Under the pieces are notes generated by a model. The model was not told where the DNA came from. It saw only the letters and a program-made list of their open reading frames with translations, and searched no databases. Below, piece by piece: positions 1-64,000 of a DNA stretch of 64,000 nucleotides. Source of the DNA: Labilibaculum sp. DW002 (lineage in GTDB: Bacteria > Bacteroidota > Bacteroidia > Bacteroidales > Marinifilaceae); contig NZ_JAKJSC010000001.1 of NCBI RefSeq assembly GCF_029029525.1, positions 558,001 through 622,000 of the forward strand, read 5' to 3'. The first letter of the stretch is position 1. Each line of letters starts with the position of its first letter. Position numbers and translations under genes: made by a program.

Positions 1-891
1 ATTTTCAAGAGCTTGCTGTTTGTCGTTAAAATAGTGTTGTTTGGTTGTAAAAAAGCCAACTCGTTTATCAGCAAATCTAGGTTTCATAGGGTTTTCATCT
101 AATAAAACAATATTAGTCGTCACCTCAATAGAAACAGTAATACCTTCGGCTTTAGTTGTAAGCAGCGATTTCATAATCAAGTTTTGCGGAAAACTTTTTG
201 CTTTACTAATTTTAGATAGGCTCTTTAATGCCGATCCTGGCATTCCCAAAACAGTAAACAGATCATTCAAGCTCTTTTCAGAACCATCAAAAATCTTATT
301 CACTTTAAAAACACATGAGGTCGAATCTTTTCCAAAACAAGCTAAGTCAAAGCTTTCTCTAATAGAAGGGATATAATTGTCGCGAACCGATTTGGTAATG
401 GCATCGCCCTTTTTTCCTTCGTAGTATGGATGATAAGTAGTCACCCAAACTTTTTCATTTAAGGTATCGGCCTCGAAACGAATTAAAAGGTTCTGGTAAT
501 TGATTCCTTTATTAATACCCATCTCATTAATTTGAGAAGGAACCTTAGAGATCTTATTGACTAAAAGAAAATCACGGCTAAGCAGTGAATCAGAAATCTC
601 GAAATAATAATCCTTTTTTACTCTGTGAATATCAATTACCCCTTTTTTTGTAATTGCATCAGAAGAAATTATTTCATCATACTTTTTTAATTTAGAATCG
701 GAGTCTTTACCCTGAATAGAGTCTGACTCGCTTTTTACATTCTTCTTTTTCCAAAAATTGAAAATACCATCCTTAGCTGAAAGAATGGATCGTTCTGATG
801 CTTGCAATTGTAAACTCGTTCCCCCAAGAATGCAAGCTATCAAGAACAATCGCGAAAATTTGTGATTTGGTGTGATTGTACTTAATTTCAT
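1..891 (-). CDS. DUF5117-type metalloprotease-like protein, N-terminal part
   Basis: This gene runs off the left edge; 297 codons are visible in one open frame back from an ATG at 891. The N-terminus has a hydrophobic export segment (FSRLFLIACILGG) ending near residue 30, so the product is likely periplasmic or secreted. The stretches YYFEISDSLLSRDFLLVNKIS and the later RFADKRVGFFTT resemble the DUF5117/DUF5118 region that precedes a zinc-metalloprotease-like domain (DUF4953) in large Bacteroidota proteins of about 800 residues. The catalytic part would lie outside the window, so protease activity is inferred from the family only. The neighbouring kinase is on the same strand 239 bp upstream. 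Confidence 0.7.
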   Translation of the reverse strand, partial: MKLSTITPNHKFSRLFLIACILGGTSLQLQASERSILSAKDGIFNFWKKKNVKSESDSIQGKDSDSKLKKYDEIISSDAITKKGVIDIHRVKKDYYFEISDSLLSRDFLLVNKISKVPSQINEMGINKGINYQNLLIRFEADTLNEKVWVTTYHPYYEGKKGDAITKSVRDNYIPSIRESFDLACFGKDSTSCVFKVNKIFDGSEKSLNDLFTVLGMPGSALKSLSKISKAKSFPQNLIMKSLLTTKAEGITVSIEVTTNIVLLDENPMKPRFADKRVGFFTTKQHYFNDKQQALEN

Positions 892-1130
892 TTAATATAT
901 TTTGTTTGTAGTTGTGAGCATCGCCCTACACGAATACTCACGGCACTACAAAATTCATTTTTGCGTTTTACAATACCCAATGAAGACCATTGAGCAATAA
1001 TTCGAAACAAAAATGAATTAATTCTTATCTACAAGAAAAAAGAAAGGAGTGAATCGGAAAGATTAAGGAGTGAATGACAATAAAACTGGTGTGAAACAAT
1101 AGCACCAATTCAAAAAACAATCATTAAGTG

Positions 1131-3062
1131 TTAAAACAAGGGCAATTTAACTCTGAAAAAGCCATTTTCTATACCATAAACAGGTTGCTTATCACCTAGA
1201 AAACCATACAAAGCCTCCAACGTTTTTAATCCCGTACCAGAAGTATGGCTTAGGTCTGTTCGAGGTTGGTATTGATTTTCAACAATTAAATAATATTCAT
1301 CGGAAACGGAGATTTTAATTAGAAGTGGTTTCTCACTTGTAATTATATTGTGTTTGATGGCATTTTCCACTAATGACTGAATACTTACAGATGGAAGCTT
1401 TTTGCTAAGTGCTTCTTCTTTTATATCGTATTCTAAAAGTAAATTTTCGCCAAAGCGAATTTTCTGCAAGAAAAGATACTGCTTAATAAAATTCATCTCC
1501 TGTTTTAAGCTGATCAGATTACTGTTATTGCTATCCAATAAATAACGATACACCTTCGATAAATTCAAAATAAATTTACGCGCTAACTTTGGTTCTCCTT
1601 CAACCAATGCATAAAGGGAATTTAAAGAGTTGAATAAAAAGTGTGGATTAATCTGATTTTTTATATTCTTTAATTGTGCTTTTACTTTCTCTTCTTCCTC
1701 TTCAATAGCCTTTCGTCGAAGTTCAAGTGTTTCACTAATATCAAAGCGAAAGCTGGAAACACCTACCACTTTTCCTTCAACATCGGATATTGCATTAAAA
1801 ATTTGCTGGTAATCTATTCCATGTCTTTGAAATTCAACCAAAAAATGATCTCCTAAAAGTGCTCTGTCCAAATATTTTTTCATTTGAATACGAAAATCTC
1901 CATAATAGGCGTCTAATAAATTATCTCCTACCTGAATTGAACCACCTTCTTTATTTTCAATATTATTTTTGTGGACACTATTAAAACTTGTGTATTTATA
2001 AGTCTTGCCAACCGAAAAAATCATAATCTGATCGGTACTTTCCATGATTGAAGATAACTTATTCACTTCATTTCGATGTTTTTTCTCGGCTCTTTGCCTT
2101 TTTCCAGATTCATAAAGCCAACGACGCTGAGAAAAATAAAGAAAGACCATTAACAAAAGAGCCAATACCAAACCAATTAATATGGTTGAATTTCTTATTT
2201 CCTGGACCGATTCTTTCACATTAAAAAGAGGAACACTTACGGTAATTAACCAATAATCCCTACCATTTGCAATTCGAATTGGTTGGTATACCCTCATTAC
2301 TGGGAGATTCAAAAACTCGGAATGAACTTCCTTCTGTTGCTTTTCACCAGTCTGCAATGCCAACTGTACAAAACTCGAATCTAAATGATTACCTACCTGC
2401 TTTCCAATTAGGTTTTCATCAGGATGTGTAATACAAATGCCATTTTTTGAAATGATACTCACAAATGCTCTCCCCAAGGATTTTACATCATAGAAGATTT
2501 GTTGGAACTTTTTCAAATCAATATCAAAACCAATAATTCCATTTAAGTGTGAATTTACAATTACTGGAGTAAGAATACTGATGATCTCTTTACCTTGATC
2601 ATTTATATAAGGCTGTGATAAGACAGTTCCTCTTAAATTTTGCAGTTGATTCAATAATATTTTCTCATGAATAGCAGAAGGAGATTTCACTATAATAGAG
2701 TCATTTATTTTTTCCAAAGCGACTCCACTCATTGTATCATTTTTATCTATCCTAATAAACCATCGAGCAGATATTTCCGGACTTACCATTAGGTCCGATT
2801 CCAATATCTCTTTAATCACAGGAAGTTCTCGTCCAAAAGCGAATTCTTCAACTGCATCGGTATAAAGTTCGGCTTGTCTGCAACTATTTTCTATCTCAGT
2901 CTGAACAATTAGAAAACTATTTTGCGCTTTCGACAATGCCAAATCAACACTCATTTTACGTGCTGTAATGGTCATTTTATCGCCAATAAAATAAGCTACT
3001 ATCCCAAAACTTAGAATAATAACAAGGCCTATGAATATAATGGATTTATTACGTAATTTCAT
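1131..3062 (-). CDS. LytS/YehU-type membrane sensor histidine kinase
   Basis: A 643-residue inner-membrane histidine kinase. Transmembrane segments at about residues 8-27 and 292-311 bracket a periplasmic domain of about 260 residues that looks like a double Cache sensor. A PAS-like segment (about 330-445) and a short acidic coiled coil follow. The His_kinase domain has the phosphoacceptor H474 in NPHFLFNSLNSLYALV, an N-box (LVENAIKHN) and a glycine-rich ATP lid (GTGLKTLEALYG). This family normally signals to LytTR response regulators, but none is encoded beside it, so it is an orphan here. A candidate promoter lies about 90 bp upstream. The ligand cannot be told from sequence. Confidence 0.88.
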   Translation of the reverse strand: MKLRNKSIIFIGLVIILSFGIVAYFIGDKMTITARKMSVDLALSKAQNSFLIVQTEIENSCRQAELYTDAVEEFAFGRELPVIKEILESDLMVSPEISARWFIRIDKNDTMSGVALEKINDSIIVKSPSAIHEKILLNQLQNLRGTVLSQPYINDQGKEIISILTPVIVNSHLNGIIGFDIDLKKFQQIFYDVKSLGRAFVSIISKNGICITHPDENLIGKQVGNHLDSSFVQLALQTGEKQQKEVHSEFLNLPVMRVYQPIRIANGRDYWLITVSVPLFNVKESVQEIRNSTILIGLVLALLLMVFLYFSQRRWLYESGKRQRAEKKHRNEVNKLSSIMESTDQIMIFSVGKTYKYTSFNSVHKNNIENKEGGSIQVGDNLLDAYYGDFRIQMKKYLDRALLGDHFLVEFQRHGIDYQQIFNAISDVEGKVVGVSSFRFDISETLELRRKAIEEEEEKVKAQLKNIKNQINPHFLFNSLNSLYALVEGEPKLARKFILNLSKVYRYLLDSNNSNLISLKQEMNFIKQYLFLQKIRFGENLLLEYDIKEEALSKKLPSVSIQSLVENAIKHNIITSEKPLLIKISVSDEYYLIVENQYQPRTDLSHTSGTGLKTLEALYGFLGDKQPVYGIENGFFRVKLPLF

Positions 3063-3152
3063 TTTCTTTTGATTTCATATTTTAATACAGCTCTAACAAC
3101 TTACAAAGCTTTAGTGTTAATAAAGAAGTGTTGTTAATTTCTATTTAGATTA

Positions 3153-3160
3153 CAAATGTA
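3153..3160 (-). promoter_or_regulatory. candidate -7 element of the histidine kinase gene
   Basis: On the minus strand TACATTTG matches the Bacteroidota -7 consensus TAnnTTTG, about 90 bp upstream of the kinase start. No good TTTG -33 element is seen at the proper distance, so support is moderate. Confidence 0.4.
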
Positions 3161-3483
3161 GTGTTTCACGAGATTGATTGAGTAATTTGAGTAAAATTTA
3201 TCTTTTAGCCATCACTAATGCCTCAAGCTGCAATAAAATCAGATTAAACAATTCATTAACAGGGTCAATATCCTTTTTCAGCCTTTACGTACATTCAAGG
3301 ATATCAAACACATCTGAAAATGTAAAACTAAATGTTATTTGGCCAAAAACAGCCTTTCTTCTTCATACCCTTTCTAAATTACATGTTTTCTAACATATTT
3401 TACGATATTTGCTAACTGTTCCATTTTCAGATCCTTTGCCATTACAATATCGTTTGCGCTCTCAAACTCACTATAACTAGGTA

Positions 3484-3514
3484 TTGTGGGAGAAAATTAA
3501 AAGATGTTCCTTTG
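3484..3514 (+). promoter_or_regulatory. candidate pflB promoter
   Basis: TTG at 3484-3486, a 20-bp spacer, then TTCCTTTG at 3507-3514 followed by CAGCC. The spacing fits a Bacteroidota -33/-7 promoter, but the first A of TAnnTTTG is missing. It would give a leader of roughly 180 nt ahead of pflB. Confidence 0.4.
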
Positions 3515-3633
3515 CAGCCTGAAAGCAAAAAGGAGTTAAGAGTCTTCTTCTTTTACTGATCAGTAGATCGGGTTTTCAATAGAGATAACAACCAAAATTT
3601 TAAGCGAACAAACACCAATAAGTCATGGTGCTT

Positions 3634-3648
3634 AATTGATTTTCAATT
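3634..3648. promoter_or_regulatory. inverted repeat upstream of pflB, possible operator
   Basis: AATTGA and TCAATT arms are separated by three T, centred about 60 bp before the pflB start. The half-site resembles TTGA-type CRP/FNR family half-sites, but the spacing is not the classical one. Regulation by oxygen or redox is an inference only. Confidence 0.25.
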
Positions 3649-3701
3649 GATCCCTGACTGATGATTGTTCCATTCAACCATTGAAAAAAATCATTATTAG
3701 A

Positions 3702-5927
3702 ATGAAAAGAGTTCAATTCAAAGCCGGTGAGTGGCAAAAAACTATTAACGTAAGAGATTTCGTTAGTAACAATCTAACTTCTTACGAAGGAGATGCTTCA
3801 TTCTTAACTGGAGCAACAGAACGCACAAAAAAATTATGGGACATCTGTAAAGATGCAGTAAAAGAAGAGCGCGCAAACAACGGTGTTCGCTCTATAGATA
3901 CTGAAACAGTATCAACAATTGCTTCTCACGGAGCAGGATATATCGACAAATCATTGGAGTTAATCGTAGGTCTTCAGGCTGACGAATTGCTTCGTAGAGC
4001 AATGAAACCTTATGGTGGTATTGCGGTTGTTGAGAAAGCATGTACTGAGCAAGGTCTTGAAGTTTCAGATCGTGTTAAGGATATTTTTCGCAATTTCGCA
4101 AAAACTCATAATGATGGTGTTTTTGATGCTTATACTGATGAAATTCGTAAATTTCGTTCATTAGGTTTCCTTACAGGCCTTCCTGATAACTACGCTCGTG
4201 GTCGTATTATTGGTGACTACCGTCGTGTGGCTCTTTACGGTATCGACCGTTTGATCGAAGTAAAGAAAGCTGACTTAGCAGGTTTGACCGGATCTATGAC
4301 AGATGAATTGATTCGTCTTCGTGAAGAGGTTTCAGAGCAGATTAAAGCTTTAGGTGAAATTAAGGCATTAGGTGCGAAATATGGTTTAGAGTTGAATCGT
4401 CCGGCTGAAACAGCTCAAGAAGCTATTCAGTGGGTATATATGGGTTACCTGGCTGCTGTTAAGGAGCAAGATGGTGCTGCAATGTCACTGGGTAATGTTT
4501 CTACTTTCCTTGATATTTATATCGACAGAGATCTTCAGGAAGGTACAATTACTGAAGAATTTGCTCAGGAAATGCTTGATCAATTCGTAATGAAATTGCG
4601 TATGGTTCGTCACCTTCGTATGAATGCTTACGATGAGATTTTCGCTGGCGACCCAACTTGGGTAACTGAGTCAATTGGTGGTAAAACTATGGACGGTAGA
4701 ACTAAGGTAACTAAAACCTCTTTCCGTTTCCTTAACACGCTATACACTCTGGGAGCTTCTCCAGAGCCAAACATGACTGTTCTTTGGTCAGACGAATTAC
4801 CAGAAGGATTCAAGAAATTCTGTGCTCAGGTTTCTATCGATACGTCTTCTATTCAGTACGAGAATGATCAATTGATGCGTGATACGCGTAAGTCTGATGA
4901 TTATGGTATTGCTTGTTGTGTTTCTTACCAGGAGATTGGAAAGCAAATTCAGTTCTTCGGCGCTCGTTGTAACTTGGCTAAAACACTTCTTTTGGCTCTT
5001 AACGGTGGACGTTGTGAGAAAACAGGTACATTACTTATCGAAGGTATTCCGGCAATGTCTAGCGACGTGTTGAACTATGACGAGGTAATGAGCAACTATA
5101 TGATTGCGATGAAGCAAATGGCTCGTGTTTATAGCGATTCAATGAACATTATCCACTATATGCACGATAAGTACTACTACGAGAAAGCTCAAATGTCTCT
5201 GGTTGATACAAACCCTGCTATTAACCTAGCATACGGTATTGCCGGTCTTTCTATTGTAGCTGACTCGTTATCTGCAATTAAAAATGCTAAAGTAACTTCT
5301 GTACGTAATGAAGAAGGTTTAACAGCTGATTTCAAAATTGAAGGTGATTTTCCATTTTATGGTAACGATGATGATGCAGTAGACTGTTTTGCTGTTGAGA
5401 TTCCAAACATCTTTAATGGTATGTTGAAAGATCTACCAACTTATAAGAATGCTGAAGCTACTATGTCTATTCTGACTATTACTTCTAATGTGGTATATGG
5501 TTTGAAGACTGGTGCAACTCCTGATGGTAGAGCAGCTGGTGTGCCTTTCGCTCCTGGTGCGAATCCAATGCACGGACGTGATAAGAATGGTGCTATTGCT
5601 TCATTGAACTCAGTAGCTAAGATTAATTACGAAGATTCTTTGGATGGTATCTCAAATACTTTCTCAATTGTTCCTAAGTCATTAGGTGCAACAGAAGAAT
5701 CACGTCAAGAGAACTTGGTGACTATGATGGATGCCTATTTTACTAAAGGTGCTCATCACTTGAACGTAAATGTATTGAACCGTGAGCTTCTTATGGATGC
5801 AATGGAGCGCCCGGAAGAATACCCGCAGTTGACTATTCGTGTATCAGGTTACGCAGTAAACTTCGTAAGATTGACTCGCGAGCAGCAGTTAGAGGTTATT
5901 TCTCGTTCTTTCTTCGAGAAAATGTAA
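3702..5927 (+). CDS. pflB: formate C-acetyltransferase (pyruvate formate-lyase)
   Basis: A 741-residue cytoplasmic glycyl-radical enzyme that converts pyruvate and CoA to acetyl-CoA and formate under anaerobic conditions. The adjacent catalytic cysteines are C405-C406 in [10 protein letters not shown]. The glycyl-radical site near the C-terminus is RVSGYAVNF (G716), the segment that the activating enzyme must reach. The length is normal for the family. I start at ATG 3702 ([11 protein letters not shown]); a TTG seven codons earlier is in frame but adds an unconserved extension. A terminator-like hairpin follows, then pflA and a formate channel on the same strand. Confidence 0.97.
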
Positions 5928-5950
5928 GATCGTTTAACGATGATATAGTA

Positions 5951-5994
5951 AGAGTACCGGAGCTTTCTTTTGAGAGTTTCCGGACTCTTTTTTT
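5951..5994 (+). terminator. intrinsic terminator after pflB
   Basis: GAGT-A-CCGGA pairs with TCCGG-ACTC with one bulged A and is followed by a run of seven T. It lies between pflB and pflA and probably lowers transcription of pflA relative to pflB, which is usual given how little activase is needed. Confidence 0.75.
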
Positions 5995-6048
5995 AATTTC
6001 ATTGGTAAAGATGTACATCTGTTCTTCTCTATCACTAAACAAGCCAAA

Positions 6049-6773
6049 ATGCTAAACGTTCATTCATTCGAATCACTAGGAACCTATGACGGGCCAGGAA
6101 TTCGACTCGTAGTTTTTTTACAGGGCTGCGCATTTAAGTGTTTATATTGTGCGAACCCTGATACGATTACTTTTAAAGGAGGAACACCAACTCCACTTGA
6201 AGAGGTAATGAGAAAAGCACGTAACCAACGCCCTTTCTTTGGCAAAATTGGAGGTGTAACCATCTCTGGTGGTGAACCACTTTGGCAAGCAGCCGAACTA
6301 AAAAAGCTTTTCAGGAATTAAAAGATGATGGTTTTAATACGTGTATCGATACCAATGGTAATGTTTTTAATGATGATGTTAAAAATCTTCTTAAGAACAC
6401 AGATTTAGTTCTTTTGGATATCAAGCATATTAATGCCGATTGGCATAAAACTATTACAGGTAAAACAAACGAAACAACGCTAAAGTTTGCAGAATACCTT
6501 CGCGAGAAGAATGTGAATGTGTGGATGCGTTACGTATTGGTTCCTGGTTACTCTGATCAACCTGAATACCTTCACGAAATGGGTAAACATTTTCAGGAAT
6601 ACAGCAATATCGAGAAATTGGAGATTCAGCCCTATCATAAACTAGGTATTCACAAGTATGAACACTTAAACATGGAATACAAGTTGAATGAAGTCCCTGA
6701 AAACACACTAGATCAACTTCAGACCGCAAAGGATATCTTCAGCCAATATTTTAAAGAAGTCATAATTAATTAA
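6049..6773 (+). CDS. pflA: pyruvate formate-lyase activating enzyme, split by an apparent -1 frameshift
   Basis: A radical-SAM enzyme that installs the glycyl radical in PflB. The first frame (6049-6321) holds the cluster motif CAFKCLYC (C27, C31, C34; CX3CX2C) and SGGEP, then stops after 90 codons. The second frame carries the rest of the barrel (from AFQELKDDGFNTCIDTNG onward) to 6773. Joining them by re-reading A6300, at the heptamer A AAA AAG with zero-frame codons CTA AAA AAG, gives a continuous 241-residue protein of normal family length (ELKKAFQELKDDG). Six A are present where seven would restore the frame. Possible causes are programmed -1 frameshifting, a real mutation, or a homopolymer sequencing error. 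Confidence 0.88.
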
Positions 6774-6781
6774 GAATTACG

Positions 6782-6845
6782 AATTAATAATTAGGAATTA
6801 AGATTTGAATTCAAACTTTTAATTACTAATTATTCATTATTAATT
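6782..6845. repeat. AT-rich inverted repeat between pflA and the formate channel gene
   Basis: AATTAATAAT at 6782-6791 is matched by ATTATTAATT at 6836-6845, with several other AATTA-type repeats between. It ends eight bases before the next start codon. It may form a weak hairpin but has no T tract, so it is not called a terminator. Confidence 0.4.
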
Positions 6846-6853
6846 GAACAATC

Positions 6854-7702
6854 ATGTCGTTTCAAGAAACTACAGATGTAATTGAGGTGCAAAAGCATGC
6901 ACCAATCGTCAAAGTGCAACAAGGTTTTAATTCACCTAAAGAGACAGTTAAGGTTGTTAATCATACAGCGGAAGCAAAACGTGACACAGCATCCAAGAAA
7001 GTGTTTGTCTTAGCTATTTTAGCTGGTGGATATATTGCCATGGGTAGCCTTTTGGCTCTTGTTGTAGGCGGTGCAATGCCAGGCTTGGCTGCAACCAATC
7101 CTGGTTTGCAAAAATTCTTTTTCGGTGCGGTTTTCCCGTTGGGATTAATATTGTGTGCTCTTGCTGGTGCTGAGCTTTTTACAGGTAATACAGCTTACTT
7201 TATTCCGTCGGTCTTATCTAAGCGTATGTCTGTTAAAGTGCCATTGAAAAATTGGACGATTGTATATTTGGGTAACTTTGTGGGTTCGTTAATAGTTGCT
7301 TACTTTTTGGTATATCTTACCGAGGCAATTATGCATTCTCCTTCAATGGATTCTGCAATTAATATTGCAGTTGCTAAAACATCAAATCCTTTTTACAAGA
7401 CCTTTTTAAAGGGAATTGCTTGTAATTGGATGGTGGCATTAGCTATGTGGTTGGCTTATGCAGCTAAAGATACAACAGGTAAAATACTGGGAATTTGGTT
7501 TCCGGTAATGGCCTTTGTTGCAATGGGCTTTGAACACTGCGTTGCAAATATGTTCTTTATTCCTGTTGCTATATTTCATGGTGCTGATATCACTTGGATG
7601 GATTTTATCGTGAAAAACCTTATTCCTGCCACTTTGGGTAATATTGTGGGGGGAGCTTTATTTGTAGGAACTGCATATTGGTACGCTTACGATAAAAAAT
7701 AG
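6854..7702 (+). CDS. focA: formate/nitrite transporter family channel (FocA-like)
   Basis: A 282-residue inner-membrane protein of the FNT family, which form pentameric channels for formate and related anions. About six hydrophobic helices begin near residue 48 (VFVLAILAGGYIAMGSLLAL). The segment LAGAELFTGNTAYF is the FNT signature, and GFEHCVANMFFIP carries the conserved pore histidine region. The first 45 residues are hydrophilic. It lies 80 bp after pflA, so it probably exports or re-imports the formate made by PflB. Nitrite or hydrosulfide specificity cannot be excluded, but the context favours formate. Confidence 0.93.
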   Translation: MSFQETTDVIEVQKHAPIVKVQQGFNSPKETVKVVNHTAEAKRDTASKKVFVLAILAGGYIAMGSLLALVVGGAMPGLAATNPGLQKFFFGAVFPLGLILCALAGAELFTGNTAYFIPSVLSKRMSVKVPLKNWTIVYLGNFVGSLIVAYFLVYLTEAIMHSPSMDSAINIAVAKTSNPFYKTFLKGIACNWMVALAMWLAYAAKDTTGKILGIWFPVMAFVAMGFEHCVANMFFIPVAIFHGADITWMDFIVKNLIPATLGNIVGGALFVGTAYWYAYDKK

Positions 7703-7743
7703 TTAGCAGTTAGCAGTTAGCAGTTAGCAGTTAGCAGTTAGCA
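7702..7743 (+). repeat. six tandem GTTAGCA heptamers abutting the focA stop
   Basis: Six perfect head-to-tail copies of GTTAGCA begin with the last base of the focA TAG stop codon. The unit length is not a multiple of three, so copy-number change could not keep a frame, but the array is outside the coding region. Confidence 0.9.
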
Positions 7744-7846
7744 CAAAACTAAATTTCTTGGTGCAGAGCACCGAGATATTTGTAGAAAATTAAATGGATT
7801 TTTAAGCTTAGGTACAGCGTACCCTTACCTTAATTTCATATATAAA

Positions 7847-7878
7847 GAGGATGTTCATAATATGGACATCCTCTTTTT
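7847..7878 (+). terminator. intrinsic terminator after focA
   Basis: GAGGATGT pairs with ACATCCTC (extended by a wobble and a C-G pair) around a short loop, followed by five T. It is the first strong hairpin downstream of focA. Confidence 0.75.
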
Positions 7879-8223
7879 CGTTTATGGATTTTGTAGTCTT
7901 AATTTTAAAAGCGGAGTTTCTTCTAAAATATTTGTATTCGTCTTTAAGCCAGACAGGCTGTTCTTTTATCATTACCATAAAAGAACCAAAAGGACTAAGC
8001 CACAACTCTTAGCTACCCATCACAGCTCAAAGTCTAAACAGAATAATATTCATTCGTACCTCATTCATGGGATTCTGTTATTAACACCTTTTTCACCTAT
8101 GGGTGCCCAGCTTCGAGTTGAATGCCGGTTGGTATAAAATTCTAGCTTTCTAATTGTTAAATTCACATCAAAAGTAAACTCAATACTTCTCTAATTCGGA
8201 ATCTGCCGATTGTGCGCGATGCG

Positions 8224-8355
8224 GGGCATTCAGTTGCTATAGAAAGCCAAACAGCTTCCGAGAGGCTTGATTCTTTTGCTTACTTTTTCATCGAAGTACC
8301 GAACGAAGTGAGATCATGAATGCCCGTTAAAATTATGAATGAATCAAAAAGTAAG
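8224..8355. repeat. nested inverted-repeat element of unknown nature
   Basis: GGGCATTCA (8224-8232) pairs with TGAATGCCC (8317-8325), and CTTACTTTTT (8279-8288) pairs with AAAAAGTAAG (8346-8355). The arms interlock rather than nest fully, so a single RNA fold could not use both. It may be a decayed intergenic repeat. Confidence 0.45.
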
Positions 8356-8380
8356 AGCCAGTCCGGCTATAGAACAAATA

Positions 8381-8416
8381 AAACAAAAAGGATGTCCGAT
8401 CACTCAAACATCCTTT
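8381..8416 (-). terminator. intrinsic terminator after purT
   Basis: On the minus strand AAAGGATGT pairs with ACATCCTTT and the stem is followed by a T-rich tract (TTTTTGTTTT). It lies 22 bp past the purT stop. Confidence 0.8.
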
Positions 8417-8438
8417 CCCATATCTATTTAGTAAAATT

Positions 8439-9608
8439 CTACTTATTCTTAACCGTAACAAGCGCAGCCATTTCTTTGGCTTGATCAACGCAAGTGAAAA
8501 CATTTGTACCAACCGTATTGTAGGCTAATGTTACACCCATTCTTCGGTGCTCGCGACTTGTTGGTTTTCCAAAGAAACGCAAATCTGATTTTGGATAAAT
8601 TGCAGCTTTCTCCACTCCCTCAAAATAGGGGTTATTACCTTCTTTATCGGCTAAAATAACAGCACTTGCTCCTACTCTTTCCAAGGTAATTTCAGAAATT
8701 GGCAAACCCAATACGGCACGACAATGCAATTCGAATTCACTAAAATTCTGCGTTCCTGCTAAAGTAACCATTCCTGTATCGTGAGGACGTGGAGATAATT
8801 CAGAGAAGACAACACCATCTTCGCAAATAAAGAACTCTACTCCCCAAAGTCCTGATCCCGTTAAAGAGGAAGTGACCTTGGCTGCCATATCTTGTGCAAC
8901 TTTTACATCAGCATCAGAAACCACTGCTGGCTGCCAACTTTGTTGGTAATCACCACGTTCCTGAACATGACCAATTGGTGGACAAAACAGTGTTGAACCA
9001 TCCTTTTGAGTAACGGTTAGTAAGGTAATTTCTGAAGTAAACTTCACAAAAGCTTCTACAATAACATCACCAGAATCGCCACGACCTTTCGATCCTGCAA
9101 TTTCCCATGCTTTTGCAATATCATCATGGCATTTAATTACCGATTGACCTTTTCCGGATGAAGACATTAATGGTTTAACTACACATGGCATTCCAACCTC
9201 TTCAACAATTGGGTACATCTCTTCTAAAGAGCTTGCATACAAATATTTTGCCGTACGTATTCCTAAATCTTTAGCTGCTAAATCGCGAATGGCTCTTCTA
9301 TCCATTGTAAAATTTGCTGCCTTAGCACTTGGAACAACCTGAATTCCTTGCTTCTCATAATCGTAAAATCGTTCGGTACGAATGGCTTCGATTTCTGGCA
9401 CAATTAAATCTGGCTGATGCTTGGCAACAACTAAATCTAAAGCGTCACCATTTAGCATGTCAATTACCTCAAAGGCATCTGCTACTTGCATTGCTGGAGC
9501 TCCCGCGTAACTATCTACGGCTACTACATTTTGACCTAAACGCTGAGCAGCAATAACAAACTCTTTTCCTAGCTCCCCCGAGCCCAATAGTAAAATCTTT
9601 TTTACCAT
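8439..9608 (-). CDS. purT: formate-dependent phosphoribosylglycinamide formyltransferase (GAR transformylase 2)
   Basis: A 389-residue ATP-grasp enzyme that makes formyl-GAR from GAR, ATP and free formate in purine synthesis, replacing the folate-dependent PurN step. The N-terminus has the nucleotide-binding glycine motif [12 protein letters not shown], followed by the PurT-typical PEIEAIRTE segment. The ATP-grasp core is seen at [33 protein letters not shown] and [16 protein letters not shown]. The length matches the family (about 390). Its substrate, formate, is the product of the PFL genes 2.5 kb away on the other strand, which makes the pairing functionally sensible. Confidence 0.96.
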
Positions 9609-9668
9609 AAAAAATTTCTTTCGATTTATAAAATGGTTTATTTAAAATAGTGTTTGGTTGTTCGGCTG

Positions 9669-9676
9669 CAAAAATA
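9669..9676 (-). promoter_or_regulatory. candidate -7 element of purT
   Basis: Minus-strand TATTTTTG followed by CAGCC matches TAnnTTTG about 60 bp upstream of the purT start. A properly spaced -33 element is not evident. Confidence 0.45.
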
Positions 9677-9881
9677 CATTCAATTTTTCTAAAAACTTAT
9701 TGAATACAATGGTTTTTCGATATTTTGAATCAATATTATCTTTTGCATCAATGTTAAGTTTTATTAAAATAATTACTACATTCGATTAATAAAACTAAAC
9801 AGTATTACTATTAAAACTTCAAAAACAAACAATACAAAACGACTGGTTTTTTGAAGTGATCTCTATTTAAATAAGACTTAT

Positions 9882-10208
9882 ATGAGTAAAGAACACAAAA
9901 TCCTTACTGAGTTTTTCACATTTCTTGCCACCAAACAAGATCATTTACAACTTCAAGCTCAAGACGCTGAAAAAAATATTCAGGATTATTTCAATCATCG
10001 AATAGAACTGGCTGAGATTGCTAAAGAAGAGAAAAGACAAAAGCAGTTAAAAAAGTTAGAGCTAATTGTAAAAAAAAGAGAAGAACAACAAAAACGAGCT
10101 AAAATACCCATGCAACAAACCAAACAGGTAAAAATAGCCAGTGATAAACGTCCAAAAGCAAAAACAATAAGGGAGATGCAAGCCTTGATTGATCGCATTA
10201 GAAATTAA
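9882..10208 (+). CDS. hypothetical lysine-rich coiled-coil protein
   Basis: A 108-residue cytoplasmic protein of no recognised family. The first 35 residues (MSKEHKILTEFFTFLATKQD) look helical, and residues 40-90 are a strongly charged Lys/Glu/Gln coiled coil (EIAKEEKRQKQLKKLELIVK). The basic C-terminal half could bind nucleic acid, but no motif shows this. It stands alone, with a terminator-like hairpin just after its stop. The ATG, single open frame and amino-acid composition support a real gene. Confidence 0.6.
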   Translation: MSKEHKILTEFFTFLATKQDHLQLQAQDAEKNIQDYFNHRIELAEIAKEEKRQKQLKKLELIVKKREEQQKRAKIPMQQTKQVKIASDKRPKAKTIREMQALIDRIRN

Positions 10209-10247
10209 GCTTCACTAAATTGATATTTTTTGAATGACAATCTAAAA

Positions 10248-10288
10248 ATAGCCGTAAGCTTTAAAAAAGTTGCGGTTATATTTTTTTT
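10248..10288 (+). terminator. intrinsic terminator between convergent genes
   Basis: ATAGCCGTAAGCTT pairs imperfectly with AAGTTGCGGTTAT, with two wobbles and a small bulge, followed by eight T. It serves the 108-residue gene on the plus strand. Confidence 0.6.
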
Positions 10289-10350
10289 GTAAATAACTCA
10301 AACAATATAAAACCAAAAACTTGGATCGCTAGATCATATTGAAAGCATTC

Positions 10351-10995
10351 TTATTTACCATTGGTTTTCAACAACTTTAGGCCTTCCATAGCAGATAAAT
10401 CATGAGGAAAATACCAAAGACTCTTCTCAAAAAGGACTAAGGCTTCGCGACTTTTTCCCATATGATAGTTAGTCCAAGCCAGCATAATCAGTGCATCATA
10501 TTTAAACGGATATAAATCAACCACTTTTTTAAAATGAAAATGTGCCATTTCATAAGACTCCTGCCCATAATAAATTAGTCCTAAACGATAATTTGCTACA
10601 GTTTGATTGGGAGAGATCTCTAGAATTTCCTTATAAAGATTTACCACCTCAGTCCATTTCCCCATAGCAGCTTTAGGCAGAACCAATCCGAATTTTGCCT
10701 CCTCTGCATAAGGTTTTAAATTTATCGCACGTTGATAGTGTGCAATAGCTTCGGTAAATACTCCTGCTTGATAATTAAGCCATCCCAGACGCAAGTTTAT
10801 TTCATACGAATCTTCATCATAAACTTCTTTCAATTGCTCAAGTGCATGAGAAAAATCACCTTCTTTTTCATACTTATAGCTCTCATCGAACGCAGTTCTA
10901 ACAGTCTCAAAATTCTGACCTGATAAACTACTAAATTCAAGAATTAGCATGATTAGACTGAACAATACGTATTTAATAATCCTTAGAATTTCCAT
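10351..10995 (-). CDS. TPR-repeat exported protein, last gene of the PqqD/ATP-grasp operon
   Basis: A 214-residue protein with a hydrophobic N-terminus (about residues 6-22, IKYVLFSLIMLILEFSS) and four or five tetratricopeptide repeats (for example AIAHYQRAINLKPYAEEAK and VVNLYKEILEISPNQTVANY). It is probably periplasmic or membrane-attached and acts as a protein-interaction scaffold. Its start overlaps the end of the barrel gene by 13 nt, which indicates translational coupling. With the TPR region of the neighbouring barrel protein it may form one envelope complex; that is inference. Confidence 0.8.
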   Translation of the reverse strand: MEILRIIKYVLFSLIMLILEFSSLSGQNFETVRTAFDESYKYEKEGDFSHALEQLKEVYDEDSYEINLRLGWLNYQAGVFTEAIAHYQRAINLKPYAEEAKFGLVLPKAAMGKWTEVVNLYKEILEISPNQTVANYRLGLIYYGQESYEMAHFHFKKVVDLYPFKYDALIMLAWTNYHMGKSREALVLFEKSLWYFPHDLSAMEGLKLLKTNGK

Positions 10996-12449
10996 TTTAC
11001 ACCTCCAGTTATCGATTGTACATTAACATGCTGACTGTTTAATATATCAGATATCACATAAGTGTTTTTTTCTTTTTGATGTTGATATAATAGAAATAAG
11101 CTCAATTTTCCTTTAAATACATATTGATAACAACTTATATCAATTTTAGTTTTTACATGATTGACCCCATTAAATACCGAATAGCCTTCATTCTCTACTT
11201 GCATATACATATCTCCAAAGCTATATCCCACTTGCCCCCATGTATTTTTTGCTATTCGAAACCCTAATCCACCTTTCCAATACTGCCGATTCAACCAACC
11301 TGTTTCTAATTTTTCTTCCATTTGATTCGTGAAACCACCCATTAGATAAAGATTTAGATTTCCTTTAGGATAGTAACGAACAGACAGCTCCTGTTGCCAT
11401 CGAGTTAAATGATTTGCCTCAAAATACAATAGTCCAAGGCTCACTTTCCAATTGGATATATCCTGATGAAGTCCTAAAATCCCAATATAACTATTTTGAG
11501 TATTCACATAAGGCTCAATTTCAACAGTAGATGCAGGAACACTATCTTCGCCGTCACCACTTCCTTCATCGCCATTTCCACCTTCACCGCTTTCACCATC
11601 ACCATTTCCTCCATTACCATTGCCATTACCATTACCATTACCTCCATTACCATTTCCAGCGATACTGGCTCCTTTCAATTTTGATATTTTCATTGCTGAT
11701 TCAATTATTGTTTCTGCAGAAAGAGGATAGCCTTTCAGCTTAGTTCTTAGCCAATGTCCTCCAAAAATCAATTCTGTTCCGCACCCTAATCGAAAAGAGC
11801 TTTTCAAATAATATTGATTTTGGCTTATTTTCTCATTAAAAGAAATACCTTCCAACACACTTGAATTCTTCAAATCTACCCAGCTGTAGGCATGAAATAA
11901 TGATACTCGACTCCCCAATTGATGATTCAGCCCTAAACTATAATGGTGAAAATAATTGCGAACTGTTTGCTCTTGAATCTGATCAGAATCGACCGTATAA
12001 TCATCAATAAATTCATATTTCGTTTCAGTATAAATTCCAGAAATAAGTTTCGTTTTACCAATGCTGTATTTTTTCTTAACAGATTGAGGCAAATCATTTT
12101 GCATACGTATTGCATCTATATTTCTACCCCCTAAGATATAGGAAAAGTACAAATACTCTTTCAGGCTAACATCCTCAGGATTCTGTTGAGAAAGCTTTTG
12201 AAAAAAAACAGCCGATTTCCGATATTTCTTCAGTTCATAATAGGCAATCCCCATTCGTAAACGCAAATAATAAAAATCAATACCTTGCTCAATATATTTT
12301 TCACCTAGCAATATGAGTTGTTGCCATTGCTGTTTTTGATAAAGCTCATAGGTCTCCTTGTGCACTTGATTAACACTCATCATTTCCTGAGCATAAACAT
12401 GTGTACTAATCAAAATACTCAATATCAATATGCCTGCATATTTCCACAT
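10983..12449 (-). CDS. outer-membrane barrel protein with N-terminal TPR and Gly/Asn-rich loop
   Basis: A 488-residue protein with a signal peptide (AGILILSILISTHVYAQ). Residues 30-110 resemble TPR repeats (FYYLRLRMGIAYYELKKYRK). The rest has the alternating aromatic and polar strands of an outer-membrane beta-barrel and ends in ITGGVKWKF, a C-terminal aromatic typical of such barrels. A low-complexity Gly/Asn/Asp/Glu stretch near residues 265-300 probably forms an exposed loop. It overlaps the preceding gene by 25 nt and the following one by 13 nt. The function is unknown; the operon suggests export or anchoring of a product made by the ATP-grasp and decarboxylase enzymes. Confidence 0.8.
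   Translation of the reverse strand: MWKYAGILILSILISTHVYAQEMMSVNQVHKETYELYQKQQWQQLILLGEKYIEQGIDFYYLRLRMGIAYYELKKYRKSAVFFQKLSQQNPEDVSLKEYLYFSYILGGRNIDAIRMQNDLPQSVKKKYSIGKTKLISGIYTETKYEFIDDYTVDSDQIQEQTVRNYFHHYSLGLNHQLGSRVSLFHAYSWVDLKNSSVLEGISFNEKISQNQYYLKSSFRLGCGTELIFGGHWLRTKLKGYPLSAETIIESAMKISKLKGASIAGNGNGGNGNGNGNGNGGNGDGESGEGGNGDEGSGDGEDSVPASTVEIEPYVNTQNSYIGILGLHQDISNWKVSLGLLYFEANHLTRWQQELSVRYYPKGNLNLYLMGGFTNQMEEKLETGWLNRQYWKGGLGFRIAKNTWGQVGYSFGDMYMQVENEGYSVFNGVNHVKTKIDISCYQYVFKGKLSLFLLYQHQKEKNTYVISDILNSQHVNVQSITGGVKWKF
11605..11660. repeat. hexanucleotide-type repeats encoding the Gly/Asn-rich loop
   Basis: The plus strand reads repeated CCATTA and CCATTG/CCTCCA units, coding on the minus strand for Gly-Asn repeats. 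Units are multiples of three, so slippage would change loop length without breaking the frame. Confidence 0.7.
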
Positions 12450-14647
12450 TTTATTTCTAATGTTTCTCCATTTTTATGAATCCTAATTTGAATAGAAGCC
12501 GAGTTTTCTAGAACAATTTCACTTTTAAAATGTTCCTTCTTAGTAAGATAATTACAAATTACTTTAGATGTAAGCTCAATTTTATCGGTAGTAATTCCAT
12601 TGACCTTATTCAAATAATTTAATTGATACTCCGACTTTAAATAAATGTAAAATGGAGCTATAAAATCCTGTATGAAAAGTTTTCCAACTCCATAAACTAG
12701 GTTAGGGGGAACTTCTTCCCTCACATTTAAATTCGGATAATAGCCGAGGTAAACTTTATAACAAGAGAGATACAAATAATACAAAAGAGAACGTTTATTA
12801 CCTAGATAATTATGGAACTGTAAAACGTTGCCTTCTATACTAAAGTAGGCTCGTGAATTGGTGAAGCTACAGTATAGATATGTATTCGCTAGAATATCTG
12901 ACTTCACTTCAAAATGCCATTTTTTTTGGTGTAAAACCATTTTAAGATTGTCTCCTGATATCACATCAAAGCAAAATTTCTGCCCTGTTTGAAAACTCAA
13001 TGCTTGATTTAAAAGAGGATGAGCTTCTCCCCTTAACAATTTAGCAGACTTTAGGGGACGAGAGTAAGATTTAAGTTCAACTTGCTTCTTTACACGCTCC
13101 ATATAATGCGGCAAAGCGACATCGAAGGTAGCTGAACCAATATATGGTGTGGTTTGAAATTGAAAATGAATGTGCGGAAAGGGTGATCTGCCCGAATTAC
13201 CACAAGCTCCCAACACATCTCCCTTTTTTACAAAATCTCCCTTTTTCACCTTAATACTCGCTTCCCGGAAATGGCTAAGCTGAGAATAGAGCCCATTTTG
13301 ATGGTGAATGACCAAACTATTTCCCCAATTCTGATCTAAATTGACTTTGCCAATCTCGTTATCTGGTACACCATCTAAAACATTTACAATTTGACCTTCC
13401 GCTGGACATAGAATTGTTTTATTGTAACAGTAGTAGTCATCAACAATATCACCTTGATTCGTAAATTGTTTATTTTGTTCATCAACAATTGCAAAATCCC
13501 AAGCATGACGCCATTCATCCTTATGCGTATATTCTCCATCATAAGCTTGAGTAACTGTCCATTCGCCAATAAATGGCAATTGAAAATCTGACAGCATAAT
13601 GGAAGATTTTCGAAGGAAATTATTTTTAGAGAAATACAAATTCTTTTCGGGAGAATTATGCTGTACACTTACCTCTTGCAATTTTTCACTGGGCTTGTAT
13701 CTTAATTTTAAGATGTACAAAAATATTAGGGTAACTACATTAAATGGAAGTGCATAAATGGAAAGCCGATAAGGTGCGAACCAATGCATGCTACTAAGCG
13801 TAACTAATACAACTATTGGTAAAAGAAGTACAATCCATAAATAAGAATACAAAGAAGGGATAAGGTAAAATCCTCCAAGAGCTATTGAAGTTAGTATAAA
13901 GTTAAAGCCGATATAAGTATAACTCAATTCATTGATGTTCGCGCCAATCAAACCATAAAAAAAATAGGCAACATAAAAGCCAAATATCGCCAAAGTAAAA
14001 GCGATTCTGGAATAGATAAGTAAGCCAAACAGAATAAGTAAACCTGCCAACCAATTACTTTGAAAGAAAATAGCACCAAGTGATTTTAGAAAAACAGAAA
14101 CCGAATAGAAGAGTTCAAAATTTTGAATCCGATGATAGAGATTTACAAGCAACTGACCTCCCATATCATAAAATTCATTGGCTTCATAAATACCTCTTTC
14201 ACTAATCCCCAAAGTTGTTAAATCACTACTAGCCATCATGATCATCCAAAGGCCTAAGAGAAACGGAACACTTAAAAAAGGCAAAGCATATTTTGTAAAA
14301 ACTCCCTGCAGAAATAAGCTTATAAAGAGTGTCAATACAGAAGATAAAATAACAAGCAAAGCAATTTCTATACTAGGTTGAAAATATAAGCCGATCCCTA
14401 AACCAACCAATAGACTATTAAAGCCGTAGGTCCCATCTTTGATATAATAAGACGAGAACCCCATTGCAAAAGCAATAACATTTGCGGCCACTAATGAAAT
14501 AAGTCCAGATAGACCTGCCCAAACATCAAAAAAACTGACCAATAGCAATAGAAAAGCAAAGGTTTTGTTTCTTGAAAAAAACACCTGAGCATAACTGTTT
14601 AGGATGGCCTCTCCTAAAAATAGTATGTTCTTTTTTAATGCTTTCAT
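12425..14647 (-). CDS. urea-transporter-like membrane domain fused to an M23 peptidase domain
   Basis: A 740-residue two-part protein. Residues 20-310 are about ten hydrophobic helices with urea-transporter features (GTYGFNSLLVGLGIGLYF; LPFLSVPFLLGLWMI). After a linker, residues 365-500 form an M23/LytM-type fold with likely metal ligands H381 and D384 (RHAWDFAI, spacing one shorter than the usual HxxxD) and H494 (HIHFQFQ, H492 to H494), plus LSHF at H459. The last 230 residues are not recognised. The ATG overlaps the decarboxylase stop (ATGA). The M23 part would act in the periplasm on peptidoglycan or another cross-linked peptide, while the channel may pass urea or a similar small polar compound. 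This fusion is known in some Bacteroidota, but its role is not. Confidence 0.88.
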   Translation of the reverse strand: MKALKKNILFLGEAILNSYAQVFFSRNKTFAFLLLLVSFFDVWAGLSGLISLVAANVIAFAMGFSSYYIKDGTYGFNSLLVGLGIGLYFQPSIEIALLVILSSVLTLFISLFLQGVFTKYALPFLSVPFLLGLWMIMMASSDLTTLGISERGIYEANEFYDMGGQLLVNLYHRIQNFELFYSVSVFLKSLGAIFFQSNWLAGLLILFGLLIYSRIAFTLAIFGFYVAYFFYGLIGANINELSYTYIGFNFILTSIALGGFYLIPSLYSYLWIVLLLPIVVLVTLSSMHWFAPYRLSIYALPFNVVTLIFLYILKLRYKPSEKLQEVSVQHNSPEKNLYFSKNNFLRKSSIMLSDFQLPFIGEWTVTQAYDGEYTHKDEWRHAWDFAIVDEQNKQFTNQGDIVDDYYCYNKTILCPAEGQIVNVLDGVPDNEIGKVNLDQNWGNSLVIHHQNGLYSQLSHFREASIKVKKGDFVKKGDVLGACGNSGRSPFPHIHFQFQTTPYIGSATFDVALPHYMERVKKQVELKSYSRPLKSAKLLRGEAHPLLNQALSFQTGQKFCFDVISGDNLKMVLHQKKWHFEVKSDILANTYLYCSFTNSRAYFSIEGNVLQFHNYLGNKRSLLYYLYLSCYKVYLGYYPNLNVREEVPPNLVYGVGKLFIQDFIAPFYIYLKSEYQLNYLNKVNGITTDKIELTSKVICNYLTKKEHFKSEIVLENSASIQIRIHKNGETLEIKCGNMQAY

Positions 14648-15996
14648 TGTGATTTAAGATGTTCTGGAATATTTTCCATAGCATTGAACTGTTCGTAGGT
14701 TTCTTTCTTACGAATAAGATGTATTTTTCTATCCTCATCAATAAGCAAAACTGGAGGTCTTAATTTTATAAATTGCATCCACTGAGTCATATTATAGGCC
14801 CCGATTCTAGGAATCACAACAGTATCGCCTCTTTGAAGAAGAGGAAACTGAACAGCTTCTCGTATTACATCAATATTCATACAAAGCGGCCCGTAGATAG
14901 TCGTATTTTCTGTTTGTTCCGATTTCTGACGTGTTGGTAACACATCATGTTCGTACCAAAAAGATGTAAATAGCATATTCACTCCAATATCAATAACGGT
15001 TGCTCGGCGTCCATCTACTAAGCGTTTATTGGCTAAAACACTTCCTAACAAAAAACCGGCATCGTCAACCAAAGCCCTGCCCGATTCTAGAATTAAAAGA
15101 GGCAGATTTTCTGGAGGCAATTCACTAGCTAGCAAAGCAGAAGTTATCGCTTCAGCATAATCATCGAAAGATGGGCAAGTATCAGTACCGGGAAGATAAG
15201 CCCCTTTAAGGGTGTTTTTTGATGCAAAACCTCCTCCTAAATCAATATATTTCACGTGAGAATTAAACTTTCGAAACAAGCGAGTAGACAAATCAGCCAA
15301 TTTTTCAGCTGCAATAGCATAAGCTTTTACGGCTGTTATATAAGTTCCCATATGAGTATGTAAGCCCAATAACTCCATATGTTCATGCAACATGATACGA
15401 TTCATAGCATGCCATGCCTCACCATTCTCAAGATTAAATCCAAAACGATCCCATCGAGGATAAATACCCGCATCTAAATTTATTCGAATCGCTACATTTG
15501 CTTTTTTATTGAGTTTTTGAGCCAACTCTCCAAGGAAGTAAAATTCATCTAAACTATCCAAATGAATCATAGCTCCATCTTGAATGGCCCTTTCCAAATC
15601 CTCTTTTGATTTTTCTGGACCGTTAAATATGATCTGATCACCTGAAATGCCATTTTCAATAGCCTTAGTGTATTCAAAGCCAGACACGACTTCGGCCCAT
15701 GCTCCTTCTGAATGAAACACTTTACATACCGCATTTAAATAGTTGGTTTTATAAGACCATGCGAACTGCACTCTCGGATAACGAGAAGCAAATGCCTTTT
15801 GAGCCTGTCGATAGGTTTTACGAATACAGGGCTCCGAAATCACGTATAAAGGAGAACCAAACTGTTCCATAATATCTGCTATGGCAACCTCTTCAATATG
15901 GCTGATGACAGGAACTCGGGTACTCATCCCAAATTTATCGGGCATCCCTGCATTAACTTTATTAATTATAGGCCGTTCGTAATCTAATTTTTTCAT
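14644..15996 (-). CDS. PLP-dependent amino-acid decarboxylase (DAP/ornithine/arginine type, fold III)
   Basis: A 450-residue alanine-racemase-fold decarboxylase. K83 in FAWSYKTNYLNAV is the PLP lysine. HTHMGTY, LGGGFAS and the ESGRALV segment are the PLP-phosphate and dimer motifs, and GPLCMNID contains the partner active-site cysteine, followed by IPRIGAYNMTQ. It resembles LysA but lacks lysine-pathway neighbours, so the substrate is more likely an amino acid or amino-acid conjugate in this operon's pathway. The stop overlaps the next ATG by 4 nt. A 147-bp gap separates it from the ATP-grasp gene. Confidence 0.87.
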   Translation of the reverse strand: MKKLDYERPIINKVNAGMPDKFGMSTRVPVISHIEEVAIADIMEQFGSPLYVISEPCIRKTYRQAQKAFASRYPRVQFAWSYKTNYLNAVCKVFHSEGAWAEVVSGFEYTKAIENGISGDQIIFNGPEKSKEDLERAIQDGAMIHLDSLDEFYFLGELAQKLNKKANVAIRINLDAGIYPRWDRFGFNLENGEAWHAMNRIMLHEHMELLGLHTHMGTYITAVKAYAIAAEKLADLSTRLFRKFNSHVKYIDLGGGFASKNTLKGAYLPGTDTCPSFDDYAEAITSALLASELPPENLPLLILESGRALVDDAGFLLGSVLANKRLVDGRRATVIDIGVNMLFTSFWYEHDVLPTRQKSEQTENTTIYGPLCMNIDVIREAVQFPLLQRGDTVVIPRIGAYNMTQWMQFIKLRPPVLLIDEDRKIHLIRKKETYEQFNAMENIPEHLKSQ

Positions 15997-16143
15997 CTTA
16001 TTCTGATTTTAAATTATGCCCATAGAGTAGTTGCCTATTGTTAGGCTTCTTTGTGCAACAAGTACTGTTAAGAGCTAGTTTCTACTTATTCAAATTTCAG
16101 TTTCTCATATCTATTCGAACTTGATATTGGAATTAAAATAACA

Positions 16144-17190
16144 TCACATTTCTCCTTTAACAGATAGGCTTCCAAACTGAGAAATATCTCCAATTAAATC
16201 GTATGAGTATCGAATAAACATTTTCCCTACTTCATAACTCGAAAATGGTGGAGGACTCATTCCTAAAGCAAGTTTTACTAGAGCTTCCGGTAAATTTTGT
16301 CCTGCTGCAACAGCCAAGTAAACCCAAGCAGGAATTCTAGGATTAATTTCAATTAAATAATACTCATTATTAACTGTTTTTATTAATTCCAATTCCATTC
16401 CTCCTTGCCATTTGGTATTTCGAATCAGATCTCGAGTTAATGCCAACATTTTATCGTTCTGAATGGTTATGCCTCCCCAAGCTTTTCCCTTATCAGTAAT
16501 ATATTGTTTACGCATTGGAACCGCGCCTATTGTATTGCCCAAACCATCACCAAGCGCAATCACATTTACCTCGGTGCCACGAATAAACTCTTGAATAATT
16601 ACTGGCATACCCCACTTTGCTGAAATTCGGTTAAAATAACTGTTTACCTGCTCTGTTGAATAAGCCAAATAAGCATCGTAAAATTTACCTTTTACAAGTA
16701 GTGGAAATTCAAAAAAATCCTTAAGCTTTTCAATATCACATCTATTCGTAATCACTTTACTAAAAGGAACTTTAACACCATATTTTTCACCATATTGATT
16801 AAGATTTGCCTTTTGCCGCTCCTCAAACTGATCTATCGTAGGTAAGAAAGTTTTGATTCCAATTTTCTCAAGTCTTTCCTTAGATTGGATGAAGGTGAAT
16901 AACTCTGCATCAAAATTAGGGATGATAACATCAAGTCTTTCTTTTGAATGAATGAATTCAATTCGATTTAGTAAGGTATCTATTCCTGATGATGGATAAG
17001 GAATTTGATAAGTTTTGTCAACCATTTCAGGCATATAAATGCCTGGTTCTAGGTTTTCGTAGGCCAAACCAATAACTCGCACATCAAAATCTTTACTTTC
17101 TCTGAGTCCACGAATAACGGGTATTCCAGGTCCTGGATTGTCCGTATTATTTAACCCAGTTACAGCGATATGATACTTTGGTTTTTTCAT
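16144..17190 (-). CDS. ATP-grasp ligase of the PqqD operon
   Basis: A 348-residue ATP-grasp protein with a pre-ATP-grasp N-terminal domain (HIAVTGLNNTDNPGPGIPV) like carbamoyl-phosphate-synthase-type ligases. The ATP-binding core shows FPLLVKGKFYDAYL, VIIQEFIRGTEVNVIALG and the metal site YLIEINPRIPAWVYLA. Such enzymes join a carboxylate to an amine or thiol through an acyl phosphate. I start at ATG 17190, four bases after the PqqD stop; a longer frame reaches back into the PqqD gene but is unlikely. With a PqqD-like partner it may modify a carrier peptide, which is inference. Confidence 0.85.
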   Translation of the reverse strand: MKKPKYHIAVTGLNNTDNPGPGIPVIRGLRESKDFDVRVIGLAYENLEPGIYMPEMVDKTYQIPYPSSGIDTLLNRIEFIHSKERLDVIIPNFDAELFTFIQSKERLEKIGIKTFLPTIDQFEERQKANLNQYGEKYGVKVPFSKVITNRCDIEKLKDFFEFPLLVKGKFYDAYLAYSTEQVNSYFNRISAKWGMPVIIQEFIRGTEVNVIALGDGLGNTIGAVPMRKQYITDKGKAWGGITIQNDKMLALTRDLIRNTKWQGGMELELIKTVNNEYYLIEINPRIPAWVYLAVAAGQNLPEALVKLALGMSPPPFSSYEVGKMFIRYSYDLIGDISQFGSLSVKGEM

Positions 17191-17194
17191 TTTG

Positions 17195-17443
17195 TCACTT
17201 TTTACTTTCAAGCAATTCGTGATGTTGTAATATTTCAAGAAAATCATCCATATTTTTCTCAAGAGTTACCAAATCCACTTCATATTTATCCAAGATTAAC
17301 TGCTTGATATCTGCAACCTCATTCCCCTCCTTCAAATGATTCATAATTTCTTTTGCAATAGGATTTAGGAGAAAGGAGTCTCCTGTTTCCGGATTAAATA
17401 AAAATCCATTTTCACTAATCGCTATGTTTTTTTTTAACTTCAT
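17195..17443 (-). CDS. PqqD-like small protein (RiPP recognition element fold)
   Basis: An 82-residue protein with the PqqD pattern: an N-terminal beta segment (ENGFLFNPETGDSFLLNP) followed by IAKEIMNHLKEG and a helical C-terminus (FLEILQHHELLE). PqqD domains form a winged-helix peptide-binding fold used in peptide-modification pathways, often next to radical SAM or ATP-grasp enzymes. It lies four bases before the ATP-grasp gene and opens the operon. No precursor peptide is recognisable nearby, so it could serve another peptide encoded elsewhere or have a different role. Confidence 0.82.
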   Translation of the reverse strand: MKLKKNIAISENGFLFNPETGDSFLLNPIAKEIMNHLKEGNEVADIKQLILDKYEVDLVTLEKNMDDFLEILQHHELLESKK

Positions 17444-17572
17444 AACTTTGAGATTAAAAAATAATTTGATTTGAATTTCATTATGCTTTTTTCAAAAAAA
17501 CAATGCCGTAAGAGCTATTCTTAGTTTCGATAATTCACAATAAAAAGTTAAAACAAATGCGATTAGATTTCG

Positions 17573-17588
17573 TTACAAAATTTTGTAA
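17573..17588. promoter_or_regulatory. perfect 16-bp palindrome upstream of the PqqD operon
   Basis: TTACAAAATTTTGTAA is its own reverse complement and lies in the 192-bp gap between the AraC-type regulator and the PqqD gene, about 130 bp before the PqqD start. It could be an operator; AT-rich palindromes also arise by chance in this background. Confidence 0.35.
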
Positions 17589-17635
17589 AAAAGTTATGAT
17601 ATTCTATTTTGGAATTGGAAGAATTTAACCTGATT

Positions 17636-18241
17636 CTAATACAAGGCGTTTAGGGATTTTTTATTTTTTACCCCACATTTTTTATATTCCGATACCGAAA
17701 TGCCTGTCATTTTATGAAACTGGTTTGAAAGATATTGAACGCTACTATAATCCATTATAAAAGCGATTTCGCTGAGTGTTAACTCATCCTGATCAACCAA
17801 TTCTTTTATTCGTTCAACTTTATTAAGAATAATAAATCGCTCAAGAGTAATGTCTTCGTATTTGGAGAAAATTTTGGATAATTGTTGATAGCTGAGTCCT
17901 AATTTGTCAACTAGGTATTCTGACTTTTGTACAATGGAGTCTACATTATTCATTTGATGAATCAATTCGATTACAGCAATTTTAATTTGCTCAACAATTT
18001 GTCGTTCATGGCCAATTATAATTTCCATTCCAATCTCTTGAAGAATGCTATTTACTTTTTCTAAGCCTAGTTGATCTGGATTGTAAGTTATGGTGGCCAT
18101 ACCCAATTTAACCTGATCGATACGAATACCATTCTCCTCAAAAACAGCACATAATACTCGCACACAACAATTACAAACCATATTTTTAATGTAGATGGTT
18201 TCGGTTTGCAAATTATCATTTTTAGGTAGTAATTTGTTCAT
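17636..18241 (-). CDS. HMA-like domain fused to AraC-type DNA-binding domain
   Basis: A 201-residue regulator. Residues 15-75 form a heavy-metal-associated-like fold with MVCNCCVRVL (CxxC, with an extra Cys inside), and residues 95-190 are an AraC/XylS domain with two helix-turn-helix motifs (LTLSEIAFIMDYSSVQYLSNQFHKMTGISVSEYKK). HMA domains bind copper or other soft metals, so the protein may sense a metal or thiol state. It lies directly upstream of the PqqD operon on the same strand and is its most likely regulator. The assignment to that operon is inferred from position alone. Confidence 0.85.
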   Translation of the reverse strand: MNKLLPKNDNLQTETIYIKNMVCNCCVRVLCAVFEENGIRIDQVKLGMATITYNPDQLGLEKVNSILQEIGMEIIIGHERQIVEQIKIAVIELIHQMNNVDSIVQKSEYLVDKLGLSYQQLSKIFSKYEDITLERFIILNKVERIKELVDQDELTLSEIAFIMDYSSVQYLSNQFHKMTGISVSEYKKCGVKNKKSLNALY

Positions 18242-18443
18242 GCTTAGAAATGATATGATTGTTATATTAAATTTAAGGAAATTATTCTATATCATAAATT
18301 GATTAAACCAATTCACTATTTAAGCCAAAGTATGATGTTATTAGGGAGTAATAAGAATTTGAAAGTTTAGCGTAGTGATAGGTAAAAAATAATTCTGGAA
18401 ATTATATCACTATTTCAAATCTGCGTATGGTACATTAAATATA

Positions 18444-18464
18444 AGAGTGCCTGAATGGCACTCT
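18444..18464 (-). terminator. hairpin after the 532-residue lipoprotein gene
   Basis: AGAGTGCC pairs with GGCACTCT around a five-base loop, 30 bp past the lipoprotein stop. The following tract is T-rich but not a clean T run, so termination is likely but not certain. Confidence 0.6.
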
Positions 18465-18493
18465 CATATTTCCTAAGTTAAATTTATATATTA

Positions 18494-20092
18494 CTAATTT
18501 CTTCCGCCTCTACGTCCTCCACCAGAACCGCCATCATCACCATCTGAAACAGAATCATCATCGCCATGTCCATCTGGCTTGTTTCCATGAGATTCTTCGT
18601 CTGGCACGTAATTAAATGGTGCATTACCGCCTCGATCAATAAAATGACCGATACCCCAAGTAGGAGTTCCTATTTCCCAAACCAAAAACTCTTCATTGTT
18701 ATGAACAACTTCTAGAGCTTGCACATAATCATCAGCCTGACAGGCAAATCCAAGTGCACCAGTAGTTGGCTGCTCTTCTTTTTGTGTATATCTATAGGTT
18801 GCTATAGCATCAACTGTCAATGGAGCATTTCCCATTAAAATATCATCCAATAATAAATCTTCAGCAAGAGTTTCGTTATGAGAACCGATTAAATTTCCAT
18901 CTTCATCGTAGTCTCCTACAATCGTAACGTAATCTAAAAGAGTTTCTTTAAATTTCCTTCTATCATAAGAAAAACTAGAAAAATCAACATAGTATCTATA
19001 GCGAGAATACTGATGCTTATCCGTTTTATCCATCATTCGAATTTCCTGTTCGATTGTTGGTAAAAAACAATTAACAGTAGTTGCTGGTTTATCTATTCCA
19101 TTCCCAATCACTTCGGGAACTCCCATAAATAAATTCACAAAAACAATTTCATCGATTATTAGTGTATTTGTTTTATCTGATCCTGCAGAAATACAGGCAG
19201 CTGCTACATTCATAATCAACTGAACTGGGTCAGATACTTCAGAATAGGATTTTGCCCCACCTACCCAATCATGATCAACTCTAAATTGCATATCATAGCC
19301 ACCATAACCATTATCGATTTCGATTAAAAATTTTAATCCGTTCTCATCTACTCCTCCATTAAATCCGTTCAGCAATAATTCTTTGTATATGGCAAGATTT
19401 TCAAGAGGAGAATCAATTGGTTTATCTTCTCCATCAAGGTCTAATGCTGCATCAGTACGCAACATCATGATCCTTCCGCAAAAATCTCGAGTAACATTGG
19501 CGACGGTTCCATCTCCAAAATTTTTAATGACTTCGGATAAACGTTTTGAAATAACCGAAGATGGTGACCGAATGATGTTTAAACGACCCATTTCGATAGG
19601 TGTTACATGCTCTGCTACTGTTGGCATAATCTCACCTTCAGCATCGTAAAGAGCAATTACATTAGCTTCGCCTTCAACATATCCATCATCATTTAGTACG
19701 ACTGTGACCTCTTCTGTAAGAGGATTCTCCTCAGATTCATAAATAACATATCCTTCTGCATCTCGAGCCAAAGCGTCAAAAGTAAAAGGCTCATCAAGTT
19801 TTGGATTCACCACATCAATAATTCCAATAACAGGTACATCCTTATATTCTACATGATAATTTAATTCATAAGTAATTGGAACACCAGAATTATCACGTTC
19901 CATCACCCATAAATCTCCATACAAATCAGCTTGATCTACTTCTGTCTTTTTACCCCCTTTTTTTAAAGATAGGTTTTGTTGTTCTTGTTCTTGATTTCTT
20001 TCAGGTTCCATAAACTCATCTTCGCAAGAAGAGAAAAAAGCCAAACCAATAATTAGAAAAAACACACAAGGTGCGAATAGTTTTTTTTTCAT
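18494..20092 (-). CDS. hypothetical lipoprotein with Gly/Arg-rich C-terminus
   Basis: A 532-residue protein starting at ATG 20092 with a lipoprotein signal (FLIIGLAFFSSC, lipobox Cys near residue 23). The mature part is acidic and has a Ser/Gln/Glu-rich linker, then several hundred residues of mixed strands with no family I recognise. It ends in an Asp/Gly-rich tail followed by GGRRGGRN. It is probably attached to the outer membrane. A divergent LuxR-type regulator starts 245 bp away. A longer upstream in-frame start exists but would bury the signal peptide, so it is rejected. Confidence 0.78.
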   Translation of the reverse strand: MKKKLFAPCVFFLIIGLAFFSSCEDEFMEPERNQEQEQQNLSLKKGGKKTEVDQADLYGDLWVMERDNSGVPITYELNYHVEYKDVPVIGIIDVVNPKLDEPFTFDALARDAEGYVIYESEENPLTEEVTVVLNDDGYVEGEANVIALYDAEGEIMPTVAEHVTPIEMGRLNIIRSPSSVISKRLSEVIKNFGDGTVANVTRDFCGRIMMLRTDAALDLDGEDKPIDSPLENLAIYKELLLNGFNGGVDENGLKFLIEIDNGYGGYDMQFRVDHDWVGGAKSYSEVSDPVQLIMNVAAACISAGSDKTNTLIIDEIVFVNLFMGVPEVIGNGIDKPATTVNCFLPTIEQEIRMMDKTDKHQYSRYRYYVDFSSFSYDRRKFKETLLDYVTIVGDYDEDGNLIGSHNETLAEDLLLDDILMGNAPLTVDAIATYRYTQKEEQPTTGALGFACQADDYVQALEVVHNNEEFLVWEIGTPTWGIGHFIDRGGNAPFNYVPDEESHGNKPDGHGDDDSVSDGDDGGSGGGRRGGRN

Positions 20093-20337
20093 GACATACG
20101 GTTTTAAAGTGAACAAAAATTGTTTAATAAGTAAAATACTTTGAAGTAATAAGTTAAGCAAAGAACAAAAAGTGATCAATCCTCATTTCGTGTATTTTAC
20201 TCCGCCCATTTCGCTCACTCCCTGTCAACAAAACGATTAGCTAATCAATCAAAAAGAGATGTTGCTTTAAAAAAAATCAATAAAAATAATATACCCTTTA
20301 ATAAAAACTCCGTAACTTAAGTAAACAATAAAGAATT

Positions 20338-21021
20338 ATGCTACAAGTTAAGCACATAAGTATATTAATATCCTATGACCAATGTATGGTAGCCGAAGGT
20401 TTTAAGGCAGTACTTTCGGGGCATGAAGAATTGCATGTAGCGTCGATAAAGAAAAATGGAGAATCCCTTACTGAATCAATCCTAGCGAATGAAATAGATT
20501 TACTTATTATGGAAATTGAAGACATCTCTCGGGATAGCATTCAGATCATCAATAAGATTCACACAGAATTTCCTCAAATAAAAATATTAGTTATTTCTAG
20601 CACTCCCCCTCATGAATTATTAAAACCACTTATTACTATTATTAATGGGTATCTAATACGATCTTGCTCTTCAGATAAATTATTTTTAGCTATCCATGAA
20701 ATTTTCGAATCTGGGAAATACATCTGCTCAAAATTAATTTCAATACTTTTTAAGGATGATGAAAAAGATAATTTCAACATTCAATTAACTGCAAGAGAAA
20801 AGGAAATATTATTCTTGCAATTTACATTAAAAGACAATTGTGAAATTTCTAAAAGATTACATATTAGTACGACTACAGTTCGAACGCACCTCAAAAACAT
20901 TAGATACAAATTTGGCGATTTTAACCAAATTCAGATGTTAAGATATGCTTGTAATAAGAATTTGCACAAAAAGCAATGTCTTCCTCTTTGTCCTAATTGT
21001 CGTTTTTTTTGCAAACAATAA
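20338..21021 (+). CDS. LuxR-type regulator with degenerate receiver and four-Cys tail
   Basis: A 227-residue NarL/FixJ-like protein. The receiver half keeps D14 (ISYDQCMVAEGF) but has Glu at position 59 where the phosphoacceptor Asp is expected (DLLIMEIED), and Arg in place of the usual Lys (GYLIRSC). It probably works without normal phosphorylation. Residues 150-205 are a LuxR helix-turn-helix (LTAREKEILFL; ISTTTVRTHLKNIRYKF). The tail CLPLCPNCRFFC has C214, C218, C221 and C225 (CX3CX2CX3C), a pattern able to hold zinc or an Fe-S cluster. No cognate kinase is nearby. The divergent lipoprotein gene is a plausible target. Confidence 0.85.
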   Translation: MLQVKHISILISYDQCMVAEGFKAVLSGHEELHVASIKKNGESLTESILANEIDLLIMEIEDISRDSIQIINKIHTEFPQIKILVISSTPPHELLKPLITIINGYLIRSCSSDKLFLAIHEIFESGKYICSKLISILFKDDEKDNFNIQLTAREKEILFLQFTLKDNCEISKRLHISTTTVRTHLKNIRYKFGDFNQIQMLRYACNKNLHKKQCLPLCPNCRFFCKQ

Positions 21022-21079
21022 CTGACTCATATCTTCTATAGCTTAAACTTGAATGCAATTGCATTTACTTTACGAGTGC

Positions 21080-21113
21080 AAAAAAGCCGCTATCCCATAA
21101 TTAGGATGCGGCT
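21080..21113 (-). terminator. intrinsic terminator after the truncated haemoglobin gene
   Basis: On the minus strand AGCCGC pairs with GCGGCT (inner TCC/GGA pairs add stability), followed by six T. It lies between the convergent LuxR and haemoglobin genes. Confidence 0.8.
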
Positions 21114-21136
21114 AGTCTATTTCATAAAAAAAAGAT

Positions 21137-21502
21137 TTACACAGCAACAATATCTTCTCTCATACTGTACAAAACAAATAAAACTTCTTCTTTCTCTCGC
21201 TGATCAATATGATTCATATCCAAAGCCTTCATCATATCAGATATTACAGCCAAGAACTCCGTATCGCTAATGTTTAAGCCTTTGTGTGTAGCGAGCATAT
21301 CCATACCTTTGTATACACTTGGACCGCCCGTACCAGCAATAAAAAAAGTAGCTGCACCATTTTTCAATGTTGGCATATCCATCTTTGCATTTTCAAATCT
21401 CGTTGCAATTGCTGGATTTATTAGATGCAAATCTACAACGTCATTAGCAATCTTTGTTATTCCCTCTGTTCCACCTAATCGTTCATAAAGTGATCCTTCC
21501 AT
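21137..21502 (-). CDS. group 1 truncated haemoglobin
   Basis: A 121-residue haem protein of the trHb group 1 family, which bind O2 and NO and often protect against nitrosative stress. The start LYERLGGTEGI is the family signature. H73 in LATHKGLNIS is the proximal haem ligand. At the B10 region the sequence is VVDLHLINP, so the tyrosine common in TrHbN is not seen and the distal pocket may differ. A small gene of unknown function lies 108 bp upstream on the same strand. Confidence 0.9.
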   Translation of the reverse strand: MEGSLYERLGGTEGITKIANDVVDLHLINPAIATRFENAKMDMPTLKNGAATFFIAGTGGPSVYKGMDMLATHKGLNISDTEFLAVISDMMKALDMNHIDQREKEEVLFVLYSMREDIVAV

Positions 21503-21610
21503 CTCTCGTCCTCCTGTTTTTAGTGAATAGACAAGAAGTTAAGGATTTGACAAAGCAAAGTCAATAAGCATATCTTATTTAGACCGTAAGGCACAACACA
21601 AATGCATCTC

Positions 21611-21856
21611 CTACTTGTTAACCGCATTTCGCCAACTAATATCGCAGGCTTCATTTAAGATCGTATACACATCGTACTCATTAAATTGATTCCGGTTTTG
21701 CAACTGATCACGAAAATTATCAGCATACATGTTCATATAGGAAAAATCGCCTCCCGAAGCCAAAAGGTTCTGTGCATAAGGCGTAAATAATTTCACAAGC
21801 TCTTCTCTTACTTCTTCTTTGCTACTCTGCTTGTTTATTGCTGATAAATCAATCAT
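21611..21856 (-). CDS. small hypothetical protein upstream of the truncated haemoglobin
   Basis: An 81-residue acidic cytoplasmic protein with no recognised family. It reads as mostly helical (SKEEVREELVKLFTPYAQNL) with an aromatic middle and a C-terminus ITWRN-like segment (ISWRNAVNK). Its position on the same strand 108 bp ahead of the haemoglobin gene suggests possible co-transcription. No metal-binding motif is visible. Confidence 0.6.
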   Translation of the reverse strand: MIDLSAINKQSSKEEVREELVKLFTPYAQNLLASGGDFSYMNMYADNFRDQLQNRNQFNEYDVYTILNEACDISWRNAVNK

Positions 21857-22126
21857 ACGATAATGTTTTTTCTATTTGAATAATGCGGCTCGAATTTAAT
21901 GAAATTATATGAATGAGCGACTGCCAAAGGGCTAATCAGGATCTACAACAACAAGTAAAATTAACTTTAATCTAATTCTTACAGGTTATTTAAATACTTT
22001 CTTAATTTACCTGAATTATTATTTCATAATTAAATAATATGTAAATTCACCTAGCTTTCTTACCTAATACGTTTATAGATCAATAGTAGATGTAACAGGC
22101 TTATTTATTCATCAAACAAAACCAAA

Positions 22127-23359
22127 ATGAGTTTAAAAAAAGCAATAAAGATAATATTATTTGGGTTTTTAATCAGCTCAATTACAGCAGGTATATATTT
22201 CATTTATAATGTCTCTCAACAATTTAATAAACTTGAACAAGGGACAGCTTATTTGTTCAACAAGACCGATACGATTCCTTTCACCTACTCCACATCTGGT
22301 CATATTCTAATAGATGTAAAAATAAGCAATAGCGATCAATCCTATCCTTTCATGTTGGATTGTGGGGCGGCTAATTTCATTTTTAAAGGTCGATTTAGTG
22401 AAGATTTTTTTCATAATAATGGCTTCGGAATTGGGATAGGATCAAAGGGAAACTTTTTTACCTCCAAAATAAAAAGTATTGATTCTTTAAAAATTGGGAC
22501 AACCAAATTTCATGATTTAAATGCAAAAGAAATCGAATTTAACCACGATTGCTCTCAAGAAATATACGGATTGATAGGAACAGGTATTATGCATCATTTC
22601 GAATGGAATATTGATTTTGAAAAAAAAATAATTGTACTCTCTAAAAATATCGATGATTTTAATATTGATGAAAGTGCAATAAAAATACCATTAAGCATTA
22701 ATTCCCGCAGTCATCATTTAAGAACATCCATTTTATTCGGAAAAAATAAAAAAGCACATGAAGTATTGGTTGATATTGGAAACAGTGGAACTCTGCTTAT
22801 GAAGGAGGATCTGATAATTAAGGATTCTTTAAACGCAAAATCTATTATTATAGCAGGTGAAATTTCAAGTGGACTTGGGAAAGCCGATGTTAAAAATCAA
22901 ATTGAAAAAATCTATTTGATAGATAGTATGCTTTTCAATAACACTGATTATAAAATCTCATCTATACCAATTCAAACAAGTACTAATGCATTAAGTTTGC
23001 TAGGTCTAGGTTTCTTTGAGCAATACAAAACTACATTAAGTTGGAAAACAAAAACATTGTATTTACAGCCTTACAAAACCGAACAGAATTTTATTTGGGA
23101 GACTTTTGGAATTAAAATTGAATATGATGACGATTTAGAAAAAGTAAGGATTAGTAATGTTATTGAAGAGTCCGCTGCATTTTACGCTGAAATTCCAATT
23201 AATACTGAGGTGATATCAATTAATAATATTTCGCTAGATAATGAAAAATCACTTTGCGATTTCAAATCACAAAAACATGGAAAATACATGAATTTAGTTC
23301 TTTTAATTAATGGCATTGAGCAAGAATATCAATTGGAAAAGGAACCTGTGTTTGAATAG
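22127..23359 (+). CDS. retropepsin-like aspartyl protease with C-terminal PDZ-like domain
   Basis: A 410-residue protein with an N-terminal hydrophobic anchor (about residues 9-28). Two half-domains carry the aspartyl-protease-like motifs PFMLDCGAANF and VLVDIGNSGTLLM, where Asp-x-Gly replaces the usual DTG. A PDZ-like segment follows at residues 340-400 (VRISNVIEESAAFY, INTEVISINN). Members of this family are common in Bacteroidota envelopes. The altered DTG motifs leave activity uncertain. A separate MFS gene starts 113 bp after the stop. Confidence 0.8.
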   Translation: MSLKKAIKIILFGFLISSITAGIYFIYNVSQQFNKLEQGTAYLFNKTDTIPFTYSTSGHILIDVKISNSDQSYPFMLDCGAANFIFKGRFSEDFFHNNGFGIGIGSKGNFFTSKIKSIDSLKIGTTKFHDLNAKEIEFNHDCSQEIYGLIGTGIMHHFEWNIDFEKKIIVLSKNIDDFNIDESAIKIPLSINSRSHHLRTSILFGKNKKAHEVLVDIGNSGTLLMKEDLIIKDSLNAKSIIIAGEISSGLGKADVKNQIEKIYLIDSMLFNNTDYKISSIPIQTSTNALSLLGLGFFEQYKTTLSWKTKTLYLQPYKTEQNFIWETFGIKIEYDDDLEKVRISNVIEESAAFYAEIPINTEVISINNISLDNEKSLCDFKSQKHGKYMNLVLLINGIEQEYQLEKEPVFE

Positions 23360-23472
23360 GACATTACAACCAGAAAAAGGTTACCTACATAGGTCTTGAT
23401 AGGTAAGTGACAGTTGTCGGAAGTCGAAAAAATAAGTAAGACAGCTTGTGCAAATAATTAAACTTATAGAAT

Positions 23473-24687
23473 ATGTCATTAAAGAAGAGTGTTTTCGTTT
23501 TACTCATTTTAAGCATTATCCCCATATTAATGGGCTATGATTCTCAGTTATCTACTCATTATGAGCATTTATTAGCAAATCAGCAGCATCCTAGCTACTA
23601 TGTTGACATTTTTAACTTTTGTTTTAGCCTGCCTGCTTCGATAGGCTTACTCGTTGGTGCTTTTGCTGTTGACAAATGGAATGTAAGGAAGTTCGTAACG
23701 ATCATTCTTGCACTACTTTCCGCATCGAGCTTACTCCTACAATTTCTTGATTCTTATGGTTTTCTTCTATCTCAAAGGTTTGTCTTAGGCTTTTCATCGG
23801 GTTTCTTGCTAATTAGCTGTAAGGTGTTTATTACAGATATTGCCGATCCAAAACACAGGGGGAAATTCTTATTCTTTTTCTTGGGCGCATCAACGATTGG
23901 ATTTGTTTCTTTTCAAATTTTCAACTCTTATTTTTATGAAATATTGGCCGATTTCTCTTATGCCAGTCTTCAAATTCCATTTATTATTCTTCCTTTATTC
24001 TTATTTTTTATAATTCGATATTTACCCAATAATTCGAGTGTGCCTAAAAATAACTTGTATTCTCTTAAATACTTATTTAAGCCAAAACAGAGGGTCTTGA
24101 TCTTGATAATGGTACTTGTTGCCACACTAACTACATTCGCTAATTGGAATCTTTATTTTTACGTTTCTAGTCAGATTATTTTTGAGCAACAAAATGATTT
24201 ACTAGGTTTGCTTCCAACTTTCACAGGAATTGCAGGAACAATTTTCGGTTTCATCTTTATCGACATTTTTGGTAGAAGAGGGCTTCTAAAATTTGGAATA
24301 ATTGCTCTAATTATTTGTTCTGCAACTAATCTTGTTGTTTCGCTAATTACAGCTGAACCCTTACTTATTTTTGGCTTTCTTTATTTATATTCTTTTTTAT
24401 TCTCCTTTACAATTCTCTCTACCGGTTTTATAATCATCCTAGAATATTTACCATCTCAGATTAGAGGTCGCGGGATGCTTTTGTTTTCGATCATTTGGTG
24501 GGTACCCGATACGATTAACAATATTTTAAACAAGACGCTAATATTAGATTCAAATTACAATGTGGCAATATCCTCCTTAATAATACTAACAACACTCACA
24601 ATAAGTCTGGTAATAACACGGAGGCATTTGATTGAGACAAAAGGATTATCATTAGAAGCAATTAAAAACAGAATTAATATTGAATAA
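23473..24687 (+). CDS. MFS transporter
   Basis: A 404-residue inner-membrane protein with about twelve hydrophobic helices. The motif LLVGAFAVDKWNVRKFV between helices 2 and 3 is the MFS loop, and FIFIDIFGRRGLLKFG after helix 8 is its second-half equivalent; the GYDSQL start is reminiscent of sugar-porter members. The substrate is unknown. Its first helix and the GR-type motifs indicate a complete protein. Confidence 0.85.
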   Translation: MSLKKSVFVLLILSIIPILMGYDSQLSTHYEHLLANQQHPSYYVDIFNFCFSLPASIGLLVGAFAVDKWNVRKFVTIILALLSASSLLLQFLDSYGFLLSQRFVLGFSSGFLLISCKVFITDIADPKHRGKFLFFFLGASTIGFVSFQIFNSYFYEILADFSYASLQIPFIILPLFLFFIIRYLPNNSSVPKNNLYSLKYLFKPKQRVLILIMVLVATLTTFANWNLYFYVSSQIIFEQQNDLLGLLPTFTGIAGTIFGFIFIDIFGRRGLLKFGIIALIICSATNLVVSLITAEPLLIFGFLYLYSFLFSFTILSTGFIIILEYLPSQIRGRGMLLFSIIWWVPDTINNILNKTLILDSNYNVAISSLIILTTLTISLVITRRHLIETKGLSLEAIKNRINIE

Positions 24688-24792
24688 ATAAACGCGGTAT
24701 TTCAAAAGCTTACTTAAAACGAAATTAAGAAAGAACATACCAATAATAGGCATTTGAAATTGATTAGAATATTAATCTAAAACCCCAAGAAC

Positions 24793-25389
24793 ATGAAAAA
24801 ATCATTATTAATTATCCTAGGTATTTTTCTACTTGCTATCCTATCGAATACCGAACCGTTAAAAAACATAGTGAGTCCGTATATACACACAATAGCCAAT
24901 TTAACTGCTGCTGGTGGTTTGGTTGCCTTATTTTTTCAGTTTAAACGCGAGAGAGATTTAAACGAAGCCGATTTTATCTTACGGATTAATAATGATTTCA
25001 TGATGAATGAATCGATGTCTAGAATATATAAGCTTTTAGAAGAATCAAAAGTTGAAGGACAAAAGGAGAATCCTTTTTCTCAAGATGATATCATCGACAT
25101 GGCTAATTATCTTACCTATTTTGATCCATTTTATTCTTTAATAGAAAGGAAAATTGTCAAAATTGAAAGTATTGATCCTGTTTTAGCATATCGTTTTTAT
25201 CTGGCAGTCAACAATAAATATATGCAGCAAATGCTAATCTGTTCGAAGGACAAAGAAATCGCATGGGAATCGATTTACAAGTTGTATTCTTATTGGGGTA
25301 AATACAGAGAAAATTTAGGAAGAGAAATTTGGCAAAGCAATCATTCCTTATCAAAAAACGACTGCTACAACAAAATTGTAAGAAGTTAA
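24793..25389 (+). CDS. hypothetical membrane-anchored protein (DUF4760-like)
   Basis: A 198-residue protein with an N-terminal hydrophobic segment (residues 4-20) and a second one (TIANLTAAGGLVALFFQFKRERD) followed by a helical cytoplasmic part. The order of transmembrane helix, charged FxFKRER linker and helical domain resembles DUF4760-type proteins, but the match is tentative. It follows the MFS gene by 105 bp on the same strand. No catalytic motif is visible. Confidence 0.6.
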   Translation: MKKSLLIILGIFLLAILSNTEPLKNIVSPYIHTIANLTAAGGLVALFFQFKRERDLNEADFILRINNDFMMNESMSRIYKLLEESKVEGQKENPFSQDDIIDMANYLTYFDPFYSLIERKIVKIESIDPVLAYRFYLAVNNKYMQQMLICSKDKEIAWESIYKLYSYWGKYRENLGREIWQSNHSLSKNDCYNKIVRS

Positions 25390-25563
25390 CTGAATGCTTC
25401 TGCTGGAACTTACTTGTATCGCTTTGCATTTTATAAGCTAAGCCACAGGATAAAATCATGCAGTAGCTAGGGAAGATAAACTTCGCTAGCCTATATCCAA
25501 CCGCTTACATCCCGAAGATTTAGCCGTACATCGAAAAAAGATTTTTCATCATATCAATCCTTA

Positions 25564-25571
25564 TATATTTG
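25564..25571 (+). promoter_or_regulatory. candidate -7 element of the oligoendopeptidase gene
   Basis: TATATTTG matches TAnnTTTG about 50 bp upstream of the start codon. No clear TTTG is found at the -33 position. Confidence 0.45.
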
Positions 25572-25621
25572 TGCTATCTATAATTTGCATAGATAACATA
25601 CACTAAATAAATTAAGGAAAA

Positions 25622-27520
25622 ATGAACTTAACACAGGTAAAAAGAATCTTTTTATTAGCAGTTGTGGCCGTTTCGATGCTAGCACAAGCTAATGCACAGG
25701 TGAATTACAAAACCCGTGAAGAAATTCCAGAGAAATACAAATGGAACTTTTCTGATATTTATAAAACATGGGATGCTTGGGAAGCTGATTTCGGAGCTAT
25801 AAAAACTGACATGGAAGAGATCATCTCTTACAAGGGAACTCTTGGAAATAGCTCAAACGATTTATTGAAGCTAATGAAAACCCAAGAGAGTTTAATGAAG
25901 AAAGCCTATAAGGTTTATCAATTTGTTTCTTTCCAATCGACTGTAGACTCTCGTAATATGGAATTGCAAGCTAAATTGCAACAAGTTGGACTTTTGTTTG
26001 CCAGTTTTGGACCTACAACAGCATGGATTGCACCAGAAATGATTGCGATACCTGAAGCTACCATGAAAGAATGGTTGGCTGAAAACAAAGACTTAAATGT
26101 TTACAAGTTTGAATTGTTAGACATGTATCGTATGCAGAAGCATGTATTAGATGAAAAAATGGGACGATTGGTTTCTTTCTTTTCTCAGTCATCGGGTACA
26201 GCTGGTAGCGTATTTAAAGCCTTGTCTACAACAGATATCGAATTCCAGGAGATTGAATTGTCAGATGGTAAGAAGGTAAAAGTAACTCCAGGCATGTATT
26301 CACATATCACGAGTACTAACTTGAATCAGGAAGATCGTAAGAAAGCTTACGAAGCCTTATATGATGTTTATTACAAGAATAAAAACACTTATGCTGCTAT
26401 TTACGAAGGTATCATTCAATCGAAATGGGCTAATGCTCGTGCAGCAAATTATGAGTCAAATTTAGATGCATCTCTTGAAGGGAATAACATTCCTAAGGAT
26501 GTTTATTTGAATCTTATCAATACAGTTAGAGAAAATACGGCTCCTGTGCAGAAATACACAAAACTTCGTAAAAAGATTTTAGGTCTTGAGAAGTATTATG
26601 GTTTCGATGGTTCAATGAGCTTAGTTGATTTCCACAAAACATACCCATATGAAGAGGCTGTTGAGATCGTAACAGAATCTGTTCTTCCTTTAGGAAAAGA
26701 ATATCAAGCTAAACTAGCTAAAGCAACAGCTTCAGGATGGTTAGACGTGTATGAGAACCCGGGTAAGCGCGGTGGTGCTTTTTCTGCCGGAGTATACGGC
26801 GTTCACCCATACATGTTATTAAACTACGATGAGACTTTAGAGTATGTATTTACTTTAGCTCACGAGCTTGGTCATACCATGCACACAACTCTATCTAACG
26901 AAACTCAGCCTTTCGCAACGCATGGTTATACCATTTTTGTTGCTGAAGTAGCTTCTACTTTCAACGAGCGTTTACTGTTAGATCATATGATGGAGAATAC
27001 TAAAGATCCTAAGGAGCGTATTGCTTTATTGAATCAAGCTATTCAAGGAATCATTGGAACTTTCTATGCTCAAACGATGTTTGCTGATTTCGAATATCAA
27101 GCTCACACAATGATTGAGAAAAATCAGCCGGTTAATGCAGATATCTTCGCAAAGATTTGGGGTGATATTGCACAGAAGTACTATGGTGATGTTTCAGAGA
27201 AAACGAAATATTCAAACTACCCTTGGACTCGTATTCCCCACTTCTACAATTCACCTTTCTACGTTTACCAGTATGCAACTTGCTATGCATCATCGGCTAA
27301 ATTGTACAAGGATGTAACTGAAGGTAAAAAGAAAGATAGAAAAGCGGCTCTTAAGCGCTACACAACTTTATTGCAATCTGGTGGAAACGATTTCCCAATG
27401 GAGCAATTGAAAAAAGCTGGTGTTGACTTGTCAAAACCAGAAGCTATTCTAGCGGTAATCAAACAACTTGATGAATTGGTTGACCAATTGGCTATCGAAA
27501 TTGAAAAGCTTGAAAAATAA
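25622..27520 (+). CDS. pepF: oligoendopeptidase F (M3 family), exported
   Basis: A 632-residue zinc metallopeptidase that cleaves short peptides. A signal peptide (IFLLAVVAVSMLAQANAQ) shows it is exported, unlike the cytoplasmic PepF of firmicutes. The zinc motif HELGH lies at residues 414-418 (LAHELGHTMH), with the third ligand Glu in the following helix (EVASTFNE). The C-terminal YPWTRIPHFYNSPFYVYQYA is an M3 signature. It stands as a single gene with its own promoter and terminator and probably degrades peptides in the periplasm. Confidence 0.95.
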   Translation: MNLTQVKRIFLLAVVAVSMLAQANAQVNYKTREEIPEKYKWNFSDIYKTWDAWEADFGAIKTDMEEIISYKGTLGNSSNDLLKLMKTQESLMKKAYKVYQFVSFQSTVDSRNMELQAKLQQVGLLFASFGPTTAWIAPEMIAIPEATMKEWLAENKDLNVYKFELLDMYRMQKHVLDEKMGRLVSFFSQSSGTAGSVFKALSTTDIEFQEIELSDGKKVKVTPGMYSHITSTNLNQEDRKKAYEALYDVYYKNKNTYAAIYEGIIQSKWANARAANYESNLDASLEGNNIPKDVYLNLINTVRENTAPVQKYTKLRKKILGLEKYYGFDGSMSLVDFHKTYPYEEAVEIVTESVLPLGKEYQAKLAKATASGWLDVYENPGKRGGAFSAGVYGVHPYMLLNYDETLEYVFTLAHELGHTMHTTLSNETQPFATHGYTIFVAEVASTFNERLLLDHMMENTKDPKERIALLNQAIQGIIGTFYAQTMFADFEYQAHTMIEKNQPVNADIFAKIWGDIAQKYYGDVSEKTKYSNYPWTRIPHFYNSPFYVYQYATCYASSAKLYKDVTEGKKKDRKAALKRYTTLLQSGGNDFPMEQLKKAGVDLSKPEAILAVIKQLDELVDQLAIEIEKLEK

Positions 27521-27541
27521 TTGTCCTTAATTATAAATAGC

Positions 27542-27572
27542 AAAGGCAGTTCCTTAGGGAACTGCCTTTTTT
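27542..27572. terminator. strong bidirectional terminator after pepF
   Basis: GGCAGTTCC pairs perfectly with GGAACTGCC around a four-base loop, flanked by AAA and a T run. It lies between convergent genes and can serve both. Confidence 0.9.
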
Positions 27573-27594
27573 GCTTCTATGCTTTTCTTTTTTT

Positions 27595-28248
27595 TTATTT
27601 CAGATACGAAAACGCATCTCTATTTTCGACCGTATTGTGTCCCGAACCTTTTATGCCAACTCTAAACATGGCTTTTGCCAAGTCTGTTGACTTTATACTG
27701 GCCGATGGTCCCATTAATTTAATCAATGGATAAAGTGTTCGGTACAGGCGATAACTAAAATTAGGTTCGTATCGCTTGCTTACCGGATAAATGTATCCTG
27801 GCCGAAAAGTAGAAATGTTATCTAAGTTAGCGAACAGATAGTTTTCAGCCATTCCCTTGTACTTCGCAAAAGATATACGACTTTTTTCTTTTCGATCGGC
27901 TCCTGCTCCACTTAAAAAAATCAAATTAGCTTTGGGACTATGCTTTTTCAACATCTTAGTAAAAGCGATGGTAAAATCTACCGTAATCTCTTTAAATTGC
28001 TCATCGGGAACTGCTCCTGTGTACACGCCAATGCAAAAATAAACCACATCGATATTTTCAAACGCATTTTCATGATTTGAATAATCTAAAAAATCAGTAA
28101 TTACAAGTTCATTCAGTTTATCATGTTGTTCACTCCTCTTTTTTCTCACTAAACTGGTCACTTTACTGATTTCCTGAGAATCTAAACAGTATTGCAGAAT
28201 TAAATCCCCTATCATTCCACTAGCTCCAGTTATTAGTACATTCTTCAT
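27595..28248 (-). CDS. NAD(P)-binding atypical short-chain dehydrogenase
   Basis: A 217-residue Rossmann-fold protein with the nucleotide motif ITGASGMIGDLI at the N-terminus. It has VVYFCIGVYTG at strand 4 and a YKGMAE motif at residues 141-146 in the position of the catalytic YxxxK, but with Lys at +1 rather than +4, so it belongs to the atypical/extended NAD(P)H-binding group similar to HTATIP2-like oxidoreductases. The substrate is unknown. It is a single gene converging on pepF. Confidence 0.8.
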   Translation of the reverse strand: MKNVLITGASGMIGDLILQYCLDSQEISKVTSLVRKKRSEQHDKLNELVITDFLDYSNHENAFENIDVVYFCIGVYTGAVPDEQFKEITVDFTIAFTKMLKKHSPKANLIFLSGAGADRKEKSRISFAKYKGMAENYLFANLDNISTFRPGYIYPVSKRYEPNFSYRLYRTLYPLIKLMGPSASIKSTDLAKAMFRVGIKGSGHNTVENRDAFSYLK

Positions 28249-28437
28249 GCGTGTTTTATTTCAATTAGATCTTATAATAAGGAAGAATCCTAGCTTCTTC
28301 ATAAAGCTCGTAGCAAGATAAGAAACTAATCTGCCTTTTTATATTCGATTGGCAAAGTTGAATCTTTTGGCTTATATTTAATTCTGCTATTAAACCACAT
28401 ACCAATTATACATTTTCATCCTTTAAAAAGCGAAAAA

Positions 28438-28899
28438 ATGAAACGATTAATTCTTGTATTTGCAGTAATTGCGATGTGCACGCATGCTTTTGCACAAGAT
28501 GTAAGCCAAGACAAAGAGGCTATCAAGAAAGTAATTCAAACAGCTTATGTAGATGGATTACAGAATGAAGGCGATATGGATAAAATTGATTCTGGAATTC
28601 ACCCAGACTTCAACCTACTGGGAATTGGTGAAAATAACAACATGTGGAAGCTTCCTATTGACAAATGGAAAGAACAAACAGCAAAGAAAAAGGCCGATGG
28701 TAAATTTCCTAGAACTGGAGATAAATTGGTAAGTGTAAAATTTGAATCTATTGATATTACAGGAACCGCTGCGGTTGCAAAAATCCAATTCTATGTAGGC
28801 AAAAAACTAACTTACGTTGATTACATCTCCCTTTACAAATTCGATAACGGATGGAAAATGGTGAATAAAATCTACTACAAGTTTCCAGATATGAAGTAA
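28438..28899 (+). CDS. secreted NTF2-like (putative lumazine-binding-type) protein
   Basis: A 153-residue protein with a signal peptide (LILVFAVIAMCTHAFAQ) and an NTF2-like fold: an N-terminal helix pair (DKEAIKKVIQTAYVDGLQNE), DFNLLGIGENN and a final sheet (DYISLYKFDNGWKMVNKIYY). Members of this group are widespread in Bacteroidota and of unknown role, often small-molecule binding. It has its own terminator. Confidence 0.82.
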   Translation: MKRLILVFAVIAMCTHAFAQDVSQDKEAIKKVIQTAYVDGLQNEGDMDKIDSGIHPDFNLLGIGENNNMWKLPIDKWKEQTAKKKADGKFPRTGDKLVSVKFESIDITGTAAVAKIQFYVGKKLTYVDYISLYKFDNGWKMVNKIYYKFPDMK

Positions 28900-28915
28900 T
28901 TTAATTTAGAAAATG

Positions 28916-28952
28916 AAAGGCCACTGCGAAATTGAATTGCAGTGGCCTTTTA
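28916..28952 (+). terminator. terminator after the NTF2-like gene
   Basis: AAAGGCCACTGC pairs with GCAGTGGCCTTT around an eleven-base loop, then TTTT-type tail. A near copy of this whole hairpin lies at 29620-29654. Confidence 0.85.
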
Positions 28953-28979
28953 ATTTCTAGATCTACATTAATTTGGAAT

Positions 28980-29619
28980 GAGGAACACAGAGAAAAACAT
29001 TTAACCACAAAGGTAAACGAAGGATATCACAAAGAACACAAAGGAAATTAATTCCACGATACAATAAAACATTTACCACAGAGGCACAGAGGAACACAGA
29101 GAAAAACATTTAACCACAAAGGTAAACGAAGGATATCACAAAGAACACAAAGGAAATTAATTCCACAATACAATAAAACATTTACCACAGAGGCACAGAG
29201 GAACACAGAGAAAAATTTTAAACACCAAGGTAAACGAAGGATATCACAAAGAACACAAAGGAAATTAATTCCACAATACAATAAAACATTTACCACAGAG
29301 GCACCGAGGAACACAGAGAAAAATTTTAACCACAAAGGCAAACAAAGGATCTCACAAAGAACACAAAGGAAATTAATTCCACAATACAATAAAACATCTA
29401 CCACAGAGGCACCGAGGAACACAGAGAAAAATTTTAAACACCAAGGTAAACGAAGGATCTCACGAAGTAAATGAATTGCAAGATTCATTAAAAACATTTA
29501 CCACAGAGTTACACCGAGAAAAAATATTTAACCACAAAGGCAAACAAAGGATCTCAAAAAGACAAAAAGAAAAATAATTGCACGATACAATAAAACATTT
29601 ACCACAGTGTTACACAGAG
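28980..29619. repeat. array of about six 108-bp tandem repeats
   Basis: Units of about 108 bp contain, in order, CACAGAGGAACACAGAG, AACCACAAAGGTAAACGAAGG, ATCACAAAGAACACAAAGG and AAATTAATTCCACAATACA. The anchor AAGGAAATTA recurs at 29041, 29150, 29258 and 29366, then in more diverged form. Because the unit is divisible by three, a 149-codon minus-strand frame (29048-29497) stays open; it encodes a 36-residue hydrophobic repeat and is not considered a gene. Confidence 0.9.
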
Positions 29620-29654
29620 AAAGGCCACTACAAATTGAATTGCAGTGACCTTTT
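29620..29654 (-). terminator. terminator after the GH117 gene, near copy of the hairpin at 28916
   Basis: The stem AAAGGCCACT/AGTGACCTTT has one mismatch, and the loop AAATTGAATT matches that of the hairpin at 28916-28952. It lies 28 bp past the GH117 stop, at the far edge of the repeat array. Confidence 0.75.
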
Positions 29655-29681
29655 CATTAGCCTAAAATAAGATTCAGAGGC

Positions 29682-30980
29682 TTATTTTTTTGCCTCCTGA
29701 AGTGCCTTGTTTTCCTCAAGAATACGTGCTTTTTGATGTCCATTCAAGCCATGCTTGTAATAATGTTCAGGTTTATAATAAATATGATTTTGCTTCATTC
29801 CCTCCTCATGCACATCCTGGCTCAAATCACAATCAAAACGCAATAATACCGCATGGTTTTCTTTCCATGTTGTAACCGTTGTTAAATGTGAAATTCCCCA
29901 AGTAATTCCTCTTCCATCTTTTGTGTCGGTAAAAGCATCTGGAATAAATGGACCTCCAGCATTAGGCATCAACGAAACGATTGAAGCAATGTTAAAATTT
30001 ACTCCATCTTTGGCATACTGAATGGTATTGTGCTCGTTACCATCACGAATTACCAAAGCTGCAATCCCCTCTTTAAATGGAAAGAGTGTGGTTTCGTGTC
30101 CTGAGTTAATTACCGGATTTAGCGAACATTTTGTAAATGGTCCCAATGGATTATCTGCCGTTGCTAAACCTTGCATACGAATCAAATTTGGCTTTCCATT
30201 CGCATCCGACTTGTAATACAAATAGATTTTCCCTTTGTACACCAATGGATATGGATCGTGAATAGAATACTGATCCCACGCTCCTGCTGCTCCGTTTGGA
30301 ATCACAATTTTATTGTAAGGAGTCCATGGCCCATCAGGCGAATTTGCGTAAGAAACTGCAACTGGGCAATCGTCACCACGTTTGCCACTAGCTTGCATAA
30401 AACCTTGATAATACAAGTAATATTTGCCTTTCCATTCCAAAATATCTGTTGTTGAAACCGATCTCCATCCTACATGAGGTTTCGGTGGACGAGGTACAGC
30501 AACACCTTGCTCTTCCCAAGTAAAACCATCTTCACTAGTTGCATACCAAATTTCACACAAATCCCAATCGCTCGATGGAATGGTATCATTACACTTCGCT
30601 GCTCCTTGAGGCGGCGTTGGCGTATTACGATACGTATACCAAACGTAATACTTTCCATTGGCAAAAATTACCTTAGAAGGATCTCGACGAGAAATAGTAC
30701 CATTGTGATTGTTGTAATCAAAACCTTTTAGCTCGGTATATTTGAATTGTGTATAAAGTTCATTGCCCTGAGGGATTGGTGCCATATACGCATCGTAGTT
30801 ACGCTCCATTGCGGCACTTAAGGCTCGTTTTGGCTTCTCTTTCGGAAGTTTAAAAGGAAACGCATCCTCCGAAGAATAAACAGCCCTATCAGAATCATCA
30901 TGACGAGCACTTTGTTTTGAATCATTACATCCCGACAAGGCAATTACAATACCTGCAAGAAATAGAAAATATTTTTTCAT
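29682..30980 (-). CDS. GH117-type glycoside hydrolase lipoprotein (neoagarooligosaccharide hydrolase-like)
   Basis: A 432-residue five-bladed beta-propeller hydrolase with a lipoprotein signal (LAGIVIALSGC). The family pattern is clear in RRDPSKVIFANGKYYVWYTY, STTDILEWKGKYYLYYQGF, SIHDPYPLVYKGKIYLYY and SGHETTLFPFKEG, which hold the acidic and His residues used by GH117 enzymes. Characterised members release 3,6-anhydro-galactose from agar-derived oligosaccharides. It lies 11 bp after a GH2 gene on the same strand, consistent with stepwise breakdown of a red-algal galactan. Confidence 0.87.
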   Translation of the reverse strand: MKKYFLFLAGIVIALSGCNDSKQSARHDDSDRAVYSSEDAFPFKLPKEKPKRALSAAMERNYDAYMAPIPQGNELYTQFKYTELKGFDYNNHNGTISRRDPSKVIFANGKYYVWYTYRNTPTPPQGAAKCNDTIPSSDWDLCEIWYATSEDGFTWEEQGVAVPRPPKPHVGWRSVSTTDILEWKGKYYLYYQGFMQASGKRGDDCPVAVSYANSPDGPWTPYNKIVIPNGAAGAWDQYSIHDPYPLVYKGKIYLYYKSDANGKPNLIRMQGLATADNPLGPFTKCSLNPVINSGHETTLFPFKEGIAALVIRDGNEHNTIQYAKDGVNFNIASIVSLMPNAGGPFIPDAFTDTKDGRGITWGISHLTTVTTWKENHAVLLRFDCDLSQDVHEEGMKQNHIYYKPEHYYKHGLNGHQKARILEENKALQEAKK

Positions 30981-30990
30981 AGCGATCTAA

Positions 30991-33540
30991 TTATTTAATT
31001 GAAAGTTGAATGGTATTACTCTTAATATCTTCTGATGAAGCTGAAATTTCAGCAGAGCCTGTTTTGGTTGTTGACTGAACAATCATCATGCAACGGCCTT
31101 TGTGACTTGTAACACTGTTCGATTGATAATCTTCTGTATTTCTAGCAGAACCATTATCAACGCCCAACAATTTAACATCTCCTTCTATCTCAAAAGTAAT
31201 TTTTGCATTCTCAGCAATCACAGGATTATTATCCTTATCGAAAAGCTGAGCAAAAATATGAGCTACTTCGTATCCATCCGCAGTTAACCTTGTTTTATCA
31301 ACAGTTAGTTTAATGCTTACCGGCGCAGATGATGTCGCAATTTGACTAGAGGTATCTTTGCCATCTGTAACACCTTTTGCTACTAATTTTCCTTCTTGAA
31401 AAGGAACAAACCATTTGTAAATACGATCTTCAAAATCTATCAGATTTTTAGAACCTAAAGATTTTCCATTTAGGAATAACTCAACCTTTGGGCAATTTGA
31501 AATTACTTCAACAATTACATCTTGTCCTTTCTTATAATTCCAGTGTTCTTCTACAGGATACCACACCCAAGTACGTTTTTGCCATTTCCCTGTTTTTTTC
31601 TCGACAATCTTCTTATTTAGCAGTTTGTATTCAGATTTTTTAAGTGTGTTAGAACTGATATAGATATGAGCATCATCTTGCCAAAGTGTTTTGTACATAT
31701 GGAAGTTAGGTTTTTCGAAACCAGCCAAATCGAGCAATCCACTTTCGGTAGCTTTGCGTGGCCATTGTCCGTTCGATTCCCCTAAATAATCCGTTCCAGT
31801 CCAAAGAAAAGTACCAGAAACAGAAGGACGTTCCTGAATGGCCTTCCACTCGTGCCATTGTCCTAAATTTTCAGTTCCCATTACAATTTTATCTGGATAG
31901 TTCTTTCTTGCATAATCATACATTACACGACGGTAACTAAAGCCAACAATATCCAAGGCATCGGCATAACCTGTTTCAAAACTTGCCGATGGAAGGATAC
32001 AATTTGCAATTACTGGGCGGCTCGTATCCAACTCTTTTGTCAATGAAGCTAATTTTTGAGCTGTTGCGCCAATGTTATGATCTTTTGCAGAAAGACTATT
32101 GTATACTGAACGTATTTTTTCTGTTGAAAAAGGAGGTTGAGACCAGAAATATCCACCTTGCCAATCCATATTATTAAAAAATCCTGTAGCTATTTTATTT
32201 CGAGGGTAAGTCCATTCAATTTCGTTACCAATACTCCACTGAAAAACAGATGGATGGTTGCGATGAGCCAAGATGGTATTCTTTAAATCAAATTCAGCCC
32301 ATTCTTGAAAATGCTCTGTATATCCACGAGTAATGTAATCATCATGACGCTCATTCATGTTTAAGCGTTTGTCTTTTGGATAGTCCCACTCATCGAAAAA
32401 TTCATCTTGAACCAAAAATCCCATTTCATCACATAACTCTAGCAACTCTTCGGATGCTGGATTGTGCGAAATACGTAAGGCATTACATCCTCCATCTTTC
32501 AAGATCTCTAAACGACGTCTCCAAACACCTTTAGGAACTGCGGCGCCAACCAAACCACCATCGTGATGCTGACATACGCCTTTAATTTTCATATTTACAC
32601 CATTCAAAAAGAAACCTTCTTTCTTATCAAAACGGATCGAGCGAATACCAAAAGTCGTTTTATAGGAATCTATTGTTTGATCTAACTGTACAATTTTTGT
32701 TACGGCTTGATATAAATTAGGAGAATCAATACTCCACAATTCAGGTTTTTCAATTGAAACAGATTGCATTAAAGTCGTTTCTCCTTTCTTTAGTTTCAAT
32801 ACATTTGAAACAGCTTCGCCAACTTTAACTCCTGCAGGGTTAAAAAACGCAGTACTAACTATGCAAGATTGCATCTCATCATACTCATTTGATACTTTTA
32901 CATCAATAGAAACTGTCGCTTCATCTTTAGATACCTTAGGAGTCCTTACAAAAGTTCCCCAAATTGGAATGTGTAGCTTGTTGACCGTAATTAACTTTAC
33001 ATTCCTATAAATTCCCGATCCGCTATACCATCGACTATCCGCATATCTTGTATGATCAACCTTTACAGCAATTACATTGTCTTTTCCAGACTCGTTCAAA
33101 TAGGGAGTTAAATTGAAATAAAAAGGGGTATAACCATTAGGGTGATTGCCTAATTTATTCCCATTAAGCCATATTTCAGAGTTATTATAGATGCCATCAA
33201 ATAAAATATAGGTTGATTCGTTCGTTTTGGCATCTATCGAAAAATGCTTTCGATACCATCCTAATCCTCCTGGAAGATACCCAGTACAACCTTCTCCATT
33301 AATTGAATCAAAAGGGAATTCAATACTCCAATCGTGCGGTAAATCTACGGTACGCCATGATGCATCATCTGTGTTTAAGAAATAGGCATCATTGACTTTC
33401 TCTAAGGAAAATTTCCATCCAAAATTAAAATCCGATTCTCGGTCTATTTTCTGGACTGATTGGCATGCGCACAAAATGAGAACTGACAATCCTAGAATTA
33501 ATTTATTAATCATACGGGGAATACTTTTACTTAATTTCAT
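30991..33540 (-). CDS. GH2 family beta-galactosidase-like lipoprotein
   Basis: An 849-residue glycoside hydrolase. The N-terminus from ATG 33540 has a lipoprotein signal ([13 protein letters not shown]). A sugar-binding domain ([20 protein letters not shown]), an immunoglobulin-like domain and a TIM barrel follow. The acid/base Glu is in [10 protein letters not shown] and the nucleophile Glu in [13 protein letters not shown]-terminal Ig-like domain ([18 protein letters not shown]) is typical of Bacteroidota GH2. It probably removes galactose or a related sugar from oligosaccharides also attacked by the adjacent GH117 enzyme. An alternative start is ATG 33513. Confidence 0.92.
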
Positions 33541-33718
33541 ATTACGATTACCCGAAGATGCATCAATAGATGTGCAACACCACAAAAATTACATGGACAA
33601 AAACTGAACAATGCCCATTTTAAAAGCTTTTAATACTGAACAAATAAAGTTTTACATTTAAATTTATACCTTTAAAAATGGACAATACACTACTACACTG
33701 ACTTAACAACAACTCGAA

Positions 33719-35356
33719 ATGACATATAGACTAATCATCCTTCTGTTTCTACTTCAACCATTCATCCTTTTCGGCCAAAAAGACTCAGTAACTACTATTC
33801 AGAATCCGAAACAATCAGATGATGTTTTTCTAAATTTAGACAATCGGTATAGCAAAAAATACTCAGAAGAAACAGTGTATGAATTAAAAAATCAATACGC
33901 CAAACAAATGGCTAATGGTGATACCTTAAAAGCAATAAACACCATTTCGAAGCTTGGTAACATTTATGCAAATCATGCATCCTATTCCTTAGCTTATCAG
34001 CAATTTTGGGATGCTCTTTTATTAGCTGATGAATTGAACGACATAAAAACTACCGCTAGATCCTTAGAAGACCTAGCTTGGCTATACATCTCCTTCAAAA
34101 GAAAAGAAGAAGCAATTGAATATTTTCAAATTTCCTTAAAAATAAAGAAACAACTAATTGCAAAAAATGAATTAGCTAAAAAAAATCTAATCCCTAATTA
34201 TTATGGTCTTACAACACTTTATAGAGAAACGAATGAACCTTTAAAATCAAAAGCTTACCTAGATAGCTGCTTCATGATTCATTACTCAGGAAGAGATTCT
34301 AAGCAAGATAAACCGTTCTTACAAGCAGAAGAAAGCTACTATCACTTAAATCAAAATCATGACACTCAAGCTCTTGAAAGCATGCATTCCATTGAGCCAT
34401 GGTTTATAAAAAATCAACCAGATTATCTGGTAATGCTTTATTCATTTATAGGGGATGCCTACAAAAAAACAAGACAATACGATAAGAGTGAACGCTACTA
34501 TAAAAGATCTATAGAAATAAGTAAGAATTATAAAAGTCACATGAATTACATCCCAAGAGTGTATGAGCATTTATCGGAGCTTTATATAAACATAGGGAAT
34601 TATAAAAATGCGCACCAATATTTACTGGAAGCCAAGCGCTTAAATGAACAATTATTTGACAGCAGAAGTGAAAACAACAAAGCCTTATTTGAAATAAATG
34701 ATGAATTTAGAAAGGTTAAAGAAGCTCAAAATGAATTAATACAAGAACAACGTTTGGCTCAATTAGAACAAGAGGATCGCATTTGGTTTTTACAAAAACT
34801 ATTGCTGATTGGTACGATCATTTTCATCCTTATTGTGGTAATATTTTACGTTCGATATTTAAAAAGCAGACATCAAACACAACAAAAAATAGCGAGAGAA
34901 AAACGGGAGTTAGAAAATAGAAAGAATAGAGAATTGCTTGAACTCAAAAATAAAGAATTAGCCATATCTGCTCTTCAACTTATTGAAAAAGATGAGCTAT
35001 TAAAACAATTGAAGACCAGTTTAACAAATAATCCTGTTCCTCCAACTGAATCTGAAGTAAACAAACTATTTAAATCAATTTCGCTTAGCAATGCACAAAA
35101 CTGGAAGCAATTCGAAGCTCGTTTTGTATCTGTAAATCAAGCTTTTTTTAAGAAGATTAACAGTACTTACCCAAAGCTTACCGCAGGAGATCTAAGATTG
35201 TGTGCTTTGGTTCGATTGAATTTTTCGAGCAAAGACATTTCCAAATTAATGGGTATATCGAATGAAAGTGTTCACACGTTGCGTTATCGTTTAAGAAAGA
35301 AAATGGGACTTGCTAGAGCTGATAACTTGTTTAAACATCTTGAACAATTAGGGTAA
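33719..35356 (+). CDS. TPR-transmembrane-LuxR type regulator
   Basis: A 545-residue one-component regulator. A signal peptide (IILLFLLQPFILFGQ) precedes six or so TPR repeats in the periplasm. A transmembrane helix (about residues 361-379, LLLIGTIIFILIVVIFYV) and a coiled coil (about 390-430) lead to a C-terminal LuxR-like helix-turn-helix (LTAGDLRLCALVRLNFSSKD; MGISNESVHTLRYRLRKKMG). This layout is common in Bacteroidota beside carbohydrate loci. It is divergent from the GH2-GH117 genes and is the likely regulator. Confidence 0.87.
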   Translation: MTYRLIILLFLLQPFILFGQKDSVTTIQNPKQSDDVFLNLDNRYSKKYSEETVYELKNQYAKQMANGDTLKAINTISKLGNIYANHASYSLAYQQFWDALLLADELNDIKTTARSLEDLAWLYISFKRKEEAIEYFQISLKIKKQLIAKNELAKKNLIPNYYGLTTLYRETNEPLKSKAYLDSCFMIHYSGRDSKQDKPFLQAEESYYHLNQNHDTQALESMHSIEPWFIKNQPDYLVMLYSFIGDAYKKTRQYDKSERYYKRSIEISKNYKSHMNYIPRVYEHLSELYINIGNYKNAHQYLLEAKRLNEQLFDSRSENNKALFEINDEFRKVKEAQNELIQEQRLAQLEQEDRIWFLQKLLLIGTIIFILIVVIFYVRYLKSRHQTQQKIAREKRELENRKNRELLELKNKELAISALQLIEKDELLKQLKTSLTNNPVPPTESEVNKLFKSISLSNAQNWKQFEARFVSVNQAFFKKINSTYPKLTAGDLRLCALVRLNFSSKDISKLMGISNESVHTLRYRLRKKMGLARADNLFKHLEQLG

Positions 35357-35361
35357 AAATG

Positions 35362-35399
35362 AAAAGGGACGTAAATGATGATTTACGTCCCTTTTTTTT
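35362..35399. terminator. bidirectional terminator between the LuxR regulator and ThrE genes
   Basis: GGGACGTAAAT pairs perfectly with ATTTACGTCCC around GATG, with A-rich and eight-T flanks, serving both converging genes. Confidence 0.93.
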
Positions 35400-35413
35400 G
35401 AATTTATATATCC

Positions 35414-36646
35414 TTATTTCTGACTAACAATTTTAGTAGATGGCCTCTTATTATGACTATCGATAAAACTTCCTGAGAAAATTAACCCACCAATTATTCC
35501 CATAAATATATATAGCACTTGAGTTCCCATGTTGCTCTGTACTCCTCCAGCACCAAGAAAAACACTGCTTAAACCTATAAATGCTTTGCTACCCGGAACA
35601 AGCATTATGATTCCAGGAACTAAAAATACCAATTGAGGCGAACGTGTAATTTTACTAAATAACTTACTGATACTTACAGCCACTATTGTTCCAATAAAAA
35701 TACTCACCAATATACCAGCAAAGTCAAATAATGTAGTCGTATAAAAACTTACAAATCCAGCAATTACACAATATATTATATCTCTTGATCGAACCTTAAA
35801 TACAATTCCAAGACTCAGTGCCAAGGTAATAATTGCAATATAGTCAAGCCATTCAGGAACATCATTTACCACATGATTCGGCTGTAAATCTATAAACAAA
35901 GGCAAAATAGCTAAGCCCAATACAACTCCAAAAAATTGCTTAAAAAGAGACACCAGCGCATCAAACAACTTTGCCGTTCCTGACACCAAACTCCTTGAAG
36001 TAATTTCTTCCAAAGCTGTTGTAATCGATAAACCTGGAATAAATACAATGATTGAGGCCAAAATGGTCATGGAAATATTGATTTGCTCAAAATGCAAAGA
36101 CAACAAACCTGTAATTACCGTTGCTACAAAAGCAACTAGCGACTCTAATGCACTACGAATATATCCCGATTTTTGAGCTAAAATTGTAATCCCATAAATA
36201 ATCGCACCTATAAAAGATGCAGTTATAGCAGAAGCCCAACTGGTATCTAATATCATACTAAAAGCACCTGCCGATAAAATGAAAGCAAGTGATTCCAATA
36301 TTTTACCATAACTCAAAGGTGCTGTCTTCAATCTTTCAATTTCAACCTTAGCTTGTTCAAAACTAATCGCATTTGATATTACACCGTTGGTTATTTCCAC
36401 AATTCGAGAAAGTGCACCTAAATTTAAATCGCCTGGGTGCACACACTCTACATAATTATAGGTTTGCTCATCCTCCTCGTAAAATACGTAGTTTATCCAG
36501 GTGGGTGTATCCATAAAACTGCCTTTAATCCCTTTCTTCTCTGCAATCTCAGTTAAATAAATTTGAGATTTATAAGAAGGCACACCGTAGGTATGTAGAG
36601 CTTTGCCCAACTGCACTATAAATTTGTATTTCTCTGGAATTTGCAT
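35414..36646 (-). CDS. ThrE-type threonine/serine exporter family protein
   Basis: A 410-residue inner-membrane protein joining the two ThrE halves. The N-terminal soluble region contains LGKALHTYGVPSYKSQIYL and VHPGDLNLGALSRIVE, then about ten helices, including GLSITTALEEITSRSLVSG and FLVPGIIMLVPGSKAF, which are ThrE/DUF3815 signatures. It would export small amino acids using the ion gradient. It has its own promoter. Confidence 0.88.
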   Translation of the reverse strand: MQIPEKYKFIVQLGKALHTYGVPSYKSQIYLTEIAEKKGIKGSFMDTPTWINYVFYEEDEQTYNYVECVHPGDLNLGALSRIVEITNGVISNAISFEQAKVEIERLKTAPLSYGKILESLAFILSAGAFSMILDTSWASAITASFIGAIIYGITILAQKSGYIRSALESLVAFVATVITGLLSLHFEQINISMTILASIIVFIPGLSITTALEEITSRSLVSGTAKLFDALVSLFKQFFGVVLGLAILPLFIDLQPNHVVNDVPEWLDYIAIITLALSLGIVFKVRSRDIIYCVIAGFVSFYTTTLFDFAGILVSIFIGTIVAVSISKLFSKITRSPQLVFLVPGIIMLVPGSKAFIGLSSVFLGAGGVQSNMGTQVLYIFMGIIGGLIFSGSFIDSHNKRPSTKIVSQK

Positions 36647-36686
36647 TTTCTAGTTTTTAACCAATCTTTTGTTTCGAAAAATCGAA

Positions 36687-36715
36687 CAAAAATACAATTA
36701 ATTTAAGCAGTACAA
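36687..36715 (-). promoter_or_regulatory. promoter of the ThrE-type gene
   Basis: Minus-strand TTG (36713-36715), an 18-bp spacer and TATTTTTG (36687-36694), about 40 bp before the start codon, fit the Bacteroidota promoter pattern. Confidence 0.55.
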
Positions 36716-36853
36716 TTCACTTAGAGCAAATATGACAAAAGAAATCAACTAGTAAACAATACATATTTCAATCATCTTATATTTCATTTTGATAAATTTT
36801 TCACTTTTTTAAAAATATAGCAAGTATTGAGGATAACGAGAGCCAATATGCAT

Positions 36854-36861
36854 TACTTTTG
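36854..36861 (+). promoter_or_regulatory. candidate -7 element of the SulP gene
   Basis: TACTTTTG followed by CAGG matches TAnnTTTG 28 bp before the start codon. A TTG lies 24 bp upstream, slightly farther than ideal. Confidence 0.5.
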
Positions 36862-36888
36862 CAGGCTCAATCAAACAAAACTTAAGAA

Positions 36889-38520
36889 ATGAAGTCTATT
36901 TTTAGACCTAAATTATTCTCTGTTCTCAAGGGTTATAATGCTCAATCTTTTCAAAAAGATTTATTTGCAGGAATAATTGTAGGTATTGTGGCACTGCCAT
37001 TAGCTATTGCTTTTGCCGTTGCTTCGGGTGTTTCGCCAGAAAAAGGATTAATAACAGCAATTGTAGCTGGATTTATAATTTCCCTTTTGGGAGGTAGCCG
37101 CGTTCAAATTGGAGGTCCAACTGGTGCTTTCATTGTTATCGTTTACGGTATTGTTAGCCAATATGGAGTAGATGGTTTAATGATTTCGACCTTTTTAGCC
37201 GGAATTATTCTCATCCTATTTGGTCTTTTACGATTAGGTGCTGTTTTAAAATTTATCCCACACCCCTTAATTGTTGGCTTCACTTCGGGTATTGCTTTAG
37301 TGATTTTCTCTACTCAAATGAAAGCTGCATTTGGCTTGCAAATAGACGAAATCCCTTCAGAGTTTATTGCTAAATGGGTTTGCTATTTTTCAAATTTATC
37401 GAGTATTAACCTGTATTCTATTGCGATTAGCGCAGGTACAATTTTACTTACCTTATTCGCTGGTAAAATTATTCCTAAAATACCTGGTTCATTTATTGCT
37501 ATACTCGCAATGACAGCCTTGGTGCAAGCATTTGATATGCCTGTAGATACGATTGAATCGGTTTATGGAAGCATTCCTAATTCAATTAGCTTTGATATGC
37601 CTAACCTCGATTGGTCTCAAATACCTAATTATATTCAACCTGCCATTACCATTGCTATTTTAGGTGCAATTGAATCTTTATTATCTGCTGTTGTTGCCGA
37701 TGGTATGATTGGTGGAAATCATCGTTCGAACACCGAATTAATAGCTCAAGGAGTTGCAAATCTATTTTCACCAATATTCGGCGGTATTCCTGCAACAGGC
37801 GCCATTGCAAGAACAGCTACCAATGTAAAAAATGGCGGAAGAACACCAATTGCAGGTATCATTCACGCGTTAACTTTACTTCTAATCATGTTGATCTTCG
37901 GACAGTGGGCAAAATTAATTCCAATGTCTTGTCTTGCGGGTATCTTAATTGTAGTATCCTACAACATGAGTGAGTGGCGATCTTTCCGTTCAATACTTAA
38001 AGGATCAAGATTTGATATCATTGTATTGCTTACTACTTTCTTTCTAACGGTATTGGTAGATTTAACTGTAGCCATTGAAATGGGAATTGTTTTGGCTGCC
38101 TTAATTTTCATGTATCGTATGTCGAAAATTAATGGTGTATTTCAACCAGAATTCGAATCCGATGAAATTCAGAATTACAATCAACTTCCAAAGGAGATTG
38201 AAATATATGAAATTAGTGGACCGTTCTTTTTTGCTGCCGCAAAACGTTACCAGGAAACATTGCGAAATCTTAAAGGTTCAACTGCTGTACTGATCATTCG
38301 AATGCGACACGTACCATTTATCGATGGAACTGGAATTCACAACTTCACCGAAATCATTAAAAGCATGGAAAAAAGAAAGACAAAGGTGATTTTATCTGGA
38401 GTGAACAAAGAAGTTTTGCAAGAAATTAATCGTAGCGAAATTGCCGATTTCATATCACAAAAAGACATTTTCGATAATTTTGATGATGCTCTTCAATCAG
38501 CAAAAGCATTTTTAAAGTAA
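36889..38520 (+). CDS. SulP/SLC26 anion transporter with STAS domain
   Basis: A 543-residue inner-membrane carrier. The membrane part begins with DLFAGIIVGIVALPLAIAFA, a SulP signature, and continues with QIGGPTGAFIVIVYG and FGGIPATGAIARTATNVKNG. The C-terminal 110 residues form a cytoplasmic STAS domain (VLIIRMRHVPFIDGTGIHNF). SulP members move sulfate, bicarbonate or dicarboxylates; the sequence does not decide which. It stands as a single gene with its own terminator. Confidence 0.93.
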   Translation: MKSIFRPKLFSVLKGYNAQSFQKDLFAGIIVGIVALPLAIAFAVASGVSPEKGLITAIVAGFIISLLGGSRVQIGGPTGAFIVIVYGIVSQYGVDGLMISTFLAGIILILFGLLRLGAVLKFIPHPLIVGFTSGIALVIFSTQMKAAFGLQIDEIPSEFIAKWVCYFSNLSSINLYSIAISAGTILLTLFAGKIIPKIPGSFIAILAMTALVQAFDMPVDTIESVYGSIPNSISFDMPNLDWSQIPNYIQPAITIAILGAIESLLSAVVADGMIGGNHRSNTELIAQGVANLFSPIFGGIPATGAIARTATNVKNGGRTPIAGIIHALTLLLIMLIFGQWAKLIPMSCLAGILIVVSYNMSEWRSFRSILKGSRFDIIVLLTTFFLTVLVDLTVAIEMGIVLAALIFMYRMSKINGVFQPEFESDEIQNYNQLPKEIEIYEISGPFFFAAAKRYQETLRNLKGSTAVLIIRMRHVPFIDGTGIHNFTEIIKSMEKRKTKVILSGVNKEVLQEINRSEIADFISQKDIFDNFDDALQSAKAFLK

Positions 38521-38524
38521 AAGG

Positions 38525-38564
38525 AAAACCGGACGTAAGCAAAAGCTAATCGTCCGGTTTTTTT
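38525..38564. terminator. bidirectional terminator after the SulP gene
   Basis: AAAACCGGACG pairs with CGTCCGGTTTT, with an inner AGC/GCT stem and a seven-T tail. Confidence 0.88.
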
Positions 38565-38599
38565 CATATTTGAAATCTAATCGTAAAAGTTCAAATTAA

Positions 38600-39016
38600 T
38601 TAGCTTACCATTTCAAACTCTGCTTGTAAAGCATTTAAAATCAATTCTGGAGTACGTTGAGGCTTTCGACTATCCTTATCTACAAATACAACAGTTGAAT
38701 CGGCTTTGCACACTTTTTCTCCTTTATCATTTTCAAAAACAAACTCAATATAAAAACGAGTAGTAGGTAACTTTTTAATACATGTTCTAATCGTTAGCTC
38801 ATTATCGTAGCCTGAAGGCTTTAAATATTTCAAGTTCATCTCAATTACGGGCATCATAATCCCATTATCTTCCAAAACTTTATCATTAACACCAAAGTTA
38901 CGCAGTAATTCTGTTCTCGCTTGATGACAATAGCTCACGTAATTACCGTGATACACGTATCCCATTTGATCAACCTCGTCGTAACGTGGTCTTATTTTAT
39001 ATTCGCCTGATATCAT
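38600..39016 (-). CDS. YbgC/FadM-type acyl-CoA thioesterase
   Basis: A 138-residue hot-dog-fold thioesterase. The catalytic motif RYDEVDQMGYVYHGNYVSYC carries the Asp and HGNY elements of the 4-hydroxybenzoyl-CoA thioesterase family. It hydrolyses acyl-CoA thioesters in the cytoplasm; chain preference is unknown. It overlaps the stop of the upstream MinD-type gene by 4 nt, so it is translated with the orp-like operon, although its metabolic link to that operon is unclear. Confidence 0.9.
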   Translation of the reverse strand: MISGEYKIRPRYDEVDQMGYVYHGNYVSYCHQARTELLRNFGVNDKVLEDNGIMMPVIEMNLKYLKPSGYDNELTIRTCIKKLPTTRFYIEFVFENDKGEKVCKADSTVVFVDKDSRKPQRTPELILNALQAEFEMVS

Positions 39017-39900
39017 TTCTTTGCTTCAATTACTGGCTCTGTAACATTGTGCCAAATTTCTCGAATTGTTTCTGAAATATTAGATTTAGGATCAAATTCA
39101 ACAATTGTTTTCTTTGCTACAATAGATTCTACCATGCATTCGCTGAAAGGTATTTTACCAATTACTTCAACTCCTTGAATAGTGAAGAAGCGTTCCATTT
39201 GCCCTGTTATTTCAGGGTTAATATCATGCTTATTGATAACCGCATACATTGGAACAGAAAAACTTTTTACCAGTTCCATTAATCGAATTGCATCATGAAA
39301 ACCGGATTTACTTGGTTCCGTAATTAAAATTATTTTATCGGCACCAGTAACCGATGCAATTGCAGCGCAGCCAACTCCTGGAGGTCCATCATTCAATATA
39401 AAATCGGCATTTATACTACGAGCTTTTTCTTTGGCTTTTTTTCTAACTACCGAAACCAGCTTACCTGAATTCTCCTCACCGGGACCCATTTTCGCATGCA
39501 AAAGAGAACCAAAGCGAGTATCAGAAACGAACCAATGGTTATTTATACTGTGCTCCGAATCGATCGCTTGAACAGGACAAATTCTTTCACAAAGTCTGCA
39601 ACCTTCGCACTCAAATGGATTTATCTCTAATCCACCTTGCGTTTTATAATGAATTGCCCCAAAGCGACACTCGGCTTTACATATCCCACAATTGGTGCAA
39701 ATCTCGGTATCAATACTTGCAATTCGAGCACCTTGAAAAACATGAGTCTCCTTGATTTTCGGTTCTAAAATTAAATGAAGATCTGGAGCATCTACATCAA
39801 TATCAGCAAATACTGTATTGGAAGCAACCGAAGCTAAAGCTGCAGTTAACCCCGTTTTTCCTGTTCCGCCTTTACCGCTAAGTATGGTAATTTCAATCAT
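39013..39900 (-). CDS. MinD-superfamily ATPase with inserted ferredoxin domain (copy 1)
   Basis: A 295-residue P-loop ATPase with deviant Walker A SGKGGTGKTGL. Residues 60-115 are an inserted two-cluster ferredoxin with CTNCGICKAEC and CEGCRLCERIC. NDGPPGVGC is the Walker B/switch region. The family (COG1149) is found in anaerobes beside NifX-like proteins and is thought to act in metal-cluster assembly or placement. It overlaps the next copy by 8 nt, and the two copies share domain order, so they may form a heterodimer. Confidence 0.92.
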   Translation of the reverse strand: MIEITILSGKGGTGKTGLTAALASVASNTVFADIDVDAPDLHLILEPKIKETHVFQGARIASIDTEICTNCGICKAECRFGAIHYKTQGGLEINPFECEGCRLCERICPVQAIDSEHSINNHWFVSDTRFGSLLHAKMGPGEENSGKLVSVVRKKAKEKARSINADFILNDGPPGVGCAAIASVTGADKIILITEPSKSGFHDAIRLMELVKSFSVPMYAVINKHDINPEITGQMERFFTIQGVEVIGKIPFSECMVESIVAKKTIVEFDPKSNISETIREIWHNVTEPVIEAKK

Positions 39901-40768
39901 TTTTCATTCTGTTTTTCAAGTAAATTGCCAATTTTAAATATTCTTGTTCAATTAGCGGTGGAATATTTGTAAGCAACTGCCCTTTTGCATATTGCACTGC
40001 ATATTCTTTATCAAAAGGAATCTCTGCAAGCAATTCTATATTCTCCTCTTTTAAATATTTGTAAACCTCTAAATCACCTAAACCGGCCTTGTTAATAACC
40101 AACCCGAAAGGTTTCTTCATTTCTTTCATCAGGTCTACGGTTAATTGCAAATCATATAAGCCAAAAGGTGTTGGTTCTGTTACAAGAATTACAAAGTCTG
40201 CTTCGGAAACCGTTTCAACCACAGGACAACTGGTACCTGGAGGCGCATCAAAAATGACAATTCCCTCTTCTACTCCAATACTTGATTTTAAATCTTTTAT
40301 AATTCGTGTTTGCATTGGTGAGCCAATACGCAAGCTTCCCTCAACTAATCTAGCTCCATTCTCTGTCCGATAATGTGTTATCTCTCCAATAGTATGATCT
40401 ACTTCTGCAATTGCATCAAATTTACACGCATGAAGACATGCGCCACACGAATGGCACAAGTTCGGATCAACAACAGCATAATTCACCGAGGGAATTATTG
40501 AAATTGCATTAAATTCACAGTACTCTTCACACTTTTTACAAAAAGTACATTTCTCTGTATTAATTTCAGGAACAGGCTGATTAACGACCTCATGACTTTC
40601 AACATTCGTATTTCTAAAAAATAGTAAATCATTTGGCTCTTCTACATCACAATCTACTAATTGAACATTTTTTGTCCATTTTTCGTCAATTGCAGAAAAC
40701 AAATTAACAGCAACAGTTGTTTTACCTGTTCCTCCTTTGCCACTAACAATAGCAACTTTATAAGCCAT
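39893..40768 (-). CDS. MinD-superfamily ATPase with inserted ferredoxin domain (copy 2)
   Basis: A 291-residue paralogue of the neighbouring ATPase. It has SGKGGTGKTTVAVNL, an inserted ferredoxin with CTFCKKCEEYC and CHSCGACLHAC, and IFDAPPGTSCPV. All eight cluster cysteines are present. The paired arrangement of two such ATPases is typical of orp-like loci in anaerobes. The start overlaps the end of the DUF89 gene by 11 nt. Confidence 0.92.
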   Translation of the reverse strand: MAYKVAIVSGKGGTGKTTVAVNLFSAIDEKWTKNVQLVDCDVEEPNDLLFFRNTNVESHEVVNQPVPEINTEKCTFCKKCEEYCEFNAISIIPSVNYAVVDPNLCHSCGACLHACKFDAIAEVDHTIGEITHYRTENGARLVEGSLRIGSPMQTRIIKDLKSSIGVEEGIVIFDAPPGTSCPVVETVSEADFVILVTEPTPFGLYDLQLTVDLMKEMKKPFGLVINKAGLGDLEVYKYLKEENIELLAEIPFDKEYAVQYAKGQLLTNIPPLIEQEYLKLAIYLKNRMKND

Positions 40769-41618
40769 AGTTTCCTCTCTTATTTTCAGTAATAACCAAG
40801 TCTCTCTTTTTTACACCAAGTTTATTAGCCATTAAATCACATTTAGTCATTAAAAGAAAGAATAGATTCACTCTTTTCTCATTTAGTAAACCTTCAAAAT
40901 TTCCTTGGCCTTTAGAAATCACTACATCAGCACTCTCAAATAAGGATTGTAGGTTTTCAGAACAATTCTCAAGTAATGTAGATGGAGCATCATGTCCGTT
41001 AGATATGACCGTACAAACATCCTGTAATCCTATCGAATTAGCATCTTGAAGAGTCACATCATTAATAATAGGTTCGTCACGAACAACAAATGTTAAATTT
41101 GGATGTTTTAAAGTTTCAATAAATAACTTATCGAATACAATTTCTCCTGCATTATCGCCTATATACAAAACACTTTTTGCCTTATTTATTGCATCGAACA
41201 TTTTGCATCGATCATCTATCGCAAACTCTTTCTTTAGAAGCGTTTCAATTTCAGCAAGAATATCATCAGGAACAGAGTGTGCTCCATAGTCAATAATATT
41301 TCCTATTACGGATAATTTTGCAGCTAAATGCAATGGGTTCTTGGCCTCATTTACTAACGTTTGCCAATTTTCATACTGTGAATAGAGCAATTCGTTTGCT
41401 TCTTTCTTTTCATCAGCATATAAGTTTTCTGTTGCAAAGGTTTTTTTTGCTAAACGATGCAAAAGCAAAGAAATATAAGGTGCTGATAAGGATTTACTAT
41501 TGGTGATAATATAATCTGCTTTTGTGAAAAATTCCTTTGCCTGCCTTGGCTCAGGTTTAAATTTCCCCACAATCTGTTTTACCGTTTTTGCTTGACAAAC
41601 CAAACATTCAGTATTCAT
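40758..41618 (-). CDS. DUF89 (ARMT1-like) family protein
   Basis: A 286-residue protein of the DUF89 group, which in other members are metal-dependent phosphatases acting on damaged metabolites. The N-terminal ECLVC and the core motifs LYIGDNAGEIVFDKL and DVVISKGQGNFEGL (with the acidic metal-binding region) are visible. I start at ATG 41618, one base after the preceding stop; a GTG four codons earlier is possible. Its place inside the MinD/NifX cluster is conserved in similar loci, but the role there is unknown. Confidence 0.85.
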   Translation of the reverse strand: MNTECLVCQAKTVKQIVGKFKPEPRQAKEFFTKADYIITNSKSLSAPYISLLLHRLAKKTFATENLYADEKKEANELLYSQYENWQTLVNEAKNPLHLAAKLSVIGNIIDYGAHSVPDDILAEIETLLKKEFAIDDRCKMFDAINKAKSVLYIGDNAGEIVFDKLFIETLKHPNLTFVVRDEPIINDVTLQDANSIGLQDVCTVISNGHDAPSTLLENCSENLQSLFESADVVISKGQGNFEGLLNEKRVNLFFLLMTKCDLMANKLGVKKRDLVITENKRGNYGL

Positions 41619-41619
41619 A

Positions 41620-41952
41620 CTAGTGATCACAACAGTTTGCAGTAAAACTGATACTCTTATTCAAAAATCCTTCTACCAATTGCTTTGCCTCCAAAGCTGG
41701 AGCACCAACAAATACGTTAACGTTGTTGCTGTTAAAAATCTGAATGGCTCTTCCACCCATTCCACCAGCAAGTACATCAGTAACACCTAAATTCGCCAAA
41801 AACGGAGGTAATTTACCTGGTTCATGTGGTGGTGCTGCAATTAATTCTTCCGCAACAATTGACTGATTCTCAACTTCCATTAATGCAAAATGGCTACAAT
41901 GTCCAAAATGTGCATCTAATACACCTTCTTTTACTGGTACTGCAATTTTCAT
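41620..41952 (-). CDS. NifX/NifB-type dinitrogenase cofactor family protein (copy 1)
   Basis: A 110-residue protein of the NifX/ORP fold. MKIAVPVKEGVLDAHFGHC and VTDVLAGGMGGRAIQIF are family motifs; FGHC and the C-terminal CCDH offer metal ligands. Family members bind Fe-Mo precursors or, in orange protein, a Mo-Cu cluster. No nitrogenase genes are seen here, so a nitrogen-fixation role is not supported. Confidence 0.88.
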   Translation of the reverse strand: MKIAVPVKEGVLDAHFGHCSHFALMEVENQSIVAEELIAAPPHEPGKLPPFLANLGVTDVLAGGMGGRAIQIFNSNNVNVFVGAPALEAKQLVEGFLNKSISFTANCCDH

Positions 41953-42089
41953 ACGAAATATTTTAATTGAAAATTCTGATTTTAAATTTCCTTCTTATTA
42001 ATAATTCAATTTTTAAAATTATAAAACACAAGCGCATACAAAAACAAATTCTTATACACTTGTGCTTAGGCTACTCAAGATAAGTCTGT

Positions 42090-42287
42090 TTACTGATCGC
42101 GCCCTAATCCTTGTCCGCGTCCCTTACCCCTTTTTGCTCCAAAACCTCTTCCCAAACCTCTTCCCGTAACTTTTTCTTCAGAATCATTCTGGGCATCTTG
42201 TTTTTCTCCTTGAGAATTGCATTTCCCTAATCCTCTTCCTGATCGGGAACCTTTTCCCTTTGGGCCTGTTCTGTCTAATCTGGGCAT
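42090..42287 (-). CDS. DUF5320-like small Gly/Arg-rich protein (copy 1)
   Basis: A 65-residue basic protein starting MPRLDRTGPKGKGSRSGRGL, the DUF5320 N-terminal pattern, with a single Cys in LGKC. The remainder is Gly/Arg/Lys-rich and likely unstructured. DUF5320 proteins occur with NifX-like genes in anaerobes. Its neighbour is a paralogue with the same opening. Confidence 0.8.
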   Translation of the reverse strand: MPRLDRTGPKGKGSRSGRGLGKCNSQGEKQDAQNDSEEKVTGRGLGRGFGAKRGKGRGQGLGRDQ

Positions 42288-42299
42288 CTTTACCTCCTT

Positions 42300-42485
42300 T
42301 TAAACCGATTTATTGCTCTTTAATCTTTTCCCTCTACCTTTACCACATCCACTTTTTCTTTTTAGGCCTTGACCTTCTCCTAATTTTTCTAGCAGCGTTG
42401 GCATATCATTAGAGGTGCATTTGCCAAGTTTTCGTCCTTTTTGGAATCCTGTTCCATCAGGTCCTGTTCCATCAAGTTTTGGCAT
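42300..42485 (-). CDS. DUF5320-like small Gly/Lys-rich protein (copy 2)
   Basis: A 61-residue protein starting MPKLDGTGPDGTGFQKGRKL, parallel to the neighbouring copy and sharing GKC. A second Cys is in KSGCGKGRG. The start is set at the second of two adjacent ATG codons because the paralogue begins at the equivalent Met. Function unknown. Confidence 0.78.
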   Translation of the reverse strand: MPKLDGTGPDGTGFQKGRKLGKCTSNDMPTLLEKLGEGQGLKRKSGCGKGRGKRLKSNKSV

Positions 42486-42496
42486 CATGAGAAATT

Positions 42497-42814
42497 TTAA
42501 GAATTTAAATTATCGATGATATTTTGAACTGTATTGTTATCATCTTTTAAGATTACCATTTGAATGTTGAATTTTTCGAGTAATTCTTTTGCTTTAGGTC
42601 CAAAATCACCTGAAATCACCTTCTGAACACCCAAATCTGCGACTGTTTCAACAGCCTTGGTTCCTGCTCCCGAAGCTGCATTTATACTTTCATTTTCGAA
42701 AAACTGAACTTCTTTTGTTTCTTCATCAAATAAACAAAACCAACCAGCTCGTCCAAAACGCAAATCAAAAATCGAATTCAATTGATCTCCTGTTGATGTT
42801 ATTATTGTCTTCAT
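42497..42814 (-). CDS. NifX/NifB-type dinitrogenase cofactor family protein (copy 2)
   Basis: A 105-residue paralogue of the NifX-like protein 545 bp downstream. It shows STGDQLNSIFDLRFGRAGWF and VQKVISGDFGPKAKELL. The Cys of FGHC in copy 1 is absent here (FGRA), so metal binding may differ between copies. It lies 4 bp after the DUF134 gene. Confidence 0.85.
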   Translation of the reverse strand: MKTIITSTGDQLNSIFDLRFGRAGWFCLFDEETKEVQFFENESINAASGAGTKAVETVADLGVQKVISGDFGPKAKELLEKFNIQMVILKDDNNTVQNIIDNLNS

Positions 42815-42818
42815 ATTT

Positions 42819-43223
42819 TTATTTGTTAATTAATTCTATAAGATTTGATTTACATGCTGGACATGCATCACTCTCAATGGTTTTAGGAATATTAAATCGA
42901 GCATGACATTTATTACACACATACCAATCCTTATCCATAATTGCATTTCCAAAAACCGTCTTAATTATTTTTGTTTCAACTAGTGCTGTTGCTATTTTAC
43001 GGCGAGCAGTTTCATAAATCCTTGCGAAGGTTGGTCTAGAAACACCCATGATTTCCGCAGCCTCTTTATGATTTAGTAAATCATAATCTGCTAACTTCAA
43101 TGCTTCGTACTCTTCGTAAAACAAGTCAATTGATTTTTTCGTACCTGCATTTACTCCAAAAGGCCTATAACCTTTAAATCTTGGAGGCTCCACTACTTTT
43201 CTTAATCGTATTTTTCTCGGCAT
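42819..43223 (-). CDS. DUF134/UPF0251 DNA-binding protein with zinc-ribbon tail
   Basis: A 134-residue regulator. The start MPRKIRLRKVVEPPRFKGYR and the sigma-like helix-turn-helix LLNHKEAAEIMGVSRPTFARI are DUF134 signatures. The C-terminal YVCNKCHARF with DACPACKSNL is a four-Cys zinc or metal ribbon. It is the first gene of the orp-like operon. Its promoter contains a perfect palindrome, which makes autoregulation likely. Confidence 0.9.
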   Translation of the reverse strand: MPRKIRLRKVVEPPRFKGYRPFGVNAGTKKSIDLFYEEYEALKLADYDLLNHKEAAEIMGVSRPTFARIYETARRKIATALVETKIIKTVFGNAIMDKDWYVCNKCHARFNIPKTIESDACPACKSNLIELINK

Positions 43224-43239
43224 AAGGAAATATTTTCAA

Positions 43240-43271
43240 CAAATATAATGAGAATATTCTCATTTCACAAA
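43240..43271 (-). promoter_or_regulatory. promoter of the DUF134-headed operon with operator palindrome
   Basis: Minus-strand TTTG (43268-43271), a 20-bp spacer and TATATTTG (43240-43247) form a consensus Bacteroidota promoter. The 18-bp perfect palindrome AATGAGAATATTCTCATT (43247-43264) fills most of the spacer, so a bound protein would block polymerase. The DUF134 protein is the obvious candidate ligand. Confidence 0.75.
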
Positions 43272-43302
43272 TAATTACAATCCTATCTAAAGACAAATAA
43301 AC

Positions 43303-43329
43303 AAAAAAAGAGAGGCCTTCTCGGGCCTC
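43303..43329 (-). terminator. intrinsic terminator after the SDR gene
   Basis: GAGGCC pairs with GGCCTC around a six-base loop, followed on the minus strand by a long T run. Confidence 0.85.
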
Positions 43330-43356
43330 AATATTTAACACTTATACTTAGCTAAT

Positions 43357-44124
43357 TTAAACTTTTTCTTCTTCGGATATAAAATGAGCAAATTGCTTCT
43401 CAACAGTTACAGGTTCTGTAAGATATAATTCTCCAACTTGTTTTGACATTACATCTGGAAACACATATTCTTTTCCCTCTATCAATCCGTTTACAATCTC
43501 TTTAGCAACATTAATAGGTGAATCTTTCTCCATATCCAAATCTTTCGTCATCTCTGTCTCAATTGGACCAGGATAAACGCCCATTACTAAAATATTATTC
43601 ATCAGTAACTCACCTCGTAAACCTTGCGTAATACTATGAACAGCAGCTTTAGAAGCGGAATACGCACCCGCAATAGGCATACTCGCTAAACCCAAAACAG
43701 ATGAAATATTAACAATTGCAGCACATTCTCTTTGTTTTAAACGATCAATTAATGAAACGGTAAGCTTTACCAGACCCCAAACATTAACTTCAAAGTTAAC
43801 TGCCATACTATCTAGAGTCTCATCAGAACAAAAGCCTCCTGCTTCATAAACGCCAGCATTATTAATTAATATTTCAACATCCTTCGTTAACCTTGTTGTT
43901 TTAATTATTGACTTATCATCTCGTAAATCTAAAAAAACAGGTACCAAACGATTCCCATATTCGGGTTTAAGGTCATCCATAGACTTTAAATCACGAACAC
44001 CGGCATACACTTTCTTAGCACCCTTCTCAAGTAACTCAATGGTAATAGCTCTTCCGATTCCTCTGTTAGCCCCACTAATAAAGACTACCCTGCCTCGAGG
44101 GGACACTTTAATTTCCTTCATCAC
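43357..44124 (-). CDS. classical short-chain dehydrogenase/reductase
   Basis: A 255-residue Rossmann enzyme. ISGANRGIGRAITIEL is the cofactor motif, LINNAGVYEAG the NAG motif, and IVNISSVLG with AYSASKAAVHS gives the Ser-Tyr-Lys catalytic set. The substrate is unknown. It is a single gene with a terminator. Two adjacent ATG codons could serve as start. Confidence 0.9.
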   Translation of the reverse strand: MMKEIKVSPRGRVVFISGANRGIGRAITIELLEKGAKKVYAGVRDLKSMDDLKPEYGNRLVPVFLDLRDDKSIIKTTRLTKDVEILINNAGVYEAGGFCSDETLDSMAVNFEVNVWGLVKLTVSLIDRLKQRECAAIVNISSVLGLASMPIAGAYSASKAAVHSITQGLRGELLMNNILVMGVYPGPIETEMTKDLDMEKDSPINVAKEIVNGLIEGKEYVFPDVMSKQVGELYLTEPVTVEKQFAHFISEEEKV

Positions 44125-44492
44125 AACCTCCTATTTTAATTCAAACCATTATTTAAATTGATTCTACCTAAAATACAAATATCCTCGTCCAATAGCAATG
44201 TAAATTATTCACTCATTCCCAATTTAGAATGCAAGAACATGTATCAAGGGGGTAAATGAACTATTTTTATTATCTTTGTTTCTGTCGTTTTATTTTGGCA
44301 ATTTCTTATCGGGGTGCGAGTAATCTATAATCTTTTCCAATAGCATTCCTGGCTGGAGATGAAAAGAAGTAAAACGTCTGATAACCGGACTCTAGAGACT
44401 AAATCTTTACGAATCCGGTTATTTTTATATTGTGAATAACCACTTGCATTGTAAAATGCAATTATCAAATACGAACCAAAATTATTAATAAC
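44125..44492 (+). other. trpB upstream region with candidate regulatory leader
   Basis: A 368-bp gap. It contains a -7 match TATCTTTG at 44271-44278 and a leader of about 205 nt. The leader holds a stem CTTTTC/GAAAAG with inner AGC/GCT pairs (44332-44366) and a terminator hairpin ATAACCGGA/TCCGGTTAT followed by five T. Short frames with few Trp codons were checked and none looks like a classic leader peptide. Confidence 0.55.
44378..44427 (+). terminator. leader terminator/attenuator ahead of trpB
   Basis: ATAACCGGA pairs with TCCGGTTAT around a long loop and is followed by TTTTTAT, about 65 bp before the trpB start. The segment GTCT...AGAGAC overlaps the left arm and could form a competing antiterminator, so premature termination may be controlled. 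Confidence 0.6.
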
Positions 44493-45698
44493 ATGTCAAC
44501 GAATTATTTCAAGACAAATCCTGATGAAAAAGGATATTTTGGAGATTACGGCGGAAGCTTTATTCCAGAAGTTTTAGAAGAGGAAATGAAACGAATTAAT
44601 GAAGCTTACTACTCCATTAGTAAATCCCATGAATTTATTTCCGAATTAAGAAGTATCCGTAAACACTTTCAGGGGCGTCCAACACCTGTTTACTACTGTA
44701 ATCGCTTATCAGAAAAGTATGGTGGACGTATTTACCTTAAACGAGAAGATCTAAACCACTCTGGAGCCCATAAATTAAACCACTGTATGGGTGAGGCTTT
44801 ATTGGCTAAATACATGGGCAAAAAGAAACTTATCGCTGAAACCGGAGCTGGCCAGCATGGTGTAGCTTTAGCTACTGCTGCGGCCTATTTCGGCCTGGAA
44901 TGTGAAATTCATATGGGTGAAGTGGATATCGCTAAAGAGCATCCCAATGTGATGCGAATGAAAATACTTGGGGCGACAGTTATTCCTGTTAGTCATGGAC
45001 TAAAAACACTTAAAGAAGCTGTAGATTCAGCCTTTCAGGCATATTTAAAAGATCCTATCAATACAATCTATTGCATTGGTTCTGTTGTAGGCCCTCATCC
45101 ATTTCCGATGATGGTTCGTGAATTCCAACGTGTTGTAGGTATTGAGGCTCGTGACCAGTTTGAAGAGATGACTGGTGAGCAGCCTGACAATGTAGTCGCT
45201 TGTGTTGGTGGTGGTAGTAACGCCATGGGTATTTTCTCTGCTTTCCTGGACGATACAGATATCAAACTTCATGGTGTTGAGCCGGCTGGTCATGGTATTG
45301 ATAAGGAAGGCCAACATGCTGCAACACTAACATTGGGCAAACCAGGTGTTATTCACGGCTTCAAGTGCTATACACTGCAAGATGAGAAAGGAGAACCTGC
45401 ACCCGTCTATTCTGTTGCCAGTGGTCTTGATTATCCAGGTGTTGGCCCCGAACATTCAATGCTTAAAGATCTGGAGCGAGCAGAATATCATCATATTAAT
45501 GATAAGGAGTGTATTGATGCCTTTTTCGAACTAAGTAGATTGGAAGGAATCATTCCAGCTCTTGAGTCGGCTCATGCTATTGCTTATGCAATTAAATTAG
45601 CCAAAGCTAAGCCTAAGCAATCAATACTTGTTAACCTTAGTGGTCGTGGAGATAAAGATCTTGACTATGTTCTTGAAACATATGGTTTACCAGAATAA
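44493..45698 (+). CDS. trpB: tryptophan synthase beta subunit
   Basis: A 401-residue PLP enzyme that condenses indole and serine to tryptophan. [20 protein letters not shown] includes the PLP lysine; [16 protein letters not shown] and [17 protein letters not shown] are the TrpB motifs, and [12 protein letters not shown] ends the protein. It is not next to trpA or other trp genes. Solo trpB genes in addition to an operon copy are known in other bacteria. It sits behind a structured leader. Confidence 0.95.
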
Positions 45699-45718
45699 AT
45701 AAATTAATATATTTTATT

Positions 45719-45746
45719 AATGCCATCCAATTTGGATGGCATTTTT
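45719..45746 (+). terminator. intrinsic terminator after trpB
   Basis: AATGCCATCC pairs with GGATGGCATT around a five-base loop and is followed by TTT-rich sequence. Confidence 0.9.
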
Positions 45747-45864
45747 CATATCTAATTAATCCCTCATACTAAAATCTATTTTTGTACGTTTGTATCTGAA
45801 CAGGAATTGAGCAAGAAAAATATCTTTTGTTCAGTTACTATTTTCGACTTATATTTACAATACT

Positions 45865-46281
45865 ATGGCAGAGCAATATAAATTTACAAAAGACTTATCA
45901 AAAGAATTCGAATTCATTACTTCAAGAAGTAGTGGACCAGGGGGACAAAACGTTAATAAAGTAAATTCTAAAGTAGAATTACGCTTTCCACTTTTTGATT
46001 CTAAAATTTTAACTGATGAAGAAAAACAAATTATTTTTGTGAAATTGTATCATCACATCAATTCTGATGGAATTTTATCGGTTACGGCTCAAAATGAAAG
46101 ATCTCAAGTACAGAATAAGGAAATTGCCATTGAAAAATTTTATCAATGGGTTGAAATCGCGTTAACTCCTGTCAAACCAAGAAAAAAGACTCGACCAACA
46201 AGGGCTTCAAAAGAAAAAAGACTAGAAGGGAAACAGGCTCAAGCTAAAAAAAAGGAAAGTAGAAAAAAACCTGAATTATAA
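45865..46281 (+). CDS. arfB: alternative ribosome-rescue factor (ArfB/YaeJ, GGQ hydrolase)
   Basis: A 138-residue peptidyl-tRNA hydrolase that frees ribosomes stalled at the 3' end of broken mRNA. GGQ at residues 26-28 (SSGPGGQNVNKVNSKVELRF) is the catalytic motif, and the highly basic tail (KPRKKTRPTRASKEKRLEG) fits the ArfB role of entering the empty mRNA channel. The length is typical of the family. It is a single gene converging on fumarase. Confidence 0.93.
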   Translation: MAEQYKFTKDLSKEFEFITSRSSGPGGQNVNKVNSKVELRFPLFDSKILTDEEKQIIFVKLYHHINSDGILSVTAQNERSQVQNKEIAIEKFYQWVEIALTPVKPRKKTRPTRASKEKRLEGKQAQAKKKESRKKPEL

Positions 46282-46288
46282 AATACAA

Positions 46289-46322
46289 AAAGGGTGACCC
46301 AATGGATCACCCTATATTTTTG
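46289..46322. terminator. bidirectional terminator between arfB and fumarase
   Basis: AGGGTGA pairs with TCACCCT; A-rich on one side and TATATTTTTG on the other. Confidence 0.8.
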
Positions 46323-46337
46323 TCCTAAAATGACTTC

Positions 46338-47942
46338 TTACATATCTGCAAAGAAGTCATTTCCTTTATCATCAACAATAATAAAAGCAGGGAAATTCTC
46401 AACGCGAATCTTACGAACTGCTTCCATTCCTAATTCAGGAAAATCAATTACTTCGATAGACTTAATACTGTTTTTTGCTAAAACTGCAGCTGGTCCACCA
46501 ATCGATCCCAAGTAGAAACCTCCATTTGCATGACAAGCATCAGTAACCGCCTTAGAACGGTTTCCTTTAGCCACCATAACCATAGAGCCTCCTACTTTTT
46601 GGAATACATCAACATATGAATCCATACGGCCTGCTGTAGTTGGTCCAAAACTTCCTGAAGGCATTCCTTTAGGTGTTTTAGCTGGTCCGGCATAATAAAC
46701 AGGATGATTCTTGAAATATTCAGGCATTTCCTTACCCTCATCCAACATTTGCTTAATCTGTGCATGTGCAATATCACGTGCTACAATCAAAGTTCCGTTC
46801 AGGCTTAAACGCGTTTTAATTGGATACTTAGACAACTCCTTACGAATATCTTCCATTGGTTGATCCAAATCAATCTCAACAGCATCCTTCAAGTGTGGTG
46901 CCTCCTTTGGCAGATATTTAAATGGTTCCTTCTCTAATTCTTCTAAGAAAATACCATCTTCGTTAATCTTCGCTTTAATATTTCTATCTGCTGAACAGCT
47001 CACCCCTAATCCAACAGGACAAGAAGCCGCGTGACGTGGCAAACGAATCACCTTAACATCGTGTACGAAATACTTACCTCCAAACTGAGCTCCAATTTCA
47101 CTGTTACGACAAATATCAACAACACGTTTCTCCCACTCTAAGTCGCGAAAAGCCTGACCACCTTCGTTACCTTCATTAGGCAAATGATCGAAATAACCTG
47201 TTGATGCTTTTTTAACTGTAGCCAAATTAGCTTCAGCTGATGTTCCACCTATTACAAGTGCTAAGTGATAAGGAGGACAAGCCGAAGTACCAAGATCTTT
47301 AATTTTCTCAGTAATAAACTTAGTTAAGTTCTCTTCATTCAACAAAGCTTTTGTTTGCTGATACAAGAATGTCTTATTACCTGAACCTCCACCTTTGGTA
47401 AGGAAAAGAAATTCATATGCATTACCTTGATTTGCATAAATATCGATTTGAGCAGGGAGGTTATTGCCTGTATTCTTTTCTTCGAACATGCTAAAAGGAA
47501 CCACCTGAGAATAACGCAGATTACGCTCTTGATAAGTATCGTAAACACCTTGTGATAAATGCTTAGCATCATCAGCACCTGTATAAACGTCTTCTCCTTT
47601 TTTTCCAACAACAATAGCTGTCCCTGTATCCTGACATGTAGGTAATTCTCCTTCAGCAGAGACAACCTGATTCAGTAACATAGTATGAGCCACAAATCTA
47701 TCATTATCTGAAGCCTCAGGATCTTGAAGTATCGTTCTTAATTTCTCCAGGTGTGCAGGACGTAAATAAAAAGAAACATCGGCAAAAGCTTGCTTAGATA
47801 GCATCTCTAGTCCCTTAGGATCCACTTTAAGAATTTTTCTTCCATCTACTTCGATAGTCGATACAAAGTCTTTAGTCAATAGACGATATTGGGTCGTATC
47901 CTTTGTTATAGGAAATGGTTTTTGGTAGTTAAAATCAGACAT
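46338..47942 (-). CDS. fumarate hydratase, class I (4Fe-4S)
   Basis: A 534-residue iron-sulfur enzyme interconverting fumarate and malate. [37 protein letters not shown] and [15 protein letters not shown] hold the cluster cysteines, and the C-terminal half ([21 protein letters not shown]) is the beta domain. Both halves are joined in one chain, as in FumA/FumB. The oxygen-sensitive class fits an anaerobe. The -7 match TATATTTG lies 86 bp upstream. Confidence 0.95.
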
Positions 47943-48027
47943 GATATAATGTTTTTATAATTTTGTATTTACAAATCAATTGCAACAATCAAAAATGGAA
48001 ACATCAATCCTTGATTATTGTCATAGA

Positions 48028-48035
48028 CAAATATA
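48028..48035 (-). promoter_or_regulatory. candidate -7 element of the fumarase gene
   Basis: Minus-strand TATATTTG matches TAnnTTTG exactly, 86 bp before the start; the -33 element is not clear. Confidence 0.45.
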
Positions 48036-48127
48036 AGATAAATTGCAGTTTGCTGTTCGATAAATTAGCTATTCTAAAACATTGCCCTGCAACATAAGCT
48101 CAATGATTTCGATTCTTTCAGATCGTA

Positions 48128-50440
48128 TCAAAATCCCAAAGAATCTAATATTTTCTCATTCAACTGACGATTTTTACCAATATATGGATAACAATGAATG
48201 TGAATTGCAGGATTAAAATTCATCTCAATAATTGCATAATTATCTTTCGTAGCAGGAACAGTAACATCTTCTATCATCATGTCTAATCCTGTTATCTTAA
48301 CGTCTAGGGCCTTCGATGACTGAATGGCTATATCCTTATACGACTGATGAATATCATCTGTATAATCGATACTATCGCCACCGGTACTTATATTCGAATT
48401 TTCACGTAAATAAACAATTTGATCCTTCTTTAAAACACTTTCAAAATTGAAGCCTTGCTCCTTCAAAAACATTTCTTCAGCTTCTTCCAATCTAATTTTT
48501 TCAAGAGGAGTTCGATATCCTCTTCCGCGCAAGGGATCCAGATTTTTAATTTCGACCAATTCGCGAATCGACTTTTCGCCATCTCCTTTCACATTGGCAG
48601 GCACACGATGTAAGATCCCTGTAACCTGATCGTTAATCACAAAAAATCTAAATTCTCTTCCCGATATAAATTCTTCAATTAAGATGCTTCCATCATGTTC
48701 AAAAGCAATATCAACCGCTCTTTTGTATACTTCTTGGTTATTATTTTCTTTTAAAATTGTAATTCCCAAACCAAAATTGGTTGATTTTGGTTTTACAACT
48801 ATTGGTTTGCCTTCAAACAAATCAAAATCAGAACGAGCTTGTTTGGCATTTTGATAATCGAGTCCACAAGGAACACGAACCGAACTTGCTTCTAATATTT
48901 TCTTTGTAACCAGCTTATTTTCCATCATTAATACACTCGAATAATTGTCCAATGATGTACGAGTTGCTTGCATTACATATTCCATTTTATCACCTTGAGT
49001 TAGGCTGATAAAATTTTCACTTCTATCCAAAATATTGAATTCAACTCCTCTTCTTAAAGCTGCTTTCATAAGTAATTGTGATGACAATTCAAGGTCTTCA
49101 AATCCGTGGAAACGGAAACCACTCATTTCGCTTTCTTCTTTGTGTTGTTTGGCTTTATTTAAATGAAAATTGATAAACCCTTCCTCCAAAACCTTTTCCT
49201 TAACCTTGAAAGACGACCTTTCATTTGGATTGTCAATCAATCCTTTCACTTCGGATAATGCGGATGAATACTCCTCATTTTCATTCAATTTACAATCAGC
49301 CATAAATTTTTTGATGTCAGCGAATAAATCGTTTAACATCTGATCACATCCTGTAGAATTTCCATCAGTACTCATCAATAATAAATCTGGATTCATACCC
49401 GAACAAGAAACTAAATCTTGATTCTTAGCTGCTATTTTTTGATCCTTATCTTGATAAGCATCCTTTTCCTCTTTGAACAAAGAATACAGTAAAAACAAAT
49501 GAGTAAAGTACAATCTGTTTTTAGAAACTCCTGATTTTTCAAATGGATCTAAATCGAGAATTCGAACCTCTAAATGTGAAATTTGTTTACTATCCTCATT
49601 AAATTTTAGGCGAATTGGCAAATACAATTCATCTCCCGATAAAATATCTCCAGATTCGATCAATTTAGAAAGTGATGAAAAATATCGATCTAAGCTATTA
49701 AAATCAACGAAGTATTCTTCTTTATTTCGATAACCTACAGAACTGTTTCTTATTGAAATAGCATTGCTACAGCCCATTGAAGTTTTTTCTCCCGTTTTCA
49801 AAGATTTCATCTTTAAGGAAGGATCTGAAACCGGACTTTCTCCAAATAACCAAATCAACATCCAGCGGTGACGCATGAAATTCCTAACCATCTTAAGGTA
49901 AATCGTTTCTCTAAATTTTTCTAGATCACCATTCCATTTGATAGCCTTTTTTAATTTGCGCTCTAATCTAGAAGTAAGTGAAAAATTAAAATGGATGCCA
50001 GAAAGCATTTGCCTTTCCTTACCATACTTATGAGCTAATTCTTCTCTGTATTTTTCTTTATGAATTCCCTTTTCGCCAAACTTTGCAATTGGAATTTCCT
50101 CCTCCTGCGGCAGCAATGGCGGTGCACTTTGTGGCCAAAGTAATTCATCTACCAAATTCTCTGAAATAACATCTTGTAAGGTTTCCAAAAAACCATGTAC
50201 CTCTGCAACACTTTGCAATGGAGGTGTTATCATTTCTACCTGACTTTCAGAAAAATCCGTGGTAATAAAAGGATGATGAAACTTATCTCCTAAAATTCCC
50301 GGGTGAGGTGTTCGAGCCATTCCTCCCTTGTAATCGACTCTTACATTTTCCTTTTCAATCCCAAATTGCCCATTAATTAGGCTATTCTGAATTCCCTCGT
50401 TCTTTAATGATTCAGTTATATTATTAATCAAATGATCCAT
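48128..50440 (-). CDS. gshAB: bifunctional glutamate-cysteine ligase/glutathione synthetase
   Basis: A 770-residue fused enzyme (GshF type) making glutathione from glutamate, cysteine and glycine. The N-terminal ligase shows GQFGIEKENVRVDYKG and SGIHFNFSLT; the C-terminal ATP-grasp shows IVVKPKSTNFGLGITILKE, ILIEEFISGREFRFFVI and IEMNFNPAIHIHCYPY. The length is typical. It lies 5 bp after a MATE gene under MarR control. This fused form is patchily distributed and often attributed to horizontal transfer; that is not shown here. Confidence 0.95.
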   Translation of the reverse strand: MDHLINNITESLKNEGIQNSLINGQFGIEKENVRVDYKGGMARTPHPGILGDKFHHPFITTDFSESQVEMITPPLQSVAEVHGFLETLQDVISENLVDELLWPQSAPPLLPQEEEIPIAKFGEKGIHKEKYREELAHKYGKERQMLSGIHFNFSLTSRLERKLKKAIKWNGDLEKFRETIYLKMVRNFMRHRWMLIWLFGESPVSDPSLKMKSLKTGEKTSMGCSNAISIRNSSVGYRNKEEYFVDFNSLDRYFSSLSKLIESGDILSGDELYLPIRLKFNEDSKQISHLEVRILDLDPFEKSGVSKNRLYFTHLFLLYSLFKEEKDAYQDKDQKIAAKNQDLVSCSGMNPDLLLMSTDGNSTGCDQMLNDLFADIKKFMADCKLNENEEYSSALSEVKGLIDNPNERSSFKVKEKVLEEGFINFHLNKAKQHKEESEMSGFRFHGFEDLELSSQLLMKAALRRGVEFNILDRSENFISLTQGDKMEYVMQATRTSLDNYSSVLMMENKLVTKKILEASSVRVPCGLDYQNAKQARSDFDLFEGKPIVVKPKSTNFGLGITILKENNNQEVYKRAVDIAFEHDGSILIEEFISGREFRFFVINDQVTGILHRVPANVKGDGEKSIRELVEIKNLDPLRGRGYRTPLEKIRLEEAEEMFLKEQGFNFESVLKKDQIVYLRENSNISTGGDSIDYTDDIHQSYKDIAIQSSKALDVKITGLDMMIEDVTVPATKDNYAIIEMNFNPAIHIHCYPYIGKNRQLNEKILDSLGF

Positions 50441-50445
50441 ATCAA

Positions 50446-51798
50446 TTAGAATTTACCAAATGTATTGTTCTTAAAATAAGCTCTTAATAAAAAGTAAAGG
50501 ACGATTCCTTTTAATATACTACTCCCTGTAATACTCCACCAAACCCCATTCAAACTTAAGAAGGTATAAAAACCTAAAAAATAAGCTCCAGGCAAGCGAA
50601 GGGATGTAAAAATAACACTCACGGCAGCTGGTATTTTTGTTTTTCCTAATCCATTAAATACCCCTGCAGATATCATCTCTAAACACATAAATAATTGCGA
50701 AGCTGCCAAAATCATCAAATAATCTTTTCCCATTAGTATACTCTCCGCCTCTGGAACGAATATGGAAAATAAGGTTTGAGGTAATAGTAAAAAGATTGCG
50801 GTTGTAACCATTGCAACTACAAAAGCTATTCGCCAACCAGCGCGATAAATATTTGGTACTTCGGTTAAGTTTTTTGCACCATAACTATGACCAACCATAA
50901 TGGTTACAGCTTGCATTAAACCTCCTACAATCATAAAAGTAATAGATTCAATTTGCACACCAATTTTTTGCACGGCAATCGCATTTGGTCCCCAATCAGC
51001 AATAATCCTTGCAAGAAAAATATAGATAACAGAAAAGGAAATTCGTTGCACAGCAGCTGGCATACCAACCGCAAATAGTGTTTTTAATTTACTCGATTTT
51101 GGAAACAATCCATTAAATCGAATGTTCTCAAACTTCTTCATGGTAGATAAGAAAAACAGCAAACTAAAAGTTCTTCCTACAATAGAAGCAACTGCGGCTC
51201 CTTCTACACCAAACTCAAAAACAATAATTAATAGTGGATCGAGTACAATATTTATTAATGTCCCGATAACACTAGCCTTAAAAGATATTTTGGTTTTACC
51301 ATGCGCATTAAAAATGCTAATAAAAAGAAGGTTAACAAAGCTAATAATTATACCAAAAGCACTGATTACCAAGTACGAAGTAGCCATCTCATTAACAGCA
51401 GCATCCTTCATTTGAAAAAAGCCAATAAACTGTTCTGGTATTGCTAAAAATACAGAAGTAAAAAGAATGGCAATGCTACCAATCCCCCACAAACCTGAAG
51501 TTGAATATCGACCTGCATCATCCATATTTTCGGCACCAACCGAATGAGCAATTTTCACATTGGCGCCAACAGTTACAATGGAGGCCATTGCCCAACCCAG
51601 ATGTAAAAAGAATCCTGCAGAACCTACTGCGGCAACAGCACCACTACCTAAATAACCAACCCAAATCATATCGGTTAGATTATAAGTCATGTGTAACAAA
51701 TATGAGCCAATAATTGGAAAAGCAAGCTTTAAAAGCTTTCTTCCAACAGCCGAATAGGTTTGTTCTTTTTTAAGAAAATTGGTAATATATTTTAACAT
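50446..51798 (-). CDS. MATE family efflux transporter
   Basis: A 450-residue inner-membrane antiporter with about twelve helices. KLAFPIIGSYLLHMTYNLTD and MIWVGYLGSGAVAAVGSAG are MATE signatures, repeated in the second half. MATE proteins export cationic compounds or metabolites using Na+ or H+. I start at ATG 51798; a longer frame adds 13 non-conserved residues. It is followed at 5 bp by gshAB and preceded by a MarR gene, so it may export a thiol-related or toxic compound under the same control. Confidence 0.9.
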   Translation of the reverse strand: MLKYITNFLKKEQTYSAVGRKLLKLAFPIIGSYLLHMTYNLTDMIWVGYLGSGAVAAVGSAGFFLHLGWAMASIVTVGANVKIAHSVGAENMDDAGRYSTSGLWGIGSIAILFTSVFLAIPEQFIGFFQMKDAAVNEMATSYLVISAFGIIISFVNLLFISIFNAHGKTKISFKASVIGTLINIVLDPLLIIVFEFGVEGAAVASIVGRTFSLLFFLSTMKKFENIRFNGLFPKSSKLKTLFAVGMPAAVQRISFSVIYIFLARIIADWGPNAIAVQKIGVQIESITFMIVGGLMQAVTIMVGHSYGAKNLTEVPNIYRAGWRIAFVVAMVTTAIFLLLPQTLFSIFVPEAESILMGKDYLMILAASQLFMCLEMISAGVFNGLGKTKIPAAVSVIFTSLRLPGAYFLGFYTFLSLNGVWWSITGSSILKGIVLYFLLRAYFKNNTFGKF

Positions 51799-51878
51799 CA
51801 ACAAAAGTTCAAAATGATGGCATTTAGATATGCACAAAAATCGTAAGGAAACAAATTTCTAAGAATAACAGCAATATA

Positions 51879-52328
51879 TTATTTAAGCATGCGGCCTATT
51901 AGATTATCCAATTCCTTTTTAAGCCCCATTGCTTTTTCCATATCGCACTCTAAATTAGTCGCCATATCTATTGGGATTTGTTGTGCTTTGGTCTTGCTAG
52001 ATTTGCCTTTATCAGTAAGATAAATTAGAACTTTCCTCTCGTCCTCACAACACTTAATTCTTTTTATTATATCAAGCTGCTCCATGCGCTTTAGCAATGG
52101 AGTAACCGTATTGGTATTTAAATACAACTTGCATGCAATTTCATTGACACCAATCCCCTCTTTCTCCCACAAAATCAACAATACCAAGTACTGAGGATAG
52201 GTGATTCCCAAGTCGTCAAGGTAAGGTTGGTACATTCTTGTCATTAAACGAGAAGCCGCATAAATCGAAAAACACAATTGATTTTCCAATTTCAATAAAT
52301 CGACCTCTTTATTATCTGTTTTATCCAT
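51879..52328 (-). CDS. MarR/OhrR-like redox-type repressor
   Basis: A 149-residue winged-helix regulator. LLKLENQLCFSIYAASRLM matches the OhrR N-terminal helix, with C19 in the position of the peroxide-sensing cysteine. The recognition region is VNEIACKLYLNTNTVTPLLK and the wing KCCEDERKVLIYLT. It heads the MATE-gshAB operon, and a perfect inverted repeat lies 9 bp upstream of its start. Derepression by oxidants, leading to glutathione synthesis, is a reasonable inference. Confidence 0.9.
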   Translation of the reverse strand: MDKTDNKEVDLLKLENQLCFSIYAASRLMTRMYQPYLDDLGITYPQYLVLLILWEKEGIGVNEIACKLYLNTNTVTPLLKRMEQLDIIKRIKCCEDERKVLIYLTDKGKSSKTKAQQIPIDMATNLECDMEKAMGLKKELDNLIGRMLK

Positions 52329-52336
52329 GCCTTTTG

Positions 52337-52358
52337 TTTGTATCGCTTGCGATACAAA
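52337..52358. promoter_or_regulatory. MarR operator, perfect 22-bp inverted repeat
   Basis: TTTGTATCGC and GCGATACAAA are exact reverse complements separated by TT. The site lies immediately upstream of the marR-type start, as expected for autorepression. Confidence 0.8.
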
Positions 52359-52565
52359 TTAACGAAATACTAAACTTAGATCAAAGGAAATTTCATTCTT
52401 TACACTATTTTAACAGAAGCGTATCCAACCATTAGTTTTCTTAATTTTTACAATAATCTATTAATAATTGACTAATTTCGATGTTCAAATTTTATGAAGT
52501 AATTTCTTAGGCATACATGTTATTTGCCTCAAGTAATTATTGTCTTTAAATCTTTATAATAAAAC

Positions 52566-54485
52566 ATGTTACACGATCTATTAGAGGATAATTTCGGCTT
52601 TTCAACTTTCAAACCAGGTCAAGAAGAGGTAATTTCTAACGTACTCGATGGCAAATCAGCGATAGCAATTTTCCCAACAGGTTCAGGTAAATCCTTATGC
52701 TATCAATTGCCAGCTCTTGAATTACCTGAACTAACTTTAGTCGTTTCTCCTTTACTGGCACTAATAAAAGACCAAATTGACTTTTTGCAGTCCAAAAATA
52801 TATCGGCCGTTCGTATAGATTCATCTCTCTCGAAAGAGGAGGAACAAGATATCATGAATGGAATTCGTGGCAAACGACATAAAATACTAATGATTTCGGT
52901 AGAAAGATTTAAAAATGAACGCTTTCGCAGATTTCTAAAAGAAATTCCAATATCACTAATGGTAGTTGACGAAGCTCATTGTATATCGGAATGGGGACAC
53001 AATTTCAGACCTGACTACCTGAAGCTTCCCGATTATAAAAAAGAATTTAAAGCCAAGCAAGTTCTCTTACTTACCGCAACCGCAACGCCAAAAGTAATTG
53101 AGGATATGTCTCGAAAGTTTACGATTCCAAAAGAGCAAGTTAGCATTACTGGATTTTATCGATCGAATCTAAATTTGGAGGTAATTCCTGTTACTCAATC
53201 CAAAAAGAATGAACAGCTAATCTCCTTGCTAAGCACAAGAAAAAATGAATGCGGAATTGTTTATGTAACCCAACAAAAAACAGCCGAAATAGTTTCATCT
53301 ATTTTAGCGTCAAAAGGAATTAGTTCAAAAGCTTACCATGCTGGATTGAAAAGTGAAAATCGAGAGGATATTCAAAATCAGTTCATGGATAACAAAATAA
53401 ATTGTGTTGTTGCAACAATTGCTTTTGGAATGGGAATCGATAAAAGTAACATTCGATATGTGATCCATTACGACTTACCAAAATCTACCGAAAACTATTC
53501 GCAAGAAATTGGAAGAGCGGGACGAGATGGAGAAAAATCCGATTGCATTGTTTTGGCAAATCACGACAATGTTAATGTGCTTGAGAATTTCATATTTGGA
53601 GACACACCTGCCCTATCAGGCATAAAAGAGATTCTCACTCGTATAAAAAAGGCTGAAACTAGCTGGGAAATCAAGTTAAACACCCTTCCTTCTGTTAGTA
53701 ATATTCGTATTCTTCCAATTAAAACCTTACTGGTTTACATGGAGATGCGTGGTATTATCAAACCTCAATTCAGTTATTTTGCTGATTATCGATTTAGCTT
53801 AAATAAGGATGAAAAAAGTATCGTAGAAAACTTTCAAGGAGAACGAAAGAAATTTATTCAGGCCATTTTCGATCATTCCCAAAAAGCTAGAAAATGGATA
53901 ACCGTAAATTTTGATACCATCAGTAAAAATTATGCAACGGATCGAAATCGAATCGTATCGGCTCTAGAATATTTTGATGCGCAACAAATAATAAATTTGG
54001 AGGCAAAAGTGATGGTTGATGTTTTTGCCGTAACGAATCCAAATTTTGACATTGATGTACTTTCCGAAGAACTATACTCTAGCTTCAAGGCAAAAGAAAA
54101 AGTAGAAGTTAACCGAATTCGTGAAATGTTAGCCCTTTTTGAATCGGAAAATTGTTTAAGTAAAAATTTGGCAAATTATTTTGGCGAAGATCCTGAATGG
54201 CAAAAATGTGGACATTGTTCTGTTTGCAATACTGGAAGTGTTAAAATTGAAAATTCAAATCACTTAAAAGGTTTAAATGAGCACAACTTTAATGAATTGT
54301 GCCAAGAAGCAATCGCTAAGTTAGAAGATAAATACACTAGTGAATTGTTGACTAAATATTTATGTGGAATCAACACGCCAAGTTTTACTCGATTAAAATT
54401 AAAACAGTTAAAGCATTTTTCATTCCTTGAGAACTATCGCTTCGAAGATGTTTACAATTGGATTAAAGAAAATAGCTCTTTATAA
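52566..54485 (+). CDS. recQ: RecQ-family ATP-dependent DNA helicase
   Basis: A 639-residue 3'-5' helicase. Motif 0/I FKPGQEEVISNVLDGKSAIA and FPTGSGKSLCYQLPAL, the DEAH box VVDEAHCISEWGHNFRPDY, and motif VI QEIGRAGRDGE are present. A zinc-binding region (CLSKNLANYFGEDPEWQKCG, CSVC) follows. No HRDC domain is visible at the C-terminus, as in short RecQ forms. Acts in DNA repair and recombination restart. Confidence 0.95.
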   Translation: MLHDLLEDNFGFSTFKPGQEEVISNVLDGKSAIAIFPTGSGKSLCYQLPALELPELTLVVSPLLALIKDQIDFLQSKNISAVRIDSSLSKEEEQDIMNGIRGKRHKILMISVERFKNERFRRFLKEIPISLMVVDEAHCISEWGHNFRPDYLKLPDYKKEFKAKQVLLLTATATPKVIEDMSRKFTIPKEQVSITGFYRSNLNLEVIPVTQSKKNEQLISLLSTRKNECGIVYVTQQKTAEIVSSILASKGISSKAYHAGLKSENREDIQNQFMDNKINCVVATIAFGMGIDKSNIRYVIHYDLPKSTENYSQEIGRAGRDGEKSDCIVLANHDNVNVLENFIFGDTPALSGIKEILTRIKKAETSWEIKLNTLPSVSNIRILPIKTLLVYMEMRGIIKPQFSYFADYRFSLNKDEKSIVENFQGERKKFIQAIFDHSQKARKWITVNFDTISKNYATDRNRIVSALEYFDAQQIINLEAKVMVDVFAVTNPNFDIDVLSEELYSSFKAKEKVEVNRIREMLALFESENCLSKNLANYFGEDPEWQKCGHCSVCNTGSVKIENSNHLKGLNEHNFNELCQEAIAKLEDKYTSELLTKYLCGINTPSFTRLKLKQLKHFSFLENYRFEDVYNWIKENSSL

Positions 54486-54508
54486 TACAGATCTTAAAAA
54501 TTACTATT

Positions 54509-55819
54509 TTGAAAAGAAATCCGAATTTCCCTTTCGCTCCTAAAAAATTTCCATTCTTTTATGGATGGATGAGTATGATTGCAGGTACCATAGGTATATT
54601 GTGTAGTATTCCAGGGCAAACCATGGGCGTTTCGGTTTTTACAAATTACTTGATGGAATCGCTGCAACTGAGCAGAGATGCATTGAGTTCGGCCTACTTG
54701 ATAGGAACAGTAGGAAGTTCATTATTCTTAACTTATGCAGGAAAAATTTACGATAAGTATGGTGCTCGATTTACCGCTATAATGGCAGCTTTATGCTTGG
54801 CTGCCACCTTGTTTCTATTTTCCTATTCAGATACTGTTTCTAGTTCCTTATCGCAATTTAGTGGGGTTAAATATTCAATTGTTTCCTTCACCTTTATATC
54901 TCTTCTATTCTTTTTCCTACGCTTTTCTGGACAAGGCGTATTAACACTGGCATCGCGAAATCTTATCATGAAATGGTTCGACCAAAGAAGAGGTTTGGCA
55001 AATAGTATTTCCAGTGCTTTTCAATCTTTCGGATTTGCTGTTTCCCCATTGTTTATAGCTCTTATAATAAGTCAATTCGATTGGAGTATTGCTTATCAAA
55101 TATTGGCTTTTCTTACCCTAATATTTGTCTTATTTGCCTATATTTTTTACCGAGATAATCCAGAAGAATGTGGACTAATTCCTGATGGGAAAATAATTGC
55201 ACCTAAGCAAAAAAGCAATCCTACATTTCAGACAAAAAAACAATACACCTTAAAAGAGGCTCGCAGCACATGGGTATTTTGGGTTTTTGCACTTGGCTTA
55301 AGTTTTAATGCCTTTTTTATAACAGGCTTTACATTTAATGTGATTTCTATTTTTGAGTCTTGTGGTTATTCTGAACAAAAAGCATTAAGTGTTTTTGTTC
55401 CTGCATCCATCATTTCTATCATAACTGCTATTGCTGGTAATATTCTTAGCGATTACATTCGAATGCAAAAAATCCTGATCGTATTTCTGCTTGGTTGTTT
55501 ACTTGCCAGTTTAGGTGTTGCTATTCTTGAATATGAAATTGGATTTTATGTGCTAATTCTAGGAAATGGTGTAATGGGCGGATTGTTTTCGGTTATTGCC
55601 GCAATTACCTGGCCTCGTTTTTATGGAAGAGAAAACTTAGGCGCAATCAGTGGTTTGTCCATGTCACTAATTGTATTTTCGAGTGCCATTGCTCCCTTGT
55701 TTTTCAGTAGAATATTTACACTAACCAACAGCTACAGTTTGGCTGGATACATTGGAATAGTTGTTGTAGTATTACTTTTAATTCTATCTGTAAAAGCCAA
55801 AAATCCTCAGCTACAATAA
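54509..55819 (+). CDS. MFS transporter, oxalate/formate-antiporter-like
   Basis: A 436-residue inner-membrane carrier of twelve helices. The start is TTG at 54509: the basic leader (KRNPNFPFAPKKFPFFYGW) before the first helix is family-like, and the first ATG in frame would cut it. YAGKIYDKYGARFTAIMAA is the MFS loop, and the form of helices 1-2 (GQTMGVSVFTNYLMESLQLS) fits the OFA-type group. It begins 23 bp after recQ. The substrate is not defined. Confidence 0.85.
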   Translation: MKRNPNFPFAPKKFPFFYGWMSMIAGTIGILCSIPGQTMGVSVFTNYLMESLQLSRDALSSAYLIGTVGSSLFLTYAGKIYDKYGARFTAIMAALCLAATLFLFSYSDTVSSSLSQFSGVKYSIVSFTFISLLFFFLRFSGQGVLTLASRNLIMKWFDQRRGLANSISSAFQSFGFAVSPLFIALIISQFDWSIAYQILAFLTLIFVLFAYIFYRDNPEECGLIPDGKIIAPKQKSNPTFQTKKQYTLKEARSTWVFWVFALGLSFNAFFITGFTFNVISIFESCGYSEQKALSVFVPASIISIITAIAGNILSDYIRMQKILIVFLLGCLLASLGVAILEYEIGFYVLILGNGVMGGLFSVIAAITWPRFYGRENLGAISGLSMSLIVFSSAIAPLFFSRIFTLTNSYSLAGYIGIVVVVLLLILSVKAKNPQLQ

Positions 55820-55823
55820 AAAA

Positions 55824-55852
55824 GCAGACACAAAACTTAATTTGTATCTGCT
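55824..55852 (+). terminator. weak hairpin after the MFS gene
   Basis: GCAGACACAAA pairs with TTTGTATCTGC with one mismatch. No clean T run follows, so termination is uncertain. Confidence 0.4.
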
Positions 55853-55988
55853 TATATAAGCATTGTGCTCTATTGTATTTTGACAAATGCAAATGGCATC
55901 TTTTATTTAAATATCATACTTTACAGTAAACAACAAATAACGAGGCTGCACAAAATAGGTTGAAGATGAGAATGAATAATCGGACTCA

Positions 55989-58598
55989 CTACTTTTGTCT
56001 AAGGAATCTTGTATCCAATAAATTCTTCCCTTTTAAACCAAATTCCCAATGACTATCTTTCTTCTGATAAGTAAGTGCAGCATCAAGAAAACTATATTCG
56101 TTTTCTATTGTATTGTCCTTGTCAGAATAGCTGTATAGATCATAGTCGGCCGTAAAAATAAAGCCCCCAAAAAATGCTGCATCCAATTTCGCATATGGCC
56201 TTTTGGTATAATATGTTGTTGTTGTAGAACCTCGATCGTACTGACTAATTCCATATTTGTAACCCACTTCTAAATTAGGAGCTTTCTTAAAATTTGTTGC
56301 CAATGATCCACTATAATTCTGATTCAAGGATTCAGACACGCTTGGTTTCGAATTAACCAGATTATTGGTTTTTGCCCAAGAGAAATTCGCCTTTAACGAT
56401 CCTTTTATTTTCTTAAAAGTTCTTTGATATCGTGCATTAGCACTTACCGATTCATCATTAAAGTTTGAGTTAATAGTTGTTCTAACTTGATTAATACCAA
56501 TTGGCATTACATCATTTTTTAAGGCATCAATTCGTTTGGTGTAGGTTACATTAGCAAACATGTTGGTAAAATTGAACATATTGAAACTAAAGAAATTCAA
56601 AGAAATGTTATGATTTAAAGAACTTTCCAAATCTCTATTCCCAGAATATACCGAATTGTAATTGTTCAAGACATACGATTCTGCAAACTTACTAACATCG
56701 GTAAACGAACGGGTAATTCGATAATTAAAACGAAGATTCTCAGACTTTTTCAATTGCATATTAATGTACATATCAGGCAATACGGATGTTAATTCATCAT
56801 TTATTGTTGTTCCCGATTGCGTATTTTTCACATTGTACTGGTGCAAACTTACACCAGGATTAAAAGTAAATATTCCTGCTTTTAATTTGTAATGAAAACC
56901 GAAAAACAAATCTGACACATTAAATTTCACATCGTTTTCAAATTCATTTCCCTCCATATTTAGCTTCGATTCATCATCTAAAATTTGAAAAATATCAGAA
57001 TCGAAATTTTGATGGCTTTGAGTCGTTCCTAAAGTAAATTGAATGTTACTACGATCTCCTGTAATGTGATAGTATTCAAGTTTGGCATCAACTTTATTAC
57101 TAATAATTTTCTTTTGCTGATTGATATTGTAAAAACCTAAAGATTCATCCAAAGGAAATAGATCTACAAAAGCAAACTCGTCTCTTACTGCATTGTAAAA
57201 CGGATCTTCATCCTGATAAAGATGTTGCGCTTCAAAAGAGAGGATATTTTTTTCATCTACAGTATAATAAATATTCGTATTCTGATTGATCGATATTGGT
57301 TTTTGCTTTTTAAACTGACTGATTTGATCACTTCCCCCATCAACACTGGAATTTACCTCTTCCTTTTCATCATCATCCGACTGCTTCATCATAATATCAT
57401 AATCGAATTGAAAATTAGCATTTGGCTTGTAAACAGAACTAAATTTCAGTAAACCTAAATTTACTTTCTGATCGTTATAATTGATTGCCTCTTCAACCTT
57501 AGATTTATTATCGTCTAATTTAAAAGTTGTAGTACTTCTTGTTTCCATTTCGGTGGCTGTGTAAGAATAGATTCCAAAACCACTTAAATCCCATTCCTCT
57601 ATTGGTGAATAAGAGAAATTTACTGCTGCAAACCTTGTATTAATATCTTTTGCACGATTATTTTGCGCAGTTGATATTCCCAAACCATTAGAGCCAACTC
57701 CTATAGAACTTCCACCACCACGGTTAAAACCTCTAAAGCCACCAGTAAAATTCATATAATCTCGTCTTGTGAATGGAACTTCTCCAATGTTATTTGCATC
57801 GGTAATTACGTTCAAACTAAATTTAGGGCTGTAGTAAAACAATTTTGGATGAGCCAAAAATTTATCATCTGGGCCTGCACCAGCGGTTACTTCACCAAAC
57901 CAAAATTTGTTCTTTCCTTTTTTCAATTTTATATTCAAAGCGATATTTTCATCATCATTAGTCAAGCCTTTCATCTGACCAATTTCATTATAGTTTCTGA
58001 GCACTTCAACTTTATCGACAGCATTAGCAGGAATATTATCTGCAGCAATTTTTGAATCACCATCAAAAAAATCTTTTCCTTCAACCATCACCTTCTGAAC
58101 CGTTTTCCCTTCTACCTCAATTTGTCCATCATCATTCATTTCGACACCAGGCAAACTAACCAAAACATCTTTCAATTTCTTTTCGGTACCAGTCGTAAAC
58201 GAATCTGTATCATAAACGATGGTATCTCCTCGAACCGATACGGGCATTGTATAAGTAACATCAACCTCAGAAAGCATACTATTTTCTTCAGACAAACGAA
58301 TGTTCCTTTCGGCATCTACTTCTTTTGAATTAAACACAAACTCCTTTGGGGCAAATCCAATAAAGCTAACTTTAACATTATAGTTTGAGTTTTCCTGTAA
58401 AACCAACTTGTACAATCCATTATGGTTGGTAACACAATATGATTCCATTATTTTAGTGTCTGAATTAATCGCAATAATATTTGCCATTTCAACTCCAGAT
58501 CCGATGCTATCTCTTATAATACCGGTAAGTGATATTTTTTGAGAAAATGCTTTCGCAGAGAAAACAATTAATAAGAGTAAGAAAAAATATTTCTTCAT
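55989..58598 (-). CDS. outer-membrane beta-barrel protein with CarboxypepD_reg and plug-like domains
   Basis: An 869-residue protein with a signal peptide (FLLLLIVFSAKAFSQ). Residues 20-110 form a carboxypeptidase-regulatory-like domain (SLTGIIRDSIGSGVEMANI), then a plug-like region (LKDVLVSLPGVEMNDDGQIE; VMVEGKDFFDGD) and a large barrel of aromatic strands. It resembles TonB-dependent receptors without a clear SusC signature. It follows a GLPGLI gene by 60 bp; this pair is common in Bacteroidota and its cargo is unknown. Confidence 0.88.
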   Translation of the reverse strand: MKKYFFLLLLIVFSAKAFSQKISLTGIIRDSIGSGVEMANIIAINSDTKIMESYCVTNHNGLYKLVLQENSNYNVKVSFIGFAPKEFVFNSKEVDAERNIRLSEENSMLSEVDVTYTMPVSVRGDTIVYDTDSFTTGTEKKLKDVLVSLPGVEMNDDGQIEVEGKTVQKVMVEGKDFFDGDSKIAADNIPANAVDKVEVLRNYNEIGQMKGLTNDDENIALNIKLKKGKNKFWFGEVTAGAGPDDKFLAHPKLFYYSPKFSLNVITDANNIGEVPFTRRDYMNFTGGFRGFNRGGGSSIGVGSNGLGISTAQNNRAKDINTRFAAVNFSYSPIEEWDLSGFGIYSYTATEMETRSTTTFKLDDNKSKVEEAINYNDQKVNLGLLKFSSVYKPNANFQFDYDIMMKQSDDDEKEEVNSSVDGGSDQISQFKKQKPISINQNTNIYYTVDEKNILSFEAQHLYQDEDPFYNAVRDEFAFVDLFPLDESLGFYNINQQKKIISNKVDAKLEYYHITGDRSNIQFTLGTTQSHQNFDSDIFQILDDESKLNMEGNEFENDVKFNVSDLFFGFHYKLKAGIFTFNPGVSLHQYNVKNTQSGTTINDELTSVLPDMYINMQLKKSENLRFNYRITRSFTDVSKFAESYVLNNYNSVYSGNRDLESSLNHNISLNFFSFNMFNFTNMFANVTYTKRIDALKNDVMPIGINQVRTTINSNFNDESVSANARYQRTFKKIKGSLKANFSWAKTNNLVNSKPSVSESLNQNYSGSLATNFKKAPNLEVGYKYGISQYDRGSTTTTYYTKRPYAKLDAAFFGGFIFTADYDLYSYSDKDNTIENEYSFLDAALTYQKKDSHWEFGLKGKNLLDTRFLRQK

Positions 58599-58658
58599 TT
58601 GGATTAAATTTTACTGAATTTGGAAAAAATTAACTGTAGATCTCAAAGCCTCCAAATA

Positions 58659-59495
58659 CTATCGATGTCCTGATCCTCCTCCACCTCGACGACCTCTTCC
58701 AAACGCACCACTCTCGCGCATTTCTTTCATTTTATTTCTTGAAATGGTATCAAATTCTTCTTGTGTTACTTCTTTCCCTTTTGATGGAGCTTTTATTTCT
58801 ATTTTGTCTTTTGGATTCAATACAATTTGCGAACACAAAATACTCGTTACATCATCACTAACTTCCAAAATTAAACCAGGCAAACCACAATAATCAGCAG
58901 GTCCCTGATTTACTGGGATATCCATGGAATACCATGCAACAATCTCGATTTTTTTCTCCGTGAATTCTTTCCCTTTATTGTTCTCGTTTCGATTAAAAAG
59001 AGCAGACATATTTGGGCGTTTTACTGTTTTTGTTGCAGTAGCTTTAAATGCAGTATACTTGCCAATCATTTTAGTCTCTCCACTCATTTTCCATTCCAAT
59101 TTCGGTAGGCTATCTTTCACTAAAAAAATCTTGCCAAAAAGATCTTTCTTAACTGCATAAGTTCCATCTTTTATACTTTTATAATAGTCTTCTCCTCCAG
59201 ATCCCATCATCCCAAATCTCATACCTCCACGTGATTCACCTGGCTGTTCCAACTTCTGCTCTTCCTTATACAGCGATTCTATTTGGTTAAAACTTAACAC
59301 AAAGGTTTTCTCCCCAGCTTTCTTCATTCTTTCCATGATCATTTTTTTCCTGTCTTCAGGAATGTTTCGACCCGAAAAATCCATCTTCATAACTGTTTTA
59401 CTTTCGTATACAGCCTTACCCTGAAATCCTTGTGCTGAAATTATTGTGCTAAAGCCAAGCAAAATTCCCATGGCTGTTAATAGAAGTTTTCTCAT
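58659..59495 (-). CDS. GLPGLI family exported protein
   Basis: A 278-residue protein with a signal peptide (LLTAMGILLGFSTIISAQG). The defining motif is present in GPADYCGLPGLILEVSDD. The C-terminal part is Lys/Glu-rich and ends in an Arg/Gly-rich tail (GRGRRGGGGSGHR). GLPGLI proteins are periplasmic or surface proteins of Bacteroidota usually paired with a TonB-receptor-like barrel, as here. The start at ATG 59495 places the signal peptide properly. Confidence 0.9.
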   Translation of the reverse strand: MRKLLLTAMGILLGFSTIISAQGFQGKAVYESKTVMKMDFSGRNIPEDRKKMIMERMKKAGEKTFVLSFNQIESLYKEEQKLEQPGESRGGMRFGMMGSGGEDYYKSIKDGTYAVKKDLFGKIFLVKDSLPKLEWKMSGETKMIGKYTAFKATATKTVKRPNMSALFNRNENNKGKEFTEKKIEIVAWYSMDIPVNQGPADYCGLPGLILEVSDDVTSILCSQIVLNPKDKIEIKAPSKGKEVTQEEFDTISRNKMKEMRESGAFGRGRRGGGGSGHR

Positions 59496-59723
59496 GTTAG
59501 ATAATTTATTTTTAATGAAACACAATACTAAGACAGTAAAATCTAATTATGGTTTAATTGACAAGCAAGAAAATAAAAAAATAAAAAACATCATTTTTAC
59601 ACGAACCCCTTAATCTACTCATTACCATATCCTTATATACCTATTTGAGATTATAGGTATAAAAAAAATATTCCTTACGTGTAATAATCCTATATTTCTA
59701 CCACTAATTAAGAAAAAGCTATC

Positions 59724-60209
59724 GTGAGTACAGATTTTTATACATCATCAATTTTACCCTATGCTGCAATTATCATTAAGATTTGTAGAGCATATACAAA
59801 TACGCAAGAAGATTTCGAAGATTATTATCAAGAAGTCTGTTTGCAAATATGGAAGAGTAATGAAAATTTTCGAGGACAATCTGAATGGTCTACATGGATC
59901 TATCGACTTAGTCTAAATGTTTGTCTTACACTTCTAAAAAAAAATAACAAGCAAAAAGTTGCATCAGATCAAATACCAGACGTGGCAATTGAAGAGTGTA
60001 ACAATTTTGACGATGAATCTTTAAACTTTCTGTATGTCGCGATCAAACAATTGTCAGAAGTAGACAGAGCAATTATACTTCTTTATCTCGAAGAGAAAAG
60101 TTACCAAGAGATTGGAATTATAATTGGAACCAATGCCAATAATATTGGTGTGAGAGTTAAACGAATTAAAGAACGATTAAAAAAAATACTAAATGGAAAA
60201 GTCAATTGA
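59724..60209 (+). CDS. ECF-type RNA polymerase sigma factor
   Basis: A 161-residue sigma-70-family factor with a GTG start (MSTDFYTSSILPYAA). Region 2 is seen in DYYQEVCLQIWKSNENFRGQ and WIYRLSLNVCLTLLKK, and region 4 in DRAIILLYLEEKSYQEIGII and NIGVRVKRIKERLK. It is divergent from the GLPGLI/barrel pair, which may be its target, and overlaps the next gene by 17 nt. Confidence 0.9.
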   Translation: MSTDFYTSSILPYAAIIIKICRAYTNTQEDFEDYYQEVCLQIWKSNENFRGQSEWSTWIYRLSLNVCLTLLKKNNKQKVASDQIPDVAIEECNNFDDESLNFLYVAIKQLSEVDRAIILLYLEEKSYQEIGIIIGTNANNIGVRVKRIKERLKKILNGKVN

Positions 60210-60846
60210 AACAATTTGGAAAGAGGGATTTTTGAAAAATGACGCCTTAGTAGCTCCAAAACTAAACGACTTATACAATCAAAAATCAAAGCATATTATT
60301 GATAAATTTAAGAGGATGTTCAAAATCAATTTGAATGCAATATTCATTGGCTCATTCGTAGTGCTAATTGCTTCTTATTTTGTGGGAATACCTGTTATGG
60401 GTGTTGGCTATTTCTTTATCCTAAACGGAATTGTAATATTCAATCGAAAATTGAATAAAAGCTTGCTTAAAATAGATAAAAATGTGAGTAGCTATGAATA
60501 CTTAAATGCCTTCAATAATTGGATGAAAGAGCAGTTGCAAGCCAATAGAAAAATAGCCAGAATTTATTATCCTTTATTCTTTCTATTTATGGTGCTTGGT
60601 TTTTGGTTTTCAAATGATATTCAGAGTGAATTTAACGAATTTATGGAACAAGGGAATGACCTAACTTTACTATTTGGAATACCAGTACTTTGGACATTAC
60701 CCATTATCTTCATCACCAGTTTATTGGCTTATTTTGGCGATCGAATTTACAATTTTGATGTGGGTTTAGTGTATGGACCAATTTTCCGTAAACTGAAGGA
60801 GCTGATTACAGACATTGAAGAATTAAGAGCCACAGATATCAATTAG
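60193..60846 (+). CDS. membrane protein coupled to the ECF sigma factor, possible anti-sigma
   Basis: A 217-residue protein with an N-terminal cytoplasmic helix region (IWKEGFLKNDALVAPKLNDL) and four hydrophobic segments (about residues 45-65, 67-80, 120-140 and 155-180). The 17-nt overlap with the sigma gene means coupled translation. It lacks the classical zinc anti-sigma motif. A membrane anti-sigma role is inferred from position and topology. Confidence 0.65.
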   Translation: MEKSIETIWKEGFLKNDALVAPKLNDLYNQKSKHIIDKFKRMFKINLNAIFIGSFVVLIASYFVGIPVMGVGYFFILNGIVIFNRKLNKSLLKIDKNVSSYEYLNAFNNWMKEQLQANRKIARIYYPLFFLFMVLGFWFSNDIQSEFNEFMEQGNDLTLLFGIPVLWTLPIIFITSLLAYFGDRIYNFDVGLVYGPIFRKLKELITDIEELRATDIN

Positions 60847-60873
60847 TCGAATTTAAAAAAAAATCTTGAAAAT

Positions 60874-61314
60874 ATGACGATTAACAATATAGCACCCCTA
60901 AGAAATACTGGTGGCAATAGACGCCTTAACAAAGCGTATCAGAAAATGCAATCTTTAATTGATGCTCTAAATGAAAAGCAAATTCCAGATGAAATTCAGC
61001 AATCCATTAATAGAGATATTGAATCCATTAATTCGTTTGAAGGTACTGATACTGAATTAAGGAAATACATCAAGAAAATACGATATAAAACCTTAAAACT
61101 TGTAGAGAATGAACTTGAATTGGTGGCAATTAACCACTACCGTGATTTATATATGGCTATTGGAATGGCTTTAGGAGTCGCTGTTTCCACCTTTTATGAC
61201 CACAATGGAATCAGTTTAATCATTGGTTTGGTCGTTGGAATGACACTTGGTGCTAACATGGACAAAAAAGCTGCTGCAAAAGACAAACAACTAAACCTTA
61301 TAAATCAATCTTAG
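60874..61314 (+). CDS. hypothetical membrane protein with glycine-rich C-terminal helices
   Basis: A 146-residue protein whose first 90 residues are helical and charged (QSLIDALNEKQIPDEI). Two closely spaced hydrophobic helices follow (LYMAIGMALGVAVSTFYDHN; ISLIIGLVVGMTLGANMD) with GxxxG-like spacing. It lies 28 bp after the presumed anti-sigma gene and likely belongs to the sigma operon. It ends in a 4-bp overlap with the convergent AraC gene. Confidence 0.65.
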   Translation: MTINNIAPLRNTGGNRRLNKAYQKMQSLIDALNEKQIPDEIQQSINRDIESINSFEGTDTELRKYIKKIRYKTLKLVENELELVAINHYRDLYMAIGMALGVAVSTFYDHNGISLIIGLVVGMTLGANMDKKAAAKDKQLNLINQS

Positions 61315-63374
61315 TCTATCAGTTCTTTTTTCTTAAGAGACTTTTTAATCTCTTTATGGCCCTTCCAGAATTTATTATTGATCTTCTTCACTATTTTCTT
61401 AAAATCTGGATGGTCCTTAAGATTATCAACTAATGGATCGATCTCTAAAAACAAAAGAAGCCAAAACTGATAATTGTCTTCCTTAGAAAACAAATCTAAG
61501 TGTTCAAGAGCCTTCTCAACTTCTCCCTTGTGCGCAAAATACACCGCTAAACTTGCATTTTTATAAATGGATTTATCATTGGTAGCGTATTCGAAATAAT
61601 TGGCAAATAATTTCTCAGCTTCTGCTTTTCGTCCAGTTTTTTCCATAACCAAAGCAATCTTAATATCCTCATGAGGATAAATACTTAGCTTGTAATTTTC
61701 TCTGGCGGCAACAAAATGCTTGTAGTATGCATAAGAGGTTTCATAATCCCGAATATAGTAATACATTTTGCCAACCTCTTGCAAAATATCTAAACGAGTT
61801 GTGTCTTTTTCAAAAGCAGCTACTAAGAGATTTTTTGTCTTTATTAAATCTTCATTTTTCGCATATAAAATATAGGCTTTCAAATATTCAGAGAACAAAT
61901 TTTTTGGATTGTAGTCGGTCGATTTATTAATGTAAAACAAGGATTCTTCAATAAAACCCGATTGCACAAGTGCATTACTAACATGCAAATAAACATAGCT
62001 AGCAGTTACCGAATCTTGCGCTGCTATATCCAAACCTATTCCTCGTAAGGCATACTCCAAATATTTTTCGGTATTGGGCATATAAGTAGTATAATAATCC
62101 GATAAAAAATTAATAGCAAGAGCTGAATTTGGATTGTAGTGCAATGCCTTTTCTAAATAGGGAAGTGCCTTATCGTATTCGCGTATATTCATGTAATATA
62201 AGGCCTTTGCCAATAGGGATTGTGGCAATTTCCCATCTAAGAGTAATGCCTTATCTGCATTTTCATTGATAATAGAAGTGTGATTTTTCTGAGCTTTTGC
62301 AATATCTAAATAATAGTAAGCCATAGCTATATCTGCATAAGCTTGAGCAAATTCTGGATCTTCAGCAACAGCTTTCTGGAAGTAAATAATGGATTGTTCT
62401 AACCCCTCTCTACTCCCTCTATGAAAAAACTCCATACCCTTCAAGAAATAGTCATAAGCAAGTAAATTTTCGGTTGGCACCTTATTAATCTGCTCTTCCT
62501 CTTCTGGTGTGATAATTGCTTTTATTTCGCTTGCTATATTTTTGGCAACATCTTGCTGTAAAGCGAAAATATCCTTGGTTTTTTTGTTGTATTGCTCTGC
62601 CCACAAATGCTTATCGGTAGGTGCTTCTATTAACTGCACAGTTAACTGAATCTGATCTCCTATTTTCTGTCCACTACCTTCTACAAAATAACTTACATTC
62701 AACTCTTCTGCAATTTCGGCACTGGATTTTGCATTGTTTCGATATTTCTCCACAGAGGTACGACTAATCACTCTTACATCCTCAATTTGTTGAAGCTTGG
62801 TAAGAATCGATTCCATTAAACCATTAATCAGATAAACATTCGTAGAATCATTACTATCATTTTTAAAGGGCAATACAGCAATCGACTTTTCTAAACCAAG
62901 AGGTTCTTGCTTTACTGGTTTTAGAAATACATAGCCAAAAACTGAAATGAGTATCAATATAAAGAATACAGCAAGTATCAATTTTCTCTTATTCCCTTTT
63001 TTTGGTTCTAACCAATACGAATCATCTACTTTGTTTTCTTGTTTTGTGGCTTCCCCTGGAGGGTATCCATAATGATCACGAAAGCATTTAATAAAATAAG
63101 AAACACTGCTAAAGCCAACCTTATATGATATTTCAGAAACACTAAGATCAGTATCTTGCAATAATTCCATTGCATATTTAAGGCGCACCTCACGAATAAA
63201 CTGGCTTACCGATAAATTATTTATTTTTTTGATTTTACGCAACAAATTAGAACGACTCATTCCTACTTCATCTGCAAGTTCCGAAACACCAAATTTTTCA
63301 TTCGAGATATTCTCTTGAATAATAGTAGTAATTTTTAACAGAAAATCATTTTCTGAAGAGGATTGATCAGGCAT
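61311..63374 (-). CDS. AraC-type regulator with transmembrane, TolB-like and TPR domains
   Basis: A 687-residue one-component regulator starting at ATG 63374. Residues 10-110 are an AraC DNA-binding domain (FGVSELADEVGMSRSNLLRK; FSSVSYFIKCFRDHYGYPPG). A transmembrane helix (KLILAVFFILILISVFGYVF) precedes a periplasmic TolB-like/adenylate-cyclase-associated segment (SIAVLPFKNDSND; VRVISRTSVEKYR) and about seven TPR repeats. Such proteins sense envelope signals. The divergent ankyrin lipoprotein gene is a probable target. A longer in-frame start is possible but its extra 34 residues lack conservation cues. Confidence 0.87.
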   Translation of the reverse strand: MPDQSSSENDFLLKITTIIQENISNEKFGVSELADEVGMSRSNLLRKIKKINNLSVSQFIREVRLKYAMELLQDTDLSVSEISYKVGFSSVSYFIKCFRDHYGYPPGEATKQENKVDDSYWLEPKKGNKRKLILAVFFILILISVFGYVFLKPVKQEPLGLEKSIAVLPFKNDSNDSTNVYLINGLMESILTKLQQIEDVRVISRTSVEKYRNNAKSSAEIAEELNVSYFVEGSGQKIGDQIQLTVQLIEAPTDKHLWAEQYNKKTKDIFALQQDVAKNIASEIKAIITPEEEEQINKVPTENLLAYDYFLKGMEFFHRGSREGLEQSIIYFQKAVAEDPEFAQAYADIAMAYYYLDIAKAQKNHTSIINENADKALLLDGKLPQSLLAKALYYMNIREYDKALPYLEKALHYNPNSALAINFLSDYYTTYMPNTEKYLEYALRGIGLDIAAQDSVTASYVYLHVSNALVQSGFIEESLFYINKSTDYNPKNLFSEYLKAYILYAKNEDLIKTKNLLVAAFEKDTTRLDILQEVGKMYYYIRDYETSYAYYKHFVAARENYKLSIYPHEDIKIALVMEKTGRKAEAEKLFANYFEYATNDKSIYKNASLAVYFAHKGEVEKALEHLDLFSKEDNYQFWLLLFLEIDPLVDNLKDHPDFKKIVKKINNKFWKGHKEIKKSLKKKELID

Positions 63375-63553
63375 GTTTATGTCTAAATAAATAGGATTAA
63401 ATAATTCTTCGGAAAAGATACGAATCCTTATACTAAGATACAATTGAGAGCACTTAAAGAAAATTTTCCTAGGCAATTAACTTGATATACTATCCTTATG
63501 ACAATGTTAAAAATACTTCCTTTTAATAGCTCGAAAAGCCTTATTTTGGGCCA

Positions 63554-63656
63554 ATGCGTCATCATATGCGTCATAATTTATACTCATGCATCATAGTTTT
63601 TAGCCTGTAATTAAACTTGATATCATTCGCTTCATAACTGTTTAGCTGTGCATCAC
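63554..63656. promoter_or_regulatory. direct repeats ATGCRTCAT between divergent genes
   Basis: ATGCGTCAT at 63554-63562 and 63566-63574, ATGCATCAT at 63586-63594, and the related GTGCATCAC at 63648-63656. Direct repeats in a divergent intergenic region beside an AraC-type regulator are typical of its binding sites. Confidence 0.55.
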
Positions 63657-63712
63657 GATTTGATAGATCTTTACAGTAGAAAATAAATGTTGAACTTTTA
63701 AATAGATCAGTT

Positions 63713-64000
63713 ATGAAAACGAAACAAAGTATTACAATTAAGCTAGCAGGATTTTATATTACATCCATGATTGCAGCCTTACTTATAAGTATGAGTGCTT
63801 GCAACAACACAGCTAAAAAAACAAATGAAGACCAAGTTAAAACTGAAAACAAAGTAAAAGCTCCAAGTATTGATATTCATGCTGCCACTTTTATGGGTAA
63901 CGTAAATGCAACCACACAACACATTGCTGCAGGAAGCGATATCAATGCAAAAGACCAGTATGGTTCTACTCCATTAATGGTTGCGGCGACTTTTGGAAAA
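63713..64000 (+). CDS. ankyrin-repeat lipoprotein, N-terminal part
   Basis: The first 96 codons are visible before the window ends. A lipoprotein signal (MIAALLISMSAC, Cys near residue 27) precedes a polar linker, and an ankyrin repeat begins at IDIHAATFMGNVNATTQHIA and continues with DINAKDQYGSTPLMVAATFG. Ankyrin repeats mediate protein binding. It is divergent from the AraC-TolB-TPR regulator. Confidence 0.85.
   Translation, partial: MKTKQSITIKLAGFYITSMIAALLISMSACNNTAKKTNEDQVKTENKVKAPSIDIHAATFMGNVNATTQHIAAGSDINAKDQYGSTPLMVAATFGK

Follow-up and report, generated by a model that had tools for sequence, protein, structure and literature searches.

Genome mining for ribosomal natural products uses RREs as beacons (passages of PMC12710340), and a locus in Labilibaculum sp. 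DW002 raises the question of what such a protein does when it is encoded beside a ligase, a decarboxylase and a set of membrane proteins. The window analyzed here, a stretch of 64,000 nucleotides, carries six such ORFs, all on the minus strand, at 10351-17443. A sequence-only reading had proposed a pathway in which a PqqD-like protein presents a substrate to an ATP-grasp ligase and a decarboxylase, with envelope proteins acting last. A cassette of ligase, decarboxylase and envelope proteins is still the best reading, but the precursor-presenting role of the RRE finds no support. We propose that the locus is probably a non-RiPP metabolic cassette in which the RRE acts as an enzyme-docking scaffold.

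Gene arrangement and occurrence

An ORF check recovers the layout first described, with short overlaps, one 4-nt spacing and one 147-nt gap. The RRE gene is followed after 4 nt by that of the ATP-grasp ligase, and this after 147 nt by that of the decarboxylase; the decarboxylase gene overlaps the gene for a urea-transporter/M23 fusion (UT-M23) by 4 nt, which in turn overlaps the barrel gene by 25 nt, and the barrel and TPR genes overlap by 13 nt. The genes also co-occur in relatives, the point that a neighborhood comparison had been suggested to check. Among 80 named loci, which are the best 80 of 589 candidates and thus favor near relatives, 52 hold all six genes in the same order (counting L076, whose frames are split), 28 are incomplete and none is reordered. 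In a phylum sample of 395 genomes the ATP-grasp and UT-M23 genes are found in the same 34 genomes, and adjacent, while a class sample of 395 genomes, which overlaps the first, holds the cassette in 76 (own genome included in both). The cassette is patchy in its distribution but tightly conserved as a unit, and its six-gene arrangement recurs far beyond chance. We found no description of this gene set in the titles, abstract openings or passages of the open PMC literature that we covered.

A lasso-type RRE and the search for its precursor

The first gene (17195..17443, minus strand) encodes an 82-aa protein that belongs to the PqqD family by its Pfam match (PF05402, 45.1 bits, cut-off 23.4), the only one in the genome. 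Its sequence resembles lasso-peptide B1 proteins, with TbiB1 and TfuB1 rather than PqqD as the nearest relatives (profile search against the PDB: TbiB1 2.6e-12, TfuB1 2.1e-8, PqqD 0.016); PbaB1 (9x90) and LppB are also related in sequence. Identity with the PqqD of PQQ biosynthesis was rejected (TIGR03859, 19.8 bits, below the cut-off of 46), and a PHROGs search gave no match for the RRE, the ATP-grasp ligase or the decarboxylase. According to passages of PMC13381572, lasso-type RREs bind leaders with the motif [Y/W]xxPx[L/V/I/F/A]; in LppB, N33 and D70 touch the peptide and F74 splits the cleft, and in a published complex the Asp equivalent to residue 64 of our RRE holds the leader Tyr. By counting from those passages, the three LppB residues correspond to N27 (codon 17363-17365, minus strand), residue 64 (Asn here; codon 17252-17254, minus strand) and F68, of which N27 is kept in 184 of 184 sequences and F68 in 173 of 184.

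The suggested search for a conserved short precursor ORF near the RRE gene found none within 3 kb of the cassette at 81 loci: the 459 small ORFs that start with ATG, encode 20-111 aa and overlap neither the six genes nor large neighbors form no family in more than 4 loci, and the sole 4-locus family is made up of pieces of the HTH gene upstream. An all-against-all comparison at 15 loci, with 55 aa as the minimum ORF length, and a comparison of the flanking gene families at the 80 loci (best 80 of 589 candidates) likewise yielded no precursor candidate. The lasso B2 domain PF13471 has no match in the genome, while the same search, as a control, finds it in 2 of 14 control genomes; with neither this domain nor a conserved precursor, a lasso-peptide pathway was set aside. 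Graspetide clusters, in the passages available from PMC8939145, pair an ATP-grasp ligase in Bacteroidota with small helper proteins that the authors liken to PqqD, whereas the cassette has a decarboxylase and a membrane module instead of a precursor. Graspetide membership was rejected because the small-ORF search found no precursor peptide beside the ATP-grasp gene. Judged by recognition of a motif in a ribosomal precursor peptide, the protein would fall outside the RREs: no conserved precursor turned up near the cassette, and the motif and the co-variation described below lie on the decarboxylase.

The decarboxylase tail as likely RRE client

The FslC-like PLP decarboxylase (14644..15996, minus strand; 450 aa) begins with a tail (residues 1-23, 15928..15996) that is conserved yet disordered as modeled, with an AF2 pLDDT below 50 across residues 6-22. 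A motif, [Y/F]xxPx[I/L/V/M] (Y6-I11 here, 15964-15981), occurs in 185 of 185 tails against a shuffled expectation of 0.065 per tail, Phe and Met having been admitted only after the tails had been inspected; Lys21 (15934-15936) is equally invariant, at 185/185. The tail alone matches nothing in NCBIfam or the PDB. Lasso RREs and LppB recognize a partner motif of the same YxxPxI type, in passages of PMC13381572, but there the motif sits on a precursor peptide and here on a 450-aa enzyme.

The first motif residue follows RRE residue 64. Tyr tails go with Asn or Asp64 in 139 cases and Phe tails with Tyr, Ser or Ala64 in 44, the latter combination being common here in contrast to lasso RREs and LppB; His64 accompanies one tail of each kind. 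Because the site was first spotted on 14 aligned sequences and counted afterwards, and the motif was widened once the tails had been seen, only the later loci make a fresh test, with few Phe cases among them. The non-redundant pairs number 84 and 102. The split holds in all of the first 84; the later 102 loci, from which six with an ATP-grasp ligase identical to that of another locus had been dropped, comprise 96 Tyr-Asp, four Phe-Tyr, one Phe-His and one tail that is unreadable (L155, excluded from the tail counts). Four further loci are Phe-Tyr, and a genome with an unlinked decarboxylase also fits the code (Tyr tail at L238, RRE D64 at L082). Across 869 columns of three proteins, RRE residue 64 is the best predictor of the tail state (0.982; next 0.496), and the column pair (64,6) ranks first among 33,152. 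Supported independent switches are few (3-4): the ATP-grasp tree has seven, four on supported branches and all four concordant (p 0.125), and the decarboxylase-body tree has four, three on supported branches and all three concordant (p 0.25), L076 having been left out of both because its ATP-grasp frame is split. Residue 64 also co-varies with clade-marking columns such as ATP-grasp 286 (z 11.5).

Since the RRE tracks the tail and no conserved precursor was found near the cassette, the evidence points to the decarboxylase tail as the likely client. As the first step of the proposed mechanism, the 82-aa RRE would very probably bind this tail through its [Y/F]xxPx[I/L/V/M] motif, as suggested by the co-variation and by analogy with published RRE complexes. 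The titles, abstract openings and passages covered in the open PMC literature describe no RRE that binds an enzyme tail, and an RRE that grips an enzyme of its own cassette, as this one appears to do, would be a new way to organize a small-molecule production line.

The enzymes and a possible metallophore

The decarboxylase matches Orn_Arg_deC_N (102.7 bits, cut-off 23.4) and Orn_DAP_Arg_deC (52.5, cut-off 23). It is distinct from the LysA of primary metabolism, an orthology that would have spoken against a dedicated pathway: it scores 227.3 bits against TIGR01048, below the cut-off of 297.9, and a separate gene in the genome scores 388.9. Its closest solved relative is N-citrylornithine decarboxylase (FigC/FslC; 7kh2, 268.8 bits), whose Met beside the catalytic Cys, T327, Y331 and Y383 correspond to M373, T344, Y348 and Y401. 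Ordinary diamino-acid decarboxylases bind the side-chain amine with an acidic residue, which is missing from the pocket of the cassette enzyme. FslC/FigC identity was nevertheless rejected: NF041039 gives 225.1 bits against a cut-off of 500, and in place of the proposed citrate-binding H357 and R387 the cassette enzyme has Ile375 and Gln405, neither of which varies across 61 aligned sequences; it also has the extra tail.

The ATP-grasp ligase (16144..17190, minus strand; 348 aa from its ATG, as assigned by Pfam and an alignment of 14 sequences) matches ATPgrasp_Ter at 39.8 bits (cut-off 29.1). A longer ORF from 17262 begins at an upstream TTG. Kinship to PylC, raised by a weak PylC_N match, was abandoned, since that model also picks up PurT, below its cut-off. 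In our scheme's second step, which we rate as an even prospect, the ligase would form an amide in which an amino acid takes part, and the carboxylate of that amino acid would then be removed by the docked decarboxylase. Butirosin biosynthesis offers a parallel in BtrJ, BtrI and BtrK, where an ATP-grasp enzyme and a decarboxylase of alanine-racemase fold work on a protein-bound amino acid; butirosin-type logic with an acyl-carrier protein was rejected, as Pfam detects none encoded in the cassette, which has an RRE instead, though a tail lysine might act as carrier (see below).

The kinship to FslC/FigC raises another reading, in which the two enzymes would produce a metal ligand, rhizoferrin-like or of another kind, and the gene upstream would encode their regulator. 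This neighbor (17636..18241, minus strand) encodes an AraC-type regulator (HTH_18, 47.2 bits) with a degenerate HMA-like N-terminus; among the 67 loci where the upstream sequence exceeds 900 bp, 38 have a homologue near the RRE gene (one of them 8.5 kb away, one a fragment), and its two closest paralogues in the genome stand beside an HMA-domain P-type ATPase and near an RND pump gene. That the neighbor belongs to a metal-linked family is only a lead to the cassette's purpose, and its HMA match (14.9 bits) is below the cut-off of 24.8. With both FigC citrate residues replaced, the FslC model far from its cut-off, and no NIS synthetase (a difference from the FigC/FslC system) or TonB receptor among the six genes, we consider a metallophore unlikely. 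Such a product would be compatible with the RRE-scaffold model, as its purpose.

The membrane module

The UT-M23 fusion (12425..14647, minus strand; 740 aa) joins two recognizable domains. Residues 14-313 (13709..14608) belong to the urea transporters (PF03253, 202.2 bits, cut-off 25; 1.3e-59) and share fold and sequence with the bacterial urea channel dvUT (3k3f, 3me1). The score against TIGR03441, 129.7 bits, is below the cut-off of 274.6. Unlike dvUT, the protein has a fused M23 and a C-terminal domain, and the second-repeat Glu is replaced by Ala or Ser and the first-repeat Thr by Ser, both of them residues with a role in the pore. The M23 domain (about residues 357-510, 13118..13579; LytM-fold matches) belongs to PF01551 (49.5 bits, cut-off 28.7) and keeps its zinc and catalytic residues: H375, D384, H449, H459, H492 and H494 are conserved in 60 of 60 aligned sequences, H381 in 43. 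On our reading from relatives, H375 would be the first zinc ligand. Mean K+R and D+E counts over 60 sequences are 2.08 and 0.62 for the N-terminal segment, 2.38 and 4.53 for the linker between the UT halves, and 7.47 and 3.60 for the segment before M23. These charges suggest that both termini face inward, with M23 on the cytoplasmic side; animal UT-B likewise has both termini inside. No urea-channel fold fused to a metallopeptidase is described in the parts of the open PMC literature covered.

The next protein (10983..12449, minus strand; 488 aa) is a putative outer-membrane barrel whose N-terminal part is TPR-like. It has no Pfam match over cut-off and no NCBIfam match, and its profile, built from 48 relatives, matches nothing in the PDB but TPR proteins, which align with that N-terminal part; a start that looks like a signal peptide by eye and a near-invariant last residue, Phe488, would fit such a barrel. 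The last gene (10351..10995, minus strand; 214 aa) encodes a predicted exported TPR protein, with several Pfam TPR models matched and a signal-like start by eye. Envelope export or processing by the cassette would be plausible. As a third step, proposed tentatively, a small amide-type product could be passed by the inner-membrane channel of UT fold, to which the M23 zinc-hydrolase domain is fused, and then cross the outer membrane via the barrel and TPR proteins.

The same parts could serve the cell wall: the enzymes would make a group to be attached there, or taken off, by M23, the barrel and the TPR protein, with the UT domain an anchor and not a channel. The intact M23 residues, the predicted export of barrel and TPR protein, and standalone M23 relatives that look secreted by eye (five of the six examined, from 18 places) are consistent with this, but the loop charges predict M23 inside, the UT fold is retained, and Pfam assigns neither a glycosyl- nor a lipid-transferase to any of the six genes. 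We regard envelope modification as quite unlikely.

Lys21 as a possible carrier, and a possible hidden precursor

The invariant Lys21 in a disordered tail invites a bolder reading: the tail would be leader and core in one, presented by the RRE, loaded with an amino acid on Lys21 by the ATP-grasp ligase and decarboxylated in place by the enzyme body, until a hydrolase, perhaps M23, releases the product. Lys21 lies outside the stretch contacted by RREs in the published complexes (passages of PMC13381572). Tail residues 19 and 24 best predict ATP-grasp 286 (0.821 and 0.753, over all columns of three proteins), which is in turn the best predictor of tail residue 19 (0.723) and directly follows the invariant N283, P284 and R285 (alignment of 14); among the 155,456 column pairs between decarboxylase and ligase, (19,286) takes the top rank, and the related decarboxylase BtrK acts on a protein-carried amino acid. 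Placing Lys21 in the ligase site is a bold reading only, because the tree test gives no backing: residue 286 changes three times, once on supported branches, and residue 19 then moves the same way in 0.5 of pairings, the opposite way in 0.1 and not at all in 0.4. Lys21 may have no more than a structural role, the cassette lacks a thioesterase-like gene, the role of M23 is a guess, and the PylC_N match of the ligase is unspecific. We hold this reading very unlikely, also in its fullest form, in which the channel-fused M23 would free the product where the UT pore opens and the growing metabolite would be borne by a catalytic protein in place of a peptide or carrier protein.

RiPP precursors can be unlinked, and RiPP clusters commonly contain RRE and ATP-grasp genes, but a classical pathway with a precursor unlinked or too short to see, the tail motif being coincidental or a competing binder, is the most improbable reading, because the motif-bearing small ORFs (23 in 18 of 81 loci) are never conserved in more than two loci, neither a conserved small ORF near the cassette nor PF13471 in the genome was found, and the RRE co-varies with the decarboxylase tail and, clade-marking columns aside, not with any other column.

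Implications of the proposed enzyme docking

If the RRE does dock the decarboxylase, leader recognition would be transferable onto a whole enzyme, and some precursor-less RRE hits would be scaffolded small-molecule pathways and not broken RiPP clusters. Given the natural two-state code, Tyr with Asn/Asp and Phe with Tyr/Ser/Ala, two small proteins would be enough for a direct test of the docking idea. The cassette is common, and it couples enzymes to a urea-channel fold fused with a metallopeptidase; five genomes without UT-M23 beside the enzymes encode it elsewhere in the assembly, and locus L101 has lost most of it.

The decarboxylase tail as the probable partner of the RRE

The most interesting feature of the six-gene cassette is enzyme docking: judged from sequence, its 82-aa RRE seems to dock an enzyme, the decarboxylase, in place of a precursor. 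By profile match against the PDB this RRE is much nearer to TbiB1 (2.6e-12) and TfuB1 (2.1e-8) than to PqqD (0.016). In the published complexes, as described in PMC13381572, a [Y/W]xxPx[L/V/I/F/A] leader occupies the RRE cleft, which is divided by LppB F74, and N33 and D70 of LppB make key polar contacts; D70A weakens binding, and with N33A it is almost lost. Counted from conserved residues, N33, D70 and F74 correspond to N27, residue 64 and F68 of the RRE; N27 is kept in 184/184 RREs and F68 in 173/184.

The decarboxylase N-terminus has about 30 extra residues that do not align to its best solved relatives. In the predicted AF2 model (61 sequences) the body is confident and residues 6-22 fall below pLDDT 50. 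All 185 of 185 tails carry [Y/F]xxPx[I/L/V/M], a pattern to which Phe and Met were added once the tails had been inspected, and 139 carry the strict published motif; shuffled tails give 0.025 strict and 0.065 relaxed matches per tail. The opening residue of this motif, residue 6, switches with RRE residue 64 (RRE64). Among the first 84 pairs, Tyr6 occurs with Asn (31), Asp (12) or His (1) and Phe6 with Tyr (30), Ser (9) or Ala (1), a pattern spotted by eye on 14 sequences before these pairs were counted. The 102 loci collected later comprise 96 Tyr-Asp, 4 Phe-Tyr and 1 Phe-His combinations and one unread tail; 4 additional loci are all Phe-Tyr, and a genome with an unlinked decarboxylase has Tyr-Asp. 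The sequence-only reading had the PqqD/RRE protein presenting a substrate; the tail motif and the switching at RRE64 point to the decarboxylase instead, and the cassette seems to represent a new form of RRE recognition and not a RiPP pathway.

Shared ancestry and co-variation

The ATP-grasp tree, with 184 rows, shows 7 changes of tail state, and independent pairs on supported branches are concordant in 4/4 cases (p 0.125); the corresponding tree of the first 83 rows gives 3/3, and the decarboxylase-body tree 4 changes with 3/3 concordant (p 0.25). These switch counts are too few to be significant. A stronger control is to compare all 869 columns of the three proteins (RRE, ATP-grasp and decarboxylase), to which history is common: as a predictor of the tail state RRE64 scores 0.982, and the runner-up reaches 0.496. 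In a scan of 33,152 pairs, RRE64 and tail residue 6 (64,6) rank 1st, and (53,4), close to where the residue preceding the leader motif is anchored in the published work, ranks 3rd, and 4th in a further scan. Pair rank by itself is insufficient, because columns that mark clades co-vary with RRE64 too, ATP-grasp 286 among them (z 11.5).

Decarboxylase chemistry

Among solved relatives the decarboxylase is closest to FigC/FslC (268.8 bits), ahead of LysA (197) and BtrK (142); the concern that it might be a primary-metabolism orthologue falls away for LysA, which is a different gene in the same genome. Read against PMC7857480, the enzyme retains FigC/FslC M355, T327, Y331 and Y383, and in it H357 and R387 are replaced by Ile375 and Gln405. 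Because of this pattern, its substrate is likely a large amino acid of amide type, as opposed to N-citrylornithine or a free diamino acid, and such a substrate would place the ATP-grasp step before decarboxylation.

A bolder alternative draws on K21, a lysine present in 185/185 tails. ATP-grasp 286, which adjoins the invariant N283-P284-R285, is predicted best by tail residues 19 and 24, so the segment around K21 may enter the site of the ligase, and the decarboxylase may carry its own substrate. The tree lends this reading no independent backing.

The membrane-peptidase fusion

The UT-M23 protein, a urea-transporter-fold domain fused to an M23 peptidase domain, is predicted to adopt the dvUT fold (mean pLDDT 88.9). 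Across 60 sequences the second-repeat Glu of dvUT is replaced by Ala (56) or Ser (4) and the first-repeat Thr by Ser (60/60), and the first-repeat Gln is kept in 54/60; all three are pore positions. In the M23 domain, H375, D384, H449, H459, H492 and H494 are each present in 60/60, and H381 in 43/60. Loci L223-L228 encode standalone 320-340-aa relatives of this domain, of which five look secreted by eye and that of L228 has several hydrophobic stretches. Loop charges predict that the fused M23 domain lies on the inside, at odds with these secreted-looking relatives.

Occurrence and gene order

The cassette is real and widespread. An ORF check of the window bore out the six minus-strand genes (window 10351-17443), with the ATP-grasp start at an ATG at 17190 (minus strand); by Pfam and NCBIfam they are RRE/PqqD, ATP-grasp, PLP decarboxylase, UT plus M23, an unclassified protein and TPR. 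A search of open-access papers found no description of this gene set.

The expectation that the genes co-occur as a unit in relatives also held. All six are present and in the same order in 52 of the best 80 of 589 candidate loci; most of the remaining 28 break off on or close to a contig boundary, and gene order is changed in none. In a 395-genome phylum sample, ATP-grasp (E <= 1e-60) is found in 34 genomes, and UT-M23 matches spanning both parts, some fragmented into pieces, fall nearby on the same contig in the identical 34 (34/34); M23 alone matched in 13 further genomes. ATP-grasp is carried by 76/395 genomes of a class sample and 13/244 in another class. In a search among relatives, with Labilibaculum sp. 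DW002 counted in, UT-M23 is present in 16/59 genomes, and all six genes in 12/15 neighbourhoods examined.

Contig ends interrupt neighbourhoods L024, L027 and L031, the last with enzyme genes and UT-M23 divergently oriented. Unrelated genes separate the decarboxylase from UT-M23 in L026 and L030; those of L026 (3581-5258), a gene for an AAA_21 ATPase plus an ORF of 133 aa, look like an insertion. Six interrupted loci were traced into their whole assemblies, mostly metagenomic, so that binning errors are possible: the decarboxylase was recovered in 6/6 (remote from the locus in 2) and UT-M23 in 6/6, remote and near full length in 5 (one with an internal stop) and as a stub only in the sixth, L101. 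This 140-aa stub (L101:12481-12903) is followed by unrelated genes, and the enzyme genes are intact. In L113, which comes from a different class (genome G063) and is one of two His64 cases, ATP-grasp scores 625.8 bits, near the scores of close relatives, which hints at horizontal transfer.

Neighbouring genes

Upstream of PqqD lies an AraC-type regulator with a degenerate HMA-like N-terminus (window 17636-18241, minus strand). Of 67 loci having >900 bp upstream, 38 have such a gene close to PqqD, though it is 8.5 kb off in one and a fragment in one. The two closest paralogues of the regulator in the Labilibaculum genome lie beside metal-efflux-type genes: next to an HMA-domain P-type ATPase and near an RND pump gene. 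A 561-aa ORF (window 18494-20179), for which no Pfam or NCBIfam match was found, has relatives of 67-71% identity close to the cassette in both L018 and L020. The PurT-type ATP-grasp formate enzyme at window 8439-9608 (PF02222, PurT_C) is apparently unrelated to the cassette. DUF2202 genes, with the family verified for two, stand beside the cassette in 15 of the best 80 of 589 loci, one of them at L083:8949-9596.
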